Assembly: GCA_944322945.1 (NCBI GenBank) | Contig: CALUQN010000016.1 | Location: 1-51,313, forward strand | Direction: 5' to 3' | Source of the DNA: Candidatus Gastranaerophilales bacterium | GTDB taxonomy: Bacteria > Cyanobacteriota > Vampirovibrionia > Gastranaerophilales > Gastranaerophilaceae | DNA length: 51,313 nucleotides | Position numbers and translations under genes: made by a program | Notes under the pieces: generated by a model | Database searches by the model: none | Seen by the model: the letters and a program-made list of their open reading frames with translations, nothing else | Told to the model about the DNA's origin: nothing | In this document: positions 1 through 51,313 of the stretch, piece by piece | Layout of the letters: each line of letters begins with the position of its first letter | Numbering within the stretch: position 1 is the first letter of the stretch

Positions 1-291
1 GTCGTGTTCAACGAAGACTACGACACCACTACAGAACTCGAAAACAAAACATGGCAGGCTACAACTTGGTCGTCAACCGCTGACATTATTGAAGTGACTG
101 ATGAACTTGCAATCACAAAAGCGGAAGTCAAATACGAACAGGCTCTGAGAGATATTCAGGCTAAAGACAAAGAATACGACAACGATATCAAGAAATTAGA
201 CACAGAACACAACGCATTGCAGACGGAATACGATTCAATCAAGAGCGTGCTTGATAAGAACATGGAACGCTCATTCAAAGCCTTCTCTTAA
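1..291 (+). CDS. C-terminal part of a coiled-coil protein (5' end outside window)
   Basis: The frame is open at the first base, so only the last 96 residues of a longer protein are visible; the GTG at base 4 need not be a start. The visible part is highly charged and helical: a heptad-like stretch rich in Lys, Asp and Glu from about residue 40 on, ending in a conserved-looking tail (TEYDSIKSVLDKN...SFKAFS). I recall similar tails in uncharacterised Gastranaerophilales proteins, but this is memory, not a search. No membrane segment or catalytic motif is visible. A strong hairpin terminator follows directly, so this is the last gene of its transcript. Function unknown. Confidence 0.7.
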   Translation, partial: VVFNEDYDTTTELENKTWQATTWSSTADIIEVTDELAITKAEVKYEQALRDIQAKDKEYDNDIKKLDTEHNALQTEYDSIKSVLDKNMERSFKAFS

Positions 292-320
292 AATTTAACA
301 AAGATATAGAAAATTATTTT

Positions 321-372
321 CGGAACACGCATCTCACTGACGTTCGCGTGTTCCGAAAAAAATTTTTTCTTC
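321..372 (+). terminator. Rho-independent terminator
   Basis: Perfect 10-bp stem CGGAACACGC (321-330) / GCGTGTTCCG (346-355), extended outward by T/A pairs, followed by A7 and then T6. It ends the upstream coiled-coil gene and separates it from convergent typA. Confidence 0.85.
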
Positions 373-468
373 TCTGTTTTTTATTACTGTTTGCTATAGC
401 GACTTGATTTCTTTTTTAACTTTCGGTTTATCGGTTATGTAAGTCGGATTTACTAATACGACAGTAAA

Positions 469-2268
469 CTAGTTATAGATTTTTCTGTTAAGGTCGGCTT
501 TTCTTATTCTGACGTTCACCGGCGTAATTTCAACTAGTTCGTCATCTCCGATGTATTCAAGGCACTCTTCCAGCGCGAGAATTCTTGGTGCCTGAAGAGT
601 AACCATAACATCAGCTGTCGCACTTCTCATATTAGTCAATTTTTTCGTCTTGCAGATATTGACGACAATATCTTGCGGTTTGTTGCATTCGCCGATAATC
701 ATACCGCGGTAAACCTTTGTTTTAGGTGTAACAAAGAACACTCCGCGGTCTTCAAATTGAGCAAGCGCGTAAGGAATAGCTTCCCCTTCTTCAATCGCAA
801 TAATTGAACCGTTGCGCTGTCTGGGGATATCTCCCGCGTAAGGTCTGTATTCCAGATAGGTGTGATACATAATTCCTTCGCCGCGGGTCATTCTGATGAA
901 CTCACTTCTGAAGCCGATTAATCCTCTTGCCGGAATATGAAAAGCCATGGTTGTTCTGCCTTTGGAATTATTCATTTCCTGCATTTCTGCTTTTCTGCCG
1001 GCTAATCTTTCAATGCAGCTGCCTGCATATTCTTCCGGAACATCTACAATCAGGTTTTCAAAAGGTTCACATCTCACACCGTCAATTTCTTTATAAATAA
1101 CTTCCGGTTTAGATACCTGAAATTCATACCCCTCGCGGCGCATTGTCTCAATCAAAATACCGAGATGGAGTTCGCCTCTGCCCGATACTCTGAAAACATC
1201 TGTACTGTCAGTGTCTTCAACGCGTAAGCTGACATTTTTTTCAAGTTCATTGTAAAGTCTTTTTCTCAACTGGCGTGATGTAACATATTTGCCCTCAGTA
1301 CCTGCAAACGGGCTGTCGTTTACAGAAAAATTCATCTGCAATGTCGGCTCATCAACGTGGATAAGAGGCAATGGATTTGGATTATTTAATGCACAGATTG
1401 TTTCGCCTATTTGGATATCTGCAAACCCCGCAACACCTACAATATCACCTGCGGCAGCTTCTTCAATTTCAACTCTGCCAAGGTCTTTGAACCCGAAAAG
1501 TTTTGTAATTTTTCCGCGCTCCTGAGAGCCGTCAGCGTGCACAAGGCAGACTTGTTCCTGGGAATGAATTACTCCGTTTGCAATTCTGCCGATTACAATT
1601 CTGCCGACATAATCGTTGTAGTCAAGAGTTGTTGCCTGAAACTGCAGAGGTTTTGAAGCGTCACCTGTAGGCGGCTGAATATTCTCCATAATACAATCAA
1701 GCAAAGGCACCATATCAACTCTTTCATCATTAAGTTCTTTTATTGCAAACCCGTTCAGGCTGCTTGCGAATATGAACGGAAAGTCAATCAAATCTTCTCT
1801 GTCCGTAAGTTCCGTAAAGAGGTCAAAAACTTTGTCCAGCGCCCTTAACGGTTCTGCCGCTGGCTTATCGATTTTATTTATCACAACAATAATTTTTAAT
1901 CCTAATTGAAGCGCCTTTGACAAAACAAATCTTGTCTGCGGCATCGGACCTTCTGCAGCGTCAACAATCAATAATGCGCCGTCAACCATCCCCAGAACCC
2001 GTTCAACTTCTCCGCCGAAATCTGCGTGACCGGGGGTATCTACTACATTAATTTTGCAGCCTTTGTAATTTATTGAAATATTTTTTGAAAGAATAGTAAT
2101 TCCGCGTTCTTTTTCCAAATCATTACTATCCAGCACACGTTCCTGAACCTGTTGGTTTGCACGGAATGCACCCGCTTGTTTCAACAAACAGTCAACAAGC
2201 GTTGTCTTCCCGTGGTCAACGTGAGCTATTATTGCAATATTGCGTATATTTTCATTTTTATCAGCCAT
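469..2268 (-). CDS. typA: GTP-binding protein TypA/BipA
   Basis: Ribosome-associated translational GTPase of the EF-G/LepA superfamily, involved in 50S assembly and stress or cold adaptation. At 599 aa it is family length. The G1 motif AHVDHGKTT is near residue 15, the switch region has KERGIT, G3 is [12 protein letters not shown] and G4 is NKIDKP. After the G domain come the beta-barrel domain II, an EF-G-like domain ([19 protein letters not shown]) and the BipA-specific C-terminal part ([15 protein letters not shown]). The ATG is preceded by a GGGA-type ribosome site. It is monocistronic: a convergent gene lies downstream and a divergent one upstream. Nothing looks truncated. Confidence 0.97.
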
Positions 2269-2447
2269 GGTTATATTCCCTATTTATTTAAAGTCACTAG
2301 TGTAAATATTACACTTTTGATAGTACATTATAAAAAAATTTTTTCAAGTTAAGATTTTATAAAATCATTGAATTATACGGGCAATTTTTAGTGCGGAAAA
2401 ACGTTTAATTATTTATAAGGATATTGAATGAATATAGGGGAAAATTC

Positions 2448-2966
2448 ATGCCTGACAGAATCAGCGTAAACGCGTCTTGCAGCAATTATTGGTACAACAA
2501 CGGAGTAAACACGACTGTAATCGGTTTGGAAAGTAAATTTCCGACAGGTCGCTTCAGTGCCGGAATATTTAACGGAATTTCACTGGACACAAAAAGCGGC
2601 GGAGCGATGGTTATTGATTTAAAAGCCGCACACAGTTACGACAAAAACGGGATAGTCGGGCAAAATCTAAGAATAAGAAATAATTTTGCAGAAGGTGCTA
2701 TTACGACACAGTTCAGGTATTCGCCATGCACAGTGAATATTCCGGTTGCAGAAAAAACTTCTGTATATTTAAACCCGCACGGGGTTGCAAAGTACAATTA
2801 CACAGACAAAAAATGGGATACCGGAGCCGGTGCATTTTTAGGTGTGACACAGAACTTTAAAAACGGACTTTCTGTTTCATTGGAAGGTCAGAGATATAAT
2901 ATCCAGGACTTTAAAGAAAATGACGGCAACTGGGGTGTTAACTTTATAATTTCTAAGAAATTTTAG
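2448..2966 (+). CDS. Small beta-strand-rich protein, possible outer-membrane-barrel-like
   Basis: Not recognised. The 172 residues show alternating polar/aromatic strands (for example LSVSLEGQRYNIQ, WGVNFIISKKF) and end in Phe, as outer-membrane barrels do. However, no signal peptide is visible. I start at the ATG at 2448 because AGGGG stands at a good spacing before it; a TTG at 2424 would add eight residues and still give no signal peptide. The 3' end overlaps the convergent folE2 gene by 14 bp. It may be the remnant of a longer barrel protein, or a soluble beta protein. Conserved strands Y-x-L/G-x-G are visible across the whole length. Confidence 0.7.
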   Translation: MPDRISVNASCSNYWYNNGVNTTVIGLESKFPTGRFSAGIFNGISLDTKSGGAMVIDLKAAHSYDKNGIVGQNLRIRNNFAEGAITTQFRYSPCTVNIPVAEKTSVYLNPHGVAKYNYTDKKWDTGAGAFLGVTQNFKNGLSVSLEGQRYNIQDFKENDGNWGVNFIISKKF

Positions 2967-3747
2967 AGGATTTATCCTCCTGCTGATAAGCCCAGGCTGA
3001 ATGGTTGTGAATACTTTCAAGGGCTTCACATTCAACCTCAAACCAATTCACAACAGGGTGCTTTCTGAGTTTAACCACAACATCCCGCAAAACATCTTCA
3101 ACAAATTTTGGATTTTCGTATGCTTTTTCTGTGACAAATTTTTCATCTTCTCTTTTTAAAAGCGGATAAACAGGACAGGACGAGCAGCTTTCTATGAGTT
3201 CTATTAAGTCTTCAATCCAGATGTGTTCGGTCTCTGCATAAGAAACTTTAACCGTAATCAAAGCCCGCTGGTTATGAGCACCGTGGTCAGAAATTTCTTT
3301 AGAACAAGGGCAAAGTGTTGTAACAGGAACCTGCACCCCCAGAATAAAACGGTAATTTCCGTTTTGGATTTTGCCCTCAAAAGTTGAGTCAAAGCCCATT
3401 GGAGAAGATAATCCGGTTACAGGTGATTTTTTATCAATAAAATATTTAAACTTAAACTGCAATTCGCCGCTTTCTGCGTCAAGATTTTGTATAATTTTTT
3501 CCAGACATCCTTTAATGTCAACGCCGAGAAGATTTTTGTTTTTCCATTCGGAAAGGACTTCCACAAATCGTGACATATGCGTGCCTTTGTAGTGTCTCGG
3601 CAGAGAAACATTAACTTTTGCCTTTGCTGAGACAACCTGATTTGAATTATTTTTCCGCTGGATAATAAGCGGCAGGTCAAGATGTTTTATCCCCACTTTT
3701 TGAATATCAACATTCCTGTCATCGTTAAGTTTTTGAATATCTTTCAT
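2953..3747 (-). CDS. folE2: GTP cyclohydrolase FolE2 (type IB)
   Basis: Converts GTP to 7,8-dihydroneopterin triphosphate, the first step of folate (and queuosine-type) biosynthesis, in the cytoplasm. The 264-residue length and the family signatures fit: LPRHYKGTHMSRF in the first third, a conserved substrate-site segment VTTLCPCSKEISDHGAHNQR with the metal-site Cys, and an SSCPVYPLLKREDE motif. A purine-rich AGGAGAGG precedes the ATG. FolE2 can use metals other than zinc, so it often serves under zinc limitation (family knowledge). Its 3' end overlaps the convergent small gene. Confidence 0.95.
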   Translation of the reverse strand: MKDIQKLNDDRNVDIQKVGIKHLDLPLIIQRKNNSNQVVSAKAKVNVSLPRHYKGTHMSRFVEVLSEWKNKNLLGVDIKGCLEKIIQNLDAESGELQFKFKYFIDKKSPVTGLSSPMGFDSTFEGKIQNGNYRFILGVQVPVTTLCPCSKEISDHGAHNQRALITVKVSYAETEHIWIEDLIELIESCSSCPVYPLLKREDEKFVTEKAYENPKFVEDVLRDVVVKLRKHPVVNWFEVECEALESIHNHSAWAYQQEDKSSKIS

Positions 3748-3926
3748 ACTGCCTGCCTCTCCTATATTTTAAATAATAACACAAACAACACGTTAAATGC
3801 TGCGTATTTTCAATCTGACAAAATAAATAGACAATAAATAATTAAGATTAGATTAACAAAACTACAGGTTATAAAATTTTTGAGTTAAAATGAAAGTACG
3901 GTAAGTTAATATAAGGAAAAAAGAAA

Positions 3927-4763
3927 ATGTGGGATTACTCTGAAACAGTAATGGATCACTACAGAAACCCCAGAAATGTCGGCAAAATAGATGACGCTGA
4001 CGCCATCGGCATAGCCGGCTCACTTTCTTGCGGTGATCAGTTAAAAATATATTTAAAAATCAAAGACGGAATTGTGACAGATGCCAAATTTCAAACTTTC
4101 GGATGCGGTTCCGCTGTTGCAAGTTCCAGCATGCTGACAGAAATGATTATCGGAAAAACTATTGACGAAGTAAAAAAGATTACCAATAAAGATATTGCAG
4201 ACAAACTCGGCGGACTTCCGCCCGAAAAAATGCACTGCTCTGTAATGGGCTACGAAGCTCTTGAAGATGCTCTCAAAAATTACGGCCACGATGACATGGT
4301 TGATTTGGACGATTTGAGAGAAGAACCCGTCAGAGAAAAAATTGTATGCACATGTTTTAATGTGACAGAAAACTTAATCTGGGATGCAATTAAACAAAAC
4401 GGACTGAAAACAGTAGAAGAAGTTACAAATTATACAAAAGCCGGCGGTGCCTGCGGCAAGTGCAAAGCACTTATACAGGATATAATAGACACCTACTATC
4501 ACAAAGAAGAAAAGCCGGTACAATTAACAGCCGCCCAAAGGATTATAAGAATTAACAATATAATCGAAAAAACAATCTCGCCGGAACTTCAAAAAGACGG
4601 CGGCGATATTACCCTTGTTGACATAGAAGGCGACAAAGTTATGGTGAAACTCCGAGGCAAATGCTCCGGCTGCAAAAATTCAGTCCACACACTGAAATCT
4701 TTTGTAGAAACAACTCTGAAAGATACCGTTGACAAAAATATTGAAGTCGTAGAGGTGGAATAA
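3927..4763 (+). CDS. nifU: Fe-S cluster scaffold NifU (three-domain)
   Basis: Scaffold that assembles Fe-S clusters from sulfur delivered by NifS. All three NifU domains are present in 278 aa. The IscU-like N-domain has ligands C35 (SCGD), C60 (FGCGS) and C104 (MHCSV). The central BFD-type [2Fe-2S] domain has C141, C143, C176 and C179 (CTC...CGKC). The C-terminal Nfu domain has C246-SG-C249. nifS follows after one base, so the two are co-transcribed and probably translationally coupled. No other nif gene is in the window, so a housekeeping rather than nitrogenase role is likely, as in Helicobacter (inference). Confidence 0.96.
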   Translation: MWDYSETVMDHYRNPRNVGKIDDADAIGIAGSLSCGDQLKIYLKIKDGIVTDAKFQTFGCGSAVASSSMLTEMIIGKTIDEVKKITNKDIADKLGGLPPEKMHCSVMGYEALEDALKNYGHDDMVDLDDLREEPVREKIVCTCFNVTENLIWDAIKQNGLKTVEEVTNYTKAGGACGKCKALIQDIIDTYYHKEEKPVQLTAAQRIIRINNIIEKTISPELQKDGGDITLVDIEGDKVMVKLRGKCSGCKNSVHTLKSFVETTLKDTVDKNIEVVEVE

Positions 4764-4764
4764 A

Positions 4765-5976
4765 ATGGATAAAAAATTAATATATCTTGACAACAACGCC
4801 ACAACAAAAGTTGACGACAAAGTTTTGGAAGCTATGCTTCCATACTTTCAGGAAGAATACGGTAACCCCTCCAGCATTTATGAGTTTGCCAAAAAAGCAA
4901 ACCACGCAGTGAAAGAAGCCCGCGGTCAGATTAAAGATTTTCTGAATGCCGCTAACGAAAAAGAAATCATCTTCACCTCCTGCGGCTCTGAAAGCGCAAA
5001 TACTGCAATAAAAGGTGTACTTGAAGTTAACAAAAACAAACGTCACATAATCACAACAAAAGTTGAACACCCCTGTGTACTTAATCTTTACAACACGCTA
5101 GAAAAACAAGGATACAACGTTGACTACATAGACGTAAACTCTAAAGGTGAACTCAATCTTGAACAGCTGGAAGCTGCTATTGATTATGACACCGCACTAG
5201 TATCTGTCATGTTCGCAAACAATGAAACAGGTGTAATTTATCCGATAGAAAAGATTTCACAGATAATTAAGTCAAAAAATAAAGAAACAAAATTCTTTGT
5301 AGATGCAGTACAGGCGGCAGGTAAAATTCCTATTGACGTACAGGCTCTCGGCGTTGATATGCTCGGGATTTCAGGACACAAATTCCACGCTCCCAAAGGC
5401 GTCGGCGCTCTGTATGTAAATTCCAAAACAATGATAACCCCGCTGATTGTCGGCGGGCATCAGGAACGCGGAAAACGCGCAGGCACAGAAAACGTTCCGT
5501 ACATTGTGGCTCTCGGTCAGGCTGCTATAGAAGCACAGGACAATCTTAAATATGAAATGACAGAAGTGAAACGTTTGAGAGATAAACTTGAAGCAGGAAT
5601 ATTAAAAAACATTTTCAACGCCCGCCTAAATACAGGTATTTCAAACAGAGTACCTAATACAACAAATATCGGCTTTGAATATATTGAAGGTGAATTGATT
5701 CTTCTTCACTTGAGCGACCTGGGTATCTGCGCAAGTTCCGGCAGCGCGTGCACATCAGGTTCACTGGAACCGAGCCACGTTCTAAGAGCAATGAATGTTC
5801 CGTTTACGTCAATCCACGGCAGCATCAGATTTTCTCTGAGTAAATTCACAAAAGAAGAAGAAATTGACTACGTTTGCGAGGTTCTGCCGGGAATTATTGC
5901 AAAACTGCGAAATCTATCCCCGTTCCAAAACGAACTTGAGGCGCTGCAAAATCTAAAAGCGGTTGTTCGCAGTTAA
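4765..5976 (+). CDS. nifS: Cysteine desulfurase NifS
   Basis: PLP-dependent enzyme that turns cysteine into alanine and enzyme-bound persulfide for NifU. At 403 aa it is family length. The N-terminus YLDNNATTKVD is typical. The PLP lysine is K206 in SGHKFHAPKG and the active-site cysteine is C329 in SSGSACTSGSLEPSHV. The short loop around this Cys marks the NifS/IscS group and not SufS. The ATG follows the nifU stop with one base between, and AGAGGTGG inside the end of nifU serves as ribosome site. No obvious terminator hairpin follows in the 136 bp to the next gene. Confidence 0.96.
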   Translation: MDKKLIYLDNNATTKVDDKVLEAMLPYFQEEYGNPSSIYEFAKKANHAVKEARGQIKDFLNAANEKEIIFTSCGSESANTAIKGVLEVNKNKRHIITTKVEHPCVLNLYNTLEKQGYNVDYIDVNSKGELNLEQLEAAIDYDTALVSVMFANNETGVIYPIEKISQIIKSKNKETKFFVDAVQAAGKIPIDVQALGVDMLGISGHKFHAPKGVGALYVNSKTMITPLIVGGHQERGKRAGTENVPYIVALGQAAIEAQDNLKYEMTEVKRLRDKLEAGILKNIFNARLNTGISNRVPNTTNIGFEYIEGELILLHLSDLGICASSGSACTSGSLEPSHVLRAMNVPFTSIHGSIRFSLSKFTKEEEIDYVCEVLPGIIAKLRNLSPFQNELEALQNLKAVVRS

Positions 5977-6112
5977 TATTTCGGACTATAAAAAATAAAT
6001 TCTAAGCATAAAGACTTACTGAATTACGATTAAATTCCCCAAAAATTAAATAACAATTCCGAGGAATGGAATTTATTGATACACAAATTTATTCTGTATC
6101 TAAGGAGTTGTT

Positions 6113-7039
6113 ATGAATAAAATAATTATAATATCAGCATTAATATTTTGTTTAAATATATCTTGTGCGGAAGCCAAAAATACTACACTCGATAAAATTG
6201 AGGACACCCTGTACGGTTTTCAATATGAATCACAAAACGATACAGAACGTCTCAATCGAATAGAAGAAACCGTATACGGACAGGTCAAAGGCGGCGGTAC
6301 TACCCAGCGTATTGCTGCATTGGAAAAGGATTTATCAGCAAATTTGCTCGGGCAGGAAATTACACCCGTAGAAGACACATTTGCAGAAAGTGAAGAAGTT
6401 CAGGAAGAAATCGCTGAATCCGGACCGAATATAAATTACCCTGCGGTTAACGAACTGGAGCAGCACGTATTCAAACAAGAATTTCGTGATAAAAAACTCA
6501 AAGACAGATTAGCAGCACTTGAGCAAAAAACTTTCGGCAAGACCTACAACGACGACTTGAGCACACGTGTCGACAGACTGAAAGCTGAAATCAAACCGCA
6601 ATCATTAATGGATAATGCCATTGCACAGTCCTCAAACGATTATTTCGATGAAGAGCCGATGAGACTTGATGAAGATTATAAGTTGTCAGAATATGACCCG
6701 CCATCTAAATTCAGTTATGAAGAATACAACGCAAAAAATCACACTTTCCCGTTTGCAAACAGAGGGCGCAAAATGAACCTTTCAGCTATGGAAAATGCCG
6801 TTCTTAACCGTTCTTTTCCAAACGATAGTACGGATACAAGACTTTCACGGCTTGAATCACGAATGTTCGGTACAATATTCGGCGATGATGAGCAGGAAGC
6901 ACGTATGCAAAGACTTGCAAGCGCCTATAAAGCACAGAAAACTGCCACACGATATGATTCCAACAAATTCTCGCAAAATATGGCAACCGCCATGCAAATC
7001 GGCACAATTCTGCTTATGGTGCTGGCATGTATACTCTAA
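6113..7039 (+). CDS. Exported or envelope protein with '..FG...RL..LE' repeats
   Basis: 308 aa with an N-terminal signal-like segment (MNKIIIISALIFCLNISCAEA, possible cleavage after AEA) and a C-terminal hydrophobic stretch of about 18 residues (AMQIGTILLMVLACIL). Between them a short motif recurs: LDKIEDTLYG, LNRIEETVYG, NELEQHVFKQ...RLAALEQKTFGK, SAMENAVLNR...RLSRLESRMFGT. The consensus is a pair of amphipathic helices, L/I-E-x-x-[VTM]-[FY]-G followed by about 10-20 residues and R-L-x-x-[LI]-E. I recall such repeats in proteins of Vampirovibrionia and other cyanobacterial relatives; their role is unknown. The start has GGAG six bases upstream of the ATG. Probably anchored in the envelope by its C-terminus. 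Confidence 0.8.
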   Translation: MNKIIIISALIFCLNISCAEAKNTTLDKIEDTLYGFQYESQNDTERLNRIEETVYGQVKGGGTTQRIAALEKDLSANLLGQEITPVEDTFAESEEVQEEIAESGPNINYPAVNELEQHVFKQEFRDKKLKDRLAALEQKTFGKTYNDDLSTRVDRLKAEIKPQSLMDNAIAQSSNDYFDEEPMRLDEDYKLSEYDPPSKFSYEEYNAKNHTFPFANRGRKMNLSAMENAVLNRSFPNDSTDTRLSRLESRMFGTIFGDDEQEARMQRLASAYKAQKTATRYDSNKFSQNMATAMQIGTILLMVLACIL

Positions 7040-7055
7040 TTAGGAAGATTTGATA

Positions 7056-7424
7056 TTACCAGAACAACGCTGAACCGAATAATAAAATTCCGATTATAAC
7101 CGCAATCATCGTTGCAAACATAACAGCACCGGCAGAAATATCCTTTGCCATCCCGACAAGTTTTGAATACCGGTTGTGAAACACAGCGTCGAGTGAAAAT
7201 TCTATTGCTGAATTAAACATTTCTGCAACAACAACGAGCGCTATTGCAAACAAAAGCATACACAATCTTAAAATACTAAAGCCGCAGACAACCCCCAGCA
7301 TCATTACAAAAGCACCGGCAAACAAGTGTATTCTTATATTCTGTTCACTTTTAATCGCAAGCCGCATACCTTTTCTGGCATTTTTGAACGTTTTTGAAAA
7401 TCCTTGTGCTTTAAATTTTGTCAT
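7056..7424 (-). CDS. dgkA: Diacylglycerol kinase / undecaprenol kinase family (DgkA)
   Basis: Small trimeric membrane kinase that phosphorylates diacylglycerol or undecaprenol, feeding lipid carrier recycling. The 122 aa hold three hydrophobic segments and the family motifs EMFNSAIE (catalytic Glu, ATP/metal site) and AKDISAGAV. The N-terminal cytosolic helix has the typical GMRLAIKSEQNIRIH. Its ATG lies inside the end of ybeY (14-bp overlap), and ybeY overlaps pgpH, so this is the end of a pgpH-ybeY-dgkA operon, an order also found in Firmicutes. Whether the substrate is diacylglycerol or undecaprenol cannot be told from sequence alone. Confidence 0.93.
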   Translation of the reverse strand: MTKFKAQGFSKTFKNARKGMRLAIKSEQNIRIHLFAGAFVMMLGVVCGFSILRLCMLLFAIALVVVAEMFNSAIEFSLDAVFHNRYSKLVGMAKDISAGAVMFATMIAVIIGILLFGSALFW

Positions 7425-7935
7425 CCTTTTTTATTCCAATACTTTCCAGCGCTTTATTCTGCATATTTATAACAAAATTATAATCTTCTTCGCTCTGGTG
7501 GTCAAATCCAAGCAAGTGCAGAATACCATGACTTATCAAAAAAGACAATTCATAATCAGGCGTGACATTCTTTTTGACAGCTTCTTCCTGAACCTTATCA
7601 AGTGCAATCATAACTTCGCCGAGATTAACCTCACCGTCAAAAATAAACCGCTCCTCCGGCGGCGTATCCGCAAAAATCGCAAATGTAATTATATCCGCCG
7701 CATAATCCTTGTTTCTGTATTCACGATTAATCTCATGTGTTTTTACACTGTCACAATACAGAAAATCAAACGAAATAGTCTTGTAATCCACATCTGCAAG
7801 GCAAGACAGCTGGTGAATTTCACTCAAATAGAACCGTAAAATTTTTTTTGCACGGTCGAGGTATTTTTTTTCATTAATATCCCAATCAGGATAAATATTC
7901 TCACTGAAGATATTAATTTTTGTTGTTTTCGTCAT
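7411..7935 (-). CDS. ybeY: Endoribonuclease YbeY
   Basis: Zinc-dependent endoribonuclease involved in 16S rRNA 3' maturation and ribosome quality control. The UPF0054 signature HGILHLLGFDH with three His ligands is near the C-terminus. The start is ambiguous: the frame is open up to 7989. I choose the ATG at 7935 (174 aa) because the first beta strand (KINIFSEN) begins just after it and AGGG lies 11 bases upstream; an ATG at 7944 is only two bases from the AGGG. It overlaps pgpH upstream by 23 bp and dgkA downstream by 14 bp, so translation is probably coupled. Confidence 0.93.
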   Translation of the reverse strand: MTKTTKINIFSENIYPDWDINEKKYLDRAKKILRFYLSEIHQLSCLADVDYKTISFDFLYCDSVKTHEINREYRNKDYAADIITFAIFADTPPEERFIFDGEVNLGEVMIALDKVQEEAVKKNVTPDYELSFLISHGILHLLGFDHQSEEDYNFVINMQNKALESIGIKKDDKI

Positions 7936-10123
7936 TGTTGCCATTACCCTGCTCGAGTTGTTTAATTTTGTTATCAAGTTCATCATCAAGAATTTTAGCA
8001 GGCATATTTATTTTATTTTTTGCAAATTCTTCTGCAATATTTTCCTGATATTTAATACGGTTATGCTGCATACCGCGCAAAATTCTGCTGAATGTCGCCG
8101 CAATAACTTTCAAATCATGAAGAGTCAGCGGGCTGTCTGATAATTGTGAATCGTTCAACCGTTCTACAATGATTTTATCAATCATAGCTTCAATTTCTTC
8201 TGACGTCGGATTTTTAAGAGAACGAACCGCAGATTCAACAGCATCAGCCAGCATACAGATTGCTGTTTCCTTTGTATTCGGTTTTGGACCTGCATAGCGG
8301 AACTGTTCTTCTTTAACGTTTTCAGCGCCTTCTTCCTGAACCGCCTGATTGTAGAAATACGAAGCAAGACCTTCCCCGTGGTGCTGGAGGATAAAGTTTT
8401 GAATAACCGGCGGAATACCGTATTCTTTAGCTAGTTCAACACCGTCTTTCGGGTGTGAGGTAATAACCATTTTACTTAATCTCGGATTAAGTTTTTTATG
8501 CGGGTTTTCAATACAATAGTAGGATTGGTTTTCCACGAAAAACAACGGACGCTTCAACTTACCGACATCGTGGTAAAAAGCTCCGACACTTGCAAGAATC
8601 GGATTTGCACCGACAGCGGTTGCCGCAGCTTCACAGAGATTTGCAACAAGAAGGCTGTGGTGATAAGTTCCGGGCGCTTCCATCTGCAGCCTTTTCAAAA
8701 GCGGCTGGTTGTGGTCAGCGAGTTCCTTCAATCCGTATGAAGTTATAATTCCAAATAAACTTTCAAACAAAGGCAGAGTCCCGAGTACAATTATAGAACT
8801 AATAATACCGTTGAGCGCAACAAACATACAGTTTTTCAAAATCAGCATGTTGCTCACATCTATCAAACATTTTTCAAGCAAATACACGGCAAGCACCAGA
8901 ACTAAACCTGCAATTGATATATCAAAACCGGTTTTGATTAAATCAAATCTCGTTGAATACTGCACCTTAGAAATTTTATGAATTGTAACCATAGAAACAA
9001 CATTCAACAGAACAAATGTGACGAAAAATTGCACGTCGTACTGGAATCCTAAAGTCAATGCCGACAATAAAAGCACTGACGAAATAAATGCAATTCTCGG
9101 GTTTGTAAATATTGCAAGCAAGCATACGAAAGCAGGGAACGGCAAGACATAAGGATAAACCCCCAGCGGCAAAAGATACGCAATCAATGCCATAACAATT
9201 GACAAAACACCGAGTATTTTCAAATATCTTGCTTCCAGATAAGATTTTTCAAAGAATTTCATATAGCACAAGAATAACAACGTCGTGATAAAGACAATCA
9301 CATACATTGCAAAAAATCCTTGCAGACTGAGTTCATAAACACTGTAACCTGCTTGTCTTAAAGCGTCACGTTTCAAACGCGTAACAGGTTCACCTTCAAA
9401 AACAATTTTATCACCTTTTTGGAAAGTTATTTCATAAGGTTTAACCTGATCTTGGGCTGTTTTACGTGCCAAATCCGTCGCAAAATCATCAACGACAAGA
9501 TTCGGTACAATAACCTGTTCAAGCAAAGCTGTTATCACGGAGACCTGCCGTTTGGAAACGTTTTTAATCATATTATCAGAAATAATACGCTCGATATTTT
9601 CGCGTTCATAGTCTTTTTCCGTGATACCGACGCGCAGGATATTCCCTAAAGTAGCGTTTGATTTATCAAAGACTTCACGCAAAGTCGGCTCGTCACTTTT
9701 TAACAAAAAACTAATTACAAAATCTTTTTTATAGGCGTCCGAAATATCAAACAGTATTCCGATTTCATCGACTTTGACATCCTCTTCAACATTTTTCTTT
9801 CTTATTTGCAAAATTGAAGTTTGAAGCATCTGAAGGTTTGTCTTGATAAAATCATCCTCAGCAGGCGTCAAGACAGGTTCAACATTTTGTGCGACTTCTT
9901 TTCTATGCTGTTCGGTACGTTTTACATCAACAACCGTAAGCGTTTTTGGCGCGATTATATCGCGCTTGCTAATACCGTTTTCAATAACGTTTTTGAAAAG
10001 AAAATTAGGAGACGCAATAATAGTTGTCATTAATAAAGTAAAAGCGATGAATGAAAACGTCTTCAGAAATACTGATGAAGTCACAAAATCGCGGATTTTT
10101 GAAAAATATTCTGTTTTTATCAT
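7913..10123 (-). CDS. pgpH: 7TM-HD c-di-AMP phosphodiesterase (PgpH-like)
   Basis: Membrane phosphodiesterase of the 7TMR-HD family; studied members (Listeria PgpH) degrade c-di-AMP. The 736 aa are laid out as an N-terminal membrane helix (about 20-40), a large extracytoplasmic 7TMR-HDED domain (about 45-265), seven membrane segments (about 270-460) and a cytosolic HD domain. The HD motif is H518-D519 in FYHDVGKL, preceded by YHHSLLVANL and followed by HPKDG and LQHHGEG, all metal-ligand motifs of the family. It is the first gene of the pgpH-ybeY-dgkA run. The cognate synthase CdaA is encoded about 7 kb away. Some HD-phosphodiesterases accept other nucleotides, so the substrate is inferred. 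Confidence 0.93.
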   Translation of the reverse strand: MIKTEYFSKIRDFVTSSVFLKTFSFIAFTLLMTTIIASPNFLFKNVIENGISKRDIIAPKTLTVVDVKRTEQHRKEVAQNVEPVLTPAEDDFIKTNLQMLQTSILQIRKKNVEEDVKVDEIGILFDISDAYKKDFVISFLLKSDEPTLREVFDKSNATLGNILRVGITEKDYERENIERIISDNMIKNVSKRQVSVITALLEQVIVPNLVVDDFATDLARKTAQDQVKPYEITFQKGDKIVFEGEPVTRLKRDALRQAGYSVYELSLQGFFAMYVIVFITTLLFLCYMKFFEKSYLEARYLKILGVLSIVMALIAYLLPLGVYPYVLPFPAFVCLLAIFTNPRIAFISSVLLLSALTLGFQYDVQFFVTFVLLNVVSMVTIHKISKVQYSTRFDLIKTGFDISIAGLVLVLAVYLLEKCLIDVSNMLILKNCMFVALNGIISSIIVLGTLPLFESLFGIITSYGLKELADHNQPLLKRLQMEAPGTYHHSLLVANLCEAAATAVGANPILASVGAFYHDVGKLKRPLFFVENQSYYCIENPHKKLNPRLSKMVITSHPKDGVELAKEYGIPPVIQNFILQHHGEGLASYFYNQAVQEEGAENVKEEQFRYAGPKPNTKETAICMLADAVESAVRSLKNPTSEEIEAMIDKIIVERLNDSQLSDSPLTLHDLKVIAATFSRILRGMQHNRIKYQENIAEEFAKNKINMPAKILDDELDNKIKQLEQGNGNNDENNKN

Positions 10124-10153
10124 AAATAATTACCTAAATTTAGTTTTATATAC

Positions 10154-11113
10154 CTATTTTATATCTTCTTTAAAATTTTTCAAGTTTTGGGATTTGAGCC
10201 TTTGCTGAATATCTTCAAGCAGCTTGCGGTTTATAGAGAGCAAATCCGCAAGAACTGCAATAATAGCAATCTGAAATCCGACAATCAACAATACCGCCGC
10301 AAGAATAAGCGACTGCACATGCCCGCTGCCGTCACCCGCCAGATAATAGCACACAAAACGACCGCCAAGCAGCAAGCCGGATAACAAAAATAATATTGCA
10401 AAAATTATAAAAAATCTGAATGGTCTATATATAATGAACATCCTGAGCATTGTAAAAATTGAACGTCTCACATAATCAAACATATTACGTACAAGTTTTG
10501 ATTTTCTGAGCTCAGGATTAACATTTACAGGCACACAGACAAGAGGCAGAGCTTTTGCCTTGGATTGAATAATGGTTTCCAGTGTATATGTATAATTATC
10601 AAAAACATTCAGTTTTATAGCTGCATTTTTAGAAAATGCCCTGAACCCGCTAGGTGCATCCTGAATATCGGTGGAGCTCACAAGCCGCATAACAGCAGAC
10701 CCCAGCTTTTGCAGAAATTTTTTAAGCGGAGAAAAATGGGCTATCTTATCAACAGGACGAGTTCCGATAACAATATCCGCCTTGTTTTCTAAAATAGGTT
10801 TAACTAAATCAGGGATACAATTTGCATCATACTGATTATCAGCATCAGTGTTCACAATAATATCAGCTCCCATATCAAGTGCTTTGTTTAAACCTGTGAT
10901 AAATGATTTTGCCAATCCGAGATTCTTTGAATGCCTTACAATATGCTTAACACCGCAGCGATTTGCAGTTTCTGCAGTAGAGTCAGCAGAGCCGTCATCT
11001 ATAACCAACACTTCTATTTCATCTATCCCGTCAATATGTTTTGGCAGAGCCTTCAATGTCACCGGCAGAGTATCTTCTTCATTAAAACACGGTATCTGTA
11101 TGACAAGTTTCAT
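10154..11113 (-). CDS. Family 2 glycosyltransferase, DPM1-like, with C-terminal membrane helices
   Basis: GT-A fold enzyme of 319 aa. The start QIPCFNEEDTLPVTL, the VLVIDDGSADST motif and the metal-binding DAD in NTDADNQYD are typical of dolichol- or polyprenyl-phosphate sugar transferases. Two hydrophobic segments near 235-255 and 270-300 anchor it in the membrane. It probably transfers a sugar from an NDP-sugar to undecaprenyl phosphate (family knowledge). A divergent GT-C gene starts 64 bp away and could use the lipid-linked sugar as donor, a common pairing. GGGAGAGAG stands before the ATG. The sugar is not predictable. Confidence 0.9.
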   Translation of the reverse strand: MKLVIQIPCFNEEDTLPVTLKALPKHIDGIDEIEVLVIDDGSADSTAETANRCGVKHIVRHSKNLGLAKSFITGLNKALDMGADIIVNTDADNQYDANCIPDLVKPILENKADIVIGTRPVDKIAHFSPLKKFLQKLGSAVMRLVSSTDIQDAPSGFRAFSKNAAIKLNVFDNYTYTLETIIQSKAKALPLVCVPVNVNPELRKSKLVRNMFDYVRRSIFTMLRMFIIYRPFRFFIIFAILFLLSGLLLGGRFVCYYLAGDGSGHVQSLILAAVLLIVGFQIAIIAVLADLLSINRKLLEDIQQRLKSQNLKNFKEDIK

Positions 11114-11149
11114 AAAAACTCTCTCCCTTTTAAAATTTATTTTTTATTA

Positions 11150-11176
11150 TATAATTAATTTGTAAATATTACAAAT
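11150..11176 (+). promoter_or_regulatory. -10 box and perfect inverted repeat in front of the GT-C gene
   Basis: TATAAT at 11150-11155 is followed by a perfect 8-bp inverted repeat, ATTTGTAA-ATA-TTACAAAT (11158-11176), which ends one base before the ATG at 11178. No ribosome site is visible. The repeat covers the expected transcription start, so it could be an operator or a short leader hairpin. Confidence 0.5.
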
Positions 11177-11177
11177 C

Positions 11178-12812
11178 ATGAAAAAACAGGGATATTTAAC
11201 AGCTTTAATAGTAATACTTGGTGTGATTCTTAGAACTGCATTTCTAAATAAAACCGAAGGCTTATGGAATGACGAATATGTGAGCTACATGATTGCGGCA
11301 AAACCGTTTTGGAATGATTTTTGGCAGGGTGTTATTTCCCAGTGCCACATGCCTATTTATTACCTGTACCTGAAACTTACGATGTTTCTTTTCGGCGATA
11401 ACGATATAATCCTGCGAAGTTCCTCGGTTTTTGCAGGCATGCTCTCAATAATCGTAATGTATTATACAGGTAAAACTAAAGATGATAAAACAGGACTTAT
11501 TACAGCATTATTTACTGCAATAAGTTCTTTTTTAATCTACTACTCCCAAGAAGTAAGACTCTATTCGCTGCTGTTTTTATTTTCAGCGCTCTCGCTTTGG
11601 GCAACTCTTCGGCTCTTAAAAGAACAATCGTTGAGCCGGGTAATTTATTACATTATCTCAAATCTGCTAATTATATTCACACACACAATAGGTTTTGTAT
11701 ATGCCGGGCTAAACCTGATATTTGTAAGCTTTATTCTATTTGAAAGCCACAAAAAAAGCATAATAAAACTATGGTCAGTTATAGCAGTTGGTACAATCTG
11801 CGCCTCGCCGCTGATTATCAAAATATTCACAACCCAATCATTTTCCCAATGGTGGGATAGTTTTACAATATCAAAAATAGGATTTTTGCTGACTGATTAC
11901 TTTTCACCGGTTTTGACAAACCTTATCAGTGCTCCGGATGTATTTTTCTATGACAAAAGCCTGAAATTTATTGTCTGTGCAATTCTGCCTGCACTGATTG
12001 CTGTCTTTTGGATTACAAAATCAATTAAAACCAAACAAAATACCGGGCTTTTACTCATTTGCGCAGGAACAATTCTGACACTTACAATAGCTGCAATTTC
12101 AGGAAAACTTGTGTTCACAACCAAATATTCCATAGAAATCTATCCTATTCTAATTTATCTGGCAGCAACCGGTGCAATGTCCGTCAACAACAAATTTTTG
12201 AAAAACACTTTGATTGCCGTATTCTGCCTGATAAATCTGGGATATTTAATATTCAGCCCGATATCCGCCCCTAAAATTAAACGTGCTGAAGGAAATAAAA
12301 TTGTCGCAGACATGCTCCAACGCGCAAATATCCAAAAAGACGACACAATCCTTTTAACATATTATGATAAAAGCCGGTTTGAAAAATACTTTGATTTTTC
12401 CAACTATGATGTAATCTCAATTAATAAAGGAAACTTTAATGAATATCTGACACCTGATACAACATATCTGGATGCCTATAAAAACGGTAAACAGCTTTAC
12501 AGAGCCGTATTTACGGATTATAACAACAAACACTTTGAAAACAAAGTTTACAACCTGATACTTAAAGAGATGAAAAAAGGTCAAAGTTTATACCTGATAA
12601 CGCTAGACAGTGTATCAAACTTACAGCCTGAACAGGTGGCTGCAATAGTCAAAAATGACAGTCTTTATGAAAAAACTCCGCTGCTGTTTCTGGTGTTCTC
12701 ATACGTCAAAAGCGAGGGGTTTAATATACTGGCAAAACACTTGCAAATAGCGCATTTTGAAGTAAAAGGAAACTGGAGGCTAATCAAGTTAACAAAACTT
12801 AACAATGATTAA
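11178..12812 (+). CDS. GT39/ArnT-like integral-membrane glycosyltransferase
   Basis: 544 aa with about ten hydrophobic segments in the first 370 residues and a soluble C-terminal part of about 170 residues. In the first periplasmic loop, LWNDEYVSYMIA carries the acidic pair expected for GT-C enzymes, and HMPIYYLYLK corresponds to the second conserved loop. Such enzymes move a sugar from a polyprenyl-phosphate donor to an extracytoplasmic acceptor. It is divergent from the DPM1-like gene, which could make its donor. No ribosome site precedes the ATG; an 8-bp inverted repeat occupies that place. Acceptor unknown. Confidence 0.85.
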   Translation: MKKQGYLTALIVILGVILRTAFLNKTEGLWNDEYVSYMIAAKPFWNDFWQGVISQCHMPIYYLYLKLTMFLFGDNDIILRSSSVFAGMLSIIVMYYTGKTKDDKTGLITALFTAISSFLIYYSQEVRLYSLLFLFSALSLWATLRLLKEQSLSRVIYYIISNLLIIFTHTIGFVYAGLNLIFVSFILFESHKKSIIKLWSVIAVGTICASPLIIKIFTTQSFSQWWDSFTISKIGFLLTDYFSPVLTNLISAPDVFFYDKSLKFIVCAILPALIAVFWITKSIKTKQNTGLLLICAGTILTLTIAAISGKLVFTTKYSIEIYPILIYLAATGAMSVNNKFLKNTLIAVFCLINLGYLIFSPISAPKIKRAEGNKIVADMLQRANIQKDDTILLTYYDKSRFEKYFDFSNYDVISINKGNFNEYLTPDTTYLDAYKNGKQLYRAVFTDYNNKHFENKVYNLILKEMKKGQSLYLITLDSVSNLQPEQVAAIVKNDSLYEKTPLLFLVFSYVKSEGFNILAKHLQIAHFEVKGNWRLIKLTKLNND

Positions 12813-12882
12813 AAAACTAGCAATTTTATTTTTGTTTGAGCGTCTATATATATAGAAGACCTCAGTGTGTAGGGACAAAAAA

Positions 12883-14388
12883 ATGAGTGTAGAAAAGGTT
12901 AATTACAACAGCATATTGCAGAGTAAGGCACGGCCTGAGAGACTAAATGCATCCATAGAACCGGGCTCCGCACAGAGAAATCATTATTTGAATTTTACCG
13001 GAGCGAGAGCCGCGGCACAGCCGATATCAATGGTATCAACACCGGAAATTAAAGAAGTCCTAATGAAATTAATGCCGTCAATATTCAGAGGCATGCAAAA
13101 ACTAAAAAACAGCATCGGGGAATTTCAAAACATCGTAATTAACTCACTGGGTACCGGTTTAGTTGCACCAATATTAATCAAATATAACTTTTTATCAAAA
13201 ACAGACGAGGACACGAGAACATATACAGCCTGGAGACAGCCTATATCGGCAGTTCTTGCGGTTTTAACGCAGGCTCTGATTACTATTCCGTTTGACTTTG
13301 TAATCAACAAAATGGTGAATAACGGCGAGTTTGGAATAAAATATAACCTGACATTCGCGCCGGATGAAAAACTACTGAAAAAAGAAATTAAAGAAAAAAA
13401 CAAACACAGACACCTTTCCAAAAAACAGCTGAATGATATGGTAAAAGAACAAAAAAACAAACAGCTTGAAGAGGTTGTTAATACACTCTTAACAGAAAAC
13501 AAAATAAAATTCAGCCAATACAATAATCCAAATCTTGTTGCTTTACCGGAGGATGAACTGAGACAACTCGCGCTTGATACTCTTCAAGAAGAATTAAATG
13601 TTGAACAAAGTGAACTTAAAAGAAGTTATAAAGAAAAAACACCGGCAAGATTACAGCGTACTGATTTCTTCAGAACTCATCCGGAAGAATCACTTAAATT
13701 TCTGAACGAAGTTGACGCACTCATTGACAGTGCTAAAAACGACAAAGATTTGAAATCTAAATTCAAACGTAAACTAAAAGAATTAAAACAAATGAAAGCA
13801 GATCCCGAATACCTCACAATGATGCAGGAAATTCGCGACCGACACTCATACCACGACAAAAAAACAAAACAACACGTACCTTTAAAAGAAATAACAAAAC
13901 TAAAAGTCAAAGGTATGATTGAAGACCACTCAACATATTCAATATTCAAAGATTTCGCATCTCTCCAACAACAAATCACCGACGAAGGAGTAAAACGCGT
14001 AAATGAAATTGACGGAGCGATAAAAGTACTATCACAAGCAATAAAAGATATTAAAGAAAATCCTAAACTAACAATAAACGAAGTCTATGAAACAATAAAA
14101 CAGCAAATAGAAGAAAAAGGTCTTAAATCAAGACTTGAAGACTTCAAACTGCCGAAAGAAATGGTAAAACGGCTTGAAAAAATGGTCAAATCAAATGTTT
14201 CAGCACTAAAACAGATGTCCGGATTAGTCGTTTCATTTATGATGCTTCCGGTAACCTGCGCATTACTGAACTGGACATACCCGAGATTTATGGATATCGT
14301 ATTCCCGAACCTTTCTAACAAAAAGCACGACACAGAATCCAGCAACCTCATAGAAAGAGCGACAAAGAAGGGAGGGATTAGCGCATGA
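12883..14388 (+). CDS. Lineage-specific membrane protein with NFTG motif and coiled coil
   Basis: Not assigned to a known family. The start is the ATG at 12883 because AGGGA lies eight bases upstream; an in-frame GTG at 12865 has no such site. The N-terminal 40 residues are disordered-looking and end in YLNFTG (37-40), a motif I associate with many Gastranaerophilales proteins. Then come helices and a hydrophobic segment near 115-140, a long Lys/Glu-rich region of about 250 residues predicted as coiled coil, and a C-terminal membrane segment (SGLVVSFMMLPVTCALL). The stop overlaps the next ATG by four bases. The perfect palindrome CTATATATATAG lies at 12844-12855 upstream. Probably a membrane partner of the next gene. 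Confidence 0.75.
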   Translation: MSVEKVNYNSILQSKARPERLNASIEPGSAQRNHYLNFTGARAAAQPISMVSTPEIKEVLMKLMPSIFRGMQKLKNSIGEFQNIVINSLGTGLVAPILIKYNFLSKTDEDTRTYTAWRQPISAVLAVLTQALITIPFDFVINKMVNNGEFGIKYNLTFAPDEKLLKKEIKEKNKHRHLSKKQLNDMVKEQKNKQLEEVVNTLLTENKIKFSQYNNPNLVALPEDELRQLALDTLQEELNVEQSELKRSYKEKTPARLQRTDFFRTHPEESLKFLNEVDALIDSAKNDKDLKSKFKRKLKELKQMKADPEYLTMMQEIRDRHSYHDKKTKQHVPLKEITKLKVKGMIEDHSTYSIFKDFASLQQQITDEGVKRVNEIDGAIKVLSQAIKDIKENPKLTINEVYETIKQQIEEKGLKSRLEDFKLPKEMVKRLEKMVKSNVSALKQMSGLVVSFMMLPVTCALLNWTYPRFMDIVFPNLSNKKHDTESSNLIERATKKGGISA

Positions 14389-15161
14389 TTAAACCCGTCG
14401 GCATAGATACAGCAATCCACACAATAGTAAAAGGCGTAAGAAAAGCAGGCTCAACCGCACTCGATTACGGGATTAAAAAGCCGCTAAAAGTCCTCTCAAA
14501 CGCAAAATTTATGGACACTATCTGTGATTCATATCAAAAAGAAAAAATGAACGTTATAACCGGTATCGGCGTAGGTTCAATTGTTCTAAAAGACGGATAC
14601 GGGTGCTATCTGTATGTAAAACAGAGCTTGCACAACGATAAAATTCCGGAAGATAAACGTAAATTTGTTGCTGCGCTTGACTTAACCAACGGCGGGTTGA
14701 TGATACTGACACAGCTTGGAATGTTCTTTACAATTTCAAGACCCGCGGTCCAGAAAAAAATGTTCAATGCTCTGTTTGGCAAAACCTTCTGCCGTGCAGC
14801 TAAAAAGAGTAATTTAGAAATTCTATCCCACATGGATAAAATAAACGGCAAAGTTCCAGGCAAAAAATTCCACACAGCATACAACCAGATAGAAAAAGAT
14901 ATGAACTCCGTATTCGGACACCTGGTAGGGCTTGCAGCCTCAACAATACTTGCAAAACGTGTCATAGTTCCGTTCATTGCAACACCGCTTGCTGATAAAG
15001 CTAAAGCGTGGATGTGCAGAAATGACAAACCTGATAAAGTCCATAAAGATACAACAAACACTTACAACAAATACATCCCGGCAGTAAAACTCTCGGAAAA
15101 AGCAACACAAACCTCTACAAAATTATTGAACAAATTCGGCATTAAAAAGGATGCCGCATAG
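14385..15161 (+). CDS. Lineage-specific membrane protein, coupled to the preceding gene
   Basis: Not recognised. 258 aa with at least three hydrophobic stretches: around 55-75 (TGIGVGSIVLKDGYGCYLYV), 95-120 (GGLMILTQLGMFFTI) and 180-205 (LVGLAASTILAKRVIVPFI). The C-terminus is basic. The ATG sits inside the stop of the preceding gene (ATGA), with GGAGGG a few bases upstream, so the two products are probably made in fixed ratio and may form a complex. A strong terminator follows. No catalytic motif visible. Confidence 0.75.
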   Translation: MIKPVGIDTAIHTIVKGVRKAGSTALDYGIKKPLKVLSNAKFMDTICDSYQKEKMNVITGIGVGSIVLKDGYGCYLYVKQSLHNDKIPEDKRKFVAALDLTNGGLMILTQLGMFFTISRPAVQKKMFNALFGKTFCRAAKKSNLEILSHMDKINGKVPGKKFHTAYNQIEKDMNSVFGHLVGLAASTILAKRVIVPFIATPLADKAKAWMCRNDKPDKVHKDTTNTYNKYIPAVKLSEKATQTSTKLLNKFGIKKDAA

Positions 15162-15180
15162 AATTTAATAATAACCAAAC

Positions 15181-15212
15181 AAAAAAGCGTCTTTAAAAAA
15201 GACGCTTTTTTG
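15181..15212. terminator. Bidirectional Rho-independent terminator
   Basis: AAAAAAGCGTCTTT / AAAGACGCTTTTTT hairpin with a 3-nt loop, A-tract on one side and T-tract on the other. It serves both the plus-strand membrane-protein pair and the minus-strand 115-aa gene that ends at 15219. Confidence 0.9.
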
Positions 15213-15218
15213 TAAACA

Positions 15219-15566
15219 TTAAAACGGTTTTGTCTGATTCAATTTCAAACGTAAATCTCTAAACCGTGCAACATCTTCCTGAGTTTTTCCGGAATCTCTG
15301 AATACCGCCTGGGCAGACGGATGCACCATCAACACATAATCCATGTGGATTTCAAGAAAGTTATAACGTCTCGGCGGCTGGTTAGAATTTTTCGGATAAA
15401 TTTCCGCATTAGTAACAGCCAGAAAACGGCGTTCCTTATCGTTCAGCAAATCCGTTAATTCACGATTGGTATTTGTATATTTAGAAACATGGACTATACC
15501 TTTAATATCGTGGTCTACTGTCAGAATGCTTACTTCTATAGGTACTGTATCAATATTTTTAGCCAT
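15219..15566 (-). CDS. Small soluble protein, function unknown (perhaps DUF6812-type)
   Basis: 115 aa, no signal peptide or membrane segment. The N-terminal half looks like a small beta barrel (VEVSILTVDHDIKGIVHV, FLAVTNAEIYP, YNFLEIHMDYVLMVHP). The C-terminus is a charged helix. I associate such short beta proteins with a DUF seen in cyanobacterial relatives, but the name is uncertain. AAAGGA precedes the ATG and a good promoter (TAGACA-17-TATAGT) lies just upstream, so it has its own transcript, ending at the shared terminator. Confidence 0.8.
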   Translation of the reverse strand: MAKNIDTVPIEVSILTVDHDIKGIVHVSKYTNTNRELTDLLNDKERRFLAVTNAEIYPKNSNQPPRRYNFLEIHMDYVLMVHPSAQAVFRDSGKTQEDVARFRDLRLKLNQTKPF

Positions 15567-15592
15567 ACTTATATCCTTTACTTATGTAATAT

Positions 15593-15621
15593 ACTATAAT
15601 ACATTTTGCACAAATTGTCTA
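15593..15621 (-). promoter_or_regulatory. Sigma70-type promoter of the 115-aa gene
   Basis: On the minus strand, TAGACA (15616-15621) and TATAGT (15593-15598) are separated by exactly 17 bp, and the -10 lies 27 bp before the ATG. It overlaps the region just after the yitT stop. Confidence 0.6.
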
Positions 15622-15625
15622 CATA

Positions 15626-16498
15626 TTAAAATTTAACAAGTTTCTTTTTCAACCGTGTGCCGTAAGCTTCGTGGACATCAATAATTGCCATAAAAGCGTT
15701 AGGATCAATACTTTTTATAACTTCTTTCATTTTAGAAAGTTCAAGACGGGATACCACACAATAAATAATATCTTTACTCAAACCAGAATAACCGCCTTTA
15801 CCCTTCATATAGGTAACACTTATATCAAGATTTTCAACAAGTTCTTTTCCGATTTCAAAAGTTTTGTCACTAATGACCTGGACGGATTTTGAACTGTTAA
15901 GCCCGTCAAGAACAATATCAATCATTTTTGAAGCAATAATATACGTCAAAATTGAATACATAGCGCGTTCCCAGGTGAAAACAAATCCGCACAAAACATA
16001 AACAATCAGATTTATCGACATAATAATTTCGCCGACAGAAAACCCGAATTTTTTAGATAGAAAAAGCGACATAATTTCAGTACCGTCAAGAGAGCCTTCA
16101 CTTTTGAGCACAACACCGACGCCTGTACCGAGAATCAATCCGCCGAAAACTGTTGCGAGCAGCAAGTCAGTCGTAACCTGATAAGCGTGAAAAATATTTA
16201 CTGCAAGAGCCAGAATGATATTAGCATAAAAAGTTTGCAAAACGAATTTTTTACCCATTTTGGTGAACGCAAGACATATAAAAGGCAGGTTAAACAGGAA
16301 AATCAACAGCCCCAGATTATACTTAGTCAGGTAGCTTGCTATCATAGAAAGACCGATGACACCGCCGTCTATTATATTATTCGGAACAAGAAACCCCTCA
16401 AGAGCAAACGCCGCGATAAAAGCACCTACAGTCAAAAAGAATATTCGTCTGAATATTCTGAAAAACACCTGTTTTAAAGATGTATTGTTTTCTGACAT
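15626..16498 (-). CDS. YitT family membrane protein (DUF161 + DUF2179)
   Basis: 290 aa. Five to six hydrophobic segments fill residues 20-180, with the glycine-rich family pattern NNIIDGGVIGLSMI and SEGSLDGTEIMSLF. The C-terminal 80 residues (KSVQVISDKTFEIGKEL...GKGGYSG...IYCVVSRLEL) form the cytosolic DUF2179 domain. Transport activity has not been firmly assigned to this family. It begins two bases after the cdaA stop and is the last gene of the lysA-cdaA-yitT operon, which hints at a c-di-AMP-linked membrane function (inference). Confidence 0.93.
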   Translation of the reverse strand: MSENNTSLKQVFFRIFRRIFFLTVGAFIAAFALEGFLVPNNIIDGGVIGLSMIASYLTKYNLGLLIFLFNLPFICLAFTKMGKKFVLQTFYANIILALAVNIFHAYQVTTDLLLATVFGGLILGTGVGVVLKSEGSLDGTEIMSLFLSKKFGFSVGEIIMSINLIVYVLCGFVFTWERAMYSILTYIIASKMIDIVLDGLNSSKSVQVISDKTFEIGKELVENLDISVTYMKGKGGYSGLSKDIIYCVVSRLELSKMKEVIKSIDPNAFMAIIDVHEAYGTRLKKKLVKF

Positions 16499-16500
16499 AA

Positions 16501-17418
16501 TTACACCTTGCCTTTTGTTGAGTTAATATTTTTTCTTATTGCAATCAGGTTATTAATCTTAAAAATAGTTTTTTTGTCGGAATTTTCATCATTATTGTAA
16601 CCGAGGAGATTTTCAAGATCATTTTTCAGAGTAATAAGATCGTCATATTTTTTAAGCGTACCATCGAGAGTCATAGAAACATCTCCTGTTTCTTCCGACA
16701 CAACAAGACAAGCGGCTTCACTGCACTCAGACATACCGATAGCAGCCCTGTGACGGGTGCCGTATTTCCAGCTGAGTTTAGGATCTTCTGTGAGCGGGAG
16801 CAGAACGCCTGCTGCAACAATTTTGTCACCGTTAATAACAACAGCGCCGTCGTGCAGCGGGGTATTCGGGTGAAAAATTGTCAAAATCAATTCAGTAGAG
16901 ACATCCGCGTTTAACTTTGTTCCGACGTCGGAATAAGATGTTGCGGCATTATCTTTATCAAAAACTATCAAAGCACCGGTATGGGTTTTTGAAAGATATT
17001 TAACGGATTCAATAAGCTCTTTGACAACATCAATTGAATCGTCTTTTTTAGTATTGCTATGCCCGCCGGAAAAAGCACGGCTGATAAAATCAACCTGACC
17101 GAGAAAGCCTAAAAATTTTCTAAGCTCAGGCTGGAATATAACAATTAAACTCAATGCAATCAGGGTTACTATTGATTTTAAGAAAACACCGATGATTTTC
17201 AAGTCAAATCTGATAAGAATTTCGCTGAAAATCCACAAAAATACAAGGAAAAAAGCACCTTTAACAAATTTTTCCGACTGCGTATCTTTGATAAACTTGC
17301 GGTAAATCGCATACAAAACAGCAACGATGATAGATATTTCAATCAAATTTGTCCAGCTAAATGTCAAATCCATAGCTGCAAACTGACTTTGAATGTAAGC
17401 TAAAATCGTATCTATCAT
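16501..17418 (-). CDS. cdaA: Diadenylate cyclase CdaA (DacA)
   Basis: Makes c-di-AMP from two ATP. The 305 aa hold three N-terminal membrane helices (about 25-105), a linker, and the DisA_N catalytic domain with D190-G191-A192 (LHDGAVVING) and the RHRAAIGMSE motif, both needed for ATP binding. The C-terminal tail is longer than in some CdaA proteins and basic. Its ATG overlaps the lysA stop by four bases, and yitT follows at once. Usual partners cdaR and glmM are not next to it. The degrading enzyme PgpH is in the same window. Confidence 0.96.
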   Translation of the reverse strand: MIDTILAYIQSQFAAMDLTFSWTNLIEISIIVAVLYAIYRKFIKDTQSEKFVKGAFFLVFLWIFSEILIRFDLKIIGVFLKSIVTLIALSLIVIFQPELRKFLGFLGQVDFISRAFSGGHSNTKKDDSIDVVKELIESVKYLSKTHTGALIVFDKDNAATSYSDVGTKLNADVSTELILTIFHPNTPLHDGAVVINGDKIVAAGVLLPLTEDPKLSWKYGTRHRAAIGMSECSEAACLVVSEETGDVSMTLDGTLKKYDDLITLKNDLENLLGYNNDENSDKKTIFKINNLIAIRKNINSTKGKV

Positions 17419-18752
17419 TTTATTTTCAACCTATCCGGAACTACGTCATGCGAGATAATATCGTCTAATGTCTCTCTATTAATAATCATATCAGATTGAG
17501 AATTATTTACAAGTACCATAGCGGATTTTTGTACACGGTTATAATTTGACGCCATGGAGTAGTTATAAGCACCTGTATTAAATACACAAAGAATATCCCC
17601 CTCCTCCGGAGAAGGCAGGAGTATATCTTTAATCAAGATATCACCGGATTCACAGAATCGCCCGGCGACAGTAACCATTGTATCCGGGCGCATTTCCGGC
17701 TTATTGGCAATGATAGCGCTGTATTCAGCCTGATACATGCTTGGGCGCGGGTTATCAGCCATTCCGCCGTCGACTGCGATATATTTTTTACCTTTCGGCA
17801 CCTGTTTTGAGCTACCTATTGTGTACAATGTAACCCCGGATGTTGAGACGATGCTCCTGCCTGGCTCAATAAACAATGCCGGCGGCTCAATACCGAATTT
17901 TTGAACAGCCGCACTGAGGCTGTTCAATATAACATCGGCAATCTCATAGGTCGAAGGCGGGACATCTTTTTCCGTATATTTTACGCCAAGCCCGCCGCCG
18001 ATATTAATTTCATCAAGTTTGAGCGAAAACTTATCATCAAGTCTTTTAAGCTCTCGCACAAGAATTTCAATTTCATCGTGATAAACTTTTGTTTCAAAAA
18101 TTTGAGAGCCGATATGTGCGTGCAGCCCGTGAAGTTTCAAATTTTTATATTCAGTCAGAACGAGTTCAACAGCACCGTCAATCTGGGTTAAATCAAATCC
18201 GAATTTTGAATCAAGGTGACCTGTTTGGATATATTCGTGGGTATGGCATTCAATTCCCGGAGTAATTCTCAAAAGGATATCAACAGTTTTGTTGTGAGAT
18301 TTTGCAATTTCATCGAGCAGAGAAAGTTCAAAGAAATTATCAACGGAAATTCTGCCAACACCAAGCTCTATAGCAAGAGTAAGCTCGTCAAAAGATTTGT
18401 TGTTACCGTTAAACAGAACTTTTGACATATCAGCGCCTGATTTATAGACAGTATAAATTTCACCGGCAGACACAACATCAAACCCGAACCCTTCTGACGA
18501 CAGAATAGATGAAACAGCCATTGTACAAAGTGATTTTGAGGCAAACATCATGTTAACTTTAGGATATTTGGAAAAAGCCTCCTTGTAGTCTCGGCAAATT
18601 CCGCGCAGTGTTTTCTCGTCTATAACATAAAGCGGAGAGCCATATTTTTCAACCAATTCAACAATATCACACCCGCCTATCTCAAGATTACCGTCACTGT
18701 TAATTTTTGCGGTAACAGGTTTTAAAAGTTGATTTGTTGAATTTTTGTACAT
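17415..18752 (-). CDS. lysA: Diaminopimelate decarboxylase
   Basis: PLP enzyme converting meso-diaminopimelate to lysine, the last step of lysine synthesis. 445 aa, family length. Seen: GSPLYVIDEKTL near the start, the PLP lysine segment MMFASKSLC, HAHIGSQI, the glycine-rich GGGLGVKY phosphate site, EPGRSIV, and the C-terminal catalytic CESGDI and YNYSMAS segments. It is the first gene of the lysA-cdaA-yitT operon and has a good promoter (TTGTGC-17-TACAAT) about 35 bp upstream. Confidence 0.96.
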   Translation of the reverse strand: MYKNSTNQLLKPVTAKINSDGNLEIGGCDIVELVEKYGSPLYVIDEKTLRGICRDYKEAFSKYPKVNMMFASKSLCTMAVSSILSSEGFGFDVVSAGEIYTVYKSGADMSKVLFNGNNKSFDELTLAIELGVGRISVDNFFELSLLDEIAKSHNKTVDILLRITPGIECHTHEYIQTGHLDSKFGFDLTQIDGAVELVLTEYKNLKLHGLHAHIGSQIFETKVYHDEIEILVRELKRLDDKFSLKLDEINIGGGLGVKYTEKDVPPSTYEIADVILNSLSAAVQKFGIEPPALFIEPGRSIVSTSGVTLYTIGSSKQVPKGKKYIAVDGGMADNPRPSMYQAEYSAIIANKPEMRPDTMVTVAGRFCESGDILIKDILLPSPEEGDILCVFNTGAYNYSMASNYNRVQKSAMVLVNNSQSDMIINRETLDDIISHDVVPDRLKIK

Positions 18753-18787
18753 TAAACGCCCCTGAATGCTCTGTCTCTTACACTTTT

Positions 18788-18816
18788 ATTGTAACATAAT
18801 TAATCTGATAGCACAA
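18788..18816 (-). promoter_or_regulatory. Promoter of the lysA-cdaA-yitT operon
   Basis: Minus-strand TTGTGC (18811-18816) and TACAAT (18788-18793), spacer 17 bp. The -35 lies inside the 3' end of the upstream prenyltransferase gene. No riboswitch-sized leader exists between it and lysA. Confidence 0.55.
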
Positions 18817-19738
18817 TGGCTAAAGCCGCAAAAAATGAAAAATAAATCATTAAATTTCTTGCCAGAAACAACCGTTGATGAAAAGCCGGAATATTTGTTT
18901 TTTCCATAGGAAAATTAAAAAATGAAAGCTTTGGCAAAGAGTATTTATCAATATTATAAGAATATATCGCGCCGTAAAGCTGTACAGCATAAGGTACAGT
19001 CAGCAGAGTAAGCAAAAAATAATAATTTTTACTCAAAAAAACAATCACCGCAGACAGAAAATACCCGATAAAAAAGAGCACACTCAAGAATTTCAATGCT
19101 CTAGATTTAGAACCAAATCGCCTGCAAAAAGTCATTTTGCAAGCGGCTTCATCCCCGTCATAATCAAGAAGAGTATGAACATAAAGCAAAATTACAGTAA
19201 AAATTACCACAGCAAAAGAAAGCAGCAGGACAAAGCCGGAAAATTCACCGCACATAACAAAATAAACCCCTTCAAAAAGCAAAGGACCGAAAGCCGTCCC
19301 GACCGCAAATTCACTCAATCCGCGCGACGACAAAAAGGGATACAAAAGCACAATTAGCCCGCCGGCAGCTGCAAGGAGAGGGACTATAATTCCGCATCTT
19401 AAAGTCAAAAAAATTCCGCAAATAGCTGCAATAAAAAGAAACGCCACTACAACAGCCAAAAGTTCTTGTACACACGATTCTCCAGAGCGTATATAGGAAC
19501 ACTTAGACTCCGGTGCGCCTTCAAAACCGCAAACCGAAAGTTTTTTATAATCGACATAATCATCAAAAAGGTTTGTAGCCAAGTGTGCAAAAGAAATTCC
19601 GACAAGAGCAACAACTCCGTTAATGACATCGCCTCCGCATTTTAGTGCATACAAAAAAACAACAAGCCACGACATTAAAGTCATTGGCAGCGAAAACAAT
19701 CTGGAATTATTCAGCCAGAAAATTATGCGTTTTATCAC
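18800..19738 (-). CDS. UbiA superfamily prenyltransferase
   Basis: Integral-membrane enzyme that transfers a prenyl chain to an aromatic or other acceptor. 312 aa with eight to nine hydrophobic segments. The first Asp-rich motif is NLFDDYVDY (about residues 61-69) and the second is DYDGDEA (about 190-196), both metal-diphosphate sites. The first motif resembles MenA-type enzymes, so a role in quinone synthesis is possible, but the linked genes (ROK kinase, NanE) do not support or exclude it. Its ATG overlaps the end of the preceding 72-aa gene by four bases. Confidence 0.85.
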   Translation of the reverse strand: MIKRIIFWLNNSRLFSLPMTLMSWLVVFLYALKCGGDVINGVVALVGISFAHLATNLFDDYVDYKKLSVCGFEGAPESKCSYIRSGESCVQELLAVVVAFLFIAAICGIFLTLRCGIIVPLLAAAGGLIVLLYPFLSSRGLSEFAVGTAFGPLLFEGVYFVMCGEFSGFVLLLSFAVVIFTVILLYVHTLLDYDGDEAACKMTFCRRFGSKSRALKFLSVLFFIGYFLSAVIVFLSKNYYFLLTLLTVPYAVQLYGAIYSYNIDKYSLPKLSFFNFPMEKTNIPAFHQRLFLARNLMIYFSFFAALAIVLSD

Positions 19739-19953
19739 TTTAAAATACCTCTAAGCCCAAGAACAGCCTCGTAACTTGCGCCGGCCTCAAGGATTTCTTC
19801 AGCAGTAAGCCCAAAAAGCGTCACAAGCCCGACTACATCATTTTCGCCGCGTTTGAGCATTTTGACAACAGCCAGCACGGCATCTTCACGGGTTAAACTT
19901 GAAAACTGATCGTTTATCCCGAGGTGTAAACTTCTTTTCTTAGCCTTACCCAT
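19735..19953 (-). CDS. Small conserved-looking helical protein, 72 aa
   Basis: Not recognised. The start is the ATG at 19953, inside the end of the ROK gene, because GGAGG lies ten bases upstream; the longer open frame to 19986 lacks one. The N-terminus is basic (MGKAKKRS), the rest forms three to four short helices (REDAVLAVVKMLKRGEN, VVGLVTLFGLTAEEILEAG, YEAVLGLRGIL). The helical pattern recalls small winged-helix or HTH-like folds, but no family can be named. It is locked between ROK and ubiA genes by overlaps on both sides, which argues it is a real gene. Confidence 0.75.
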   Translation of the reverse strand: MGKAKKRSLHLGINDQFSSLTREDAVLAVVKMLKRGENDVVGLVTLFGLTAEEILEAGASYEAVLGLRGILK

Positions 19954-20827
19954 TGTGTACAGCCTCCAGTGCCAGCAGCGCGGCACCTATCATGCCGGAG
20001 TAATTTCCGGCTTCCGCCTTTTTCACAACGGTCGGAGTTGTGACAATCTGAGAATTAACCTCCCTCGTCAGGTAATCCGTATCTACAAATTCCGCAAGTG
20101 AACCGGAAAGCACGATAACAGACGGGTCAAAAATATTTGCAAGCCCGACAAGCCCGAGCATTATATCATCCTGCCAGCGTCTGAAAATCTTTGTCATAAG
20201 CGCATCGCCTTTTTGCATACCGCCAATGACATCATAAGTTGTAATCTCAGGATTACCGGAAATTTCTTCCGCAGTAATTTTAAGCCCCTTGCCGGAAGCG
20301 TAAATCTCAAAACAGTCATAAGCGCCGCAGGTGCATTTTCTGTGGTTATCCATACGCATCTTAAAGTGCATTTCGCCAGCGGCACCGTTTTCACCCTTCA
20401 TAAGCCTATTATCAACAATAATCCCGCCGCCGACACCTGTTCCGAGAGTAATCATCACTGAATTTGCAAACCCTTTTGAAGCTCCTATCACATGTTCTGC
20501 CCAGGCTGCGCAATTTGCATCATTTTCAACATAAACTTTTTTCGTGCTCAATGCAGGAAAACTCATTGTCGGATAACCTTTTGCAATATTACCTGTTGAA
20601 CCCAAAATTCCGGTGTTAGCGTTATTCACCGAACCACAGGTCGAAAATGCTATCACATCGACATCATTTTCGTATTTGCTTATTATACATTTAAATAAAG
20701 CCTTAATCTCATCAAAAGTTGCCGGTGTATGGTGCTTTTCAACATCAGTCAAAATTTCACCGGCTTCATTAATAATCGCACTATAAATTTTTGTTCCGCC
20801 GACATCAATTGCTAAAGCTTTTTTCAT
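19946..20827 (-). CDS. ROK family sugar kinase, probably N-acetylmannosamine kinase or glucokinase
   Basis: 293 aa from the ATG at 20827; the frame is open upstream but the ROK fold begins right here (MKKALAIDVGGTKIYSA, phosphate-1 motif). Further marks are ENDANCAAWAEH, the catalytic/phosphate segment TLGTGVGGGI, the sugar-site GEMHF, the zinc motif HRKCTCGAYDCFE, and a C-terminal VVLSGSLAE. The ATG shares its first base with the stop of nanE (TAATG), so the two are coupled. Adjacency to nanE suggests it phosphorylates ManNAc (NanK role); glucokinase is the alternative. Confidence 0.9.
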   Translation of the reverse strand: MKKALAIDVGGTKIYSAIINEAGEILTDVEKHHTPATFDEIKALFKCIISKYENDVDVIAFSTCGSVNNANTGILGSTGNIAKGYPTMSFPALSTKKVYVENDANCAAWAEHVIGASKGFANSVMITLGTGVGGGIIVDNRLMKGENGAAGEMHFKMRMDNHRKCTCGAYDCFEIYASGKGLKITAEEISGNPEITTYDVIGGMQKGDALMTKIFRRWQDDIMLGLVGLANIFDPSVIVLSGSLAEFVDTDYLTREVNSQIVTTPTVVKKAEAGNYSGMIGAALLALEAVHNG

Positions 20828-21516
20828 TATTTGTTGTTCCTCTGGACAAATCTTTTTGTAATCAACTGCGGACGGGTAATAGCTGAACCGATAACTACAC
20901 AATGCGCTCCGAGCTCAAAAGCTCTGTCAACCTGTTCAGGCTCCCAGATACGTCCTTCAAGTACGACTGGTTTATTTGTTTCTTTGACAAGATTTTCAAG
21001 CAGCTCAAAATCCGGCCCATCAGAAGTTAAAGGTGAAAACTGCGTATATCCTGATAATGTTGTTGACAAAATATCAGCCCCGAGGCTTGCTGCGTTTACA
21101 CCCTCTTCAACAGTTGAAATATCTGCCATCGAAACCCGTTTATTAATTTTGACATACTTAATCAATTCTTCAAGCTTGCTTCCATCAGGACGCGGACGCA
21201 TAGTTCCGTCAAAAGCAATCACGTCAGCACCTGCATTCACAAGCTCAACAACCTCTTTTATCCCCGGCGTTATATAGACAATTTCTTTCCAGTTTGCTGG
21301 AATAACATCCGGTTTTGTGAGTCCGATGACAGGAATATCAAACAAATGTTTCGCGTTCTTAACATCTCTGACTCCGGCAACCCTGAGTCCGCCGGCTCCG
21401 CCTTTGGTCACTGATTTCATCATCGCAACCATACATTTTTCAAGATACAAAGGCTCAGACGGCATTGCCTGCACCGATACCACAACCTTATTTTTTAATC
21501 TGTTTATTATACTCAT
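20827..21516 (-). CDS. nanE: N-acetylmannosamine-6-phosphate 2-epimerase NanE
   Basis: TIM-barrel epimerase turning ManNAc-6-P into GlcNAc-6-P in sialic acid and amino-sugar use. 229 aa, family length. Motifs seen: KGGAGGLRVAG, IGLTKPD, ITPGIKEV, ADVIAFDGTMRPRPDG (catalytic lysine region and Asp), ADISTVEEG, TTLSGYT, VVLEGRIWEPEQ and CVVIGSAITRP. No sialate lyase or transporter is nearby, so the source of ManNAc is unknown. No ribosome site precedes the ATG; a TATAAT box lies only six bases before it, so a leaderless message is possible. Confidence 0.95.
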   Translation of the reverse strand: MSIINRLKNKVVVSVQAMPSEPLYLEKCMVAMMKSVTKGGAGGLRVAGVRDVKNAKHLFDIPVIGLTKPDVIPANWKEIVYITPGIKEVVELVNAGADVIAFDGTMRPRPDGSKLEELIKYVKINKRVSMADISTVEEGVNAASLGADILSTTLSGYTQFSPLTSDGPDFELLENLVKETNKPVVLEGRIWEPEQVDRAFELGAHCVVIGSAITRPQLITKRFVQRNNK

Positions 21517-21522
21517 AACTTA

Positions 21523-21555
21523 ATTATAACTGAAATAAAGAAATCATGATATAAT
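21523..21555. promoter_or_regulatory. Divergent -10 elements between nanE and the M16 peptidase
   Basis: Plus strand: extended -10 TGA-TATAAT at 21547-21555, 28 bp before the peptidase ATG, with AGAGG as ribosome site. Minus strand: TATAAT at 21523-21528, six bases before the nanE ATG. No clear -35 is seen for either. Confidence 0.5.
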
Positions 21556-21583
21556 ACAAATAAAAAAGAAGAGGTTTTGTTAC

Positions 21584-22915
21584 ATGAAAAAAAGTTTGAT
21601 AAAATATCCGTTCCTGACAGAAGATGTTGAAATATACGAAAGAGATAACGGGCATAAAATAGTTCTTGCACACAAAGAAGGCGAGCTTGCAAACGTCAGC
21701 ACATGGGTAAAAACAGGCTCAATAAATGAAAATGACAAAATTAACGGTATCTCCCATTTTCTTGAGCACCTTATGTTCAAAGGGACGCATAAACATAAAG
21801 CCGGCGAGTTTGACAGAATTCTTGAGGCTAAAGGCGCAATCGTCAATGCTGCGACCTGGAAAGATTATACATTCTACTATGTAACATTACCTGAAGGAGA
21901 AAATTCCCAAAATCTCTATGACGCAATAGATTTGCATGCAGATATGATGATTGACCCTGTTCTGCCGGAAGAAGAAATCGGTGCGCCGTTTGATATGAAT
22001 GACAAAACCGTCACAGACAAACGTGAACGCCATGTCGTTATTGAAGAAATACGGATGAGAAAAGATCAACCGTGGACAAAAGTATACAACACCTGCAACT
22101 ACAATATGTATACAAAACACCCGTATAAACGCGACGTAATCGGCACACCGGAAATAATTTCAGGGGTAACGCAGGCTGAAATCATGGATTACTACAAAAC
22201 GTTCTATTCTCCGGAAAATATGACAACTATCATCGTCGGAGACTATGACAAAGAAGAAGTTCTGAAACGCGTGGAAAACGGCTTTAACTTTAACGGACGT
22301 CCGAATGCACCCCATACAGTGAGAGAAATTGATTCTCCTGTTGCGGAAACTAAATACATTGAAGAAAAAGCCCACGTTAATACAGGCTATATGATGATTG
22401 GCTGGCTCGGTCCTAAGGCAAGTGACCTTAAAAATACAATCAAACTTGACTTAATCAGCATAATTCTCGGCGACGGAACCAGCTCAAGACTCTACAGTAA
22501 CCTCATAGAAAAACAGCCCGAACCAATATTCAATATGGCTGATGCTGAGCATTACCAGTTTAAAGACGGCAACAATTTCTTTATTCAGGCAAACTTTAAG
22601 GCTGAATGCAAAGATAAATGCCTGCAACTTGTAAAAGACGAAATCACCAACCTTTTAGATAACAGAATTACTTCTGAAGAACTCGCAAAAGCAAAGAAAA
22701 AAACAAAATCAAAATTTGCCTTTGCGGCAGAAACTGTATCCGAAATAGGGGAAACTATCGGGTACTATATGACTGTCTGTGAAGACCTGAAACTTGTCGA
22801 AGACTATCTGAAAGACCTGGAAGAAATAACCATTGAGGATTTGGAAGATACAATAAGAGAATATTTATCTCTGAATAACGCGGTTATCTCCATACTATTG
22901 CCTGAAAAAATATAA
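21584..22915 (+). CDS. M16 family zinc peptidase
   Basis: Clan ME metallopeptidase of 443 aa, of the processing-peptidase type (two homologous domains). The inverted zinc motif is H58-FL-E61-H62 in SHFLEHLMFKGT, and the distal Glu ligand is in VVIEEI (E154/E155). Between them, after LPEEE, sits an insertion of roughly 16 residues (IGAPFDMNDKTVTDKR) that I do not recall in usual members. The R/Y pair region of the second domain appears as DGTSSRLYSNLIEK. No signal peptide, so cytosolic. Only one M16 gene is seen here, while many bacteria have a tandem pair. A hairpin terminator follows. Confidence 0.94.
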   Translation: MKKSLIKYPFLTEDVEIYERDNGHKIVLAHKEGELANVSTWVKTGSINENDKINGISHFLEHLMFKGTHKHKAGEFDRILEAKGAIVNAATWKDYTFYYVTLPEGENSQNLYDAIDLHADMMIDPVLPEEEIGAPFDMNDKTVTDKRERHVVIEEIRMRKDQPWTKVYNTCNYNMYTKHPYKRDVIGTPEIISGVTQAEIMDYYKTFYSPENMTTIIVGDYDKEEVLKRVENGFNFNGRPNAPHTVREIDSPVAETKYIEEKAHVNTGYMMIGWLGPKASDLKNTIKLDLISIILGDGTSSRLYSNLIEKQPEPIFNMADAEHYQFKDGNNFFIQANFKAECKDKCLQLVKDEITNLLDNRITSEELAKAKKKTKSKFAFAAETVSEIGETIGYYMTVCEDLKLVEDYLKDLEEITIEDLEDTIREYLSLNNAVISILLPEKI

Positions 22916-22938
22916 ACATTTTTGATTGATTACAAACA

Positions 22939-22982
22939 AAACCGTCCTGCTAAAAATTTTCTTACAGGACGGTTTATAAATT
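22939..22982. terminator. Rho-independent terminator between convergent genes
   Basis: AAACCGTCCTG (22939-22949) / CAGGACGGTTT (22965-22975), perfect 11-bp stem, with A/T-rich flanks on both sides. Serves the M16 gene and the convergent ArnT-like gene. Confidence 0.85.
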
Positions 22983-22997
22983 TTTATACTTATGTTT

Positions 22998-24464
22998 TTA
23001 CGGCTCCGCGTAAATTGTATATTTGTCGCCTTCTTTGATTTTTATAAGATGTTTCATCAATTCGTTCTTGTATGCGTCATTTTTTATATGAGAATTTTTC
23101 ATAATCACATAACAATCATTATCAAAATCAAGTTTTTCATCCAGCGCCTCAAAATCTCGGCGGGTAATAAAATCAACTTTTTCTCTATAATTAATCAGTA
23201 CGCTTGGTTTGACAGGCATATCAAATGTAACAAGTTTTTTGTTATCCTCTTGTGCCATTTCAGCATATTCAACAAGCTCATCCATTCCGCCGCTGTATAT
23301 TTTGTCAAACACAATTCCAACCATAATAAAATTAGCCAAAAGTGCAACAATAATAGAAGCGTTAAAATAATCCATCGGCTTTTTCAGGAAAAATAATGCC
23401 GTAAGCATAGAAGCCGCAGGGAACGCCGGCAAAATATAAGTAGGGAGCTTGCCGCTTGCTACACTGAACAACATAAACACAAGTACAAAATATATTGCCG
23501 CAAATAACATCAACTTGCTCTCATTTGAATCAAATGTATAGACCAAAGTTTTTGTATAAATTCTTCTGACAAGGCGTTTTGCTTTTTTAACCAGAAAAAT
23601 TACAAACGGAACAGACCACGGCAAAAAGCCAACCAGAAATACCGGGACAAAATATAAAAACGGTCTTGTTTTCCCGAGTTCCGCGGCGTTAACCAGTCTT
23701 TCGAAATGGTGAAGGATAAAATAATCATAAATAAATCTGTACCCGTAAACCTGATACATATGTATATGCCACGGCAAAATTATAGCCAGAAACACAATTA
23801 TACCAGGAATAATATTCACCGGTCTGAAAATTTCTTTTACATCTCTTGTAATTAATCTATACAGCCCGATAACACCAACAGGTATTACAAATGCCAAAAG
23901 TCCTTTCGCAAGAAAAGCCAGCCCCATGGATACATAAAATCCGAGCCAATATAACTTTTTGTGCTCATCTTTACAAAAGCTTGTCAAAAGTCCGCAATAA
24001 ATTGCCGACGTCAAAAATACGGTAAACGTCATATCCAATATCGCGACGTGCGATAACATCAGGAAAAATACGGTCGAAAGTAAAATCAATGCGCTGTACA
24101 TCCCGAATTTTCTTGAAATAATAGTTTTGCCGACATAATAAGTAAAGAAAGTACAAAATGTAGCAAGCAGTGCCGTCGGAAACCTTACTGCAAATTCGTT
24201 AAATCCAAGATATTTTATAGAAAACGCTGTCAGCCAAAAATATAACGGAGGTTTTTCCGTAAACGGGACACCGTTCAACATTAATATGCTCCAATCGCCG
24301 GAACCTATCAACCCTCTTGACATTACAGCATATCTTGTTTCATCTACATCAACAAGCGGGTATGAGTTCAAGCCCGCAAACAAAAATATCAGGCAAAATA
24401 TCCCGAGAATTACCAAACAAGCAATTTCCGGTTTATTTTGTACAAAATTTTTAATCTTTTCCAT
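22998..24464 (-). CDS. ArnT-like GT-C glycosyltransferase (GT83/GT39)
   Basis: 488 aa with about eleven membrane segments over residues 15-390. The first loop carries VDVDETRYAVMSRG with the acidic catalytic pair, followed by LNGVPFTEKPPLYFWL, the hallmark of ArnT-type enzymes that move a sugar from undecaprenyl phosphate to lipid A or another envelope acceptor. A soluble C-terminal domain of about 100 residues follows. The DPM1/ArnC-like gene 11 bp upstream on the same strand probably makes the lipid-linked donor. The sugar and acceptor are unknown; other arn genes are absent. Confidence 0.9.
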   Translation of the reverse strand: MEKIKNFVQNKPEIACLVILGIFCLIFLFAGLNSYPLVDVDETRYAVMSRGLIGSGDWSILMLNGVPFTEKPPLYFWLTAFSIKYLGFNEFAVRFPTALLATFCTFFTYYVGKTIISRKFGMYSALILLSTVFFLMLSHVAILDMTFTVFLTSAIYCGLLTSFCKDEHKKLYWLGFYVSMGLAFLAKGLLAFVIPVGVIGLYRLITRDVKEIFRPVNIIPGIIVFLAIILPWHIHMYQVYGYRFIYDYFILHHFERLVNAAELGKTRPFLYFVPVFLVGFLPWSVPFVIFLVKKAKRLVRRIYTKTLVYTFDSNESKLMLFAAIYFVLVFMLFSVASGKLPTYILPAFPAASMLTALFFLKKPMDYFNASIIVALLANFIMVGIVFDKIYSGGMDELVEYAEMAQEDNKKLVTFDMPVKPSVLINYREKVDFITRRDFEALDEKLDFDNDCYVIMKNSHIKNDAYKNELMKHLIKIKEGDKYTIYAEP

Positions 24465-24475
24465 AAAATCATCAC

Positions 24476-25393
24476 CTATAAATTAATTTTATCTTTCACT
24501 ATATATAGCGGTCTGTTTTTTGATTCTTCAAAAATTCTTCCGACATATTCACCGATAATTCCAAGCGCAATCATCTGCAATGCTCCGACAAATAAAACAA
24601 CAGAAGATATTACAGATACTGAGCATCTGAAGAAAATACCAGCAGCAAAAGCCGCCGCCGCCATTATAAAAAGTGCAATTCCGGCATCCGTAATAAATTT
24701 GAGAGGCTTAACGGAGAATGAAAAAATTCCGTCAAAGGCAAGCTTCAACATTTTAGACAGCGGATACTTTGTCTCGCCGGCAAATCTTTCGTCTCTGTTA
24801 TAGTATAAAGGAACACTGTCAAACCCGACCCAGGGAACCATACCACGGATAAATCTGTGTTTTTCCGGCATTGATTTTACAGCCTCTGCAACTTCACGAG
24901 TAATTAAACGGAAATCACCGGTATCTGTCGGAATATTTATCTGACACATACTATTCAAGAGTCTGTAAAAAGCATACGCACTAAACTTTTTAAAAAATGT
25001 TTCCGATTTACGCTTCAATCTTTTTCCGTAAACTATATCGTGCCCGCCGTCTTTTAACAGCATATACATATCTTTGATTAACTCCGGCGGATCCTGCAAA
25101 TCAGCGTCAATTATCGCAACATAATCACCTTTTGAATAATCCAATCCGGCAGAAACAGCTATCTGATGTCCGAAATTTCTTGAAAACCCGATAACTTTTA
25201 CAAAAGGATATTTCATTGCAAAACTTTTTAATATATCAAGACTTTTATCTTTTGAGCCGTCATTTACAAATATAAAATTCACCTCAAGCTCATCAATAAG
25301 CAAATTTCTGAGATTAAAAAGCCTCTGTATGGTTTCCGATATACAGGCACATTCATTATAAACAGGCACAATTACATCCAACAACTTTTTCAT
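24476..25393 (-). CDS. Polyprenyl-phosphate glycosyltransferase (GtrB/ArnC-like GT2)
   Basis: 305 aa. The N-terminal GT-A domain has VIVPVYNECACISET, FIFVNDGSKDKSL, GFSRNFGHQIAVSAGL and the metal site DADLQDPPE, then DTGDFRLI and the RFIRGM motif of GtrB-type enzymes. Two C-terminal membrane helices (about 230-255 and 262-285) end in EYVGRIFEESKNRPLYIV. This signature set is typical of bactoprenol glucosyl- or aminoarabinosyl-transferases. GGGAGAGA precedes the ATG. It forms a two-gene unit with the ArnT-like gene. Confidence 0.94.
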   Translation of the reverse strand: MKKLLDVIVPVYNECACISETIQRLFNLRNLLIDELEVNFIFVNDGSKDKSLDILKSFAMKYPFVKVIGFSRNFGHQIAVSAGLDYSKGDYVAIIDADLQDPPELIKDMYMLLKDGGHDIVYGKRLKRKSETFFKKFSAYAFYRLLNSMCQINIPTDTGDFRLITREVAEAVKSMPEKHRFIRGMVPWVGFDSVPLYYNRDERFAGETKYPLSKMLKLAFDGIFSFSVKPLKFITDAGIALFIMAAAAFAAGIFFRCSVSVISSVVLFVGALQMIALGIIGEYVGRIFEESKNRPLYIVKDKINL

Positions 25394-25510
25394 TAGGTTC
25401 TCTCCCTGTAATCACTATTACATAATAAAATAATAGTATACATAAATCAATTTTTTGTTAAGATTTCAAAAAAATAACAAAAAATTTTATTCACAGTTTT
25501 TTTTACTGGT

Positions 25511-26809
25511 ATGCCAGTTACAAATAACGTATTTTCGCAATTTTCTAAACCTCAGACATATCTGACGCAGACTCTGCCGGCACAAAAGCAACAAGCGGCT
25601 AACCCGGCGCAGAAAATCGGCGAAAATATTACCCTGACAAAAACCGAAAAAAAACAACTGACCGCCGCTGGTATTATTACACTGAGCGGAATTTTGCTAT
25701 TTGCCGGGCGTAAATTTATTGCGGGGAAATTTTTCAAAAAACCGGATATTCCGAAATACAGGCCGCTGGAAAATCTTGTCGACGATACAATGAGCCAGGC
25801 TGGAGAAATTATCAATAATAAATATGAAAATATAATTATAAATTCTTTTTACAATGCAAACCCTGAAGAAATAATCAAAGCACACCGGCTGGCATCTGGC
25901 AATGCACTTAAAAATCTTAGCGTTATACTTGCTTTCAAACATAAATATCTGCATGAAATTGACGATTCTACATACATCAAACTTATAGAACGCTACATTC
26001 CGGAAATGTTTAACAAGGAGCATAAACTTGAATATAATGAACCAATTATAATCGAAGAATTATCGCAGGCATACTACAACACACAAAACAAAGCAAAGGC
26101 TTTTGAAATACTCTCACGCGCCAAAAATAATTTTACCAAGGACGGTAATTGGGCTGAACCACATTTCATAAACCAGGAAATTATACTCAATGGAAGAGAA
26201 AAAAACTACGGAAAAGTTTTGGAAATATATAACAACAGTGACTATGAGGTTAATGAAGATAATGTATTGCTGACAATAATGCAAAGCCTTAAAGAAATTG
26301 AAGGTTTTGACAGCAGCATTAATTTTTTTGAAAATAATTTTCACCGCATTACACTAGACTGCAAAAAAAGTTTTGACTATTATCTGGATTTGTCCATAGA
26401 AAACGGAAGAAAAACACATTTCTATAAGACAATGGCGGAAAACAAGCATATAACAGCCCGTAAATTCTTTAATATTCTTTCTGAAAACAAAGAAAAACTC
26501 GAATTGAACGAAAAAACAAATCAACTTGTTGATCTATATAATGAGCTGTACAAAACTGAACGTGAATATGATTTTGATGAAGCGGCTCCTGAACTCGTTG
26601 ATAAATCAATAGAAATATACACAAAAGCAAAAAACTATAATATTCTGAGTGAGCAGGAAGCCGATGATATCCTTGCAAAACTTAATAAGTATAAGAGTAA
26701 CCCCACGCCTGAAAGCTACGACGAAAACATACAACCTATAGAGATACTGATATTAGAGAAAAAACATCCGTTTTTTAAAAAGGTTGTTGACTTTCTTAAT
26801 GAGGATTAA
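25511..26809 (+). CDS. Membrane-anchored helical-repeat (TPR-like) protein, function unknown
   Basis: 432 aa. Residues 1-45 are Gln/Pro/Ala-rich and look disordered. One hydrophobic segment follows (about 51-66, AAGIITLSGILLFAGRKF). The rest is helical, with paired-helix units such as IIEELSQAYYNTQNKAKAFEIL and QEIILNGREKNYGKVLEIYN that look like degenerate TPRs. No ribosome site is visible before the ATG. The 3' end overlaps the convergent zincin gene by four bases. The N-terminal layout resembles other lineage-specific proteins in this window. No enzymatic motif seen; a scaffold role is possible but unproven. Confidence 0.75.
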   Translation: MPVTNNVFSQFSKPQTYLTQTLPAQKQQAANPAQKIGENITLTKTEKKQLTAAGIITLSGILLFAGRKFIAGKFFKKPDIPKYRPLENLVDDTMSQAGEIINNKYENIIINSFYNANPEEIIKAHRLASGNALKNLSVILAFKHKYLHEIDDSTYIKLIERYIPEMFNKEHKLEYNEPIIIEELSQAYYNTQNKAKAFEILSRAKNNFTKDGNWAEPHFINQEIILNGREKNYGKVLEIYNNSDYEVNEDNVLLTIMQSLKEIEGFDSSINFFENNFHRITLDCKKSFDYYLDLSIENGRKTHFYKTMAENKHITARKFFNILSENKEKLELNEKTNQLVDLYNELYKTEREYDFDEAAPELVDKSIEIYTKAKNYNILSEQEADDILAKLNKYKSNPTPESYDENIQPIEILILEKKHPFFKKVVDFLNED

Positions 26810-27696
26810 TGCGGCTTAGATTTTTTATCTTCTGCCAATGCTAAAATAAAATCGCCGTATTTTTCTGCACAAGCATCGCCTGCAGCAAACGCTTCCTTTT
26901 CAAGGAGATTTTCTTCGTACTGTTTAATCTCGTCAAAACCTGAAAATCTGTCTATCTTTACATAATTTTTAGTGGCATCAAAATACGCTCTTGATTTTAC
27001 ACCCTCTGGCGAATCTGCAGAAATTTTTCCTAAAAGCAATTCTGCAAGCTCCTGCCGCACAGAAAAAATTTCTTTTATTTGTCCTAAATATCCGGATATG
27101 ATATTTTTAATTTCTTCATCCGTTTTATCTTTAAAACTCTTTCCTTTTTTAGCCGTATTAAACATGAATTCTTCTTCCATTTCAAATATTTTATCGACGC
27201 CTATACCTTCTGTCCTGAGCATAGTTACAAATTGTTTAAAATGTTCAATTTCATGTTTTAGAGTTGAAAGAATTTTAACTTTGGAAACATCGTCAATATC
27301 GGAAATATTAATATTAAAATCAGTCCATCTCCACCCGCCGCTGAAATCTCGCGTAGTTTCAAAAGTCAAATCCGGTTTTAAATGTTCATACCCTGTTTCC
27401 TTCAAAGAAATGTCCATAGCTTCTTGTGCAAATTGCTTTTTGTCAGGTATTTTCCAGATACGGGAAAACATATTCAGTTCTTTTTCTGACAAGCCTTTAT
27501 TTAAAAGTTTCTGTACAGATTGAAGCTCATCACTATTCAGATATGAAAAATATTCAGGCTTAACATTTTTCATAAATTCTTTTTCCAGTTTACTTACCGA
27601 TTTTGAGACACTACGGAGACCGCCGTACAGAACACCAAAGCTGCCCGCTGTAGCTGTATATATCATAAATTTTTTGTTTCTGTCGTCAATTTTCAT
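26806..27696 (-). CDS. Putative zinc metallopeptidase with HEIEH motif
   Basis: 296 aa, not assigned to a named family. A weakly hydrophobic N-terminal stretch (MIYTATAGSFGVLYGGL, about 11-27) may be a membrane anchor. The zincin motif is H148-E149-I-E-H152 in TLKHEIEHFKQF. A second conserved-looking acidic helix, LLEKEAFAAGD (E266, E268), could give the third ligand, as in gluzincins. Between them lies a charged helical region. Just before HEIEH is a beta segment (WRWTDFNINIS) that could be the substrate strand. The gene starts eight bases after the stop of the HNH gene on the same strand, so they are likely co-transcribed. No clear ribosome site. Confidence 0.75.
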   Translation of the reverse strand: MKIDDRNKKFMIYTATAGSFGVLYGGLRSVSKSVSKLEKEFMKNVKPEYFSYLNSDELQSVQKLLNKGLSEKELNMFSRIWKIPDKKQFAQEAMDISLKETGYEHLKPDLTFETTRDFSGGWRWTDFNINISDIDDVSKVKILSTLKHEIEHFKQFVTMLRTEGIGVDKIFEMEEEFMFNTAKKGKSFKDKTDEEIKNIISGYLGQIKEIFSVRQELAELLLGKISADSPEGVKSRAYFDATKNYVKIDRFSGFDEIKQYEENLLEKEAFAAGDACAEKYGDFILALAEDKKSKPH

Positions 27697-27703
27697 AAAT
27701 CTT

Positions 27704-29728
27704 TTAACTGCCGCTTGTTGAAATATCTATATTTGTAAGCCTTGAAAACTGCGCTGCAACTTCGTAAGGATAAAACTCAAACTTTTTACCGATAATTTTG
27801 TCCTTGCTGAGTTGTTTAACCTGCATAATATATTTTTCCATATTACTAATCATCTCCGGATGTCTTTGCACCCAGTGTCCGAGACCGGTTGAACTTTTGC
27901 TTGTATTGCAGTCTTTGCACATAACAACAAGATTTTCATATTTATTTTCAGGATAACCTATTCTGCTGTTTTTCTGACGTTTTGAATTGTATTTTGACTT
28001 AGGATCAAGGTGGTCGACAGTTGCCAGAGAGTGATTAAAAATATACTCCGCCATAATTTTTAGAGTTGATTTACCTTTATACGAAACGGATTCCGGCGGT
28101 ATTAGCACAATTTGTCTTGCATACTCATTGACAATATTTCGATAGCAGGTTGCCCAAAATTCCCGGCGAATATCATGGTTAACAGAGCCGGCAAGTTCTG
28201 AAAGAATATCGTGATATTTTTCAAGCGGGAATAATTTTTCCGGTCGGAGGTTGAGAGAGAGATTATTTGCCTGAGAAATAAATCTACGGACAGCCGCAGC
28301 CTCTTCCGGCTTCAGGTCATAAGCTTCTGATATATCTTCTACATTTTTAATATTCTCAGTCAATGTATCCTGCAAGTTTTTGTATGTAAATACCTTTAAA
28401 AGCTTTTCCATACCGGATTCAGAGATAACGCTGTGTTGGCTGAGATTTCTTTCAAATTCCTGAATTAAAGGGACATATTTGGGCTTAATAACCTCGCGGT
28501 ATTTATGAAAAATCCCTAGTAAATCCGGCATAGTTTCAGAGTCTTGAATTTCCTGATAAATTTTTGCTTTTTGCTCGTGGGTAATAGTTTTCTGACCGCA
28601 GGACGCACAGCAGATACCCGGAATATCAGTGAGAGGGAACTCAACATAGCGTGGAATTTTCAAGCCGGTTTCCTTTAACAACGCACGCAAATCAGGTTGA
28701 AGATTATCAGGAGCAAAACGGTTATTGAAATTTTTTATTACGCTGTTTTGCAGACGAATTGGATAAGAGCGATTTTCATGTAAATCACCTGCAAGAGCCG
28801 CCCTGCAAAGTTCATAAATATGGTTATAATAAAAATGTTTTTTCAAATCTTTATTACTTAAATTTTTCCCGGTTACCTCGCAATGCTTACAGGTCAGCAT
28901 GATATTGTTGGTATCTGCCGGGGCCTTGTCTGTAACTATACTTGTATCTGACTTTGAATAACCGAAAAGATTTTTTATAAAAATTTTAGATAATGAGGTT
29001 TCGTTACCACGCTTTTGTTCAAAGAGATATTCATTAAAGAAGGAATCTCTGACTGCGGTATTAAGCCGCATATAGATTTTATTTTTTTGAGGCGATTGTA
29101 ATTGAGAGACGGAATTTTTCATAGTCTTTGAAAATTCCTTGTAAATTTTTACTCTTTCAGGTGTATTTTCCGGAATAAGTGCAACAGCATCTTTACAAGA
29201 AGAAAGTATTGCAGAATCGTGTTCATTTAAGTCACCCGATTGCAGAAGTTTATCGAAATCAATGAGCATAAACCTATAAGCATCATCGGATTTTTGCTGC
29301 ATATTTTTTTTACAGAGTGCGAGCACTTCATCCGCGGTAGAGTCAAAATTAGCATAACCTACGTGCTTAACTTCCGCAACAATATTTGAGAACCTCGGAT
29401 TGATAAAATCTTCATATTTATTAAGAAATTTAAAAAGATTATTAACCGATTTAATTTTGTCCGCCTCGAGCTGAAGATCGTTCATCTCGTCAGCGGAAAG
29501 CATTTTAGTGCCGCAATAAGGGCAGTGAAGATTTTTTAAAGACTTCAAATCATTAATAAGAGCTACCTGTTTGTCATCCTTCGCGCAAAAATTTACCGGC
29601 AAATAATAAGCAGAGGGCATTTCAGGGCGAGGTCTCTGATCATTTTCACTCAAAACATCTTTGTATTGCGGGGTATTAGCAAACACCTGGGGCCTTAAAA
29701 ATGATAAATTTACAGGTAAAACTTTCAT
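27704..29728 (-). CDS. HNH nuclease-domain protein with duplicated zinc-ribbon modules
   Basis: 674 aa from the ATG at 29728 (an ATG three codons earlier is possible). The N-terminus contains YYLPVNFCAK (41-50), close to the NFTG-type motif seen elsewhere here. Residues from about 69 hold CPYCGTK followed by a helical module (LFKFLNKYEDFINPRF); from about 385 the pattern recurs (CASCGQK...LLGIFHKYREVIKPKY), so the protein carries an internal duplication. A third Cys pair (CKHCEVTGKN) lies between. Near residue 575-620 an HNH domain is seen: TVDHLDPKSK, then NKYENLVVMCKDCNTSK, with the zinc Cys pair and Asn. Probably a DNA or RNA nuclease; target unknown. No methyltransferase or immunity gene is adjacent. 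Confidence 0.8.
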   Translation of the reverse strand: MKVLPVNLSFLRPQVFANTPQYKDVLSENDQRPRPEMPSAYYLPVNFCAKDDKQVALINDLKSLKNLHCPYCGTKMLSADEMNDLQLEADKIKSVNNLFKFLNKYEDFINPRFSNIVAEVKHVGYANFDSTADEVLALCKKNMQQKSDDAYRFMLIDFDKLLQSGDLNEHDSAILSSCKDAVALIPENTPERVKIYKEFSKTMKNSVSQLQSPQKNKIYMRLNTAVRDSFFNEYLFEQKRGNETSLSKIFIKNLFGYSKSDTSIVTDKAPADTNNIMLTCKHCEVTGKNLSNKDLKKHFYYNHIYELCRAALAGDLHENRSYPIRLQNSVIKNFNNRFAPDNLQPDLRALLKETGLKIPRYVEFPLTDIPGICCASCGQKTITHEQKAKIYQEIQDSETMPDLLGIFHKYREVIKPKYVPLIQEFERNLSQHSVISESGMEKLLKVFTYKNLQDTLTENIKNVEDISEAYDLKPEEAAAVRRFISQANNLSLNLRPEKLFPLEKYHDILSELAGSVNHDIRREFWATCYRNIVNEYARQIVLIPPESVSYKGKSTLKIMAEYIFNHSLATVDHLDPKSKYNSKRQKNSRIGYPENKYENLVVMCKDCNTSKSSTGLGHWVQRHPEMISNMEKYIMQVKQLSKDKIIGKKFEFYPYEVAAQFSRLTNIDISTSGS

Positions 29729-29800
29729 ACATACCATTAAACCACATCAAGAAATTTTTTTGCTAGTAATAATTAACTTTTAATAATAAAATAATAATTA

Positions 29801-29824
29801 AAAAGAGCCATTGAAGGCTCTTTT
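29801..29824 (-). terminator. Terminator downstream of tRNA-Lys
   Basis: AAAAGAGCC (29801-29809) / GGCTCTTTT (29816-29824) with a 6-nt loop. On the minus strand the stem is followed by T-rich sequence, so it ends the tRNA transcript before the HNH gene. Confidence 0.75.
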
Positions 29825-29905
29825 GTGATAAAAACTAAAAAAATTATCTAAAATATTACATTCTATATTGTTTACTTTTTTCTTTAGCATAAAGAAAAAA
29901 GTAAA

Positions 29906-29978
<73 letters not shown>

Positions 29979-29991
29979 AAATTTCGTTTTA

Positions 29992-30020
29992 ATTTTAACA
30001 AAACTGATAGTTTTAGTCAA
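29992..30020 (-). promoter_or_regulatory. Promoter of tRNA-Lys
   Basis: Minus-strand TTGACT (30015-30020) and TAAAAT (29992-29997) with a 17-bp spacer, 13 bp before the tRNA 5' end. Confidence 0.65.
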
Positions 30021-30080
30021 TAGCAGGCACAATGGATTTATATATATGTTTCCACCAAATATTATTAAAAGATAAGCATA

Positions 30081-30212
30081 ATGTCATTACGAACGTCGGA
30101 TTGACCTCCATGTTTCGGAATCTTACCACTGGCAAGCCCCTGCGGGAAACCGGACATTTTTCACAAAATCAAAGATTTTGGAAAAAGTAGCCAAACAAGT
30201 TCAGAGTGACAA
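30081..30212. repeat. Intergenic element with imperfect inverted ends (REP/MITE-like)
   Basis: The gene-free stretch 30021-30282 holds a segment whose ends ATGTCATTACGAAC (30081-30094) and GTTCAGAGTGACAA (30199-30212) are imperfect inverted repeats (10 of 14 positions). Inside are GC-rich patches (CCCCTGCGGGAAACCGG) and a small dyad (CAAAATC...GATTTTG, 30163-30182). No ORF. Such GTCATT...GTGAC elements are common dispersed bacterial repeats; copy number cannot be seen here. Confidence 0.5.
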
Positions 30213-30282
30213 TTTTAGCTATTATTAGTGGATTTTGATATATAACTCCCAGGCACTATGTGATTTGTATATTTATCTAATC

Positions 30283-30311
30283 AAAAAGCCGGTAAGTTAA
30301 CCGGCTTTTTT
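30283..30311 (-). terminator. Terminator of the autotransporter gene
   Basis: AAAAAGCCGGT (30283-30293) / ACCGGCTTTTT (30300-30310), perfect stem with a 6-nt loop. On the minus strand it directly follows the stop at 30318 and has a T-tract. Confidence 0.9.
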
Positions 30312-30317
30312 GAAATT

Positions 30318-33300
30318 TTATTTCATTGATTTAATAACTTTTTTGGTTTGCGGAGTCGGGCGGGTTGCCTTTTTGTTCGGTTGTTTGTCGCCGACCATCC
30401 AGCGGAAGCCTAACTGCAAGCCCACACCGTTTCTGCCGCCATTTGTAATGTATGTCTGGAAAAATCCGGTAAATCTTTCGCCCCAGGATTTTCTGACGCC
30501 TACACCGTATTTAACAAACGGTTTTACACTCAATTCAGGAAGTGATACCTGATTTGCCATAAAATGCGTATTATCCATTATATTCCATATCATACTTACG
30601 CTTCCGTAAGGCTGCCAGCCGTTTTTCAGGTTGCCAATAATCTTAATCCCCGGTTCCAAATGGATTGCGTGCAACGGATCAGAACTGATTGCAACCCCTG
30701 ACGCGTTATGGTAATCAAATGTATTTACATACGAATATGACATTGTAAAATTCGGCTGGATAATCAATTTACCTTTTGCAAATTCCACATTGTATCCGGA
30801 TTTTGACGCGATACCAGCCATAAGCATTGTGAAGTTATCCTGTCCGAAGAAGGTTTGTGCTTCTCCTGCACTTGCTCCGGTGTTTGCGGTTAAACCTGTA
30901 AAGAAGTTCCCTTTATAAGCCATACCGACTACGCCAAGAGTACCGCCGTTCTGGTAAATTCCGACACCGTCATAAGACTGATGGGAACCGTTATACCCGC
31001 CATAAACACCCCAAATTCCATCCCAGCCGTGTCCAAGGTCGTACATTTCTGATTCAGCTCCGAAGAATGAGCCGTATGCTACGTTGGAAACTTTCGGGCC
31101 ATTATCAAGCGATACATTTTCAAATGTTGCATAAGGTCTGAACCAGCCGGCTTTATTTTCATAACGTGTCACTGTCGGGTCAAAGACTATATTGGAATTT
31201 TGTGCTGCTGATGCGTATTTATTTCTCATTTTCATAGCCTGACGCTGCTCTTTTGTCATCAGCATATACATATCCATATTGCGGAAAGCTTCATCATAAG
31301 AATGCAGCTGGACAAGATATCCGCCAAGCTGTGCCGCTACAGGAGATGCCATAATACCAGGGTTCACATCATCGTATGAAGGATTATATCCGCCCTGCGC
31401 CGTAAAGCTCAGGAAGCCGTTTGCATAATCCACCATATATTTTTGGATTGGTCCCATTGCAGTGCGCGCTGCATCGTCAAGTAATACATATTCCGCGATG
31501 TTTCCTGATACTATTTGTGTTTTTACATCATTGACAAGCGCATCGCTTACAAGATTCAGGCTGCTGCCGCCGAGCACAAGATGTCCGTCGTTTGTAACCT
31601 TAACATTGTTTGCAGAAATCTTATCAGCCTGTTCTTTGGCTAAATCAACATCAAGATAAAGGCTGACGTCGCCGTCAATTTCAAGTGTTTCGAAGTTAAG
31701 GTTTTCGATACTTGCAGGGTCTGGATTAGTAGTCCAGCTGCCGTCTTCTTTTTCAATAGCGGAGGTATTTTGGAGATTGATAGACGTACCATCGCCGAAT
31801 GCACCGGTTTGAAGTTTTCCAAACTCAGTACCTGCTGCGACTGCCAGAATACCTTGTTCTACAGCTATGTTACCGTTGAAGCCAGAGTTGTCGCCGGAGA
31901 GAACAAGCGTGCCAGAATTGTCTTTTCCGATTGTACCGGTACCGGAAATATTTGTTAATTGAGCGTTTTTAGAACCTTCAATCACGATACCTGTATCTGC
32001 GGCAAGGTTAGTTTTTCCGCCAAAGAATGTTGTATCATCAGTATTGTAGATAACATTACCGGCGTTGATGTTCGCTGTACCTTTGAATTGTGAGTTATCA
32101 CCTGTCAAGGTCATATCAAAATCACCGTCTTTTGTGATTGCTGAGTTTGCACCGCCGGCAAATGCGCCGGTTGTAATTTCTGACATATCTGCATTAATTT
32201 TCACATCTGCAGCATTAGCGATTGTGGTTGTACCTTTGATATAAGTATCATCTGCGGAATTTTGGTCGAAATTCAAAGTTCCTGCCGAAACAAGAAGATT
32301 ACCGGTGAAGTTTTCATTACTGCCGGAGAGTTTCAATTCGCTTTCGCCGGTTTTATTCAATATTCCGGAGCCTGCAATACCGCTTGAAATAACATTTTTG
32401 CCATCAGAGGCAGCAATATAATTAACCTTTGCATTCTCGCCGTCGATATAAATATCATTAGCGCCGGCGCCGTTGTTGTTGTTTGCAAAAGTTACATCTT
32501 CAAGATTGACAGTGCCAGCGTTTGTATAAATCGCACCGCCTAGACCCGTTGAATTATTATCGTGAATATTTGCGTTTGTAATTGTTGCGACAGAATCTGA
32601 GGTATGACTCAAGACTGAACCGTTTCCGTCTTTATTTGCGTGCGAAATTTCGACATCGTTAATTCTCAGATCTGTATTATCATTCACCACATCAAACATA
32701 GAATATTTGTTGTCCCCGTTTATGTGAGAAATTATGGAGCCGTCGGCTTTTTCTATACCTTGAACGGTAAAGATACCGTCTGCAGTTTGACCGAGATGAG
32801 AACCGATTACGTATTCATCTTCTTTCAGGAACTGGAAGCCTCTTATATCACTGCTATCTTTTACGTTTTGAGAACCTAAAGAGAACTCATCTGCGACATC
32901 AACAGCTGTCAGGATAACCGATTGTTTATCTTCACCGGTTGTAACCGTGTAGTGGTAAACATCCGTCGCCCAATCGTCAAGTGTCAAATCACTCAATTTC
33001 AGCCCGCCGCCAAGTATTTCAAATTCAACAGACTCAGGCGGGGTAGTCAGTCCGTCATCATAGAACACATCCCTCAAATTCAATGTTGTTAGAGTCAATG
33101 TGCCGGAACCGTTTGTTGAAATAATTTTATCTGACTGATGACCGTCTTCGGTATGGAATGCCAAATCAACACTCAATTCTGACCCCTCTTCAGCGTTCAG
33201 GTTGTCGAATGTATAAGTTTTAAACGCATCATCTGCCACATCAATCAGTGCATCTTTGATTGTGAATTTACCTGTATTGTATTCGGTAGTTGTCAGGTGG

Positions 33301-33647
33301 ATAGTGCTTCCTCCGTCAAAGATAACTTCTTTGTCGCCTGTCTGACCGGCAAGCGCACTGCCGAGTTCATAAGTTCCATCCTTGAATGTAACAGAACCGG
33401 TGTTTACATCATCTGCGAAAGAAATATTTGATGTTGAATCAAGCACATAAGTTTGACCTGCAATAGCGTTATAGACAATGTCACCACCGTTTGCAACCAT
33501 TTTAAAATCAAATGCGTTATCATCAGCTGAATCCGGATAAGCATTAACGGTCAAAGTTCCCTCGTTTGCGTAGGCAGTACCGTTGAATTTTTCACCGTTG
33601 TCTGCCATGTAAGTGAAGTTCAAATTACCTGAGCCGTTTTTGTTCAA
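30318..33647 (-). CDS. Autotransporter adhesin, C-terminal part with beta-barrel (downstream half of a frameshifted gene)
   Basis: The frame is open from 33722 and the sequence before the nominal TTG at 33647 (NGILNYSTDTEVGLANVSGDG) continues the repeats of the upstream half, so this is not an independent gene. The passenger portion has PATR-type strands (SGTLVLSGDNSGFNGN, TGDNSQFKGT) and Pmp-like marks (GGAIYTN, FANNN). From about residue 830 on lies the autotransporter barrel (AGWFRPYATFENVSLDNG, GIWGVYGGYNGSHQSY, VKYGVGVRKSWGERF) ending in a last strand GVGLQLGFRWMVG. After it stands a basic 22-residue tail, which is unusual because the aromatic end of the barrel normally is the C-terminus. 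No ribosome site is seen at 33647. A terminator follows. Confidence 0.85.
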   Translation of the reverse strand: MNKNGSGNLNFTYMADNGEKFNGTAYANEGTLTVNAYPDSADDNAFDFKMVANGGDIVYNAIAGQTYVLDSTSNISFADDVNTGSVTFKDGTYELGSALAGQTGDKEVIFDGGSTIHLTTTEYNTGKFTIKDALIDVADDAFKTYTFDNLNAEEGSELSVDLAFHTEDGHQSDKIISTNGSGTLTLTTLNLRDVFYDDGLTTPPESVEFEILGGGLKLSDLTLDDWATDVYHYTVTTGEDKQSVILTAVDVADEFSLGSQNVKDSSDIRGFQFLKEDEYVIGSHLGQTADGIFTVQGIEKADGSIISHINGDNKYSMFDVVNDNTDLRINDVEISHANKDGNGSVLSHTSDSVATITNANIHDNNSTGLGGAIYTNAGTVNLEDVTFANNNNGAGANDIYIDGENAKVNYIAASDGKNVISSGIAGSGILNKTGESELKLSGSNENFTGNLLVSAGTLNFDQNSADDTYIKGTTTIANAADVKINADMSEITTGAFAGGANSAITKDGDFDMTLTGDNSQFKGTANINAGNVIYNTDDTTFFGGKTNLAADTGIVIEGSKNAQLTNISGTGTIGKDNSGTLVLSGDNSGFNGNIAVEQGILAVAAGTEFGKLQTGAFGDGTSINLQNTSAIEKEDGSWTTNPDPASIENLNFETLEIDGDVSLYLDVDLAKEQADKISANNVKVTNDGHLVLGGSSLNLVSDALVNDVKTQIVSGNIAEYVLLDDAARTAMGPIQKYMVDYANGFLSFTAQGGYNPSYDDVNPGIMASPVAAQLGGYLVQLHSYDEAFRNMDMYMLMTKEQRQAMKMRNKYASAAQNSNIVFDPTVTRYENKAGWFRPYATFENVSLDNGPKVSNVAYGSFFGAESEMYDLGHGWDGIWGVYGGYNGSHQSYDGVGIYQNGGTLGVVGMAYKGNFFTGLTANTGASAGEAQTFFGQDNFTMLMAGIASKSGYNVEFAKGKLIIQPNFTMSYSYVNTFDYHNASGVAISSDPLHAIHLEPGIKIIGNLKNGWQPYGSVSMIWNIMDNTHFMANQVSLPELSVKPFVKYGVGVRKSWGERFTGFFQTYITNGGRNGVGLQLGFRWMVGDKQPNKKATRPTPQTKKVIKSMK

Positions 33648-33700
33648 AATACCGTCACCGCTAACATTTGCAAGACCGACCTCTGTATCTGTTGAATAAT

Positions 33701-36700
33701 TCAGAATACCATTTTCGCCATATCAGTAAGACCTGCGATATAAATATTTTTACCGGCTTCGTATGTAAAATCAACACTACCGCCATCAATAGCCATTGTA
33801 CCAGTAAACAAATGATTATCGCCGGTCATATTGAGAGTGCCGTTATTGGTTTTAACCAATTGACCATTACCAGATAAATTGTTGATAATCTGGTCTTGAA
33901 TATCGGCAGAATTAACGATATCCATAGTAAGCTTGCTGCCAATATTAATTTCTGTGGAGCCACCTACGAATGAATCTTCACTGCCGTCAGCTGTATATTT
34001 AAGCTCACCTGCGGAAACTTTAAGAGTACCCAGCATATCTTTGTTATTTCCGTTGAGGGACAGAGTACCTGCGCCGGTTTTATTAAATGTGCCACTGCCG
34101 TCTGCCCTTGTTGCAAGACCGCTATTGATAATATTTTTATCAGATACTTCAAATGTTACTGTATTATTTGCAATATAGATATCATTTGCCACACCGTTTC
34201 TATGCGTATTTAATGTAGTTTTACCGAAATCAGTATCTTTGATATTCATATTGATTGCAGTGTAAATTGCACCGCCGAGTGCGTTTGAATGGTTGTCATC
34301 AAAGCTGCCGCCTGTGATATTAAATTCCTTGCTTAATACGTTACCGATAGCGCCGCCGTTGGCTGCTGATTTGTTACCGACAAAATCTACATTTGTAAGG
34401 TTGACTGTAGCATCCTGATTCATAGCGTAAATAACAGAGCCGTATTTAGTGTAGCCGTTTGTATCGCTTTCGCCTGCCCCGCGGTAAGCATCTTGAATTG
34501 TAACATTTGAGATTTCAAGGTTAGTAGCATTTGTGAGTTCAAAGAATGAGCCGTTTTTGTCGCCGTCAGCCATAGCTGCAACTTTGATAATTTTTACAGG
34601 ATTCCCGGCTTCATCTACACCATCAGTCACATTGGTTGCTTCAAATGTTCTGTCATCAGAGCCGTCAGCATTTTTGTATGTGTATGAATTATCATCTTGG
34701 TTATATTCAAGTCTGGTTTTCGCTGTATCTGCGTCAAGTACCAGATCTTTCAATTCACCTGACAGAACACTTTTGGTGCCGTTATTAACTGTACCGATAA
34801 TTGTGAAGTTGCCGGCTGCTGTGGTATCTAGGTCACGGTAAATATTGTAACTGTTGTTTCCGCTTGCATCAACGATAAAGTTAAACCCGCGGTTGTTGTG
34901 TTGTATGTCTTCACCTTGATAAATATTCAGGTCGCGCAGGGTATCAGTTGAGGACGGCCCACCGTAGGTGATTTCAATCCCTTTACCGGCAAGTGCGGAA
35001 TCAATCTCGTATTTATAAACGTTAGTTGCCCAGCTCAAGAGTTCCGTACCGTCATTGACTGCGAGCTGCAAATTATTACCGCCTGAAATAACCGGAATTA
35101 TGTTTTTGCCTGTGTATCTGAAAATCTGACCGTTGTCGTTTGTGATAAATACTTTTGTCAGATTAAGTGTTCCCTCGCCTGCTGTGGCATTGATAGTATC
35201 AGCGATAGGGTCTTGTTTATCATCAACATACAAATTCAAATCAAGCGAAATGTTGTTTGTACCTTGAGCTGCATTGAGGCTGTCAAACTTGTAATTATTA
35301 CCGGCTCTTGTGTTTGACAAATCAAGGGTTGAATTGTTCATTGTGATAGATCCGTTGTCAGCATGAGAAAGCGTGATATTTGAACCTGTAAAGTTCAAAA
35401 CATCATCAATCCCCGCCGTACTAAAGCCAAGGTTATATGTACCGTCGTTGAAGTTCAGGTTGTTTGATTTACCGGCTGCTGTAGTCCAGAACTTGTCAGC
35501 GATAGTAACCTTGTGGTTGTCAGCGTCAACATTAAATTGAGTATTTCCGTTGAGGTTGATATTTGCAAGGGTTTCATTAGAAAGCGTTCCATCGCCTGTA
35601 GTGTAATTAACAATAGCGTCTGCTATATTAACAGTTGCCCCCGCATTCAGACCGTAAACCTGATTGAAGACGAGAGTCCCTGCATTTACATTAATAACAC
35701 CTGTAAAATCAGCACCGTTGTCATTGCCTGTGAGGGTAAGCTGGTTGCTGCCAATTTTGGAAATTGTACCTTCGCCTGAAATGTCTGAGGAAATTGTGAA
35801 ATCAGCACCAGACATTTCCGTATAACCTGCAATTAATTCAGCATCTTTATCTATATTTATTTGCCCGTCTACAATATTACCGCCCTGGTATTTTACTACA
35901 GCATTATCGTTTATGTTCAATGTTACATCTTTATAATGCTCAAATACAACAGGAAAAATACCAGACCCCGCAGTTAACTCAACATCATTATTAACATTAA
36001 CAATTGATGATTCTGCTGTATATAACTTGGCAGTTCCATAGTCAAATTTTACGGTTGAATTTATAGCGTTATCAATGTTTACAAATCCCGTATTATTTGG
36101 ATCACTGTTCACATTAATAATGCTATCTTTGACATTAGAACCTGTAATGAATGTCGTAATATGAATATTTTTATCAGCAGCAGCATTCAAATTCAATATA
36201 CCGGAGTTCTGAATAGCGTTAACCGACATTATTTCAATTTGTGAATCACTTTTAGTAGCATTTATTGTCAGAGTACCGCTGTTATATATTGCAGGAAGAG
36301 AATTTTCTGAAGAAGACTGCATATGTGACATAATGTTTACATCATTCAATGTCACTTCTGCGCCGTCGTTATAGATAATAGAAGTATATTTTTCATCATC
36401 CATACTATATGGCATATGCTCAATCATTGAATTACTGATGGTAACCTGTGCATCATCTTTTGCGTAAATCACTCCGCCAGCACCTTTTGCGAAGTTATTC
36501 CTCAATTGAGAGTTAGTCACAGATACAATCGCATCCCCTGCCGCAGAAATTGCACCGCCGTTACCGTCAGCGTGATTGTCCTGCAAAACTACGTTATTAA
36601 GGGTAACAGTTCCGCCGGTTGCGCTCACGACTGCACCATTTGTGTTTGAAGATGCGCCCTCTGTCCCTGCATCAGCATTTGACGCAAGTGCATTTTGGAT

Positions 36701-39568
36701 AGTCAGATTTTCCAGAGTGAGAGTGGTATCTGCTCCGACTTCAAAGAACGAATGCGCGCCACCGCCTGAAAATACGCTTTCTGACGCTGCATCACTCTTA
36801 CCAGAAACTGTAAAGTTTCCGGCAAGAGTAGTTTCCAAATCTTCCTCAATAGTGTATACACTGTCTCCCACAAATACAAACGGGCGTGTTCCTGATACAA
36901 AGTGGTTTTGATATTTCAAACCGTTAGCCGCAATAGCCGTTGCGACAATAGACAATTCACTACCGCTCGCTGTTATATCATAGATATAAACATCCGACGA
37001 TTTTTGTCCGTTATATTCTGCAAAACCTAAATTTCCGCCATTATTATTTATAACAGTGTAAGTTTTATTAGTAACGGCGCCGTTATTACCTAAAATATTG
37101 ACGTCGTCAATTGTAAGCAAACCTGAAGAAGCTGCCCCTGCATTCAAAATGTCTGTTTGACCATCAGAACCTGAAGACAAATCAACATCAAGACTTATAT
37201 GATTTGTTCCGTCACTTTTTATACTGCCAAATGTATATGTGTTTGCTGAACCATCCAGCAAATTCAAAGCTGAATCCGCAGCCAGAGAAATTGCATGGTC
37301 TAAAGTTGTAACATTATCGCCGAGTGTTATACCGGCATTGCTAAAATTAATAACCTGTCCTGAACCAAAATTTGTATTGAGCGTAAAATCAGCATCGGAA
37401 AGATTTACAACATTATTTGAGCCTTCTGCGGCGATTGTATTATTTATAGTAACAGCGTTTTCTTCACCTCTGCCAACACCGTTGATAGAGAGTATGCCCT
37501 CACTTTTGAGGGTAATATTCTGGTTAAACACACCGCCTGTTATGTTGTTATATGTAAGGGAAGCCTCTCCTGTGTTACCCGAAAAATTCCGCTGGCAGTC
37601 AACAACTATATTGGCGTTTTCGCCAAAGAAAGATTTTCTGCCGTCAATAACGAGTTCGCCCCATTCTACAACAGCGTCACCGTTAAATGCAGAGTTGTCT
37701 CCTGTGAGAGTCAGTGCGCCACTTCCTGCTTTTTGAAACTCAGCCTGATTTTCACCGGCAACGGCTTCACTGATAAGGCTGCCAGTGTATGTAATATTTT
37801 CTTCGCCTGAATTTTCAAAGATAAACTTTGCACCGTCTGTGATAACCGTATCAGCATTGCCCCCGCCAAAATATACTTCATCACCGCCGTCGACCAAGAA
37901 ACGCATTGTACCGTCTTTTACATGGATGGTGCTGCCGATTGCCGAATAATCATCACTGAATGTTATGTAATTATCATTGTACTTGTATATATCAACATTT
38001 GCAGCATTGCTGCACAATATATTAATAAAGTCTGCGGCAGAAATAGTGTCTTCAGGATTTACAACAGGATTGTCCGAACCGGTACGAGCTGCAATATCGT
38101 TTTCAATAACTAAAGCAAGGTTGGAACCGTCAGACCAGTTTTTGGAGGTCGCGTTTGTAAGTGCGGCGCCAAGAGTATCCGTTTTATCAGTACCCTTTAA
38201 AGTCAACGTGGCGCCCTGCGCAACATTGAGAGCTCCGGTGTAATAGGCGCTGCTGCCGGTTGTTTCTGTGCCGTCAGTCAGGCTTTGCTTACCGACAAGC
38301 ACAAGGTTCCCGCCATTTTCAACGGTAATTTGAGCCGTATCATCCGCAGACTGAAGTCCGCTGCCGATTTCAGCTCTGCCGGTCACATTAATCACCGAAT
38401 TCGCAGTTGTATAAATATCATTCAGAGCTTCATCCTGATGTAGGTTATTTGAAAATATTACGTCTCCGAGATTTAACGTTCCCGTATTATATATGGCACC
38501 ACCGAGAGCTTCAGCGGAGCCGTTGTCTTCCATGGTATAAAATACTTGGTTGCCGCTAATATTTGTATCATCTCCGATAGTCAGGATACCTTCGTTGTAA
38601 AATACTCCGCCGTGGGCACTTGCCGTACTATCTCCGCGACCTGTGTTGTTATTTGTAATAGCACCTGCAATATTACCGGTTATTGTTGTCCCTTTAATTT
38701 CAAGCTCACCTGCATTATATATCATACCGCCGCGAAGAGTAGCAACAACCTGGTCATTGTTCATATACGTCCAAATTCTCTGACTGTCAGCAGTTGCCGC
38801 AACTTCATTATTGGAAATAGAGCCACCGGAGATTGTCACGGTACTATTCTCTCCGGTATTTCTGATTAAGCCGCCATAAATTTCTGCAACAGCATGCGGA
38901 GGTTCTTGAGTCACAACTGTAGTAGACATGTTATCCCGCACTGATTCAACAGCTATTTTATTTGAATCAAATTTTGAATTGTTTATATTCAAAGTTCCGG
39001 AATTATCAATAATACCGCCGTAAAGATATGAACGAGCTATTTCAGCACCTGAACGTATCTGCTTAAAATTCAATGTTGTCGAGTAAGTTGAATCAAAAAC
39101 ATTCAACACACCGGCGGAATTTTGAACAACACCGCCATATAATGAATATATTCTTGAATGGTAAGCATCATGCACGTCGCCGATAGTTGATTCTGTCTTC
39201 CAGTTCATATTTTGGAATGTAATATTAGCACCGTCGGTTTGCACGACATAATGTCCGTACAGTAAATCACCAGAAAACTCACTGACACTGGTATCATCTT
39301 CCCAGATACTGCCTGTAATTTCATTATTACCGCCGTCAATGACAACATTGACAGCTCCGCTTATACTATTTCTAAAATCGGCATCTTGCAAAGTTATAGG
39401 ATTTAAAACATTAAGAGTTGAACCGTCTGCATAATTAACAGAATTAACAAGACCTGCCTGGTCAAGAACATCTGCTGCATTTACGGCTAATCCGCCGAAA
39501 GTAATACTACCCAGAATAACGGCAGTACATAAGGCTTTAAGGCTGCCCCCTAAAAGATGTGTTGTCAA
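33701..39568 (-). CDS. Giant autotransporter adhesin, signal peptide and passenger (upstream half of a frameshifted gene)
   Basis: 1955 aa starting at TTG 39568, which is supported by a perfect AAGGAGGTG eight bases upstream and by a signal peptide starting there (hydrophobic LCTAVILGSITFGGLAVNA, cleavage near NAA). The passenger is a long Asn/Asp/Gly/Thr-rich beta helix: Pmp-type GGAI/FxxN repeats (GGAIYNTGTLNLGDVIFSNN, GGAISAAGDAIVSVTNSQLRNN, FVGNKSAANGGAI) and PATR strands (GSGALTLTGDNSAFNGD). It contains no barrel. It ends prematurely at GLTDMAKMVF; adding one A to the AAAA run (plus-strand TTTT 33712-33715) gives GLTDMAKNGILNYSTD and joins it to the next frame, making a product of about 3080 aa. 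Likely a surface adhesin; real phase variation, decay or sequencing error are all possible. Confidence 0.88.
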   Translation of the reverse strand: MTTHLLGGSLKALCTAVILGSITFGGLAVNAADVLDQAGLVNSVNYADGSTLNVLNPITLQDADFRNSISGAVNVVIDGGNNEITGSIWEDDTSVSEFSGDLLYGHYVVQTDGANITFQNMNWKTESTIGDVHDAYHSRIYSLYGGVVQNSAGVLNVFDSTYSTTLNFKQIRSGAEIARSYLYGGIIDNSGTLNINNSKFDSNKIAVESVRDNMSTTVVTQEPPHAVAEIYGGLIRNTGENSTVTISGGSISNNEVAATADSQRIWTYMNNDQVVATLRGGMIYNAGELEIKGTTITGNIAGAITNNNTGRGDSTASAHGGVFYNEGILTIGDDTNISGNQVFYTMEDNGSAEALGGAIYNTGTLNLGDVIFSNNLHQDEALNDIYTTANSVINVTGRAEIGSGLQSADDTAQITVENGGNLVLVGKQSLTDGTETTGSSAYYTGALNVAQGATLTLKGTDKTDTLGAALTNATSKNWSDGSNLALVIENDIAARTGSDNPVVNPEDTISAADFINILCSNAANVDIYKYNDNYITFSDDYSAIGSTIHVKDGTMRFLVDGGDEVYFGGGNADTVITDGAKFIFENSGEENITYTGSLISEAVAGENQAEFQKAGSGALTLTGDNSAFNGDAVVEWGELVIDGRKSFFGENANIVVDCQRNFSGNTGEASLTYNNITGGVFNQNITLKSEGILSINGVGRGEENAVTINNTIAAEGSNNVVNLSDADFTLNTNFGSGQVINFSNAGITLGDNVTTLDHAISLAADSALNLLDGSANTYTFGSIKSDGTNHISLDVDLSSGSDGQTDILNAGAASSGLLTIDDVNILGNNGAVTNKTYTVINNNGGNLGFAEYNGQKSSDVYIYDITASGSELSIVATAIAANGLKYQNHFVSGTRPFVFVGDSVYTIEEDLETTLAGNFTVSGKSDAASESVFSGGGAHSFFEVGADTTLTLENLTIQNALASNADAGTEGASSNTNGAVVSATGGTVTLNNVVLQDNHADGNGGAISAAGDAIVSVTNSQLRNNFAKGAGGVIYAKDDAQVTISNSMIEHMPYSMDDEKYTSIIYNDGAEVTLNDVNIMSHMQSSSENSLPAIYNSGTLTINATKSDSQIEIMSVNAIQNSGILNLNAAADKNIHITTFITGSNVKDSIINVNSDPNNTGFVNIDNAINSTVKFDYGTAKLYTAESSIVNVNNDVELTAGSGIFPVVFEHYKDVTLNINDNAVVKYQGGNIVDGQINIDKDAELIAGYTEMSGADFTISSDISGEGTISKIGSNQLTLTGNDNGADFTGVINVNAGTLVFNQVYGLNAGATVNIADAIVNYTTGDGTLSNETLANINLNGNTQFNVDADNHKVTIADKFWTTAAGKSNNLNFNDGTYNLGFSTAGIDDVLNFTGSNITLSHADNGSITMNNSTLDLSNTRAGNNYKFDSLNAAQGTNNISLDLNLYVDDKQDPIADTINATAGEGTLNLTKVFITNDNGQIFRYTGKNIIPVISGGNNLQLAVNDGTELLSWATNVYKYEIDSALAGKGIEITYGGPSSTDTLRDLNIYQGEDIQHNNRGFNFIVDASGNNSYNIYRDLDTTAAGNFTIIGTVNNGTKSVLSGELKDLVLDADTAKTRLEYNQDDNSYTYKNADGSDDRTFEATNVTDGVDEAGNPVKIIKVAAMADGDKNGSFFELTNATNLEISNVTIQDAYRGAGESDTNGYTKYGSVIYAMNQDATVNLTNVDFVGNKSAANGGAIGNVLSKEFNITGGSFDDNHSNALGGAIYTAINMNIKDTDFGKTTLNTHRNGVANDIYIANNTVTFEVSDKNIINSGLATRADGSGTFNKTGAGTLSLNGNNKDMLGTLKVSAGELKYTADGSEDSFVGGSTEINIGSKLTMDIVNSADIQDQIINNLSGNGQLVKTNNGTLNMTGDNHLFTGTMAIDGGSVDFTYEAGKNIYIAGLTDMAKMVF

Positions 39569-39691
39569 AGGGTTTCACCTCCTTAGCACTATTCATAATG
39601 TTTTTTTCATATTTATTCCAATCTCATTCTCTAGTGATTTACTTACTATAAACCCAAATAATCAACGTATTAAGTAACCTAATGTGTCAAT

Positions 39692-39742
39692 AGTATATCA
39701 GGTGTACACTAAAGTCAAGCACTATAAATATAGTACTTTAGT
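39692..39742 (-). promoter_or_regulatory. Candidate promoter and overlapping dyads upstream of the autotransporter
   Basis: Minus-strand TTGACT (39713-39718) and TATACT (39692-39697), spacer 15 bp, is the best-looking promoter but short-spaced. It is overlapped by a 20-bp near-palindrome AGCACTATAAATATAGTACT (39718-39737, one mismatch per half) and by ACTAAAGT (39708-39715) / ACTTTAGT (39735-39742). These could bind a regulator of the adhesin. The 243-bp gap also contains the plus-strand promoter of the next gene (TTGTCA-17-AATAAT, near 39752-39780). Confidence 0.4.
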
Positions 39743-39811
39743 CTAAATTATTCTTGTCAAACTTGTGATATCATGCAATAATATAAATTAAAGTTGATTA
39801 AGGAGTGAGGC

Positions 39812-40825
39812 ATGAAACACGATTTGAAAGCAATGATTATGGCAGCCGGCGTCGGTTCCAGACTGGATCCGCTGACACAACTTGTACCAAAACCGCTCGT
39901 TCCGATTGCTAACAAACCTGTCATGGATATCCTTCTTGAATATCTGGCTAAAATCGGCGTCAGAAGCGTTATCTCAAATACTCACTATCTCGCAGACCAA
40001 ATTATTGCAAGATACTCCAACAACAGCTTTGGCATAAACTTTAATTATATAAAAGAAGATACCCTATCGGGAACCGCAGGCGGCTTAAAAAAATGCCAAT
40101 ATTTCTTTGACGAGGGCGAAGATTTTATCGTTTTGTCGGGAGACGGAGTTTCAAATGTTGACCTGCTGCGAGGACTGCAGGTTCACAAAAGTTCAAATGC
40201 TATTGCTACCATCGGGATTAAACAAATCCCTAAAAACGAAGTCTCACACTTTGGAGTTGTCGTTACCGATTCTGACGGATTCATCACTGAATTTCAGGAA
40301 AAACCGGCTGTTCAAGACGCTAAAAGCAACTATATTAACACAGGTATTTATATCTTTAACTACAAAATCTTTGACTATATCCCGAAAGATACTTTCTACG
40401 ATTTTGCCAAAAATGTTTTTCCTAAGCTGCTTAAAGAACGCCAGATAAATACGTTTGAGATAACAGAATACTGGAGTGATATCGGTACTCTTGCACAGTA
40501 TCAGCAATCTGTACAGGATTTGTTCAACAATGATTATACTTTTAACCACGCTCCGATTGTAAAAACATCAGATGGCGCTTACATTTCAGCAAGTGTTCTG
40601 CCAATGTCGGTTAAATTCATAGGTAATACAACTATTGGCTGCGGCTGCATCATCGGCAAAAACGTAACGTTGGAAAACTGTATTATCTGGGACAACGTTA
40701 CTATTGAAGACAATATAACAATCAAAGATTGCATAATCGCATCAAATTCTGTAATAAAACGCGACCTGACAGCGCAAATTATCGGCTTAAACTGCGAAAT
40801 TACAGGAGAAACCGTCAATCTGTAA
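39812..40825 (+). CDS. Sugar-1-phosphate nucleotidyltransferase (mannose-1-P guanylyltransferase-like)
   Basis: Makes an NDP-sugar from NTP and sugar-1-phosphate for envelope polysaccharide. 337 aa. The N-terminal Rossmann-like domain carries the signature MIMAAGVGSRLDPLTQLVPKPLVPI, ANKPVMD, the GTAGGL motif, SGDG (metal Asp) and EFQEKP with NTGIYIF. The C-terminal 85 residues are a short left-handed beta helix (IGCGCIIGKNVTLENCIIWDNVTI). The Asp-Gly replacement in SGDGVSN (usually GD.L) is worth noting. GGAGTGAGG stands before the ATG. The nucleotide (GTP, TTP or CTP) is not clear; GTP/Man-1-P is the nearest resemblance. Confidence 0.9.
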   Translation: MKHDLKAMIMAAGVGSRLDPLTQLVPKPLVPIANKPVMDILLEYLAKIGVRSVISNTHYLADQIIARYSNNSFGINFNYIKEDTLSGTAGGLKKCQYFFDEGEDFIVLSGDGVSNVDLLRGLQVHKSSNAIATIGIKQIPKNEVSHFGVVVTDSDGFITEFQEKPAVQDAKSNYINTGIYIFNYKIFDYIPKDTFYDFAKNVFPKLLKERQINTFEITEYWSDIGTLAQYQQSVQDLFNNDYTFNHAPIVKTSDGAYISASVLPMSVKFIGNTTIGCGCIIGKNVTLENCIIWDNVTIEDNITIKDCIIASNSVIKRDLTAQIIGLNCEITGETVNL

Positions 40826-40858
40826 AGATAGATTTTGAGGATACTATTAAAATTCCTT

Positions 40859-40917
40859 CATTCTGAGGTCTTTAGGCGTAAGAATCTATTTTAGATACTT
40901 CGCTAACGCTCAGTATG
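40859..40917. repeat. Intergenic REP-like hairpin
   Basis: Outer arms CATTCTGAG (40859-40867) / CTCAGTATG (40909-40917) and inner arms TAAGAATCTA / TAGATACTTC, each with about one mismatch, form an imperfect long hairpin. Sequences of the type 'ATTCTGAG...GAATCT...CTTCGC..CTCAG.ATGA' are widespread dispersed repeats in bacteria. It lies between the nucleotidyltransferase and the tRNA-Glu promoter. Confidence 0.6.
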
Positions 40918-40971
40918 ACGCTGTTTTGAAAATTTTTTGCGGAATTTGCTATATAAGTCTGGAAAAAACTG

Positions 40972-41000
40972 TTGACAATAAATTTTGTTTTGGTAATAAT
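40972..41000 (+). promoter_or_regulatory. Promoter of tRNA-Glu
   Basis: Consensus TTGACA (40972-40977), 17-bp spacer, AATAAT (40995-41000), 24 bp before the tRNA 5' end. Confidence 0.7.
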
Positions 41001-41024
41001 AAGGATTGTGAAAGAAATACATGC

Positions 41025-41100
41025 GCTCCCATCGTCTAGAGGCCTAGGACAACACCCTTTCACGGTGTAGACGGGGATTCGAATTCCCCTGGGAGTACCA
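41025..41100 (+). tRNA. tRNA-Glu (TTC), integration target
   Basis: Cloverleaf with acceptor GCTCCCA/TGGGAGT, anticodon loop CTTTCAC giving TTC, T-arm GGGGATTCGAATTCCCC, and encoded CCA at 41098-41100. It is the only one of the three tRNA genes here with CCA encoded. Its 3' end is inside the left attachment repeat, and the antisense integrase ORF ends within it. Confidence 0.96.
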
Positions 41101-42553
41101 TTTGATTATAAGACACCTTAAAGGTGTCTTTTTTAATGAATAGGCTTGAGATTTCAGCGGTTCGAAAATCATCTGAAAAATACATCAAACCTTTAGGAAA
41201 AATTAACCTCTGCAATCTTTGTTTCAAGTCTAAATCACCATTTTTCCATAATATATCAATATTGCTAATTGCCCTGCAGGCGTATTTAAGACACTTTGAT
41301 AAATCTTCGTCATGCACTTCAAATTCACGTAAGCGGAACTCCTGCTCTTGTATTTCCTCTGCTAATTGCTCTGTTTTGAACTTATAATCCTCCTCACTTA
41401 TTATTCCATCCAATCTAAAATCAATTAACTTACTCTTTTTATTTTTAAGTTCAATTAGTTTGTCTTGCACTCGTTTTTGCCTGTTTAATTTTACTGATAA
41501 TTTTTCGTTATAAACATCTTTCACTATTGTTTCAAATAAATTAAGTAAATCTCGTTCAGGTTTAATATAATTCAAATAATCTACAAACATTTCTTCTAAC
41601 CTTTCTTTTCTTATTCTGAAATGGATAGAGCAATCTTTATTATGACAGTGATAATATGGATACTTTTCTTTTCTACCTTTAGATTTACTACCTGTTAATG
41701 GTTGGTTGCAATTAGGACAGGTAATGAACTGTCTTAGCGGGAATTCGGGATTATTTCGCTTATATGCAGTAATAACAGGTTTTCTACCCTCTAAAATATC
41801 TTGAACTTTATTAAATTCAGCTTCTGATATTAATGGTTCGAAAATTCCTCTGATGGGTTCTTCCGACCATTCCTTTTTATACATATAACCATTGTAAAGT
41901 GGATTTTTCAGCATACGACATAGCATATTAGTATTAATCTTTAATCCATCATCAGCCATTATTTTAATTATTTGCACCTGCTGATACAAACCAGTTGCAA
42001 AAAGTTTAAAAATCTTTTTGATATGATGTGCAGTTTTGGGGTCTGGTTCAATGTTACCGTTTTTCATAATGTACCCGATAGGTGCTTTCCACATCCAATG
42101 ACCTTGTAAAAAAGCGGTTTTCATGCCGTTGGTTACTCTTTCTGCTTTTTGGTCATTTTCGTATTGAGCTAAAACTCCCATCAAATTTCGGGTTAATTTA
42201 TCGGTTGCAGAATTTCCGTTATTCTCTCTCGCAAATAAAACTCTAATATTTAACTTTGTAAAAAATCCCTGTAAGTCGTAAAAATCCTTGATATCTCTGG
42301 TTAATCTATCAATTTTCCAGATTATGATTGCATCAATATTCTTTTTGTTTGCAACACAAAATTTCATAAGATTTTGTAATTCGGGTCTATCCTGTGTTTT
42401 AGCACTTTCACCTTTTTCTACAAACACTTTTGACACCTTATACCCATTCATCTCAGCAAATGACTTACAGTCTTTTTCTTGACCTGCTAAACTGTAACCT
42501 TCTTCTGCCTGATTTTTCGTTGAAACTCTTGTATAAATAATTGCATTACTCAT
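41060..42553 (-). CDS. Large serine recombinase (integrase)
   Basis: Site-specific recombinase of the phiC31/TP901 group, which integrates and excises the element. Of the 497 aa, the N-terminal catalytic domain has the nucleophile S11 (IYTRVSTKNQAEEGYSL) and IWKIDRLTRD. The recombinase domain follows (APIGYIMKNGNIEP...NPLYNGYMY). The zinc ribbon has CPNCNQPL and YHCHNKDC. Then comes a Lys/Glu-rich coiled coil (about 355-430). The last about 13 residues (VLPGEFESPSTP) are read from the antisense strand of tRNA-Glu, so the C-terminus depends on the integrated state. SD-like GGAGAAA precedes the ATG. Confidence 0.95.
   Translation of the reverse strand: MSNAIIYTRVSTKNQAEEGYSLAGQEKDCKSFAEMNGYKVSKVFVEKGESAKTQDRPELQNLMKFCVANKKNIDAIIIWKIDRLTRDIKDFYDLQGFFTKLNIRVLFARENNGNSATDKLTRNLMGVLAQYENDQKAERVTNGMKTAFLQGHWMWKAPIGYIMKNGNIEPDPKTAHHIKKIFKLFATGLYQQVQIIKIMADDGLKINTNMLCRMLKNPLYNGYMYKKEWSEEPIRGIFEPLISEAEFNKVQDILEGRKPVITAYKRNNPEFPLRQFITCPNCNQPLTGSKSKGRKEKYPYYHCHNKDCSIHFRIRKERLEEMFVDYLNYIKPERDLLNLFETIVKDVYNEKLSVKLNRQKRVQDKLIELKNKKSKLIDFRLDGIISEEDYKFKTEQLAEEIQEQEFRLREFEVHDEDLSKCLKYACRAISNIDILWKNGDLDLKQRLQRLIFPKGLMYFSDDFRTAEISSLFIKKDTFKVSYNQMVLPGEFESPSTP
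41089..41103 (+). other. Left attachment repeat (attL) at the tRNA-Glu 3' end
   Basis: CTGGGAGTACCATTT covers the last 12 bases of tRNA-Glu including CCA plus three more. It matches CTAGGGGTACCATTT at 47504-47518 at 13 of 15 positions in direct orientation. Confidence 0.7.
41110..41134. terminator. Hairpin terminator between tRNA-Glu and integrase
   Basis: AAGACACC (41110-41117) / GGTGTCTT (41123-41130) with loop TTAAA, then TTTT. It lies inside the element and within the 3' coding part of the integrase; it would terminate the tRNA transcript. Confidence 0.75.
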
Positions 42554-42581
42554 AAATTTCTCCTTTCATTTTGAGGCGGAA

Positions 42582-42761
42582 TTACTCCGCCTTACCAGCT
42601 TTTCTTAATTTTGCTTCTCTAATTCCTGCTTTTATGCGTTCACTTCTCATTCTCCATTCGTACCTTTTAAAAGCTTCCTGTAAACTATTTTGAAGTTCTC
42701 CTATGGGAGAGTTTTTAAACTCAGGGTTTTGTAATAACTTCATAAAATCATCGTCTTTCAT
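42582..42761 (-). CDS. 59-aa protein upstream of the integrase, resolvase-helix-like C-terminus
   Basis: Start is the ATG at 42761, preceded by AAAGGAAG; the open frame up to 42791 has no such site. Two helices are visible. The second part, RSERIKAGIREAKLRKAGK, resembles the helix that links the catalytic and DNA-binding parts of small serine recombinases (pattern ERIKAGxxxAKxxGK). That and its position directly before the integrase make it a candidate accessory or directionality factor. It overlaps the preceding 61-aa gene by 14 bp. Inference only; the similarity could be chance in a basic helix. Confidence 0.65.
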   Translation of the reverse strand: MKDDDFMKLLQNPEFKNSPIGELQNSLQEAFKRYEWRMRSERIKAGIREAKLRKAGKAE

Positions 42762-42933
42762 TTTTCTTCCTTTCTGCCGTAATCGGCACAACTTTAGAGC
42801 ATTTATTTAGGTAATCTTCTACCACTACAAATGCTAATTGGTACATTAAATCCCTGATAGCCTCAACTTCGCTATCATCCAAATTTTTGGCATACTTTCC
42901 AAGACTACGTCTGCACGCCTTAATACTAAGCAT
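42748..42933 (-). CDS. 61-aa helical protein in the integrase operon
   Basis: Not recognised. The ATG at 42933 has AGGATGG seven bases upstream; the frame extends to 42969 without a site. The sequence is mostly helical (DDSEVEAIRDLMYQLAFVVVEDYLNKC) with a basic start (SIKACRRSLGKYAKN) and tail (AERKKNERR). It overlaps the next gene (59 aa) by 14 bp, so the two are coupled and lie in the same transcript as the integrase. Confidence 0.65.
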   Translation of the reverse strand: MLSIKACRRSLGKYAKNLDDSEVEAIRDLMYQLAFVVVEDYLNKCSKVVPITAERKKNERR

Positions 42934-43038
42934 GGTTATCCATCCTTTTGCCTTTGTATTAAGGTTCAACGTCTCTTGTTGCCGCCTTAAAATATTTTGT
43001 TATACTAATAATCCAGCTCTATTTTTTAGCCACTGAAA

Positions 43039-43911
43039 TTATTTAATTTTATCAGTTACCTCTGTTGTAATAGACATTAGTCCATTTTTATCAACGAAAG
43101 GTATTGTTTTTGTATAAGGTCTACCTTTAACCCTATCCATCAACTCTTCGGGTGATAAATCTAAATTTACCTCCGTTGATGTTGTTTTCATTATTAAATA
43201 CTCTTTCCCTCTATTATTTTTTCTTTCTATGTTAATACTTTTATTTCTATCATCAATTAATTTATCAGCCACAGCATCAATTCTTACACTATCTTGCTCG
43301 TTTACAACCTCAGAGGTAGTTACAGTCATTTTATAACCGTTATGTGGCATAAATGTCATACAGTAGTCGTAAAATGGCAGAATTAAAACAGGTTTACAAC
43401 AGTTTTTATCCATTTTTAAATTAACGTAAGCAGAGTCCTCAAGATACAAAGATGCACTCCCATCAAATTCCACAATAATAACGACTTTTCTTGCTGTCGC
43501 ACATATATTTAAAAATGTTTCAAATAAATACTGTCGTTTCGTGTCGTTTAATTCAAAAATACCAGTCAGTGCTTTTTGTATTTGAATATTAGACATTCCA
43601 TAAGTTTTTAAATCCTGAATAATCCGTAACCGAACGACATCAGCAAGTGAAAACAACCGCCAGCCGTTGTTACTCTCTCGATGTTTAACCAGTAATCCCT
43701 TAGCATCCCAATCGTTTAATTTTCGTGATGTTATTTCGGGTATTAATTTAATAATTTGTTGAGGATAGTAACGAGGTTTATTAACATTTTCAACTTCGGA
43801 TAAGACTTTTTCATAATCTATAGTTCCAACTATGTTATCAAATTCCAAAAGGGAATTAATTTGCAAAAATGTCTTTTGACTTATGGAACTTAGCTTTTTA
43901 GAACTTGTCAT
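43039..43911 (-). CDS. MerR-like DNA-binding regulator of the element
   Basis: 290 aa. After about 55 N-terminal residues comes a MerR-type winged helix (about 60-115): ITSRKLNDWDAKGLLV, then a wing (NNGWRLFSLADVVRLRIIQDL) and the second helix pair KTYGMSNIQIQKALTG. The C-terminal two thirds are not recognised and contain several beta strands (ARKVVIIVEFDGSASLYL); this could be an effector or dimer domain. It begins the minus-strand run that ends in the integrase, so it may control excision. Two TATACA-N4-TGTATA-type dyads lie just upstream of its ATG, suggesting autoregulation. Confidence 0.8.
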   Translation of the reverse strand: MTSSKKLSSISQKTFLQINSLLEFDNIVGTIDYEKVLSEVENVNKPRYYPQQIIKLIPEITSRKLNDWDAKGLLVKHRESNNGWRLFSLADVVRLRIIQDLKTYGMSNIQIQKALTGIFELNDTKRQYLFETFLNICATARKVVIIVEFDGSASLYLEDSAYVNLKMDKNCCKPVLILPFYDYCMTFMPHNGYKMTVTTSEVVNEQDSVRIDAVADKLIDDRNKSINIERKNNRGKEYLIMKTTSTEVNLDLSPEELMDRVKGRPYTKTIPFVDKNGLMSITTEVTDKIK

Positions 43912-43932
43912 ATTAATAACCTCTTTTAAAAT

Positions 43933-43987
43933 TATACACTAATGTATAGTTTTATATTGACATAGTTAAATCATACATGCAAGTATA
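43933..43987 (-). promoter_or_regulatory. Promoter and paired dyads upstream of the MerR-like gene
   Basis: Perfect dyad TATACA-CTAA-TGTATA (43933-43948) and the related CATACA-TGCA-AGTATA (43972-43987), 39 bp apart. A minus-strand -10 TATAAT overlaps the first dyad (43930-43935). Likely operator sites for the MerR-like or XRE protein. Confidence 0.45.
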
Positions 43988-44041
43988 ATTCTTTAGAGAT
44001 TTAATAAAATTTTACAAACTCCACCGTCAGCCACCGTTAAA

Positions 44042-44356
44042 TTAATCAACAAGAGCTTTTATAATTCTATAAGCATCTTTTACACGTTCAGGATTATCTT
44101 TTAAAATTGTTGTAATTTCTTGGATTAAATCATCTGCGGGTGCATATTGTGCAAACTGAAATACATCAAAATACCCTACTTCTAATACACGCATAATATT
44201 TTCTAATGTAATAAATGACGGGAAATTTCTCCCATTTTCAATATTACTAAGTGATGTTGGCTCGATACCTGCTTTTTCGGCAAGAACTTCTTGGCTTAAT
44301 GAAGCTCTTTTGCGTAATTCTTTTATTCTTAGACCTAATAATTTTCTGTTATCCAC
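44042..44356 (-). CDS. XRE-family transcriptional regulator
   Basis: 104 aa. A HTH_3 domain fills residues 5-65: LGLRIKELRKRASLSQEVLAEKAGIEPTSLSNIENGRN, then FPSFITLENIMRVLEVG. A C-terminal helical part (about 75-104) may dimerise. The start codon is GTG with TTGAGG nine bases upstream. It is divergent from the PD-(D/E)XK nuclease gene and the shared 168-bp region carries perfect inverted repeats, which fits a repressor or control protein that regulates both itself and the nuclease, as C-proteins do in restriction systems (analogy). Confidence 0.92.
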   Translation of the reverse strand: MDNRKLLGLRIKELRKRASLSQEVLAEKAGIEPTSLSNIENGRNFPSFITLENIMRVLEVGYFDVFQFAQYAPADDLIQEITTILKDNPERVKDAYRIIKALVD

Positions 44357-44365
44357 TGTTAATAC

Positions 44366-44424
44366 CTCAATTTAAGCATTATCATCATGGTATTAAATTA
44401 AAATGTTAATTTACATAAATTGAG
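44366..44424. promoter_or_regulatory. Operator-like inverted repeats between XRE and nuclease genes
   Basis: CTCAATTTA (44366-44374) / TAAATTGAG (44416-44424), perfect 9-bp arms 41 bp apart. Inside lies TAAATTAA (44394-44401) / TTAATTTA (44406-44413), perfect 8-bp arms with a 4-nt loop. Confidence 0.55.
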
Positions 44425-44438
44425 AATGTAGTTTTGGC

Positions 44439-44468
44439 TTGATTAAATTGTTTCACTTGGGATATAAT
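44439..44468 (+). promoter_or_regulatory. Promoter of the nuclease gene
   Basis: TTGATT (44439-44444), 18-bp spacer, TATAAT (44463-44468). The ATG at 44525 has GAAAGGAG upstream, leaving a leader of about 50 nt. The inverted repeats lie directly upstream of the -35. Confidence 0.6.
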
Positions 44469-44524
44469 CATTTTGAATTAGATATTTTACTTATTTTTAC
44501 AGTTGAACTTGAAAGGAGAATAAA

Positions 44525-45559
44525 ATGAGTTTACTGTTATGTCATATTGCCAATAGTGTTGGAACATCAACTGAGGACATTGCAACAATGAGCCTGCATT
44601 ATATCCTGCAAAGTTCAACAATTGCTCGAGATACATTATTAGACCATATTGGAACAGAATTAGGTCTCCAGTTTGAAAAGGATTTGCATTTTGAACTTCA
44701 ATCTTGCGGAGAAAATCTTGAAAGACCTGATATGTCTTTAAGGAATACGCACAATGATGAAATTCTTATTTTTGAGATGAAGTTTTGGGCAAATCTGACA
44801 GATAATCAACCTAACACCTACCTTGAACGCTTGGAGAAAAAAGGCGGGAAAGGACTTATATTTGTATGCCCTAAATCAAGAATTATATCGCTTGTTGATG
44901 AACTTGCGGCTTCTGCTGAATATGAGAAACCTCAAGGCAGATTATTGCAAAAAGACGGCAAGCCTCCAATGCTCGTTTTATCTTGGGAAGAAGTTCTTAA
45001 TTCACTTGAAAATGTTTTGCAGGAAGATGTTTTGTATAATGACTTATTACAATTAAAAGGGCTTACTGGAGAAATGGATAATCAGGATTTCAAACCATTT
45101 TCAGCAGGAGATTTAAGTTCTAATATGGCAAATCGTATTGTTGATTATTACAGAATTGTCGATAAAATTGCTGATAGTCTTTTAATTCATAAAATATGTA
45201 ATTCAAAAGGTGTTAAAGCCACTCCACAAAAAGGCGGATACTGTCGCTACTTAAGAATAGATAACCCTGCAACAGGTTTAAGCATTCAATTTAACTGTAA
45301 TTTATGGCAAAAAGGGATTTGCGGAAAAACAACTCCGTTTTGGATGACATTTAAGTCTATTGATGAAAACAATAATTGGGTTGCATACTCGCCTAAACTT
45401 CGTTACAACTTAGAGGATAAGGGGATAAAATACTTAATAGAAAAATCTGATAAGTCAGATATGCTGATTGTACCGCTTTATCCGAAACGTAATACCAATG
45501 AATTTGAAATGGTTGATGACTTGATAAAACAAGCAAAAGAGTATATCGACCTTCTTTAG
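44525..45559 (+). CDS. PD-(D/E)XK nuclease-like protein
   Basis: 344 aa. The N-terminal 100 residues carry the core: a helical start, then D69 (ERPDMSL), and E84-M-K86 in EILIFEMKFWANLTDNQP, the E-x-K of the PD-(D/E)XK fold. I recall 'KFWA.LT.NQP' in nuclease-fold proteins near defence genes. After a further strand (GLIFVCPKSR) the remaining 230 residues are unassigned, with a Cys/Gly-rich stretch (QKGGYCRYLRI, GICGKTTPFWM) that could bind nucleic acid. No methyltransferase is linked, so it is not a classical restriction enzyme. Strong ribosome site and promoter. Its 3' end overlaps the convergent gene by four bases. Confidence 0.85.
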   Translation: MSLLLCHIANSVGTSTEDIATMSLHYILQSSTIARDTLLDHIGTELGLQFEKDLHFELQSCGENLERPDMSLRNTHNDEILIFEMKFWANLTDNQPNTYLERLEKKGGKGLIFVCPKSRIISLVDELAASAEYEKPQGRLLQKDGKPPMLVLSWEEVLNSLENVLQEDVLYNDLLQLKGLTGEMDNQDFKPFSAGDLSSNMANRIVDYYRIVDKIADSLLIHKICNSKGVKATPQKGGYCRYLRIDNPATGLSIQFNCNLWQKGICGKTTPFWMTFKSIDENNNWVAYSPKLRYNLEDKGIKYLIEKSDKSDMLIVPLYPKRNTNEFEMVDDLIKQAKEYIDLL

Positions 45560-45930
45560 GCTCTATCAAGCCAATAAGTTTTTACTTTACAGCGAGGGTC
45601 GTCAATTAAGGCTTTATTAAGTACCCAAGTTGTTTCAAGCGGGTCGCCCATTGTCCAGTATTGATAATTGCCTAAACAAAGCATCGTATAAATTCTGTTT
45701 TGAAACTTTGCACGCTCGCCATTTTCACGAATAAATATAACAGCATCCTCAAAAGCCTTTCGCTCAGCTTTGCAGATGTCGCAGTTATTTGTACATTTAC
45801 CCTCAGCTTTTGTTTTTTCACAAGGGAAACTCAAAACATACTCATGCGGAGCAAAATGTTCAAATGTTTTTGCATTTTTCCAAGTCTTACTATTGATATA
45901 ATTTGTAAAATCTTCAATACCATAATTCAT
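45556..45930 (-). CDS. 124-aa protein with HEY and YWTMG motifs and Cys cluster
   Basis: Function unknown. The sequence has HFAPHEYVLS near residue 25-33 and NYQYWTMGDPLETTWVLNKAL near 92-112. I associate the pair 'PHEY...' and 'YWTMG.P...T...N' with a widespread uncharacterised family found in phage and genomic islands, from memory. An inserted segment CEKTKAEGKCTNNCDICKAE contains four Cys in a pattern that could bind zinc or an Fe-S cluster; I do not recall it in the usual family. It lies between the nuclease and AlbA_2 genes. No clear ribosome site. Could be an effector, sensor or anti-restriction protein. Confidence 0.75.
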   Translation of the reverse strand: MNYGIEDFTNYINSKTWKNAKTFEHFAPHEYVLSFPCEKTKAEGKCTNNCDICKAERKAFEDAVIFIRENGERAKFQNRIYTMLCLGNYQYWTMGDPLETTWVLNKALIDDPRCKVKTYWLDRA

Positions 45931-45987
45931 ACTGATATTTTACTATAGATATAAAATTTATACAGATATTTTAGCCGTTTCCAATTG

Positions 45988-47142
45988 TTAATATTTGATT
46001 TTAACTGGTTGATAAAGCCAGTCTTCGTTTCGTTCACGATATTCACATGGGTTTTGGAAATAATCATAGTTTAATATTTCTAAAATTCTTGAAGCATCCT
46101 CCGTTGCAAATCTACATCCTTTATAGAGATTAAAATGGAAAAGTAACTTACAAATTTTCCAAACAAGCAATTTTTCGATATCAGAACTGTTGTTGATTTG
46201 TTGATTACTTTCCAATAAATGTAATCTATTAGGAACATAGAAAGTCGCATAATATCTATCATTATTAAAGTGTTTAATAAACATTCCTGTAATATTAAAA
46301 ACTTCTATTAATGTATTATCTGCCCATAGTTCTACATTAAAAAGATTTATACAATCATCATAACAATAATTTTGTGAATTTTTATACTTCCAGTAAGCCT
46401 CATTTAGACAAGTATCGGTAAGAAGTTCATCGTATGTGTTTGCAGTCGATAAAGGTATTGTTTTATCGAATTCTTCATTACTCCTTACAATTTTAAATTT
46501 GTGATTTAGAGAATAATAATAAGCAGTCTCACTTTCAGCAATTTCATACTCACTTTTAGGATGCTTCCAGTTTTCAATGTCATCCAGATACATTGAAAAC
46601 CTATCAAGTATTGGTAAATGTTCTCCCCGTTTACGGGCAAAAAGTTCTTCCAATTCGGTTCTGGTACAGCATTCATCTTTTGGTGTATTTCTATCAGAAT
46701 TTCTTGAATATATCCATTCTTTTCTAACTGTTACTTTTTTGCCATCAGATTTCTGCGCCTGACACTCTTTATTTAAGACATACGGTAATTCTCTTGCAGA
46801 AGGCATTATTTTAATAATATCAATAAATCCTTTACCTACCTTTTCTCTTATAAGCTCAATATTAGGAATTACAGACATATAATTCCTCAATGTCTGTATC
46901 AAATTTGCACTCTGTCGGCAATTAGCATCTTTTGAGATATCATGTATAAGTTTAGAGCCATTAGATTTATCTTCTTCAACCCCAATTACAATATATCTAT
47001 CGATACTATCAGACAATGAGTTACTCATACACAAAATGTCATGTACCAAATCGACTTCACCTAATTTATCTTTTGAATACCATTCTTTTTTAAAATCTAT
47101 GTAATCATTTTCTACGGATGCTGATAATTTATCCCAAAGCAT
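45988..47142 (-). CDS. AlbA_2 (Schlafen-type) domain protein
   Basis: 384 aa. The N-terminal 150 residues match the AlbA_2 ATPase/RNA-binding-like domain: ENDYIDFKKEWY at the start, DLVHDILCMSNSLSD, and RYIVIGVEED, then IIKIMPSARELPYVLNK and a VRKEWIYSRNSDRN patch. In vertebrate Schlafens the equivalent domain has tRNA-cleaving activity in some members; bacterial members occur next to defence genes (family knowledge). The C-terminal 230 residues are not recognised. AAAGGAGG precedes the ATG. A perfect inverted repeat overlaps its promoter, which suggests tight control. Confidence 0.85.
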   Translation of the reverse strand: MLWDKLSASVENDYIDFKKEWYSKDKLGEVDLVHDILCMSNSLSDSIDRYIVIGVEEDKSNGSKLIHDISKDANCRQSANLIQTLRNYMSVIPNIELIREKVGKGFIDIIKIMPSARELPYVLNKECQAQKSDGKKVTVRKEWIYSRNSDRNTPKDECCTRTELEELFARKRGEHLPILDRFSMYLDDIENWKHPKSEYEIAESETAYYYSLNHKFKIVRSNEEFDKTIPLSTANTYDELLTDTCLNEAYWKYKNSQNYCYDDCINLFNVELWADNTLIEVFNITGMFIKHFNNDRYYATFYVPNRLHLLESNQQINNSSDIEKLLVWKICKLLFHFNLYKGCRFATEDASRILEILNYDYFQNPCEYRERNEDWLYQPVKIKY

Positions 47143-47161
47143 AATTATCCTCCTTTAATAA

Positions 47162-47182
47162 TTGTATAAACAAATTATACAA
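47162..47182 (-). promoter_or_regulatory. Inverted repeat over the AlbA_2 gene promoter
   Basis: TTGTATAA (47162-47169) / TTATACAA (47175-47182), perfect 8-bp arms with a 5-nt spacer. The minus-strand -10 TATAAT is part of the second arm. Candidate operator. Confidence 0.45.
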
Positions 47183-47270
47183 CAAATTCAATTATTAGAA
47201 TTTACTCATTAAATTCAAATTTTAATAATTATGTAAAAAATCTAGTATAATATATTGAAAGGAGATAAAA

Positions 47271-47453
47271 ATGAGAAAAATACAAACTGAAGAAGCAAAA
47301 AGATTACAAAAAGAATGGGGAGATAAACCTTGCAATCATCCGTCGTGGGGAAAAGAATGTTATCTTGCAACCACAACAGGAGATTATGTTTGTTTACAAT
47401 GCGGATTAACTGCTAGTCCTGACTATTATAAAATCTTACGCAATATTCCTTAA
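47271..47453 (+). CDS. 60-aa zinc-ribbon microprotein
   Basis: Very strong ribosome site (AAAGGAG, eight bases before the ATG) and a TATAAT at 47246-47251 support expression. Residues 20-45 hold CNHPSWGKECYLATTTGDYVCLQCG: Cys-x-His, then Cys, then C-x-x-C, a plausible zinc site. I recall a family of small proteins with the pattern CxHP...KE...TGDYVCxxCG. No function is known to me. It is the last gene of the mobile element, next to the right attachment repeat, and is divergent from the AlbA_2 gene. Confidence 0.75.
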   Translation: MRKIQTEEAKRLQKEWGDKPCNHPSWGKECYLATTTGDYVCLQCGLTASPDYYKILRNIP

Positions 47454-47503
47454 CTCATAAAACCTACGGAGGTCGGAGACTATTCGGTTCCAACTATTTT
47501 TCA

Positions 47504-47518
47504 CTAGGGGTACCATTT
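47504..47518 (+). other. Right attachment repeat (attR)
   Basis: CTAGGGGTACCATTT, direct imperfect copy (13/15) of the tRNA-Glu 3' end. Only about the last 12 bases of the tRNA are matched, less than typical tyrosine-integrase att sites, which fits a serine integrase with a short core. Confidence 0.65.
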
Positions 47519-47521
47519 TAA

Positions 47522-47547
47522 ATAGAGGCTTTTTGCCTCTTTTTTTA
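47522..47547 (+). terminator. Terminator after the right att repeat
   Basis: AGAGGC (47524-47529) / GCCTCT (47535-47540), loop TTTTT, then T7. Its position 4-6 bases after the att repeat suggests it was the tRNA-Glu terminator before integration. It also ends the zinc-ribbon gene. Confidence 0.8.
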
Positions 47548-47643
47548 TTGATGTTTTTTAAATTTTTGTAATAATATAGCAATTATTTGCCCGCCATCTA
47601 GTTTTATATATACATAGGGGATGTTATTCTCGGGGAAATAATT

Positions 47644-50600
47644 ATGAAGATTTTATCACTAATCACAATGGCGAGAAAGACCGCATTTAATCCAGTCGCG
47701 AAAAAGGCGTTAACCTATATTTCTGATCCTGTTCAAAGAAAAGCGGCACAAAATTTGCAAAAAGGCGCTAAAAATATAATACGTGTCGCCGAGGAAACTC
47801 AGCCGGATGACGCGGCTGCAATTCAAAAATTTTTCAAGCAATATGAAAGGTACGGATTTTCTAATGGTGATATTAAATATTTAGGCGGAGAGGCTTCAGA
47901 TGTATTGCTGAAATTTGGTTTATTATCAGATGAAAAGTTTATTAAAGCCGCGTTGTCACGTAAAAATCTGCTTAAACAGAATAATTTTTTGGGGAGTGTA
48001 ACCGAAGAAAACAAAAAAGTATTTATAAAATTTTTGAAAGATAAAAGTATAGATGATGAACAATTAGAATCAGTTATTCATTTACTGACAGAAGAAAATG
48101 CACCGATTTTAAAACAACTTTTAAAAGACAAAAATTTCAACTTCAAATTATTGCAAGATATTCCTGCAACTCATTTGAGAAGTGACAATGTAGAGGTATT
48201 GAAACAGATTTCTAAAAACGGCAACGTAAAATTGCAGGAAATGCTCTACATTATGACCAGTACAAACAAAAGCAATGCTGATATTGCGGTGCAGCTGCTT
48301 AAAAAAGCCGGTAACAATACTGACGGGGTTCATTCTATATTGGGTTCTGTGTACGCTGTTGAAAATATGAGTGAAAAGGGATTAAAGGCATTTCAATTAA
48401 GAAAAAAATTATTATCAGAACTTTTAGATAATCCTAAGTTTAAATTGGGGACAGATTCTCAGGGAAATGAAAATTATCTGATTTCAAGAGTGCTTTCTGC
48501 AGTATCGCCGGAAAATTACGGATTGGCAAAATCATCCATTTTAAACCGGAATGTAAATTTATACGCGGTGTCTGATTTTCTTAAAGGGGTAACTTTAGAA
48601 AATCAACATGTTGCAAAACGCATACTTGATATGGCGTTAAAAGATACCAGACTGCCTGATTTAAAAAGTTTGGATGCCGGTGCGGCAGCAAAATATCTTG
48701 ATGAGGTTGCTAAAATAAAAAATCCAAAAATTCAAAGCCAATACATTGAAGTAATGAATAATTTAAGGTCAGATAAGATAGACGAAATTTTGCAAATTAT
48801 AAGAACCGCTAAACCTGAAGATGCAAAATTTGCAAGTTCACTTGTTTCATGTATTACAAGCGGATTAAAAAAAGAAGAGGCTGAATCTATTATTAAAATG
48901 ATAGAACAATCCGGAAGAAATTTAAGTGTTCGTGAGGTTTGCAATTTGACTGTATTAAGTCATTGTGATGAAATTCCGGTTGCACAATTTGTACAGAGAA
49001 TGTTAAGTAATAAATCTGTACCGGATAAGCAATTAGAGCTTTTAACATGTAAATATATTGAAATTGCACAAAAAATAAAAGACTCAAATTTTGTGTTACC
49101 GGCAGATTTTGTCAAAAAATGCAACTCAGGAACATTAAAAAAAGAAGAAATTATAAGATTAAAAGAGCAGTTGTTTGATGAATTTATACAGAAGCAGGAT
49201 GAAATAATTAAAAAATTGCCTGATGTGTTTGAAAAATTGCTGCAAAATAAAAATTTAAAATCTTATGAGTTCGAGGATATTTTATTTCAAATATCCATGG
49301 ATAATATCGGTATAATAGAAAAATATGCACTTAATCCTAAAATTTCCAAAATAAATCTGGCTATCGCAAAGCCTGAAAATATATCAGAAATTGAAAAATT
49401 AGCTGATATCGGACTACCGAGAAAAATGCAAAGCCGATTTCTGCCGATTATAAAAAAATCAGATCAATATGCGGAAAAACGCTTTGAAGTATTGCAGCGC
49501 TTATTAAAAAAAGAAGCTGATTACAGTGAAGATGACCTTGCAAAAATTATTTACAGAATAGATGGTTCTACAATAAAATATATTGATGAAATTGTCCAAA
49601 GAGAAAATTTATCATTGCACCAAAAAGGATTGCTGCTTGATGATATTTCATGGAACAGTAATACTGAAAACATAATGAAACTTGTAAGGGATAAGAGCAT
49701 TAAAGGCGAATATTTTACCCAGATATTAGAAGATACTGTATTTGATTTATATGAAAAAAATCCTGAACTTGTAAAAAAAGCACTGGATCTAAAAGTTGCT
49801 TTGCAAGTAGTGGATCCAAAGGCAAAATCTTTATTCTCTGCTGATTTTGTCGCTATAACAGATGCAATAGGAGAAAAACGTTTTGCAAATATTTTAAAAG
49901 GATTAGAAGAAGCAAAAACAAAATATAATATAACCCCCAGAGAAAATTTAGTTTTGCAAATTACAGGCAATGCAAACGACAAATTTCTTACATTTGCCGA
50001 ATATGCCGGCGGTAATTCACTTGTGTTTAAATTTGACAAGAGAACAGGAAAACTTATTACAATAACTCAGCCGGGAAAATCCATACATATTCCGACCGGA
50101 GAAATTGTAGAGGATGTAGTATCAAAGGAACCTAAAGTTTTGTCGATAGATGTGCCATATCGAATAGGTACATTTACAAAAGGTAAAAATGGTGAATTCG
50201 GAACAGTTTATACAGAATCAGCAATAAAAGGTCAGTATGATATTTTTCAAACACGACCGGACGGATCCCGAATAAGAATAGGGCACGCTCTCATTACCCC
50301 GAACGGAGCAAAACATGTGCGAAAAACTTTGACATCTTCTGACGGAAGCAAAACCTATTTGGCTTATCGGGAAGATAAAAAGGGGAACACATATTTCCAT
50401 TCAATAATTAAAGATAAAAACGGGCAGAAACTGTCCGATGTAAAAAGAACATTCAAAGTTATATCAAACAATCATTTTGTTTCAACAAGAGACGGTCAAG
50501 CTTATGATATTGTATTCACGGACAAAAAAGTTATAGTAACCAAACTGGATGCTGCCGGCAAAAAAACAAAAGAAAAAGTAGAATATGCAATAAAAGATGT

Positions 50601-51195
50601 TCCGCTGCTTGACGCGGATAAGGTGCTTAGTGCAACAGAGTGCTTAGATGAAAAAGAAATTTATAAAGTAGCAGAAATATTCAAGCGTTACGGTATAGAG
50701 CCGATGACCATAGACAGAAGCTGCGTTGAGATGCTTAAACGGCTGCCTGGAGATGAATGGTTTGCTATGAGTAAATCCTGCCAGTTTGTAATGCCTCAAA
50801 GTGTTTTACCGTATAATGCCTGCTATGGCGGAAACAGCATCTTCTTGTCTAAAGAATTAAAAGATAATATGGGTGTGTTTTCACATGAACTCGGGCATGC
50901 AAAATTTTATGCGCTTAATTTAAATAAAGATAAAGAACTTATCAAAATTTATAATGCTGAGAAAAAATCTTATACAAGCAGATTTCCTGAATCAAGAATT
51001 GAATCTATAGATTATTTCCTTAGCAGGAATACTGCTGCCGAAAAGGCAGGACTGAATGAAACTGTCGCAGAATCAAATCTGTTAACAAATACAATTCAAT
51101 CCTGGGACGGTATACAGGACAGAACTATATTTCTTGAACAGTACTTTCCTAAAACAATAGCATATTTGCGGCAGAAATTTATGGAACTAATCTAA
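47644..51195 (+). CDS. Large helical-repeat protein with C-terminal HELGH metallopeptidase domain
   Basis: 1183 aa, not assigned to a named family. Residues about 50-780 are alpha-helical with repeating 'x-N-x-x-hh-x-x-LL' units (TEENAPILKQLLKDKN, SDNVEVLKQISKNGN, ADIAVQLLKKAGNN), similar to HEAT or leucine-rich-variant solenoids. Residues about 790-1010 are beta-rich with repeated Gly-Asp turns (RTGKLITI, DGSKTYLAYREDKKGNTYFHS). The last 130 residues contain the zinc motif H1081-E-L-G-H1085 (GVFSHELGHAKFYALN), and NETVAESN (E1139, E1143) could be the third ligand. No signal peptide is visible. GGGG stands before the ATG. The solenoid may present the target; substrate unknown. Confidence 0.8.
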   Translation: MKILSLITMARKTAFNPVAKKALTYISDPVQRKAAQNLQKGAKNIIRVAEETQPDDAAAIQKFFKQYERYGFSNGDIKYLGGEASDVLLKFGLLSDEKFIKAALSRKNLLKQNNFLGSVTEENKKVFIKFLKDKSIDDEQLESVIHLLTEENAPILKQLLKDKNFNFKLLQDIPATHLRSDNVEVLKQISKNGNVKLQEMLYIMTSTNKSNADIAVQLLKKAGNNTDGVHSILGSVYAVENMSEKGLKAFQLRKKLLSELLDNPKFKLGTDSQGNENYLISRVLSAVSPENYGLAKSSILNRNVNLYAVSDFLKGVTLENQHVAKRILDMALKDTRLPDLKSLDAGAAAKYLDEVAKIKNPKIQSQYIEVMNNLRSDKIDEILQIIRTAKPEDAKFASSLVSCITSGLKKEEAESIIKMIEQSGRNLSVREVCNLTVLSHCDEIPVAQFVQRMLSNKSVPDKQLELLTCKYIEIAQKIKDSNFVLPADFVKKCNSGTLKKEEIIRLKEQLFDEFIQKQDEIIKKLPDVFEKLLQNKNLKSYEFEDILFQISMDNIGIIEKYALNPKISKINLAIAKPENISEIEKLADIGLPRKMQSRFLPIIKKSDQYAEKRFEVLQRLLKKEADYSEDDLAKIIYRIDGSTIKYIDEIVQRENLSLHQKGLLLDDISWNSNTENIMKLVRDKSIKGEYFTQILEDTVFDLYEKNPELVKKALDLKVALQVVDPKAKSLFSADFVAITDAIGEKRFANILKGLEEAKTKYNITPRENLVLQITGNANDKFLTFAEYAGGNSLVFKFDKRTGKLITITQPGKSIHIPTGEIVEDVVSKEPKVLSIDVPYRIGTFTKGKNGEFGTVYTESAIKGQYDIFQTRPDGSRIRIGHALITPNGAKHVRKTLTSSDGSKTYLAYREDKKGNTYFHSIIKDKNGQKLSDVKRTFKVISNNHFVSTRDGQAYDIVFTDKKVIVTKLDAAGKKTKEKVEYAIKDVPLLDADKVLSATECLDEKEIYKVAEIFKRYGIEPMTIDRSCVEMLKRLPGDEWFAMSKSCQFVMPQSVLPYNACYGGNSIFLSKELKDNMGVFSHELGHAKFYALNLNKDKELIKIYNAEKKSYTSRFPESRIESIDYFLSRNTAAEKAGLNETVAESNLLTNTIQSWDGIQDRTIFLEQYFPKTIAYLRQKFMELI

Positions 51196-51238
51196 ATCAC
51201 GAGACTTTATGTATTTGTAGGTAAAATAAAAAATTAAC

Positions 51239-51310
<72 letters not shown>

Positions 51311-51313
51311 AGA

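Follow-up and report, generated by a model that had tools for sequence, protein, structure and literature searches.

PEXEL and RxLR are host-targeting leaders of eukaryotic parasites, and MIX and RIX are N-terminal recruitment motifs of type VI effectors. Classical type III effector leaders are disordered and rich in Ser, Asn and Thr, contain few acidic residues and little Leu, and have no fixed motif. For the early flagellar (rod/hook) subunits, the parts of a study that deal with their export signals describe small hydrophobic N-terminal residues, a spacer and a Phe-led motif, with at least 19, and better 24–30, residues needed between the N-terminal signal and the motif (PMC8983047, eLife 2022).

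The leader that we describe here begins P1, a predicted membrane protein of a Gastranaerophilales bacterium, and recurs on other proteins of its genome. In general, such leaders are unstructured, often start with M-[KRQ]-[ILV], end in [PVTIL]-[SN]-F-[TKSG]-[GSA], and are rich in Asn, Gln, Ser, Thr and Lys, a composition that is partly circular for the own-genome leaders because one rule used to call them selects polar leaders. As with PEXEL and RxLR, a variable N-terminal leader with one short motif precedes many unrelated proteins, but the motif is different, the carriers are bacterial, and no hydrophobic signal peptide was seen ahead of the motif in P1. MIX and RIX are likewise short N-terminal markers on otherwise unrelated proteins, with a different sequence. 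With type III effector leaders, the leader shares its type of composition and its disorder, and it differs from them by its fixed motif.

Gastranaerophilales are non-photosynthetic gut relatives of Cyanobacteria. The window, by which we mean the whole stretch of DNA analysed, consists of bases 1–51313 of contig 16 of a 2.12-Mb genome; gene calls throughout are the longest non-overlapping ORFs, taken from their first start codon. The features discussed below are collected in Table 1.

Table 1. Positions, in the window, of the P1–P2 gene pair, the parts of P1 and the HNH protein.
Feature	Position	Strand	Details
P1	12883..14388	+	501 aa from ATG 12883; alternative GTG 12865 gives 507 aa
N-terminal leader of P1	12883..13002	+	residues 1–40, ends LNFTG; pLDDT below 50 for residues 1–52
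NFTG motif of P1	12991..13002	+	residues 37–40; Phe38 codon 12994–12996
Hydrophobic segments 1 and 2 of P1	13123..13305	+	residues 81–101 and 123–141; within the most conserved part
Helical domain of P1	13360..14142	+	residues 160–420
Hydrophobic segment 3 of P1	14197..14268	+	residues 439–462
ATGA overlap, P1 stop / P2 start	14385..14388	+	4 bases
P2	14385..15161	+	258 aa, helical; hydrophobic segments around residues 94–122 and 180–198
HNH protein	27704..29737	-	677 aa, own leader; NFCA motif about 29582–29593

An earlier note on this DNA had proposed a coupled pair of large, NFTG-type membrane proteins. The two ORFs overlapping by ATGA are present as it described them, and P1 is large; P2, however, is of medium size and as a rule has no leader (one exception was seen, L006). 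The two genes are coupled. A P2 profile search of GTDB species genomes returned 212 stretches with a relative, and in the best 80 of these 212 loci P1 adjoins P2 without exception (80/80; 79 of the P1 proteins are full-length). Across the same 80 loci the gap between the two genes is −1 in 34 and −4 in 32, with other small values in the remainder, i.e., 66/80 junctions overlap by 1 or 4 bases. The nearest named records come from metagenome-assembled Gastranaerophilales. A P1 homologue (E ≤ 0.001) was found in 31 of the 59 genomes searched, own genome counted, and P2 was found in 38/38 genomes of the window's family (f1) versus 0/79 from other families of the class. Neither protein reaches the curated cut-off of any Pfam or NCBIfam model. 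The idea that P1 and P2 are paralogues was rejected (hhalign probability 0.4%, 24 columns). The 40-row P2 alignment excludes locus L146.

The AlphaFold model of P1 (mean pLDDT 76.9) is disordered over residues 1–52 and mostly helical in its remainder, and that of P2 (mean pLDDT 70.4) is helical. Between the hydrophobic segments of P1 lies a charged, mostly helical region, for which a long coiled coil had been suggested; a helical region is indeed found there, but residues of about 180–420 are modelled as several packed helices (pLDDT mostly above 85) rather than as one plain coiled coil. Neither P1 nor P2 has a Foldseek match in the PDB at E ≤ 0.001, and a search by sequence against solved structures gave no convincing relative for either, the top P1 match being a designed helical bundle (E 0.0044). 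Structure comparison of P1 returned mid-range helical matches only; the best match of its middle domain to BAR-like bundles (Z 8.7, rmsd 2.6 over 78 residues) falls in the range stated for unrelated helical models. A hydropathy scan of P1 and P2 found no Sec/Tat-type hydrophobic core in the first 30 residues of P1, in which the first segment over 1.2 (Kyte-Doolittle, 19 residues) begins at residue 81.

The NFTG that had been reported in P1 is present, at the end of a disordered, polar leader, and its Phe is kept constant while the remaining leader drifts. In a 38-row P1 alignment (40 rows had been prepared; L143, L146 and L152 were left out), the mean pairwise identity is 0.21 for residues 1–35, 1.00 at F38 and 0.70 for residues 79–146. 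F38 remains invariant when these three are included, and across the resulting 41 aligned P1 proteins it is the sole invariant column within the first 79 residues. The end of the P1 leader follows the pattern [PTVLI]-[SN]-F-[TSGK]-[GSA], which was picked in 78/79 full-length P1 proteins by a script that favours these residues. Among the 79 sites picked in this residue-favouring manner, the Phe is preceded by S or N in 54 and followed by T in 55, with G one residue later in 57. The Phe lies between residues 17 and 61 in 78/79, the one mispicked row aside; the P1 of that row (L146) has KTSFGK further along.

The exact NFTG string is not what recurs. As a DNA pattern it has 70 matches in the genome versus 15 for a reversed control, with 9 of 30 inspected matches in frame in any ORF of at least 60 aa. 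At the protein level, exact NFTG within residues 4–60 is found in 3/384 proteins, P1 among them, versus 0.1–0.4 expected. We rejected it as a lineage signal, since it is too rare and its DNA matches are mostly out of frame. The earlier note's idea that proteins of this lineage share an N-terminal signal consequently survives in altered form: not NFTG itself, but a broader motif, greatly exceeds chance in the genome of the window, and when the motif frequency was compared with expectation using this broader motif, a chance-level frequency did not occur there. An unbiased search for gapped words enriched at N-termini was too noisy to use, its top words being unrelated.

The evidence for recurrence comes from a held-out test, in which a matrix built from P1 alone was applied to 718 other proteins in a sample of 848,803 bp of the window's own genome. 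At 13 bits or more, 12 N-termini match, where internal windows give 0.0 and shuffled N-termini 0.6; at 9 bits or more, the numbers are 36 versus 8.3 and 7.0, respectively. The corresponding Poisson probabilities are 2.6e-12 and 1.0e-12. No homology was found among the 12 strong matches by BLASTP at 1e-8; at least one of the 12 (C3:89431) lacks a polar leader and looks like a chance match. A second rule, requiring the motif together with a polar, acid-poor leader, called 33/718 own-genome proteins versus 5.2 expected, which implies some 5 false calls among the 33. These include an identified false positive, C2:23448, a flagellar protein of the rod type whose conserved ANFNT gave rise to the call. 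Such leaders precede many unrelated proteins above chance. Genes with a leader adjoin each other in 8 pairs versus 3.8 expected, a modest excess that 142/5000 permutations reach.

Beyond this genome, the composition-plus-motif rule gave 12/374 versus 5.0 expected in a genome of the same family (G009), 10/371 versus 4.1 in one of the same order (G046), and 1/347 versus 3.1 in one related at class level only (G058). In Escherichia coli K-12, it called 2/174, and no protein reached 9 bits with the matrix. Using the matrix alone at 9 bits or more, we found 5 versus 4.0–4.8 in G009 and 4 versus 4.8–6.4 in G046; since neither shows a clear excess, strong enrichment is limited to the genome of the window. 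A matrix scan of the best 80 of the 212 loci gave 23/1201 proteins at 12 bits or more, a count inflated by one syntenic family, and the conclusion therefore rests on the single-genome test. Family conservation in the syntenic set was 8/120 N-terminally positive versus 5/108 and 2/108 in control windows. In addition, we counted the DNA pattern for D-[ST]-V-S-F-x-G, which covers one flavour of the motif and was scored irrespective of reading frame. It has 66 matches versus 18 for the control in 38 f1 genomes, and none of the eight families of the class besides f1 has a significant excess (f8: 83 versus 100).

The proteins that carry the leader are of varied kinds. The earlier note had linked NFTG with a VNFCAK in the HNH protein of the window (HNH domain E 3.3e-5, above the Pfam cut-off), and the link proved right: VNFCAK is present at residues 48–53, and homologues read PVSFSG, PISFSG, PLNFRG, PINFSG or PVHFKG at the same place, before the first zinc-finger-like cysteines, which makes VNFCAK a variant of the motif seen in P1. 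A strict polar-leader rule rejects the HNH leader of the window but accepts 21/30 homologues of this protein, 18/23 FtsH-like proteins and 3/3 second nucleoside diphosphate kinases (NDKs) of the own genus; these counts refer to the best loci rather than to all homologues, and the rule is not blind, having been drawn up once these sequences had been seen. Among the counterparts, the strict rule finds 0/7 canonical FtsH and 1/27 other NDKs, the exception being that of G049, which begins MINRVNSQMNFGEY. Applied at residues 101–195, it finds 1/30 HNH-type and 0/23 FtsH-like proteins. Within the homologue set, L303 has the leader and L328 does not. A count of the loose motif was rejected as a homologue control because canonical FtsH also matches it (7/7).

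When 30 leader proteins (25 from the own genome and 5 from relatives) were compared with Pfam, seven had a family above the cut-off, namely, a CheR methyltransferase, a nucleoside diphosphate kinase, a protein with three AAA stretches, an ankyrin/GLUG protein, another AAA protein, an AAA-plus-M41 (FtsH-like) protein and a metallophosphoesterase. Of the two NDK genes in the genome, that at C1:116780 has the leader and the other lies at C19:2307; the FtsH-like gene of the genome that has the leader coexists with another FtsH-type gene (C2:170188). In addition, a GH77 glucanotransferase with a putative VVFGR leader, judged by eye, adjoins a gene for a soluble protein with the FlhA C-terminal domain (FlhA-C). 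No single operon was found to hold the leader cargo.

The signals of early flagellar export (PMC8983047) share several features with the leader: both are N-terminal, with a spacer that can be replaced and a Phe-led motif, and the lineage keeps the FlhA gate that such systems use. The leaders may also resemble them in having small hydrophobic residues close to the start. ILV occupies residue 3 in 0.48 of leaders versus 0.22 of other proteins (residue 6 has no excess). However, the motif [SN]F[TKSG][GSA] has no general hydrophobic residue at +4, unlike the early flagellar motif as given in those parts (FLTLL of FlgD). A hydrophobic +4 occurs in 0.56 of the 79 P1 proteins, versus 0.30 of HNH-type proteins (23/30 with a matrix site), 0.25 of FtsH-like proteins (20/23) and 0.31 of own-genome leaders (29/33). 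Moreover, the spacer is often too short by the spacing quoted above: the Phe is at residue 21 or earlier in 19/33 rule-called leaders, P1 itself mostly fitting the flagellar spacing. The cargo differs as well, consisting of enzymes and membrane proteins, whereas early flagellar signals sit on rod/hook subunits. Since hydrophobic residues at +4 are frequent in P1 alone and 19/33 leaders are short, we do not claim that these proteins are early flagellar substrates.

The flagellar-type apparatus of the lineage is nonetheless of interest as a candidate reader. The FlhA family is present in 79/79 genomes of the order, whereas flagellin is present in 22/79, and in 1/57 genomes of the window's family (f1). 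In 20 genomes, each of which also has flagellin, there is a high-scoring FlhA type; a second type is present in most genomes. The window's own genome retains FliE, FliF, FliH and FlhA type 2 by Pfam, and homologues of rod proteins, FliP/Q/R and FliI by BLASTP against G046; most of these gene names are our own assignment, with FliP confirmed by Pfam in G046. The hook protein of G046 and its neighbouring hook-cap-like gene have no homologues in the 40% of the own genome compared. FliE of the same apparatus has no such leader. Two published reports explain incomplete flagellar gene sets by a reduced genome or by the absence of motility (PMC3787301, PMC5877343).

The soluble FlhA-C paralogue, encoded at C1:68042–69514 in the own genome, combines an N-terminal part of its own with the C-terminal domain of FlhA. 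It is matched along nearly its full length in 38/38 f1 genomes, with no full-length match in 79 other genomes of the class, where, among the matches listed, the FlhA part alone was matched; a short FlhA-C frame is also present in at least 16/22 genomes of other families of the order, and no such soluble paralogue was seen beyond the order. By count, FlhA is absent from 34 sampled f8 genomes. Families f9–f12, f14 and f15 have FlhA, yet show no significant excess of D-[ST]-V-S-F-x-G. As far as sampled, the leader tracks the order and the soluble FlhA-C protein, not FlhA as such.

We favour, with a probability of roughly 0.6, the reading that the NFTG of P1 is part of an N-terminal leader that recurs on unrelated Gastranaerophilales proteins and that is a putative lineage-specific sorting leader. 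The leader would act as a short docking motif for a common receptor, and docking would direct a small percentage of the proteome to a single place. P1 and P2 would be a co-translated membrane-protein pair in which P1 bears the label. For the destination, two readings compete: an internal assembly site, and export through the flagellar-type gate kept by these mostly flagellin-less bacteria, perhaps via the soluble FlhA-C paralogue. The nature of the cargo suits the former, in which F-x-G would be an intracellular assembly tag by which cytosolic enzymes and membrane proteins dock on a scaffold, membrane domain or condensate specific to the lineage. The AAA ATPases, the FtsH-like protease, the second NDK, the CheR-type methyltransferase and, by eye, the GH77 enzyme are of kinds that are normally cytosolic or depend on cytosolic cofactors, and a predicted membrane protein, P1, bears the leader itself. 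We regard this reading as a tentative alternative that is credible but not probable, given that no scaffold candidate was identified and that the cargo is spread beyond any single operon. The same cargo speaks against a type III export signal, in which a filament-less flagellar-type gate (FlhA type 2 with FliP, FliQ, FliR, FliI, FliF, FliE and rod proteins) would read the leader, and the proteins would be released from the cell or delivered into neighbouring or host cells: it includes AAA and SAM-dependent proteins, and AAA ATPases would be odd as secreted proteins. The short leaders, the general lack of a hydrophobic +4 outside P1, and the families with FlhA but no significant excess (in a one-flavour, frame-independent count) point the same way. 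What argues for export is the universal FlhA of an order whose family f1 almost lacks flagellin, the apparatus kept in the own genome, the likeness to early flagellar signals, including ILV at residue 3, and family f8, in which the sampled genomes have no FlhA, G058 has no leader signal, and the pattern has no excess. On this evidence, we consider export unlikely. More doubtful still is a fuller scenario, in which the Gastranaerophilales basal body would have turned into a filament-less secretion machine whose soluble FlhA-C paralogue captures [SN]F-x-[GSA] leaders, such that several tens of lineage-specific proteins per genome (enzymes, AAA proteins, P1) would be exported or injected.

The leader might also set the half-life of accessory proteins, if a protease adaptor read it as an exposed degradation tag. 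A polar N-terminus that is exposed and disordered and bears a short conserved motif would suit an N-terminal degron, for which lambda O and ClpX offer an analogy, but the leader is also found on a protease, and we judge such a tag improbable. Very improbable, in our estimation, is an artefact of composition, by which Asn/Ser-rich N-termini would yield SF-x-G by chance or starts would have been called too far upstream. Loose regular expressions do match often, as canonical FtsH illustrates, but shuffled N-termini give 0.6 strong matches against the 12 observed, and a Phe that is invariant amid drifting surroundings, as in P1, is not expected of untranslated sequence. For P1 and the HNH-type and FtsH-like proteins, such an artefact is largely refuted.

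Among the matches listed in searches of the Gastranaerophilales and Melainabacteria literature on N-terminal motifs, secretion, flagella, export and protein sorting, we found no description of such a leader. What is known of these gut relatives of Cyanobacteria comes, to our knowledge, almost entirely from their genomes. The leader is found on roughly 4% of the sampled own-genome proteins (33 called less 5 expected, of 718), many of them of unknown family. If the sorting-leader reading is true, these hypothetical proteins would become one system, with one receptor to find; and if that receptor is the retained flagellar gate, this would explain why the flagellar export apparatus is kept in genomes that have no flagellin.

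The soluble FlhA-C protein, in which the FlhA C-terminal domain is combined with an N-terminal part private to the protein, was matched over near full length in all 38 of the 38 family genomes and, among the matches listed, in none of the 79 other genomes of the class Vampirovibrionia. Its gene adjoins that of a GH77 4-alpha-glucanotransferase, and we note a VVFGR stretch at the N-terminus of this enzyme.

Flagellin was found in one of 57 genomes of the family, and had no match in the genome that holds the basal-body cluster with FlhA type 2, the kind found in most genomes of the order. The high-scoring FlhA type, on the other gene run tabulated, occurs in 20 genomes, with flagellin in every one.

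Among the genes that carry the leader (a disordered polar N-terminus ending in a short motif), the second nucleoside diphosphate kinase lies ~2 kb from FliP/FliQ/FliR homologues, and the four-gene cluster ends with an FtsH-like AAA-M41 protein. In addition, the family at L086 has two leader-type motifs, TSFKG and VSFTG, close to its N-terminus.

Features of the window and of loci (L) from the genome searches; C1, contig of the window's own genome; G046, another genome of the order
Feature	Position	Strand
Soluble FlhA-C protein, 491 aa	L064:8042-9514 (C1:68042-69514)	-
GH77 4-alpha-glucanotransferase	L064:5937-7958	-
Second nucleoside diphosphate kinase, with leader	L066:16780-17253	+
Four adjacent leader-bearing genes	L161:871-7725	
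Basal-body cluster: FliE, FliF, FliH, FlhA type 2	L334:8194-14691	+
Conserved ~170 aa family, start MADLLSISSIRERIF	L086:3228-3749 and syntenic loci	- (L086)
Run with high-scoring FlhA type, FliP, FlhB-family gene	L336:6517-11541, G046	+
Very long ORFs of 1109 aa and 1955 aa	window 30318-39568	-
tRNA-Glu gene	window 41025-41100	
Serine recombinase ORF	window 41060-42553	-

Elsewhere in the window, the 1955 aa ORF starts with a signal-peptide-like stretch. The serine recombinase ORF and the tRNA-Glu gene overlap (together 41025-42553) and are followed by a low-GC stretch running toward the window's end; this whole region may be an integrated element.
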